The position numbers and the translations under genes are program-made. Below are positions 1 through 21,235 of a DNA stretch of 21,235 bases, in pieces (position 1 is the stretch's first letter; every line of letters starts with the position of its first letter). The stretch comes from a virus: the IMG/VR virus record IMGVR_UViG_3300045922_000157, positions 1 through 21,235 of that record. One strand, written 5' to 3'. Under the pieces are notes generated by a model. That model worked only from the letters and a program-made list of their open reading frames with translations. It searched no databases and had not been told where the DNA came from.

Positions 1-45
1 CACGCTGAATCGCTTGCAGCGGCGTATAATGCAGCGAATCAATGA
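1..45 (+). CDS. C-terminal end of upstream virion gene (partial, possibly major capsid protein)
   Basis: The first 45 nt read as one open frame ending in TGA at 43-45; the visible residues are HAESLAAAYNAANQ. The gene runs off the left edge of the window. It lies 12 nt upstream of the head-tail connector gene, a position normally held by the major capsid protein in siphophage head modules, but 14 residues are too few to recognise a family. The identity is an inference from position only. Confidence 0.5.
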   Translation, partial: HAESLAAAYNAANQ

Positions 46-57
46 CGGGAGAATGAC

Positions 58-597
58 ATGCCTCTGATTACGGCGGCAGATCTTGCGTCGTGGCTTGGCG
101 TTGATCCATCTTCGCCGAGGCTCGATGCCGCAATCTCTGTCGCGCATGATCTTGCCGCAGCATATGTCGGCACTGATTCGCTTGAGGCGATGGATCGCAT
201 CGAGACAATCACTCCGCCGCGCGATCGCAACACGTTGGAATTGCGTTATGGGCCGCTGACGGAATTGATCTCGGTGATGATCGCTGGAGATCCTGTCGGT
301 GATATTGAGGCTGGCGCGTGGATCATTGGCCGGAGGAACGGATTCAGGGCGGGAGTCGTGCATACGGTTGCGTATCGCACTGGGTGGGATCCGGATGACA
401 GCGGCGCAGGCGCACCATCGCAGGTAAGGTCTGCGCTGCTGATGATTGCATCTGCGGTACACGCGCGCGGGATTGACGGCGGCACTAAAACGAGTGAGCG
501 TATTGGAGACTGGGCTGCAACTTTTTCTGTTGGCATCGGCATTGTTCCTGATGATGCGCGCCTGTTGTTGAGGCATTATCGTCGTCCGCAATTATGA
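58..597 (+). CDS. Head-tail connector (HK97 gp6-like / phage gp6-like adaptor)
   Basis: The 179-residue product has the layout of gp6-like head-tail connectors. It opens with an N-terminal helix of the ITAADLASWLGVD type, continues with a segment around LRYGPLTELISV and a central YRTGWDPDD strand/loop, and has an alpha-helical C-terminal half. Such proteins form a ring under the portal vertex and create the docking site for the neck proteins. The ATG at 58 is preceded by CGGGAG at 46-51, a good ribosome binding site. The stop codon overlaps an ATG (ATGA at 594-597), and the 3' end of the gene runs into the first degenerate repeat of the mini-array at 590-764. The family is inferred from pattern and position; a related neck adaptor is the alternative. 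Confidence 0.75.
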   Translation: MPLITAADLASWLGVDPSSPRLDAAISVAHDLAAAYVGTDSLEAMDRIETITPPRDRNTLELRYGPLTELISVMIAGDPVGDIEAGAWIIGRRNGFRAGVVHTVAYRTGWDPDDSGAGAPSQVRSALLMIASAVHARGIDGGTKTSERIGDWAATFSVGIGIVPDDARLLLRHYRRPQL

Positions 598-764
598 GCG
601 ACCTCCGCCGCATCGTAGTGGAGACGGGTTATGACCATCCGGCGAGAATCACCATGCGATCTCCGCCGCCTTGTAGTGGAGACCCGTACGGCTTGAGCCG
701 GGCGGCCAGTCCCCGATCATCGAGCGGCGTCACCCTGCGACCTCCGCCGCTTGGTAGCGGAGAC
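590..764 (+). CRISPR. Degenerate three-repeat CRISPR-like mini-array in the head-tail operon
   Basis: Three 36-nt elements lie at 590-625, 648-683 and 729-764, separated by 22 and 45 nt. On the plus strand each ends with the same hairpin as the main array read on its minus strand: CTCCGC, a 9-nt loop, then GTGGAG or GCGGAG, then AC. Compared with the main array (reverse complement), element 2 matches the repeat at 17483-17518 at 35 of 36 positions. Element 1 is identical to the repeat at 17556-17591 over its last 28 nt, and element 3 matches the consensus at 34 of 36. The cluster fills most of the 263-nt gap between the connector and the DUF115-like gene and would be transcribed with the late operon. 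Any third guide would begin at 765. There is no cas gene nearby. It may be a functional solo array or a relic. Confidence 0.85.
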
Positions 765-860
765 GGCGTCCACCCGCGTACACTCATGCGCTGGGCAGCG
801 CGTCATTGGTCCAACTGGGACACAGCGCTGTATGTCGAGGCAAAGTAGACGCATCATCGC

Positions 861-1505
861 ATGATAACGTCCATTCCACGCGAGTGGGATAGCCTCACTG
901 CATTCGTCATTGGCGGAGGCCCATCTGTCGTTGATCTCGGCCACGACCGCATGATTGCTCGACTTGAGGGTAGGCATCCGGTCATCGCGATCAACAATGC
1001 ATATCTGCTTGCACCATGGGCCGACGTTCTCTATTGGGCCGATAACTATTGGCTCTGTGACAATTGGAGAGACGTCGGGAAACGCCACGTCGGCTGGTAT
1101 CGCATCACGCGACAGATTCCACGACTGCGTGATGTGAGCCGGAAGTATGTTCAGGCGTGGATTGACTGTATAAAGGTCATACAATGCAAACCTGTCGGCG
1201 GAATCAGTTTTGATCCGTCGATCATTTATGGTCGCAACGGCGGGCATCATGCGATCAACATTGCTGCGCTGTTCGGTGCGTCGCGCATCGTGCTGATCGG
1301 ATTCGATATGCACGCGAGAGCGCGCAAGCAGAATTGGCACGATTTGCATTCACGGCCTGCCAGGACTGACGGTTATCAGGGGTGGATCGACGACATGAAT
1401 CAGGCCGCAAGCGATTTGCGCGGTGCCGGAATCCATGTGCTAAATGCTAACAGGAATAGCGCACTGCGGTGTTTTGATTTTGTCGACCTCGCCGACGTCA
1501 TATGA
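861..1505 (+). CDS. DUF115 / MptE-like Rossmann-fold protein
   Basis: The 214-residue product has the signature of the DUF115/MptE-like group often annotated in phages as a norphogenetic protein. A nucleotide-binding-like glycine loop AFVIGGGPSV sits at residues 14-23, followed by the NNAYLLAPWADVLYWAD segment (45-61) and then GGHHAINIAALFGASRIVLIGFDMH in two parts around residues 127-151. Relatives include 6-hydroxymethylpterin diphosphokinase-like and sialyltransferase-like folds, so a nucleotide or nucleotide-sugar ligand is plausible, but the reaction is unknown. The gene is out of place functionally, inserted among head-tail joining genes directly behind the mini-array. The ATG at 861 has no strong ribosome binding site. 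Its end overlaps the next ATG by 4 nt (ATGA at 1502). Confidence 0.7.
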   Translation: MITSIPREWDSLTAFVIGGGPSVVDLGHDRMIARLEGRHPVIAINNAYLLAPWADVLYWADNYWLCDNWRDVGKRHVGWYRITRQIPRLRDVSRKYVQAWIDCIKVIQCKPVGGISFDPSIIYGRNGGHHAINIAALFGASRIVLIGFDMHARARKQNWHDLHSRPARTDGYQGWIDDMNQAASDLRGAGIHVLNANRNSALRCFDFVDLADVI

Positions 1506-1597
1506 GTGCAATTTTTGTAAGAGGCAGCAACCGATGTCGAGACGCGCATTGGGCGAGAAGACATCATGAGCTATGCGTTCAAACGCGGTGCATCGTA

Positions 1598-1930
1598 ATG
1601 ATCGCGCATCTCCTCAATACGACGTGTCAGATAATGCGTTCTGAGCCGATATCTGACGATCAAGGCGGCTGGATCGAATCAATGATCGTCGCGGCGACGG
1701 TTCCGTGTCGCATCGCGCCTGCGAGCAGTTCCGAAGTTGAGATCGCAAAGCAGCGCAACGCGCTCGTGACGCATGCGCTCTATCTTCCGGCCGGAACGGA
1801 TTTGCGCATAGGCGACGTTGTTGTGCTCGAGTCAGGACGCGAAATGCGGGTGTCGATACCGGATCTGAGTCCATCAATTCCAACGCACCACCGCAAGGCG
1901 CTGGTCGTCGAGCAGCAATCGGTCGAATGA
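1598..1930 (+). CDS. Head closure / head-tail joining protein
   Basis: The 110-residue product begins MIAHLLNTT and contains a beta-rich core with TVPCRIAPASSSEVEIAKQ and LYLPAGTDLRIGDVVVLESG. This matches the small beta-barrel stoppers (SPP1 gp16 / HK97-type head closure proteins) that seal the connector after packaging. The frame is open back to an ATG at 1502, but the upstream 32 codons are Arg/His/Cys-rich and unlike the family, so I place the start at 1598, where TAATG couples it to a tiny upstream frame. It is followed after 1 nt by the gp10-like gene. The family assignment is by pattern and gene order. Confidence 0.65.
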   Translation: MIAHLLNTTCQIMRSEPISDDQGGWIESMIVAATVPCRIAPASSSEVEIAKQRNALVTHALYLPAGTDLRIGDVVVLESGREMRVSIPDLSPSIPTHHRKALVVEQQSVE

Positions 1931-1931
1931 C

Positions 1932-2315
1932 ATGGCGCGAGTGGAATGGCGGGCTGATAGCGTTCGATCAAAGACGCGGCTCAGCGTCGAGCGCGGAATG
2001 ACGCGCGCAATGTTGTATCTCGAAGGTCGCATAATCAGAAAGATCAGCAAGGGGCAGCCGCCGTCAAAGCCCGGCGAGCCATGGCATACGTTGTATGGCA
2101 CGTCGAGGCGATCAATGACGCACCAGGTTGAGGTCGGAAATCGCGAAGTCATTGGCCGCGTCGGCAGCAATGTCGTCTATGTGCGCCGCCTTGAATTTGG
2201 ATTCGTCGGCATCGACGCGGCTGGACGTAATATCAATCAAGAACCGCGACCTGCAATGCGACCTGCTCTGCGTGAATCCAGAGAAGAGATCGTGAGACGG
2301 ATTGCGCGAGGATGA
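1932..2315 (+). CDS. HK97 gp10-like neck / tail completion protein
   Basis: The 127-residue product has an N-terminal helix, then the characteristic stretch RIIRKISKGQPPSKPGEPWHTLYGTSRRSM, a short beta region with VIGRVGSNVVYVRRLEFGF, and a C-terminal basic helix ending PAMRPALRESREEIVRRIARG. The phrase SKPGEPP/W followed later by Y.rrLEFG and RPAmRPAL is typical of HK97-gp10-like proteins, which complete the tail or form part of the neck at the connector interface. The ATG is 1 nt after the preceding stop, so the pair is probably translationally coupled. Confidence 0.8.
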   Translation: MARVEWRADSVRSKTRLSVERGMTRAMLYLEGRIIRKISKGQPPSKPGEPWHTLYGTSRRSMTHQVEVGNREVIGRVGSNVVYVRRLEFGFVGIDAAGRNINQEPRPAMRPALRESREEIVRRIARG

Positions 2316-2318
2316 CGC

Positions 2319-2729
2319 ATGCTAAACGTGACAAGATCAATCGTCGACCGGCTCAAATCTGACGCGACCGTCAGCTACCTTGTCGCGACATATCGAGGCG
2401 AGCCTGCGATATTCAGTGCGTGGCCCGTGCCAGCTGATGCAGCGCGTCCATATATCGTGACAGATGGCAACGTCACTGACGATGACGACGACGCAGACAG
2501 CGTTAGCCTGCGCACGATCACGCGCGATATTGCGTGCTACGCGGACAACAAGGGGAGCGCGCGAGACGTTGAGGATATTGCCGAGGCTGTGCGGTCTGCG
2601 TTGCACGGCGCGTCGTTTGCCGTCGACGGCGGACGATTGCTCGTGTGCAGATGCACTGGACCTGTCGTTGCGCCGACGGACAATAGAGTCCTTGGCCGCG
2701 TCGTAACTGTATCGCTGCTTATCAACTAA
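2319..2729 (+). CDS. Tail terminator / completion protein (DUF3168-like)
   Basis: The 136-residue product begins with a helix MLNVTRSIVDRLKSDATVSYLV, continues with IFSAWPVPADAARPYIV, a stretch of aspartates, and alternating strands DIACYADNKGSARDVEDIAEAVRSALHG and VLGRVVTVSLLIN. The P.da..PYIV, W/Y-ad-sa and closing strand are the pattern of DUF3168/gp17-like tail terminators, which cap the tail tube and join it to the neck. It sits between the gp10-like gene and the tail tube gene, exactly the expected slot. Its stop is shared with the ribosome binding site of the next gene (TAAGGAG). Confidence 0.75.
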   Translation: MLNVTRSIVDRLKSDATVSYLVATYRGEPAIFSAWPVPADAARPYIVTDGNVTDDDDDADSVSLRTITRDIACYADNKGSARDVEDIAEAVRSALHGASFAVDGGRLLVCRCTGPVVAPTDNRVLGRVVTVSLLIN

Positions 2730-2739
2730 GGAGACTATG

Positions 2740-3162
2740 ATGGCGACGAATGCGTTCAAAGGGCGCGAGGCTGCGCTCTATCTCGGCGACGGCGGATCGC
2801 CGGAAACGTTCACTAAGTTTGCCGGCGCTCGCACGACGGCAATGACTCTCAATAATGAACCCGTCGATATCACGAATATCGACTCCAACGGCTTCCGCGA
2901 ATTGCTGCCGGATGCCGGTGTGCAGTCGATGGACGTGCGCATCGACGGTGTCGTCAACGATGCAGCCGTCTATCTTGAGGTGCAGCAGCAGGCGACAGAC
3001 AGGACGATTCGCAGATATCAGTTCCGCTCCGGCAGCGGCGATATTTGGGAAGCGAACATGATCGTCCAATCGCTTGAGCGCACAGGCACATATAACGATG
3101 CCGAGACGTTCACGATCTCGCTGCAATCGAGTGGGCCTATCGCATTCGAGACGGCGAGCTGA
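2740..3162 (+). CDS. Major tail tube protein
   Basis: The 140-residue product, beginning MATNAFKGREAALYLG, resembles TP901-1/GTA-type major tail proteins. Recognisable pieces are the N-terminal GREAALYLGD, the segment TTAMTLNNEPVDITNIDSNGFRELLPDAGVQSMDVRIDGV and the closing strands TFTISLQSSG. These proteins stack as hexameric rings to form the tail tube. Two adjacent ATGs exist at 2737 and 2740; the AAGGAG at 2728-2733 is 3 nt from the first and 6 nt from the second, so 2740 is the better start. It is followed by the two chaperones and the tape measure, the canonical tail order. Confidence 0.85.
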   Translation: MATNAFKGREAALYLGDGGSPETFTKFAGARTTAMTLNNEPVDITNIDSNGFRELLPDAGVQSMDVRIDGVVNDAAVYLEVQQQATDRTIRRYQFRSGSGDIWEANMIVQSLERTGTYNDAETFTISLQSSGPIAFETAS

Positions 3163-3171
3163 CGGTGATCG

Positions 3172-3513
3172 ATGACGACTCTGCGTGCTGAGACGGTGTT
3201 CGTCATCGACGGCGAACGCTATCCTCGTCGACCGACATTCGCAATCATCGCAGCAATCGAGCGGCAATTCGGAGCGATATGGCCGCTTTTGCAGCGCGCG
3301 ACAAGTGCGTCGATTGGGATCGAGGAGACGGCGACAATCGTTCACATCATCCTTGGCGGTCAGCAACAAGGCGCACCAAAACTCGGCCGCGTGCAAGAGG
3401 CTGTGTTCGAGGAATACTCCGAGTTCCTGAAGCTCGTCGCTGAGTTCCTCGTAAACGCGATCACTGATCCGAGCAGGAGTGCTGAGGGAAACGCGACAGC
3501 GGCGACGCAATGA
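3172..3513 (+). CDS. Tail assembly chaperone 1 (GTA-gp10-like, Phage_TAC family)
   Basis: The 113-residue product contains ETVFVIDGERYPRRPTFAIIAAIERQFGAIWPLLQRATSASIGIEETATIVHIILGG, the pattern of GTA-gp10-like tail assembly proteins: a short beta start followed by a helical body. Family members coat the tape measure protein before tube polymerisation. It lies directly between tail tube and the TIGR02216-like gene and overlaps the latter by 4 nt (ATGA at 3510). In many phages this pair is made by a programmed frameshift; here the second frame has its own ATG and coupling looks sufficient. Confidence 0.8.
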   Translation: MTTLRAETVFVIDGERYPRRPTFAIIAAIERQFGAIWPLLQRATSASIGIEETATIVHIILGGQQQGAPKLGRVQEAVFEEYSEFLKLVAEFLVNAITDPSRSAEGNATAATQ

Positions 3514-3749
3514 GCGCGTCGCCAGATGAAACGCTACCGTGGCGCAGGCTCATGGAGATCGGCATGGGCGTTCTTGGCTGGGGACCGGATCAATTCTGGT
3601 CGGCGACTCTGCGCGACTTCAATGCAGCATTCGCCGGTTGGCAGGAGGCGCACGGCACAACAAAGGATCATGATATGTATCGCAGCATGGCCGCAGCAGC
3701 GGACAAATTCCCGAAGCGAACAAAGAGCATCATGAAGCATGGCCGTTGA
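3510..3749 (+). CDS. Tail assembly chaperone 2 (TIGR02216 / DUF2376-like, rcc01693 family)
   Basis: The 79-residue product carries PWRRLMEIGMGVLGWGPDQFWSATLRDFNAAFAGW, split here into its core helix and tryptophan-rich middle. This is diagnostic of the small alphaproteobacterial phage and gene transfer agent proteins encoded just before the tape measure gene. They are thought to act with the preceding protein as tape measure chaperones. Overlaps of 4 nt upstream and 11 nt downstream imply tight translational coupling. The C terminus is lysine/arginine-rich (KFPKRTKSIMKHGR). Confidence 0.8.
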   Translation: MSASPDETLPWRRLMEIGMGVLGWGPDQFWSATLRDFNAAFAGWQEAHGTTKDHDMYRSMAAAADKFPKRTKSIMKHGR

Positions 3750-6060
3750 CGCGAAGCTCGGCGAGGCGTTCGTCGAGATCATTGCGCGCATGGATCGCTT
3801 CGAGAGCGATCTAAATCAGGCGCGCAAGACGACTGAGAAATCAGCGCGTAGCATGCAGCAATCAATGGATGGATTGCGCTCGCGCGTCGATCAGGTAAGC
3901 CAGTCGATCATCAGCCTGCGCTCCGTTGTTGCCGTGCTCGCGTCAGGCGGATTGTCGATGTTCATTCGCGGAATGATCGAGGCCGGAGACGAGATCGCGA
4001 AGACGGCGGCAACGATTGGATTGACCGGTGAGCAACTGCAAGAATTCCGTCATGCAGCTGGTCTCGCCGGCGTAAAGCAGGCGGAGTTGACAGACTCGCT
4101 GCGCAGGTTCAGTCGCGGCATGGGCGAATCTGGAGATGAAGTATCGACGTTTCAGCGTGCGCTCGGTCGATTGGGATTGCGATTCAGTGAAGTTCGTCGG
4201 CTTGGATTTGATGAGCAAGTCAAGATCGTCAGCGACCGGTTGAGTCGCATGTCGAATATAACGGAGCGAAACGCGATCGCGTTTGAATTATTCGGTCGCA
4301 CTGGTATTCGCGCCGTGAATTTTTTGGCGCAAGGCCGCGCAGAAATAGAGAAGATGGCAGACGAGGCGCGGCGATTTGGGCTCGTCCTCTCAGAAGACAC
4401 TCTAAAGAAAGCAGAGCAGACCAACGACGAGTTCGACCGCATCGGCAACGCGCTGCGCACGGCGGGAATCAATATCGCTGTCGGATTCCTTCCGGTCATT
4501 CAGCAATTGCGCGAAATGTTCACCGATCCGTCGTTTCAGAGTGGCGTTCGCAGTATCGCATCTGGAGTCGCTGACCTGGTTAAGACTCTGATCGATAATC
4601 GCGACAAGATCGTTATTGCCGTCAGCGCGCTTGCAGGATTGCGCATAGGAGCAGCGATTGGCGGTGCCGCCCTCGGCAGGCAAGGCGCGATCACCGGCGG
4701 CGTGCTCGGCGCAATCACCGGCATGATTGCTGGATCTGAATTGATGCGATCAGAGATCGACAAGATGACTGCCGATCTCGATCAGCTCATTCGCAAGCGC
4801 GACGATCTTGCCAAGCGGATCGAGCGCGCGACGACGCCGCAGGATGTCGTGGCGCTGACAACGCAATTCGAGGCTTTGCAGCGAGAGATCGCAGTCAAGC
4901 GCGCAGCTATCGCAGAGCTACGCAAGAGCGCAGAGACAGACGCAGGACGTCCTGTTGAGATAACGGTAAGGCCAGAGCGAGGCATAACGCCGATATTTCA
5001 TGAAATCGACCTCGCGATAAAAGAGCTTAGCTTCCGTCGCGGCCTCATATCTGACGAGTTCAGGGGATTCGCAGAGGGATTCCCTGAGATGCTGAAGGCG
5101 CTCAAACTCCAAGGCGTCGATGTGATGGATGTTCTTGGTCGCGGCCCGGAGCGTCTAACTGGACAATTCCGCGATCTTAATTCTGCGATGCTCGACGTGC
5201 AGGCCGCGCAACTGCGCGTCGATATCGCAGGCCCCGTCGAGAAACTCAATAGAGAGCTCGACAAGGCGCGCGTCCTTCTCAACGCGAACAAGATCTCAAT
5301 CGACGAATTCAACACGCGGACTCAGCAATTGCAATTCCCGCAGCTGTCGCAATTCATTCAGCAGTCCGGAGATCTGCGGTATCAACTCGATCAGCTCGCC
5401 GTCGGATCGCTCAACAATCTCGGCAGCGCATTCCGCGATGTGATATCGGGATCCAAATCGCTCGGAGATGCGTTCAAGCAATTCGCAATTCAAGGCGCGT
5501 CCGCGATCACGGAAATGATCTTCCGAATGCTTGTCCTCGAGTCCGTCGCTCGCATGATACGCAATGCGATCAGCGGCGTTGTCGGAGGCGATCTGCTCGG
5601 CGGCATATTCGGCGGAGGCACAGCTGTCGCCGGCGGAGGCGGTGCTGCCGTAGGCAATCCGACGATCATCGGAGGGCTGTATCATTCCGGCGGTATCGTT
5701 GGCAGAGGAGGAACGCCGATCGTAGTGCCGTCAAGTCTGTTTGCCGATGCGCCGCGCATGCACTCCGGAGGCATGATCGGACCTGGCGAAGTTCCGGTGA
5801 TTGCTCGTCGCGGCGAGGTGATCGGCTGGCCGGCACAGATGCGCGCCGCCTTTGGCGGAGAGCGAGCCAGCGTCGAGGTGCATATCCACAACGCCCCGCA
5901 GGGCACGCGCGTCACGGAGAGCTCGTCCGATAGCGGCCGCCGCCGCATTGATGTCGTCATCGACGAGTCCGTTGCCCGGGCTGTCGCGACGCCCGGCTCC
6001 ATGTCAAGCCGATCAATCAGGACGGCCTTTGGCGCGCGCGAAATGCTCGTCTCTGGTTAG
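3739..6060 (+). CDS. Tail tape measure protein
   Basis: The 773-residue product is the longest gene after the tail chaperones. Residues 1-60 are coiled-coil (RMDRFESDLNQARKTTEKSA), followed by a hydrophobic segment near 60-80 and long amphipathic helices throughout. A Gly/Ala-rich hydrophobic stretch (LAGLRIGAAIGGAALG, GVLGAITGMIAGS) lies near 290-335. The C-terminal 150 residues hold a Gly-rich hydrophobic region and GGIVGRGGTPIVVPSSLFADAPRMHSGGMIGPGEVPV, typical of lambda-family tape measures. The protein sets tail length and is ejected ahead of the DNA. By the usual scaling of about 0.15 nm per residue the tail would be near 115 nm. It overlaps the upstream chaperone by 11 nt. Confidence 0.9.
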   Translation: MAVDAKLGEAFVEIIARMDRFESDLNQARKTTEKSARSMQQSMDGLRSRVDQVSQSIISLRSVVAVLASGGLSMFIRGMIEAGDEIAKTAATIGLTGEQLQEFRHAAGLAGVKQAELTDSLRRFSRGMGESGDEVSTFQRALGRLGLRFSEVRRLGFDEQVKIVSDRLSRMSNITERNAIAFELFGRTGIRAVNFLAQGRAEIEKMADEARRFGLVLSEDTLKKAEQTNDEFDRIGNALRTAGINIAVGFLPVIQQLREMFTDPSFQSGVRSIASGVADLVKTLIDNRDKIVIAVSALAGLRIGAAIGGAALGRQGAITGGVLGAITGMIAGSELMRSEIDKMTADLDQLIRKRDDLAKRIERATTPQDVVALTTQFEALQREIAVKRAAIAELRKSAETDAGRPVEITVRPERGITPIFHEIDLAIKELSFRRGLISDEFRGFAEGFPEMLKALKLQGVDVMDVLGRGPERLTGQFRDLNSAMLDVQAAQLRVDIAGPVEKLNRELDKARVLLNANKISIDEFNTRTQQLQFPQLSQFIQQSGDLRYQLDQLAVGSLNNLGSAFRDVISGSKSLGDAFKQFAIQGASAITEMIFRMLVLESVARMIRNAISGVVGGDLLGGIFGGGTAVAGGGGAAVGNPTIIGGLYHSGGIVGRGGTPIVVPSSLFADAPRMHSGGMIGPGEVPVIARRGEVIGWPAQMRAAFGGERASVEVHIHNAPQGTRVTESSSDSGRRRIDVVIDESVARAVATPGSMSSRSIRTAFGAREMLVSG

Positions 6061-6136
6061 GACGCTATGCCTGTGAATATCGCATCAGCGGCCGTCTCTG
6101 CGGCTCCCAGGGGCAGATCAGATAGGGGTCTATGCA

Positions 6137-6574
6137 ATGCCTGCCCTGCCTGACATTCCGTCGTACCTGCTCCGCTATGTGACGCCCGACGAGATCTCGT
6201 CCACGATCCCGGATGCGCGCCGCCGGCTGTCGCCGGAATCCGGCCCTCCGCTCATGCATCGCGCCTACTCGCTGACGGTGAGGCCGATATCATTCCGCAT
6301 CGTGACGGATCGAGACGGCATGGCCATGCTGCGCAATTTCTGGACGCACGATCTCGCCGGCGGAGTCAAGCCGTTCGTGATGCACGACTTGCTCTTGCAT
6401 GGCGCAACGCTGACGGATGAGAACGGCAACGATCTCGTCGATGACGGCAGCGACATATTAAACTCAGCGCCGATCGTGGTGCAATTCGACGAGCCGCCAC
6501 GCGAATCCGTGTTCGGCCGCAACACAATGTATGTCAGCGTGTCGTTATCATTGTTCGAATTGCCGGTGCCGTAA
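6137..6574 (+). CDS. Minor tail protein (distal tail, gpM-like position)
   Basis: The 145-residue beta-rich product contains YSLTVRPISFRIVTDRDGMAMLRNFWTHDLAGGVKPFVMHDLLLHGATL and ends VQFDEPPRESVFGRNTMYVSVSLSLFELPVP. The architecture, a measured-region domain with FW...GG..PF and a final strand, and its position directly behind the tape measure, resemble distal tail ring proteins of the lambda gpM class. The exact family is not certain. The 76 nt separating it from the tape measure hold only a possible 28-codon frame starting at 6067. It is followed after 1 nt by the DUF1833-like gene. Confidence 0.55.
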   Translation: MPALPDIPSYLLRYVTPDEISSTIPDARRRLSPESGPPLMHRAYSLTVRPISFRIVTDRDGMAMLRNFWTHDLAGGVKPFVMHDLLLHGATLTDENGNDLVDDGSDILNSAPIVVQFDEPPRESVFGRNTMYVSVSLSLFELPVP

Positions 6575-6575
6575 C

Positions 6576-7085
6576 ATGCCGCGAGGATCATACAGCTGGA
6601 ACGTCCGCAAGGAATTCCAATCAGGACATTCAGGCATTGTCGCTATCGACCTCATAACGATAGAGCACGATGCGTTGGATGAGCCCATCAGATTGTCCAG
6701 CGATCCGACGGAGGTTATCTCACTTGATCCGCTGCGATATGGGACTCGATCGCGCGGCAGCATCTATTGGTTCGTCATTCTTTCGTCGCCGATACCTGAC
6801 GAGCGTGACAACACGCCGATTCGCACTACGCTGACGATTGCCAACATCAATCCAGACGTTGTTTCCGCTGCGCGATCGGTAACGACTCCTGCAACCGTGA
6901 TGTTCGAGACCGTGCTGTCGAGTGACACGGATACGGTTGTCGACCGCATCAGCGGCATGCACATCATGGAGGCGGGTCTGTCAGATGACAGGCTCACATT
7001 GCAATTGTCGCGCGAGATGATCTTGCGGCGCATGTTTCCATTCCATCGGATCGTCAAGCAATGGTTCCCGACGATCGACGAATAG
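6576..7085 (+). CDS. Minor tail protein (DUF1833-like, gpL-like)
   Basis: The 169-residue product begins MPRGSYSWNVRKEFQSGHSG and contains the DUF1833 hallmarks LITIEHDALDEPIRLSSDPTEVISLDPLRYGTR, FVILSSPIPDERDNTPIRTTLTIANINPDVV and later SREMILRRMFPFHRIVKQWFP. DUF1833 proteins occupy the lambda minor tail L slot at the tail tip, between the distal tail ring and the hub. The open frame extends to 6531, but those 15 extra residues overlap the previous gene and are Cys-rich, so the ATG at 6576, 1 nt after the previous stop, is preferred. It overlaps the following gene by up to 25 nt. Confidence 0.75.
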   Translation: MPRGSYSWNVRKEFQSGHSGIVAIDLITIEHDALDEPIRLSSDPTEVISLDPLRYGTRSRGSIYWFVILSSPIPDERDNTPIRTTLTIANINPDVVSAARSVTTPATVMFETVLSSDTDTVVDRISGMHIMEAGLSDDRLTLQLSREMILRRMFPFHRIVKQWFPTIDE

Positions 7086-10000
7086 CAGTGCAGCATTGGA
7101 GCGCGAAATACATATCGCGCGCAGATGAGTGGCGCGACGACGGACCTCCATGCTGGGCGCTCGCGCGCAACGTACTGATGCGGGAACGCTCGCTTGCGCT
7201 TCCGTCGTATGTCGGACCAGCGAGCGCAGACGAGGGTCGCGAATTGCGAGCGCTCGTCACGCGCATCGGATCGCTGTGGCCGTGGCGTCGTATAGATAGC
7301 GATCACGCGCGCGAGTTCGATCTCATTCTATTTCGCGGCCCGACACCTCACATAGGCATTGCGATCGACAAACACCGCATGCTGCATGCCTTGCCTGACG
7401 GATCTGCGAGGGTCGAGCGATACGATATAGGCCGATGGCGCATGCGCATGGAAGGAATCTATCGTCATACGGCGCTCGACGGCGAGATCGTCACTGACGG
7501 CGCACGTGTCGTCGTCATTGATCATCCGTTCATTCCGACGCGCGATAGGCGAGAATTCGTTGCGCCGGCCGGACTCAGCATAGAGGATATCGTTGAGATC
7601 GCGGTGCCGGATCATGCGGTGCGGACTCACTCATTCATACGCGTCGCAGTCGGGACGGAGATCATCGATCGCGCTTGGTGGGCGAGGACGCGCCCTCGCC
7701 CCGGAGCTACGGTCATCATCAGATCGATTCCGAGTGGAGATTTTCTTCGCTCAGGGCTGATGCTGCTCGTCGCGTTTGCCGCTATCAGTGTCGCGCCGAT
7801 CTTGGCTCCGCAATTGGTCGGAGCGCTCGGCGGCGCGATCGGATTGCAGACTGCAACCGGGCTGATTGGTCTCGGCATCATCACGGCAGGCACGCTGCTT
7901 ATCAACGCGCTGATCCCGCAGCGATTGCCTCAGATTGAGCGCGCGAATATCGAGCAGTCTTCCGCGCGCACGATCAATGGATGGCGCAATCAGATCGCGC
8001 CGCGTTCCCCGATTCCCGCTGTGCTCGGCAGGCACCGCGTCGCGCCGCCATATATCGTCAAGCCGTATCGAACGATCATTGGCGACGACATGTATGTAAC
8101 GGCAGCATTCGTTATCGGCTATGGTCCGGTCACGTTAGATGATCCGCGATTCGGGAACACGCCAGTCACAGAGTTCGGCGGCGATGTGCAGATGGAATTG
8201 CGCGAGGGCCGCGTTGGCGATCCGCCGCTGACGCTCACAGCGAACACCGTCCTTGAGAGCGGACTGCAAGTCACGCTGCAAATGTTTGAGGATCATTTCC
8301 GCACGACGCCACGCGATGTAACGCGCGCGACGATCATGCTCGTGTTTCCTCAGGGGATAGGGTATCTCAACAAGAATCAACAACTCGTCGCGCATACGGT
8401 CGCGATCAATATCAAGCAGCGACGGTCGGGCACAGATGATCCATGGGAGAATGTGCCGGGACTTACTGAGGGCGGTGACGGCACGGCCTGGTACATCACT
8501 GCCGCTCGTCGAGGTACGATCTATAGACAGTTCACGTGGGAATTCCCGGAGCGCGGGCAATGGGACATCGCCGTTCGCCGCGTCAATCAAGAGTATCACA
8601 AGGTCGATTTCAATTTCGTCGATGAAGCGCAGTGGTTCGTGTTGCAAACGGAGCGTCCGGAATATCCGATTGCGTGCCCAATTCCTCTTGCGCTCGCTGC
8701 ATTCCGCGCTCGCGCGTCTGATCGCTTGCAAGGAGAGATCGACCAGTTCAACGTCATTGCGCAGTTGCTCTGCGATGATCTTGTTGATGGCGAATGGGTT
8801 CCTAATCAGCCAACGTCAAACGTTGCGTCGATGTTGCGGTGGATGTTGACGGGTCCTGCAAACGCTATGCCGGTGGAATTCACGCGCATTGACGATGCTG
8901 CATTCGCTGAGTTGCACGCGCGCGGGCGGACATATAATCGCGTCCATGATTTCGAGGGATCGTTGCAGGACGCGCTCGCCGATTGCGCCGCAGCTGGACG
9001 AGCGATGCTACGCGATACCGGCACGGAATGGACCGTATTCATTGACGAGGCGACGGATCGCATTGATGCGCACATCGCGGCTGTCAATGTCAGCGATGTG
9101 TCGTGGACGCGCAAATATCTCACGCCCCCTGATGCGTTCCGCGTCAGATTCATCAATGCGGATCGAGACTACATCGCGGACGAAATGATCGTGCCGTGGC
9201 CGGATGGACCAGAGGTTCCGCAGCGACTCGAAGACATCGAGTTTCCAGGTCTCGTCCACGCAGACGATGTTTGGATGGCTGCGCGGCGCAGGCAATATGA
9301 ATTGATTTATCGACTCGATGAGATCACGTGTACGCTCGGTGTTGACGGCCTGATGATTGCACGCGGTGATGTCATTGCCGTCAATTTGCCAGCTATCGTC
9401 AGGCATCATGTTGCTGCGCAATGTACGTCGATACACGGCAACAGAATCACGATTGCCGCTGATGTCGATATCGAGGCTGGCCGTAGTTACGGAATACGAG
9501 TGCGGCACGTCGACGATTCGGGAGAGCGATCAATCGTGCGCAAGATCACAGCGCCGGCAGGCATGCGGCGATCATTCAATGTCATGGGAGAAGCGAGTGA
9601 CATTGCTGTTGGCGATCTCGTCATGGTCGGCGAATACGGATTCGAAGCAATGACGATGCGCGTTCGCGATGTCGAGGGCATCGACAATGCGCGCGTCCGC
9701 GTGACATTGATCCCGATGGCACCTGAGATCGACGCGCGCATGGAAGATGAAGAGCCGCCAGAATTCGACGGCCGTTATGGGGAGGTGATTGATTCCAGTT
9801 CCATCGCCCCTGAGCCACCTATTATCACGCGCGTTGTTTCGGGAGACAAGATCAGCACGGCGGCGCATGATATCGAGGTGTTTGCGCGTCCGTCCTTCCT
9901 TGGCATCGTCGCTGTGACGATCGAGATCGAGCACCGATTGCTCGGAGATAGCGGGTGGTCCGGCCCTGTCTCAATGCCGGCGGGACAGGGAATGGTAGGT

Positions 10001-10405
10001 ATCTCTGGATATGCTGCCGGGGATGATGTCGAGCTGCGCGCGCGATCCGTGTCTGCCTATGGAGTATATAGCGAATATAGCGACACCGTCGTGCATGAAG
10101 TGCAGGAAAAGACGGTACCGCCGCCACCAACAGATATCGAATATACCATCATCGCGACCAATACGGTGCGTATATCGTGGACGATGCCTGACTTTCCGAA
10201 TCTCCGCATCGGCCGCGTATATCTGTCTAACAACGTGGCCTTCGATCCAGAGTTCGAGATTGCGTCACGACTCGGTATCGCAAATCAGCGACTTGAGGTC
10301 GAATTCACGCAATCGCCAGGAACATCGTATTATCGCGTGCGCGTCGAGACAATCGCTGGCGCTGTCTCTGAGCCGTCAGACTATGTCGAGGTCACAATCG
10401 AATGA
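7061..10405 (+). CDS. Tail tip host-interaction protein: NlpC/P60 hydrolase fused to TipJ/gpJ-like protein
   Basis: The 1114-residue product is a fusion. Residues 12-135 form an NlpC/P60-type cysteine hydrolase: Cys31 in PPCWALAR, His97 in PTPHIGIAID and His109 in RMLHALPDG are the likely triad. Residues about 150-225 resemble the small beta-grasp gpI-like piece (RVAVGTEIIDRAWWARTRPRPGATVIIRS), followed by two hydrophobic segments (about 228-285) and the large TipJ body. Two Ig/FN3-like modules lie near the C terminus; the last starts around PPPPTDIEY and ends VEVTIE. It combines the lambda K, I and J roles: wall penetration and receptor contact at the tail tip. The ATG at 7061 overlaps the previous gene; a GTG at 7088, just after that stop, is an alternative start. 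It overlaps the next gene by 4 nt. Confidence 0.85.
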   Translation: MVPDDRRIAVQHWSAKYISRADEWRDDGPPCWALARNVLMRERSLALPSYVGPASADEGRELRALVTRIGSLWPWRRIDSDHAREFDLILFRGPTPHIGIAIDKHRMLHALPDGSARVERYDIGRWRMRMEGIYRHTALDGEIVTDGARVVVIDHPFIPTRDRREFVAPAGLSIEDIVEIAVPDHAVRTHSFIRVAVGTEIIDRAWWARTRPRPGATVIIRSIPSGDFLRSGLMLLVAFAAISVAPILAPQLVGALGGAIGLQTATGLIGLGIITAGTLLINALIPQRLPQIERANIEQSSARTINGWRNQIAPRSPIPAVLGRHRVAPPYIVKPYRTIIGDDMYVTAAFVIGYGPVTLDDPRFGNTPVTEFGGDVQMELREGRVGDPPLTLTANTVLESGLQVTLQMFEDHFRTTPRDVTRATIMLVFPQGIGYLNKNQQLVAHTVAINIKQRRSGTDDPWENVPGLTEGGDGTAWYITAARRGTIYRQFTWEFPERGQWDIAVRRVNQEYHKVDFNFVDEAQWFVLQTERPEYPIACPIPLALAAFRARASDRLQGEIDQFNVIAQLLCDDLVDGEWVPNQPTSNVASMLRWMLTGPANAMPVEFTRIDDAAFAELHARGRTYNRVHDFEGSLQDALADCAAAGRAMLRDTGTEWTVFIDEATDRIDAHIAAVNVSDVSWTRKYLTPPDAFRVRFINADRDYIADEMIVPWPDGPEVPQRLEDIEFPGLVHADDVWMAARRRQYELIYRLDEITCTLGVDGLMIARGDVIAVNLPAIVRHHVAAQCTSIHGNRITIAADVDIEAGRSYGIRVRHVDDSGERSIVRKITAPAGMRRSFNVMGEASDIAVGDLVMVGEYGFEAMTMRVRDVEGIDNARVRVTLIPMAPEIDARMEDEEPPEFDGRYGEVIDSSSIAPEPPIITRVVSGDKISTAAHDIEVFARPSFLGIVAVTIEIEHRLLGDSGWSGPVSMPAGQGMVGISGYAAGDDVELRARSVSAYGVYSEYSDTVVHEVQEKTVPPPPTDIEYTIIATNTVRISWTMPDFPNLRIGRVYLSNNVAFDPEFEIASRLGIANQRLEVEFTQSPGTSYYRVRVETIAGAVSEPSDYVEVTIE

Positions 10406-10812
10406 GCGGCAAGGTATTCACAGGTGAATTGCCGGAAGCCGACAGCGTCGATGATATCATCGGCAATGCAACGGTTGACGGACGCGCTCGCACTGTACGA
10501 ATCGCGGTCAGCAATTTGATTGCCCAGATGGGGATTATTGGACAAGAGGATATGGAGACAGACGCGGACGAAACAATTGTCGTGTCGCAAAATGCTCCGT
10601 ACATACGACACTCTGCTACGTTGACAGACGATCGCGTGATCACGTTGTCAACGACAAACGCGTATCGCGGAGCGCGTTTTTTGGTGACACGCACCGGATC
10701 TGGCGCATTCAATTTATCCATTGGGGGATTGACTGACCTTTCGCAAGGAGAATGGGCGGAGGTAATCTTCAACGGAACATCTTGGTATCTTTCATCTCGC
10801 GGGTCGCTGTGA
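10402..10812 (+). CDS. Small tail fibre-associated protein with fibre anchor domain
   Basis: The 136-residue product begins MSGKVFTGELPEADSVDDIIGNATVDGRARTVRIAVSNLIAQ (residues 1-42), which is clearly homologous to the first 42 residues of the large fibre encoded next. The remainder is beta-rich (YIRHSATLTDDRVITLSTTNAYRGARFLVTRTGSGAFNLSIGG) and resembles the short beta-prism modules found in fibre proteins. I infer that it attaches to the same tail-tip site as the main fibre and may be a partner, a decoration protein or a truncated fibre. Its start overlaps the previous stop (ATGA) and its stop overlaps the next start (TGATG). Confidence 0.7.
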   Translation: MSGKVFTGELPEADSVDDIIGNATVDGRARTVRIAVSNLIAQMGIIGQEDMETDADETIVVSQNAPYIRHSATLTDDRVITLSTTNAYRGARFLVTRTGSGAFNLSIGGLTDLSQGEWAEVIFNGTSWYLSSRGSL

Positions 10813-13800
10813 TGACATCAAAGATCTTCACCGGAAATCTTCCACTCGTTTATCAGATCCAAGAGATTATCGGGCACGCAACGGTCGACGATCGTCTGCG
10901 CACTGTACGCATGCGTGTTACGGATCTCTTGCAATCAAGCATTGGAAGGGTTCCTGAACACTTTGGCTACACAGGAGATGATCCATCAACAGATGATGAT
11001 GCATTACGAGCCTGGGCGGCAGCTGGCGGATTGCTGTCTCTCATGCCTAACAAAACATATGTGCTGACGTCAGGATCTCCGCTTGAGATTCAGTCTGGTT
11101 CTGTTGTCAACTTCAACGGCAGCAAACTAAAATTCAAGAAGACTGTAACAGGAAAGCCGATCCGAATCGCATATAAAGAGCACGTCGTCATTTGGATGCC
11201 GCGTCTCGAATTCGATCGGTCAGATATCACGTTCTATGAATTCCTAAATGATTACGTCGTCAACAACGGCGCTAACACGTTGCCGTATTACAAGGGAGGA
11301 ATCACCGTCGCCAACTCGTCGCACGTCGACATATTCTATGGCGAATTCGTCGATCTATGCGACATCGGCATCGTTGTTGGAGAAGATGCGTCGGTGAGTC
11401 CATTCGTTGCGGGCAGATGTGATTACGTGCGCATTGTCGGCAACACGTTTCGCAATTGTTGGTACGGCCCAACTATCAACGTGTTTCCTAAGGTTGCCAG
11501 CGAAGGCAATGTTCTTGCCGACAACGTCGCCATTGACTGTGGTTGGTACGACAACGGCGTCTTCAAGTGGAACAACTGCGAAATCACATCATCAGGGAAT
11601 CGTATCTATCGCGCACGAGGCATCGGGTGGGGTGACGGAGTTGGTAATCGTGCCGCAGTGCATGACAACTACACCGAAGACTGCATGGCGCAGCACATCG
11701 GGTATACGTTCGGGGACTGGCAGGGCGCGTTCGGAACAATCGTGCCCACGTTGGAAAGCTTAACAGATCGGGACAATACATGCGTTGAGACGACGTGGTG
11801 TGCGGTTATCGAGGACACAGTTTGCGCGCAGCAAATCAAAGAAACGCCAGGATATTTGAATCTCAACGGATCGCTCGTGAGCGGCGGCAAGGCAACAATG
11901 CCGACGCGACTGTCGCTGATTATCGCGACGGAGAATGACAACAGCAGTGTTCAGATCAGCATCACCGGCACGCTGTGGGATGAGTCCTCCCCGCGAACGG
12001 TCGTGACGACGCTGCCGGTGCAGGGCGACCCACCGAATCCAGCGAAAAAGTTGGTTCTCCTGCAGAATGTCGCAGGGCTGGAGTGGCGCGAGATCACGTC
12101 GATCAGCCTGTCCGCCGGCATCACCGGATGGATCAGGATCGGCACGACGCCGACCTATGCGGGCGAGGCTGCGATCACGATCAACTCGTCGGGCTATGGG
12201 ATGACCAATCATCCCGAGAGCTACGTGATGCAACGCAGCAAGATGCTGATGCGTTCGCGCAGCTTCCTGTCGCTGCGCGCGATGCAAGAGATCAAAAAGT
12301 TCCGCATCGTCGATCCGGATTGGAAGTACGCAGGCCCTCCTAGACCATATGGCGCGATCGTCGTTGACGATCTCGCTGGATCTGCGCCGCGTGATTTCGA
12401 GTTCATTGGTGGTCACATTGATGTTGAGGCAGCGCAATCGCCATATAGCAACATTTCCATATATGGTCCGTCATCTCGCATAATTGGAACAGAGCTGATC
12501 GGGTTCGGATTCCTTCCGATCCGCGTGTTCCCTGGCGCGAACAATTCCGCGCTCGTGAGTGGCGTGCGTGCTGTGCGATGCAATCAATGGGACGAGACGT
12601 CCAATTTGCATCTGTTCAGCGCGCTTGTCGGCACTAACGCAACGTATGAATGCACGATCAACGTTATCGGCAATACGATCAGCAATGAGGGAGACGGCAG
12701 ACTCGGCGCATGGTGTTACTCGACTGACGCATCCAAGCGCCCTGTATTCCGTATCGGCGGAAACAACAGCGACGACGATAGCATCAAGGCTGGGGCGAAT
12801 CTTCTGGAGACGATACGTCCGTTGCGCATGCAGCGTGTTGGCAACGCGAATGCGACGATCAATCCTGGAACAGAGATGCTGCAGATTACTGCTACACTGA
12901 CGTCGCCTAGAACATACACGCTTCCGCCAGCCATCAATTCAGATCCGTCTCGACCGCTCGTTGTCGTTGATGTCGGCGGCTATGTGAGTGCGACAAATTA
13001 CGCGCGGATCCAGCGATCTGGAACGGACACCGTCAACGGCACGACGCACATCGATCTTACTATCGCGCGAGGGCGCGTGACTCTGACGAACGATGGCGCG
13101 TCCGCGTGGACTACATATCCGCTCGACAGCGTCACGACTGGAACGAGTGGACATGTGCTCGGATTTCTTGACGGGAACAACACTCACAGCGGCAATAATA
13201 CGTTCAGCGGTACAACGACGGTCAGCAACACCACGGATGCGACGGACTTCAACACCGGCGCGCTGCGTGTCAGCGGAGGCACGAGCATCAACAAGACGTT
13301 GTATGTCGAGAAGATGCGTGTCAAGACGACGCCGGTACTGCCGGAGGCTGCGTATTGGGGTTGGGGCTACGGCAACGCGCTGCGGATCACATACGACAGC
13401 GCACCGTATATCGGCATCACGCTAGGCACGTTCTCTGGATCTGGCTCGCCGTTCGTAGGGTTCAACGCTGAACATGGTGCCAGCGTAAATACATTGCGCA
13501 ACATGGGCGGCGGTGTTGTGCGCGGCTCTGCGTTCGTGCGCACGGTTACGGATCTGGAGTATCGCGTCAACAGTGTCGCAACTGCGAACGCAGACTTCAC
13601 CAGCGTCTCGACGGTGGTGTCGTTCGGCGAGAGCGGCATCAGGCTGCCGGGCGAGGCATCCATTGCGAGCGCCACAACGACAAATCTCGGCAGCGTCGCC
13701 GAGACGCGCGTGCTGGTTACAGGCACGACGACAATTCTTTCGTTCGGATCGCAGCCGAATCTCATCAAGATTGTGCGCTTCGCTGACGCGCTGGTGCTGA

Positions 13801-14774
13801 CGCACAATGCGACGACGATGGTATTGCCTGGCAACGCGAACATTACGACGGCTGCCGGGGACATCGCTGCGTTCGTCAGCGATGCGTCTGGGAATTGGCG
13901 GTGTATCTGGTACCAGCGGGCCGCGCTGGGGCCGAGACTCGCTCCGCGAGTCAGCACTTATTCGTCGAGCGGATCGCACGCAGTGCATCCGAACGCGACG
14001 CATCTGTGGATTTATTGCGTTGCAGGTGGCGGTGGCGGAGGAAGTGGTGCGAGCGGTGACAACACGGCAAACCGCGGAGGCGGTGGTGGCGGTGGTGCCG
14101 GGGGACGCGCTTCTGCGTGGTTCCGCACCACGGATCTTGCGACAACGCTCGGCGTGACGGTTGGCGTAGGCGGCAACGGCGGCACCGGCGTTACCGGCAA
14201 CACGAACGGAAACAACGGCAATCCAGGCTCTGCATCGCTCGTATCGAGCAGCTCCGTGACGATTGTGGCGGCTGGAGGAGCTGGCGGAGGCACGGGCGGT
14301 CAGTCGGGTTCAGGCGGCACTGGCGGGAATGGTGGGACGGGTCTGCCGACAGCGGCGAATGCCGGAGGCAACGGCGGCACGAGCGGGGCAGGAGCAAGTG
14401 GACTCAGCGCGACGCATCGCGAGGCCCCTGGCGGCGGCGGCGGCGGCGCAGCTGTCACGACTGCAGATGCGACATTCAACGGAGGCACCGGCGGCACGGG
14501 ATCGAGCAATTTGACTGCTGCGACAGGTGGTGCAGGCGGAACGGCTCCCGGCGGCGCTGGCGGCGCCGGCAGCGCAAAGGCGCGTGAACGCTGTTCTGGC
14601 GGTGGCGGTGGCGGCGGCGCGAGCGGGCTCACGGAGAATGGCGGCGCTGGCGGCAACGGCGGATTCCCAGGCGGCGGAGGTGGTGGCGGAGGCGCAACGC
14701 GCAATGCGTATACGAGCGGTGCTGGCGGACGTGGTGGCGACGGCGAGATCACCATCATCGAGTTCTTCTCATGA
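10812..14774 (+). CDS. Tail fibre / tailspike with beta-helix body and glycine-rich tip
   Basis: The 1320-residue product has three recognisable parts. Residues 1-42 are the anchor shared with the preceding gene. From about 45 to 500 there are repeated short strands and a FNGSKLKF / HVDIFYGEF / VRIVGNTFRNCWYG / GNRIYRARG pattern typical of right-handed beta-helix (pectate lyase-like) spikes. Around residues 800-830 is the motif NTGALRVSGGTSINKTLYV common to fibre shafts. Residues about 1070-1310 are a Gly-rich domain with long GGGG runs, opening HLWIYCVAGGGGGG, like the Gly-rich receptor-binding tips of other phage fibres. The frame is open to 10752, but TGATG coupling and the conserved KIFTG start place the true ATG at 10812. 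Base composition changes along the gene, suggesting mosaic exchange. Confidence 0.88.
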   Translation: MTSKIFTGNLPLVYQIQEIIGHATVDDRLRTVRMRVTDLLQSSIGRVPEHFGYTGDDPSTDDDALRAWAAAGGLLSLMPNKTYVLTSGSPLEIQSGSVVNFNGSKLKFKKTVTGKPIRIAYKEHVVIWMPRLEFDRSDITFYEFLNDYVVNNGANTLPYYKGGITVANSSHVDIFYGEFVDLCDIGIVVGEDASVSPFVAGRCDYVRIVGNTFRNCWYGPTINVFPKVASEGNVLADNVAIDCGWYDNGVFKWNNCEITSSGNRIYRARGIGWGDGVGNRAAVHDNYTEDCMAQHIGYTFGDWQGAFGTIVPTLESLTDRDNTCVETTWCAVIEDTVCAQQIKETPGYLNLNGSLVSGGKATMPTRLSLIIATENDNSSVQISITGTLWDESSPRTVVTTLPVQGDPPNPAKKLVLLQNVAGLEWREITSISLSAGITGWIRIGTTPTYAGEAAITINSSGYGMTNHPESYVMQRSKMLMRSRSFLSLRAMQEIKKFRIVDPDWKYAGPPRPYGAIVVDDLAGSAPRDFEFIGGHIDVEAAQSPYSNISIYGPSSRIIGTELIGFGFLPIRVFPGANNSALVSGVRAVRCNQWDETSNLHLFSALVGTNATYECTINVIGNTISNEGDGRLGAWCYSTDASKRPVFRIGGNNSDDDSIKAGANLLETIRPLRMQRVGNANATINPGTEMLQITATLTSPRTYTLPPAINSDPSRPLVVVDVGGYVSATNYARIQRSGTDTVNGTTHIDLTIARGRVTLTNDGASAWTTYPLDSVTTGTSGHVLGFLDGNNTHSGNNTFSGTTTVSNTTDATDFNTGALRVSGGTSINKTLYVEKMRVKTTPVLPEAAYWGWGYGNALRITYDSAPYIGITLGTFSGSGSPFVGFNAEHGASVNTLRNMGGGVVRGSAFVRTVTDLEYRVNSVATANADFTSVSTVVSFGESGIRLPGEASIASATTTNLGSVAETRVLVTGTTTILSFGSQPNLIKIVRFADALVLTHNATTMVLPGNANITTAAGDIAAFVSDASGNWRCIWYQRAALGPRLAPRVSTYSSSGSHAVHPNATHLWIYCVAGGGGGGSGASGDNTANRGGGGGGGAGGRASAWFRTTDLATTLGVTVGVGGNGGTGVTGNTNGNNGNPGSASLVSSSSVTIVAAGGAGGGTGGQSGSGGTGGNGGTGLPTAANAGGNGGTSGAGASGLSATHREAPGGGGGGAAVTTADATFNGGTGGTGSSNLTAATGGAGGTAPGGAGGAGSAKARERCSGGGGGGGASGLTENGGAGGNGGFPGGGGGGGGATRNAYTSGAGGRGGDGEITIIEFFS

Positions 14775-15079
14775 CGATCATCTTTGCTTGGCTGATGCTG
14801 ATTGTTTTTGCTGCTGATGATAGCGCGTGGTTGCGTTCGTGGATTCCTGCGCATTGTTGCGTGACCAATAATTGCTGTTTCCGCGTCACGTATCGAGATG
14901 TTACACCGCTGCACGGTGACAGATGGCGCATCAATGCTACTGGGCAGGAGTTGCCACGCACGGGCTATTCTCCAGATGGAGAGTATTGGCGCTGCGCATG
15001 CGATCCGATCAAAGGAAAATGGACGGTACATGAGCGCGCGTTCACGCGGTGTTTGTTCACGCCACTGCCGTCGACGTGA
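14771..15079 (+). CDS. Secreted cysteine-rich small protein, function unknown
   Basis: The 102-residue product begins with a hydrophobic signal-like segment MTIIFAWLMLIVFAADD, followed by a Cys-rich domain: HCCVTNNCCFRV, then GQELPRTGYSPDGEYWRCACD and a final RCLFTP. Seven cysteines in about 80 residues suggest disulfides and a periplasmic or membrane-facing location. Similar small Trp/Cys-rich proteins occur next to lysis genes in alphaproteobacterial phages, but I cannot name a function. Its ATG overlaps the fibre stop (ATGA at 14771-14774), so it is coupled to the late operon and leads directly into the endolysin gene. Confidence 0.7.
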   Translation: MTIIFAWLMLIVFAADDSAWLRSWIPAHCCVTNNCCFRVTYRDVTPLHGDRWRINATGQELPRTGYSPDGEYWRCACDPIKGKWTVHERAFTRCLFTPLPST

Positions 15080-15090
15080 GGCCTGCACAC

Positions 15091-15879
15091 ATGCCGATTG
15101 CCGATCGTGTCATTGACTCTCCCATCAAGCGCGGAGATCGAGGTGAGATCGTTACCGCAATACAGCGCGCGCTGCGAAGTGCTGGACACGAGATCGTCGT
15201 CGATGGAGTATTCGGACCAATCACAGAGGCAGCGGTGCGGCGCTTCCAGGCCGCGCATGGACTCACCGTCGACGGTATCGTCGGAGCAAAGACAGGCGCG
15301 GCGCTCGACAAGATCGTTGAGACGTTCCGCAGCACCGCAGAGCCTCTTCCATCTACGCTCGACAATGCACCGTGGCTTTCGACCGCTCGGGCTCTGACAG
15401 GCATTGCGGAGATCCCAGGGCCGGCAAGCAATCCGCTGATCATGTCGTGGCGCGACGAGATCATCGCGCGGTTCCCAGACATGCGACATCACCTTGCGTG
15501 GTACAGCAACGACGATATTCCGTGGTGTGGATTGTTCGCTGCGTATTGCGTGGCTGTGCACGGATATCGTCCACCAGACGGTCCTCTATGGGCTCTCAAT
15601 TGGCGCACATTCGGCGTCCCTCTTATCGCGCCGGCGCTCGGGTGCATCCTCGTATTTTCTCGACAAGGCGGCGGCCATGTCGGATTCTATGAGGGCGAGG
15701 ATCAAACGCATTTCCATGTTCGCGGCGGGAACCAATCAAACAAGGTCAACGTCGCGAGGATCGCTAAGACGCGACTGGCGATTGCTGGCGTTCGATGGCC
15801 AGCGACGGCGAGATTGCCTCGCGTTGGCCGCGTCATAAGAAATGCGTCTGAAGCAAACGAGTCACTCAATGAGGCATGA
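15091..15879 (+). CDS. Endolysin: peptidoglycan-binding domain plus NlpC/P60-CHAP-like (TIGR02594) peptidase
   Basis: Residues 13-72 of the 262-residue product are a PG_binding_1 module (KRGDRGEIVTAIQRALRSAG then VDGVFGPITEAAVRRFQAAHG and VDGIVGAKT). Residues 95-240 are a TIGR02594-type cysteine peptidase: ARALTGIAEIPGPASNPLIMSW, the nucleophile Cys146 in DIPWCGLFAAYC, His196 in GGGHVGFY and Asn214 in RGGNQSN. It cuts the cell wall from the inside at lysis. It has no signal peptide, so release depends on the holin. The open frame extends to 15049, but that segment overlaps the previous gene, and the ATG at 15091 sits just behind GTGAGG. The C-terminal tail is charged. Confidence 0.9.
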   Translation: MPIADRVIDSPIKRGDRGEIVTAIQRALRSAGHEIVVDGVFGPITEAAVRRFQAAHGLTVDGIVGAKTGAALDKIVETFRSTAEPLPSTLDNAPWLSTARALTGIAEIPGPASNPLIMSWRDEIIARFPDMRHHLAWYSNDDIPWCGLFAAYCVAVHGYRPPDGPLWALNWRTFGVPLIAPALGCILVFSRQGGGHVGFYEGEDQTHFHVRGGNQSNKVNVARIAKTRLAIAGVRWPATARLPRVGRVIRNASEANESLNEA

Positions 15880-15973
15880 CGTGGCGATAAAGATCGCAAT
15901 CGCCATCATTCTTGCGCTTGCCGTGATCGGCGCAGCGGCGTGCGCATTCTCACTGGTTCGCGCCATCATATAG
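15869..15973 (+). CDS. Small single-span membrane protein (possible holin or antiholin accessory)
   Basis: A 34-codon frame encodes MRHDVAIKIAIAIILALAVI followed by GAAACAFSLVRAII, i.e. one hydrophobic transmembrane helix with a short charged start. It overlaps the endolysin stop; a GTG at 15881, 1 nt after that stop, is an equally good start giving a 30-residue peptide. It lies within the lysis cassette and is followed after 11 nt by another small membrane protein. Its size is consistent with a minimal holin-like or regulatory lysis peptide, but the function is inferred only from position. Confidence 0.5.
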   Translation: MRHDVAIKIAIAIILALAVIGAAACAFSLVRAII

Positions 15974-15984
15974 AGAGGATAGTC

Positions 15985-16182
15985 ATGGATACCGTTCGCG
16001 CGCTGCTTACGTTTGACTGGCTCGCGGGATATCGCACAACGATCATCGCGATTGCGCTTGTCGTTGGCTACATCGTCGAGAAAGTCATCGGTATCGATAT
16101 TCCAGGAGCAGACTTCAATCTTGAGATTGTGCTTGTTTCTCTCGGACTCAAGGCAGCAGCCGTCCACGATACGAAGCAATGA
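15985..16182 (+). CDS. Small membrane protein, holin-like
   Basis: The 65-residue product MDTVRALLTFDWLAGYRTT continues with the hydrophobic helix IIAIALVVGYIVEKVIGI, an acidic linker (DIPGADFNLE) and a second weaker hydrophobic segment IVLVSLGLKAAAV. The ATG at 15985 is preceded by GAGAGGA at 15973-15979, a good ribosome binding site. The longer frame from 15940 runs through the preceding small gene and is less likely. Two possible membrane segments and the place between endolysin and spanins suggest a holin or holin partner. It overlaps the spanin start by 4 nt. Confidence 0.6.
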   Translation: MDTVRALLTFDWLAGYRTTIIAIALVVGYIVEKVIGIDIPGADFNLEIVLVSLGLKAAAVHDTKQ

Positions 16183-16439
16183 GCGCCACCGCAATCATCA
16201 TCGTTGCGTCTCTTGCTCTTGTTGCTCTAGGCGCAACGATCATTCTGTGGCTGCGCGATAGATCTCGCGCGGAAGACGCAGAACGAGATCTCAATCAGAG
16301 GATGGCAGAGAATGCCGAACGACAGCGTGCAGAAGTGGATGCGTTGTTCCGCGCCATCAAAGCTCGCGATGATGTTCGTCGCGCTCATGAGTCTGGCAAC
16401 GATCCAAGGTTGCGCGACGACGGCCACCGTCGCGATTGA
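16179..16439 (+). CDS. Rz-like inner-membrane spanin (i-spanin)
   Basis: The 86-residue product has an N-terminal transmembrane helix (MSATAIIIVASLALVALGAT then IILWL) followed by a strongly charged coiled-coil-like helix DRSRAEDAERDLNQRMAENAERQRAEVDALFRAI. That topology, N-terminal anchor plus periplasmic coiled coil, is that of Rz i-spanins. Together with the lipoprotein encoded in the +1 frame from 16312 it would span the periplasm and fuse the two membranes in the last step of lysis. No sequence-level family is claimed; the call rests on topology, size and the nested lipoprotein gene. Confidence 0.75.
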   Translation: MSATAIIIVASLALVALGATIILWLRDRSRAEDAERDLNQRMAENAERQRAEVDALFRAIKARDDVRRAHESGNDPRLRDDGHRRD

Positions 16440-16560
16440 TGCGCGGACGGCATGCATCGCGTTCCGCCCGATCACATGGTCTCGATCAGACACGATCCAG
16501 ACCGTAAAGGAAGTGCAGGAGCACAACGCAGCGTATGAGGCGCTATGCGGATCTCGTTGA
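16312..16560 (+). CDS. Rz1-like outer-membrane lipoprotein spanin (o-spanin), nested in the i-spanin gene
   Basis: The 82-residue product has a basic n-region, a hydrophobic core LAMMFVALMSLATIQGC with a lipobox-like IQGC, and then a mature part CATTATVAIDARTACIAFRPITWSRSDTIQTVKEVQEHNAAYEALC in which FRPI.WS..DT..T...V.EHNAA...LC is a pattern I recognise from small lipoproteins of alphaproteobacterial phages. It lies in the +1 frame relative to the i-spanin and overlaps it by 128 nt, the classical Rz/Rz1 arrangement. The ATG at 16312 has AGAGG at 16297-16301 upstream; ATGs at 16339 and 16369 are alternatives that would shorten the n-region. Confidence 0.78.
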   Translation: MPNDSVQKWMRCSAPSKLAMMFVALMSLATIQGCATTATVAIDARTACIAFRPITWSRSDTIQTVKEVQEHNAAYEALCGSR

Positions 16561-17015
16561 TATCGCTATCGCTGTTGTTATCGTTGTCGGTGCGGTCTGT
16601 CGCTTATGCAGACATATACGACAGGGCGCTGCCAAACGCGACGCAATCGTTCTCGTCATCGCTGGTTAGCGTCGCTCGTTCGTCGATCGGAGCCACGGCG
16701 CGTCAGCTCGGATTGCGCCGCGTGACTCTATGGTGCGCAACAGTTCTCGATCAGATATGGCTTCCGTCTGCCGGTTACTCACCGCTCGGTACAGACAGGG
16801 CTCGTGATTTCAAGAAATATGGTCGCCGCGTGCAGCGGCCTGTCATAGGCGCAATCGCAGTCCTCAGCAGAGGACGCAATGGCGGTCATGTCGGGGTCGT
16901 GAGCGGCATCACGAGATCTGGCGATCCGATACTCATATCAGGCAACGTAAGACGTCACGTTACTGAGTCGGCGTTTTCTCGGCATCGTGTGATCGCATAC
17001 GTAATCCCACCGTGA
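16545..17015 (+). CDS. Exported NlpC/P60-CHAP-like (TIGR02594) peptidoglycan hydrolase
   Basis: The 156-residue product begins with a clear signal sequence (MRISLISLSLLLSLSVRSVA, cleavage likely near YADIY), followed by a TIGR02594-like catalytic domain: VARSSIGATARQLGL, Cys64 in TLWCATVLDQ, His115 in NGGHVGVVSG and Asn134 in ILISGN. It thus shares its catalytic family with the endolysin but lacks a wall-binding domain and is secreted by the host. It may help lysis from the periplasm, or act as an exported or superinfection-related wall hydrolase. The ATG overlaps the o-spanin by 16 nt and has GAGG at 16536-16539. Confidence 0.8.
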   Translation: MRISLISLSLLLSLSVRSVAYADIYDRALPNATQSFSSSLVSVARSSIGATARQLGLRRVTLWCATVLDQIWLPSAGYSPLGTDRARDFKKYGRRVQRPVIGAIAVLSRGRNGGHVGVVSGITRSGDPILISGNVRRHVTESAFSRHRVIAYVIPP

Positions 17016-17022
17016 GGAGACG

Positions 17023-17364
17023 ATGAGCGAAATGGGTGACCCGCTTTCGTTTGCCGGAGTGAAGCTTGTGCATTTGATCGCCGGCACGGCGGGCGGCATT
17101 GTGCGAGCAATCACGCGGCCTGATCTGTCGTGGGGTCGACGCATCAGCACTGGCATTGCTGGCGCTCTCGTCGCTGCGTATGGAACGCCGGTCGCGTCGC
17201 CGTTGCTGTGGCACCATTTGCCGGAACAGGTTTTGTCTCGCGTGACGTATTCAGAAATTGACGGACTAGTAGGATTCGTGCTCGGCATGACCGGCCTTGC
17301 GGTTGCAGATGCAGTTGTAAAGATTGTGCGCAAGTGGATCGATAGGGTATCTGCTCGCGCGTGA
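17023..17364 (+). CDS. Holin-like membrane protein
   Basis: The 113-residue product has three candidate membrane segments: VKLVHLIAGTAGGIVRAI (about 13-30), ISTGIAGALVAAYGTPVASPLL (about 41-62) and IDGLVGFVLGMTGLAVADAVV (about 79-99). It ends in a basic tail KIVRKWIDRVSARA, as in holins. The ribosome binding site GAGGAG at 17014-17019 is strong. As the last gene of the rightward late operon it would control timing of endolysin release. Its final codons and stop overlap the outermost, truncated repeat of the CRISPR array (17352-17387), so the array tail abuts or has invaded the gene end. Confidence 0.65.
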   Translation: MSEMGDPLSFAGVKLVHLIAGTAGGIVRAITRPDLSWGRRISTGIAGALVAAYGTPVASPLLWHHLPEQVLSRVTYSEIDGLVGFVLGMTGLAVADAVVKIVRKWIDRVSARA

Positions 17365-18262
17365 TGCGGCGGAGGTCGCAGGGTGATGATGCGGATGTCG
17401 CGCCGATCGTCTCCGCTACAATGCGGCGGAGGTCGCAAAGTGACCACATCGTCTTGACATAGGAAGGCATCGCCTTCTTCGGGTCTCCACTACAAGGCGG
17501 CGGAGATCGCATGGTGACGCCCTCTCCCGGAATGGGCAAGTATGGCATGTATGGGGTCTCCACTACGATGCGGCGGAGGTCGCGTGGGAACATCACGACC
17601 GCCCGCGACATGATCGTGTCCTACAACCAGCCGTCTCCGCTACCAAGCGGCGGAGGTCGCATGGTGGCACTTCGGGCCAAGCGGTGTCGGCAAGACCTCG
17701 CTGCTGTCTCCGCTACCAAGCGGCGGAGGTCGCATGGTGGCACACGTTCCAGAGGCGCGTCATGCCATCGAGTTCGGCATCGTCTCCGCTACCAAGCGGC
17801 GGAGGTCGCATGGTGGCACGCCTACCGCTGTTTCAACCTCATCGAAGAACTGGGGGTCTCCGCTACCAAGCGGCGGAGGTCGCATGGTGGCACACGTTCC
17901 AGAGGCGCGTCATGCCATCGAGTTCGGCATCGTCTCCGCTACCAAGCGGCGGAGGTCGCATGGTGGCACGCCTACCGCTGTTTCAACCCCATCGAAGAAC
18001 TGGGGGTCTCCGCTACCAAGCGGCGGAGGTCGCATGGTGGCGGTTGAACCCGCGCGACTGCGGGATCGGCGGCCAGGGTCTCCGCTACCAAGCGGCGGAG
18101 GTCGCATGGTGGCATTCCACGAGTTCGATCTGCGCGACGCCCTGGCGGTCCGTCTCCGCTACCAAGCGGCGGAGGTCGCATGGTGGCAGTGGACGAGCAG
18201 GGCGTCTCGATCGGCTGGAAGATTTCGTCTCCGCTACCAAGCGGCGGAGGTCGCATGGTGGC
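17352..18262 (-). CRISPR. CRISPR array, 13 repeats of 36 nt and 12 spacers, beside the Cas12-type gene
   Basis: Repeats start at 17352 (truncated), 17409, 17483, 17556, 17633, 17706, 17782, 17856, 17932, 18006, 18078, 18152 and 18227. The nine from 17633 on are identical; the other four are degenerate. Spacers are 36-41 nt except S1 (21 nt). On the minus strand the repeat starts GCCACCATGCGACC and ends in a hairpin: CTCCGC (nt 14-19), 9-nt loop, GCGGAG (29-34), then AC. A 3' hairpin next to the spacer is the type V crRNA form, so transcription is leftward, with degenerate repeats at the trailer end. The G-U change in the variant repeats keeps the stem paired. S6 = S8 match the effector gene; S7 and S9 differ by one base. 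The first repeat lies 25 nt from the effector stop, with no separate leader. Confidence 0.97.
17706..18005 (-). repeat. 150-nt tandem duplication of two repeat-spacer units inside the array
   Basis: The block 17706-17855 (repeat, S6, repeat, S7) is repeated directly at 17856-18005 (repeat, S8, repeat, S9) with the same 150-nt period. The only difference I see is T at 17839 against C at 17989, within S7/S9. The copies must therefore be recent, and the self-matching spacer has been doubled. Growth by recombination between repeats is the simplest cause, in keeping with the absence of adaptation genes in the window. Confidence 0.95.
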
Positions 18263-18287
18263 ATGCCTACTCGCATCTATCTGTGCG

Positions 18288-20069
18288 TCAAGAGGGTTTC
18301 TCATCCGATGCGAGACCTCCAGCTTTGGCGGCTTTCGCGGCCTTCGATCTCTCCCATCGACCAATGTAAGTTGTTGGAAGCACATGCGCGAGCGCTGCGC
18401 CGTCAGCGGCCACAACATCAGCGCTCGCAACGGCAGCAGCGCAAATCGTGCGCGCGGCATTGACATCCTGGTCATGCACCGAATCACAGCCGGCGCACGT
18501 GAAATACAACTCCTTCCGATCGCTGACATATGTGTGCGTTCCGCAGTCCCCGCAAACAAACGATGACGGCCCATCGTGTCTATAGACGATGCGGCCTTTC
18601 TTGCGTGCGGCATTGATCAGCATTGTCGTGAACACACCTGGCGATGCGAGCTTGCGCATGCCTCCAGACACCGGCGTGTTTCCGTATCTATGCTCACCGA
18701 TCCGCTTCCAATCAATGTTCTCAATCCCGATCACGCGATACGTATCGGTGATGCGATTGACGACCTGTTGATAGAAATCCTTACGTTGACGCATGATACG
18801 ATGCGTCATGTCTGAGATCAGTCGCCATGCGCGGCGATCTTCCGATCGCCACTCCAGCATGCGCTGTACGATCGGATCGCTATCGCCGAGCGCAGTAACG
18901 AGCGCATCAATTGCACGCTGCACAAGCCCGTTGCGGATGCGCTTTTCTTCGATAGCAGCGCGCCATTCACTCGCGACGTCGTCCGGCAGCAACGCAATAC
19001 GCGCGCCGACATGCTCAATGATCTCATTCAGCGCAGATCTCGCCACCGATTTCATTTCATTGATCAAATCATTGCGCCGCATGATGTGCGCCGGCATCAG
19101 GATGAATTCGTGCGCATCACGCGAATCGACCAGCGTTGCAACGCGCAGCTCGTCTCCTTCTACACGCCAGCCGACATCGATCCCACACGCGTTGATGCGC
19201 GCGTTGACTTCCTCGATTCCGTCAACGCGGCAGACGAAGTTGACGTACCACTTCCATCGGCCGCGCCTGCGATCAAACGGGTGCGCCTCGCGCGTCACGA
19301 TGACGGACTGCACGCGCGCTCCATCCGGCAGAGGCCGCGACATGATCATCGGCCACCTGACGGTGCGCCGTACACGATCGCGCGAATAGACAGTAAACGA
19401 AAGCGTGCGATGTTCTGGCCTGATCTTTCCGCGCCCGATGTCCGTTGCGGGAAGAATGCCGACCTGCTTATCGCCTGTCATGATATCGTCGACGGATGCT
19501 CCGTTGATGATCTGATTGACCAGGCGATCAGACGGCGCATTCTGTTTGCGCAGCATCGTTCCGTCTTTGATTGCGCGCGACCGAGCCGTCTCATACGACT
19601 CGATAACCGCGTTGTAATTGCACCAATACAGCCCGCTTTGCTGGCGCGCTTGCTTGACCTTATCGACACGAATCTGATTGATGCGAGCAATCTCCTCGCG
19701 CATCTCGTTACGTGCCGCGCGCTTCTTCTCAACAAGCTGCTCCGTCAGCGCCTTTCGCTCTGCGCGCAGCGCCGCAAGACGGTCCTTGTCGGTGTCATTC
19801 TCTGAGCCGCGTTTGCTCCGCCGGCTCTTATTTAGTTCCTTGCGCTCTCGGATTATTTCGTCGATCTGCCGCTGCACCGCCTCGAGGCTCTCTTGCAGAC
19901 TCGCAACAGCCTCAGAAGATGACACGATGCGGCGATATTCCTCGCGATGCTCAGCCTCGATATCGACCAACACGTTCCAGAGGCGCGTCATGCCATCGAG
20001 TTCGGCATCGCACTCGGCATGCCAGTCAAGCGGGTCCATGAGTCGATAGCGGTGGCAAACGATGCGCAT
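18288..20069 (-). CDS. cas12m: Compact type V CRISPR effector, Cas12m-like (V-M / V-U1), with intact RuvC triad
   Basis: The 593-residue product is an RNA-guided TnpB/Cas12-type protein. Residues 1-50 (MRIVCHRYRL...WNVLVDIEAEHREEY) open a recognition lobe, followed by a charged coiled coil (52-140) and SGLYWCNYNAVIESYETARSRA (145-166), strongly reminiscent of Cas12m. The RuvC parts are ACGIDVGWR (Asp298), RVIGIENIDW (Glu450), a zinc ribbon (Cys506/509 and Cys525/528) and HDQDVNAARTI (Asp535). All three catalytic acids are present, whereas characterised Cas12m proteins bind but do not cut dsDNA. The ATG at 20069 has a perfect AAGGAGG; the frame extends to a GTG at 20168 without that support. 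The gene is co-directional with the array 25 nt downstream and lacks cas1/cas2. TnpB alone is excluded by the array; other compact subtypes (Cas12J, Cas12L, Cas12f) remain possible. Confidence 0.85.
   Translation of the reverse strand: MRIVCHRYRLMDPLDWHAECDAELDGMTRLWNVLVDIEAEHREEYRRIVSSSEAVASLQESLEAVQRQIDEIIRERKELNKSRRSKRGSENDTDKDRLAALRAERKALTEQLVEKKRAARNEMREEIARINQIRVDKVKQARQQSGLYWCNYNAVIESYETARSRAIKDGTMLRKQNAPSDRLVNQIINGASVDDIMTGDKQVGILPATDIGRGKIRPEHRTLSFTVYSRDRVRRTVRWPMIMSRPLPDGARVQSVIVTREAHPFDRRRGRWKWYVNFVCRVDGIEEVNARINACGIDVGWRVEGDELRVATLVDSRDAHEFILMPAHIMRRNDLINEMKSVARSALNEIIEHVGARIALLPDDVASEWRAAIEEKRIRNGLVQRAIDALVTALGDSDPIVQRMLEWRSEDRRAWRLISDMTHRIMRQRKDFYQQVVNRITDTYRVIGIENIDWKRIGEHRYGNTPVSGGMRKLASPGVFTTMLINAARKKGRIVYRHDGPSSFVCGDCGTHTYVSDRKELYFTCAGCDSVHDQDVNAARTICAAAVASADVVAADGAALAHVLPTTYIGRWERSKAAKAAKAGGLASDEKPS
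19970..20009 (-). other. Perfect 40-nt protospacer for spacers S6 and S8 inside the effector's own gene
   Basis: The 40 nt here are identical to spacers S6 (17742-17781) and S8 (17892-17931). The site covers codons 21-34 of the effector gene, nt 61-100 of the coding sequence. With the array read leftward, the crRNA has the sense of the mRNA, so it would pair with the template DNA strand and not with the transcript. The 5' flank on the coding strand is GAGTGC, i.e. TGC next to the protospacer: not the TTN reported for Cas12m, though it would fit the looser TBN of some Cas12J proteins. Confidence 0.97.
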
Positions 20070-20202
20070 TGATCCCTCCTTGCGCGCTGTCGTGTCAGTC
20101 ACCAACGGTCGACGCCACATCATCTGATGTCGTCGACCACGCGAACGAAATAAGCGCCACAAACTCACACAACGCGGCGATTAATGCATCGCATTACGCT
20201 CA
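20070..20202 (-). other. Spacer region before the effector gene; only short frames seen
   Basis: The minus strand holds a 12-codon frame starting at 20203 (MSVMRCINRRVV) and an open continuation of the effector frame back to a GTG at 20168. There is also a frame without a good start that reads ALIAALCEFVALISFAW before a stop. The last looks protein-like and hydrophobic and may be a decayed small membrane gene. I see no clear promoter, so the effector is probably transcribed from further upstream. Confidence 0.4.
20073..20080 (-). promoter_or_regulatory. Strong Shine-Dalgarno site that decides the effector start
   Basis: On the minus strand AAGGAGGG lies a few bases before the ATG at 20069. 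It is among the strongest ribosome binding sites in the window and supports the 593-residue form over the 626-residue open frame. Confidence 0.8.
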
Positions 20203-20421
20203 TCACATTCTCCCGCTAGCGTGGCGCGTTTCTCGCATCTTCAGTGAGCACGCATCAAGAAGCGCGCCCAATATATATCCCGCCGACCGGATGCGCCATG
20301 TCTCCCGGTGGCCGCTTACGTATACGTCAGCGCAAGCGATATCCTCGAATGTACAATACAGAGCCGCATCGTGCGCCAGGTCGATCAGCTCATCGGCTTA
20401 AGTTAGTCGACGATTAGGCAT
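20203..20421 (-). pseudogene. Small gene interrupted by an in-frame TAA at codon 8
   Basis: From the ATG at 20421 the frame reads MPNRRLT, a TAA stop (20398-20400), and then 64 uninterrupted, well-formed codons starting ADELIDLAHDAALYCTFEDIAC and ending RETRHASGRM before TGA at 20203. The second part has a normal, protein-like composition and has no ATG, GTG or TTG before its middle. The upstream ATG has an AGGGG ribosome binding site and follows the preceding small gene by 10 nt. I read this as one gene of about 72 residues broken by a nonsense mutation, or by a sequencing error. Function is unknown. The TGATG at its end would couple to a 12-codon frame ahead of the effector. Confidence 0.6.
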
Positions 20422-20431
20422 GCGAACGCCC

Positions 20432-20539
20432 CTAGATATCGTCTCGATCCATCGCGACCAAAACAAGCGCAACAATCGTCGACGACAGTGCCACGCCGAC
20501 GAATATCAGTGCCGCAACGATGTAGGACTCAAACATCAT
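20432..20539 (-). CDS. Small single-span membrane protein, unknown function
   Basis: The 35-codon frame encodes MMFESYIVAALIFVGVALSS followed by TIVALVLVAMDRDDI, one long transmembrane helix with a short acidic/basic tail. The strong ribosome binding site AAGGAGG lies just before two adjacent ATGs (20539 and 20536), the second having the better spacing. It overlaps the end of the upstream 154-residue gene by 11 nt and so belongs to the same leftward operon as the effector. Nothing in the sequence identifies a function; membrane peptides in phage accessory operons can act in exclusion or lysis control, which here is speculation. Confidence 0.65.
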   Translation of the reverse strand: MMFESYIVAALIFVGVALSSTIVALVLVAMDRDDI

Positions 20540-20993
20540 CTCCTCCTTGCGAGCATCGCATATCAATCCATGACCACGCGATGTGTGCGATGTAGCTGTG
20601 GACGGCGGACATTTGCGGACGAATGAGGGCCATACGCTCGCGCACCGTGATTACAGCGCACCATGGCGCAGCCGGCTGATGTGATTCGCATGGCATCGCG
20701 ACGCTGTCATGCAGGTCGCGCCACAATGCGGCACCGCATCGTGAATGCAGCGCAACGCCGAAGTTGACGAGCGTCTCACCGTCAGAACCGCAAATCGACG
20801 CCGAGAGACAACGCCCACCATCTGTAGCGATGATGCTGATGCCGTCTAAGCCAGGGATCGGTACAGGATCGTCGCTAGCCATCGCGACGAGCAGATGCGG
20901 CTGCACGGACGCGACGGCGTCGTCGCGAAAATCATCGCGGCGATAGTAAAGCGTCATTCCGGACGATATCTGCATGTATCGCAGATATCTCAC
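20529..20993 (-). CDS. Conserved-looking hypothetical phage protein, 154 residues
   Basis: The product contains MTLYYRRDDFRDDAVASVQP, DDPVPIPGLDGISIIATDGGRCLSASICGSDGETLVNFGVALHSRCGAALWRDLHD and a C-terminal VITVRERMALIRPQMSAVHSYIAHIAWSWIDM. The alternating strands and helices look like a genuine globular domain, but I do not recognise the family. The start is a GTG at 20993 that overlaps the upstream stop (GTGA) and has GGAG at 21002-21005; an ATG at 20957 is an alternative. It overlaps the next gene by 11 nt, so translation is coupled through this operon toward the effector. No catalytic motif is evident. Confidence 0.65.
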   Translation of the reverse strand: MRYLRYMQISSGMTLYYRRDDFRDDAVASVQPHLLVAMASDDPVPIPGLDGISIIATDGGRCLSASICGSDGETLVNFGVALHSRCGAALWRDLHDSVAMPCESHQPAAPWCAVITVRERMALIRPQMSAVHSYIAHIAWSWIDMRCSQGGDDV

Positions 20994-21133
20994 GACACGC
21001 GCTCCGGCTCGCGCGCCGGCACGGGCTCACGCTGCGGCACAAGCTCGGGACGCGGATCGCGGCGATCGCGTCGCTGCCAGTCCGGCACCTCCGGCCAGCG
21101 CTCGTCAATCTTGAGAGGTCGTCCGATATCCAT
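20990..21133 (-). CDS. Short Pro/Arg/Glu-rich protein, 47 residues
   Basis: The frame from ATG 21133 encodes MDIGRPLKIDERWPEVPDW, then a repetitive charged tail QRRDRRDPRPELVPQREPVPAREPERVS. A near-perfect ribosome binding site GGAGGAG precedes the ATG, and the stop overlaps the GTG of the next gene (GTGA). The arrangement argues that this is a translated gene despite its size. The low-complexity basic/proline tail suggests a disordered protein, perhaps a binding partner or nucleic-acid-binding peptide; no family is recognised. Confidence 0.6.
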   Translation of the reverse strand: MDIGRPLKIDERWPEVPDWQRRDRRDPRPELVPQREPVPAREPERVS

Positions 21134-21235
21134 CGTCTCCTCCTCTCACATGTACCCGCACCTCCGGGTACCGCTGCATAATCGCCAGCGCCGTCTCAGC
21201 GTCAGGTGCCTGCAGTTCCAGTATCCGCACCCACT
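21105..21235 (-). CDS. C-terminal end of a further leftward gene (partial)
   Basis: A minus-strand frame enters at the right edge and reads WVRILELQAPDAETALAIMQ, RYPEVRVHVRGGDDGYRTTSQD, stopping with TGA at 21105. Composition and the 29-nt overlap with the 47-residue gene fit a real gene end in the same operon. Too little is visible to name a function. Confidence 0.55.
   Translation of the reverse strand, partial: WVRILELQAPDAETALAIMQRYPEVRVHVRGGDDGYRTTSQD

Follow-up and report, generated by a model that had tools for sequence, protein, structure and literature searches.

The window analysed here is a whole stretch of 21,235 nucleotides from an incomplete phage genome (IMG/VR record IMGVR_UViG_3300045922_000157). 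It opens with a head-tail adaptor gene (58–597, + strand; phrog_442, E 2e-22), whose TGA stop overlaps, in an ATGA, the start codon of an 84-codon open frame on the same strand (594–848). This frame terminates 12 nt upstream of the next gene, and the genes that follow were assigned by PHROGs as sialyltransferase-like, head closure, neck, tail terminator and major tail protein. At the junction 1526/1527, directly after the sialyltransferase-like gene, related contigs carry about 1.4 kb of extra DNA. The 84-codon frame encloses an entire mini-array of three type V-M CRISPR repeats, which are on the + strand and lie between the head-tail adaptor gene and the neck genes. An initial annotation had placed three repeats among structural genes, 17 kb from the effector and read in the direction of late transcription; the PHROGs head-tail context and the agreement of strands bear this out.

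The first repeat of the mini-array (598–625) is a 28-nt core with the loop variant CATC and lacks its 5′ part; the second (648–683, variant GATC...CCTT) and the third (729–764) have the full 36 nt. Only two spacers are flanked by repeats on both sides, spacer 1 of 22 nt (626–647, + strand) and spacer 2 of 45 nt (684–728, + strand). Allowing for one mismatch, there are 15 copies of the core, GCGACCTCCGCCGCNTNGTAGNGGAGAC, in the window, three on the + strand (598, 656 and 737) and 12 on the − strand (17409–18254), and none of 100 dinucleotide-preserving shuffles of the window contained a match. A third guide had been proposed from position 765 on; the segment 765–860 (+ strand) proved instead to be a constant flank without spacer, identical at 95 of 96 positions in all the relatives, which holds the conserved end of the open frame and its stop codon (846–848). 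We saw neither a promoter nor a leader for the mini-array, no promoter or terminator prediction rose above chance, and Rfam gave no match. The G+C content of the two spacers is above that of the phage; since the main-array spacers of the relatives are G+C-rich as well, this is uninformative about the mini-array.

The main array (17364–18262, − strand) follows directly after the effector gene, about 17 kb from the mini-array and on the opposite strand, and consists of 12 full repeats plus a terminal half-repeat, with trailer-end variants at 17409, 17483 and 17556. The half-repeat (17364–17386) starts right after the stop codon of a holin-like gene, and this junction is kept in a related 18-kb contig. 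As had been noticed from the letters, the variants of the mini-array mirror this trailer end in the same order. In fact, the first repeat is identical over 28 of 28 nt to the reverse complement of 17556–17583, and the second matches the repeat at 17483–17518 in 35 of 36 nt, with an exact run of 38 nt (649–686 with 17480–17517) that extends 3 nt into the spacer. The third repeat is a mosaic, its 5′ half resembling the repeats of the relatives and its loop those of the window's main array. It does share its start with the outermost half-repeat, as claimed, over 21 nt (TCACCCTGCGACCTCCGCCGC) rather than 12, and the half-repeat lies at 17364–17386 and not at 17352.

The effector gene (18288–20072, − strand) encodes a Cas12m-like protein of 594 aa (type V-M, V-U1), with a likely ATG start at 20072 behind an AGGAGG-like site. 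It matched PADLOC Cas12u1 with an E of 1.7e-65 and the solved Cas12m 23vw with an E of 1e-36 over 515 residues; it aligns with V-M effectors of plasmids, and the RuvC residues D-E-D are present by alignment. The repeat of the Pelobacter plasmid pPRO1, GTTGACATGCGTGCTCCGCCGCTTTGTAGTGGAGAC, is nearly the same as that of the window. V-M repeats have in common a 23-nt block with a six-pair stem, a nine-base loop and a final AC, into which every element of the mini-array fits, and their stems covary (98.7% of cells paired; 17 double-changed cells vs 5.6 in shuffles). Judged by the effector family and by 36-nt repeats with a 3′ stem-loop, the phage encodes a type V-M system. Cas12m is known to process its own pre-crRNA and to bind dsDNA in a PAM-dependent manner without cutting, which protects against plasmids and phages (PMC11013384, PMC10442227). 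For D-E-D variants no dsDNA cleavage was found (PMC11013384), and cleavage was left open for such clades (PMC10442227).

The main array contains a 150-nt tandem duplication of two repeat-spacer units, 99% identical (17706–18005). Through it, one spacer is present in two copies (17742–17781 and 17892–17931, − strand), which are identical over 40 nt to 19970–20009 (− strand), corresponding to nt 64–103, or codons 22–35, of the phage's own Cas12m gene, in coding sense and with the 5′ flank GAGTGC. Such a spacer could repress the Cas12m gene, or be harmless if a PAM is absent. Self-matches were also observed at other V-M phage loci. A spacer of locus L041 (15084–15120) matches the terminase small subunit gene of its own genome in 36 of 37 nt (G002:23698–23734), a target that sits between two isolated repeats (23187 and 24062), and the newest spacer of L043 matches its own integrase gene (G008:31048–31081). 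Compared with the otherwise matching array of L034, L043 has two extra leader-end spacers (11737–11886), which suggests recent acquisition; Cas1 was found in none of the V-M phage records, which are fragments. Self-matching spacers may be tolerable if the effector binds without cutting, or if the PAM is missing.

A search by repeat pattern retrieved three other IMG/VR contigs (L010, L011 and the 18-kb contig, which contains L009 and L012), and in all three the mini-array lies between the same flanks as in the window. In the 18-kb contig the main array is likewise at the other end and on the opposite strand; the longest stretch of the window without close alignment to this contig is the tail fibre region (10425–14825), which ends in glycine-rich repeats. 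The flanks of L010 differ from those of the window at 7 of 1,355 nt (99.5% identity). At this distance the two mini-arrays have no spacer in common, and at each of the three positions the repeat variant is a different one. A 24-nt loss and a 72-nt duplication set L011 and the 18-kb contig apart from L010, and in one group of contigs the first repeat is lost. The hairpins are intact in all the alleles. Since the spacers differ wholly at 99.5% flank identity, their replacement must be much faster than the change of the flanks. A collapse of the main array during assembly is an unlikely source of the mini-array: the window allele was seen in one assembly, but its spacers 1 and 2 are absent elsewhere in the contigs compared, and three assemblies yielded the other allele.

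The comparison of alleles bears on the origin of the mini-array, for which the initial annotation had offered a segmental copy or common ancestry with the main array. Going by the loop letters, CATC-CCTT-CATT is the likely ancestral order, from which the window would have departed at element 3 and the relatives at element 1. This is the trailer order of the window's main array, and to recover it from the two lineages it is enough to assume the conversion of a single element in either one, so that every trailer variant occurs in mini-array order between them and a shared ancestry is supported. A segmental copy that included the spacers was not accepted, as only spacer 1 is weakly similar to the main-array spacer at its position (P 0.012, for that pair), and spacer 2 is not (P 0.98). 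It should be kept in mind that the sample of mini-arrays amounts to few contigs and only two independent lineages.

One explanation is that the locus is an inert relic, what rearrangement or copying has left of an old array, unused and unselected, in which differences between spacers reflect chance recombination among phages. The truncated first repeat, the odd lengths of the spacers, the loss of the first repeat in one contig group and the failure to find targets are what such a fragment would lead one to expect. On the other hand, all the alleles keep intact hairpins, with spacers replaced within 0.5% flank divergence; the open frame is maintained across alleles, and an unrelated V-M phage, described below, has a similar remote mini-array. 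A decaying relic is unlikely because spacers have been exchanged while stems stay intact. Decay of the hairpins in relatives, which the initial annotation had named among the signs of a mere relic, was not seen, and the alleles speak instead for a locus under active turnover. We therefore regard an inert remnant as an unlikely, though still credible, account.

The search for targets was unproductive. Neither the four related contigs nor collections of phages, plasmids, viruses and genomes gave a convincing protospacer for the spacers of the mini-array, and nothing there exceeded the level of chance; matches of concatenated spacers in phage and plasmid collections were rejected on this ground. 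Searching with the seed of spacer 1 gave nothing, and the seed of the relatives' spacer 2 matches the relatives only. For the seed of the window's spacer 2, matches of 20–23 nt turned up in one viral and two Streptomyces contigs; the sequences diverge beyond them, and they were judged to be chance.

In all the alleles seen, the frame that hosts the mini-array can be read from its ATGA start through to one shared TAG, with arrays of 171, 177 and 225 nt, each divisible by three and free of stops, and the other two frames contain 2–4 stops. As a control, main-array spacers were inserted at random, and the frame remained open in 13.6% of cases. In so small a sample, the keeping of the frame is suggestive only. 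A real small virion or assembly protein, in which the repeats would be coincidental coding sequence, could account for a frame that is open in every allele and whose last 27 codons are conserved. However, the peptide derived from the array is completely different between alleles, the reading frame of repeat 2 shifts between the two lineages, the product had no family match in protein-family searches, and the match to CRISPR repeats is far beyond chance; we consider this possibility very improbable. Given the lack of peptide conservation, the likely reason for the effect, should it be genuine, is that translation through the array avoids polarity.

To place the mini-array among V-M systems, we looked for related loci. 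The effector sequence alone as a query retrieved no viral relatives; an alignment-based search gave 14 viral loci with V-M effectors. Where the repeat was known, the whole viral records were searched with it, and four have repeats apart from the array beside the effector. The contig of L037 has a three-repeat mini-array 58 kb off, on the opposite strand and beside a tail protein gene, made of the trailer variants of its own main array. In the contig of L042 one repeat lies 149 kb away, by a baseplate hub gene, and in that of L041 the two single repeats at 23187 and 24062 lie around the terminase small subunit gene. In L030, which is the closest viral relative of full length, the effector is flanked by an array on either side, and a lone repeat (7149–7184) lies inside a 319-aa open frame. 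No remote repeats were found in the contigs of L034 and L038, in phage Rctr197k or in the Pelobacter plasmid. A position near virion genes is frequent for the remote repeats, but is not significant alone, because such genes occupy much of a phage genome.

The lone repeat inside a coding frame in L030 would fit a different function, in which the repeats are sites for Cas12m to cut or bind the structural mRNA, so that the level of effector sets the expression of the adaptor relative to the downstream genes and the spacers hardly matter. The cutting of pre-crRNA by Cas12m (PMC11013384) and the position of the array, in a frame that remains open and tightly coupled to the genes on either side, are compatible with such a switch. 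Nevertheless, a single repeat would suffice for it, yet three repeats and two spacers persist, and the spacers have been replaced wholesale. For these reasons, we think it improbable that RNA processing or regulation is the main role of the locus.

The explanation that we favour, with a confidence somewhat better than even, is that the locus is a mini-CRISPR array serving, in trans, the type V-M system of the same phage, with an ancestry shared with the trailer end of the main array and with spacers that turn over quickly. Several lines of evidence lead to this reading: the repeats match the phage's own array and are read with the operon, the effector is of type V-M, the stems show compensatory changes, the same site carries different spacers in three contigs, and remote repeats occur in four other V-M contigs. 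Against it count the short spacer 1 of 22 nt, the first element without its 5′ part, the absence of a leader or promoter and the lack of a convincing target. In the proposed mechanism, the RNA of the structural operon, presumably transcribed late, would carry the three hairpins; processing by the phage's own Cas12m would release one or two crRNAs, to be loaded on the same effector. Guided in this way, Cas12m could bind DNA of a rival phage or another competing element and block transcription from it without having to cut. The spacers would be exchanged probably by recombination between repeats.

Mini-CRISPR arrays borne by viruses are known from the archaeal portogloboviruses SPV1 and SPV2 (Medvedeva et al. 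2019, PMC6858448), and those of phages have been reviewed (PMC11656645). As in these viruses, the viral genome carries one or two spacers (two in the window), and the arrays of relatives lie at comparable places with other spacers; moreover, phage mini-arrays are without leaders and are thought to change by recombination (PMC11656645), as may be the case here. By contrast, the known viral mini-arrays depend on host Cas proteins and have host-type repeats, whereas the repeats of the window match the array of the phage's own Cas12m; they are intergenic, with targets in related viruses, while the one described here lies within an open frame of a structural operon. Type V-M itself is known from plasmids and prophages (PMC11656645). 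The V-M loci of Pelobacter pPRO1, Methylomonas pLM6 and phage Rctr197k resemble the window in effector family, in the array directly after the effector and in the 36-nt repeats with a six-pair stem and a nine-base loop ending GAGAC, but only one array is present in the Pelobacter plasmid and in Rctr197k, whereas in the window a second one lies on the other strand, in the structural operon. A landfill jumbo phage (PMC12607003) similarly has arrays away from any cas gene in one genome, which were suggested to act in trans; there, the link to an effector is open, whereas in the window both arrays are tied to one Cas12m by the identity of their repeats, and the alleles show spacer turnover. Isolated CRISPR repeats in phage genomes are also known as single repeat units or RNA anti-CRISPRs (PMC11656645), which mimic host repeats and poison host Cas proteins; those of the window match instead the phage's own system and are not solitary, as the three of them enclose two spacers. 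In the literature searched, which covered few subscription papers, we found no description of a mini-array within a structural operon acting in trans to the phage's own Cas12m.

If functional, the mini-array would provide the phage's own Cas12m with guides made together with the transcription of the structural genes, and thus a concrete case of stage-specific guide supply. With spacers replaced at 99.5% flank identity and no Cas1 seen, the process of exchange should be directly observable in phage populations, and since remote repeats recur in unrelated V-M phages, a general rule becomes testable. More speculatively, it may be common for V-M phages to keep small guide units that change quickly within their structural operons, serving their own Cas12m in trans, which would let the choice of guides depend on the stage of infection; combined with spacers directed at the phages' own effector, terminase and integrase genes, type V-M might then serve for programmable gene regulation and the silencing of rivals, beyond plain defence.
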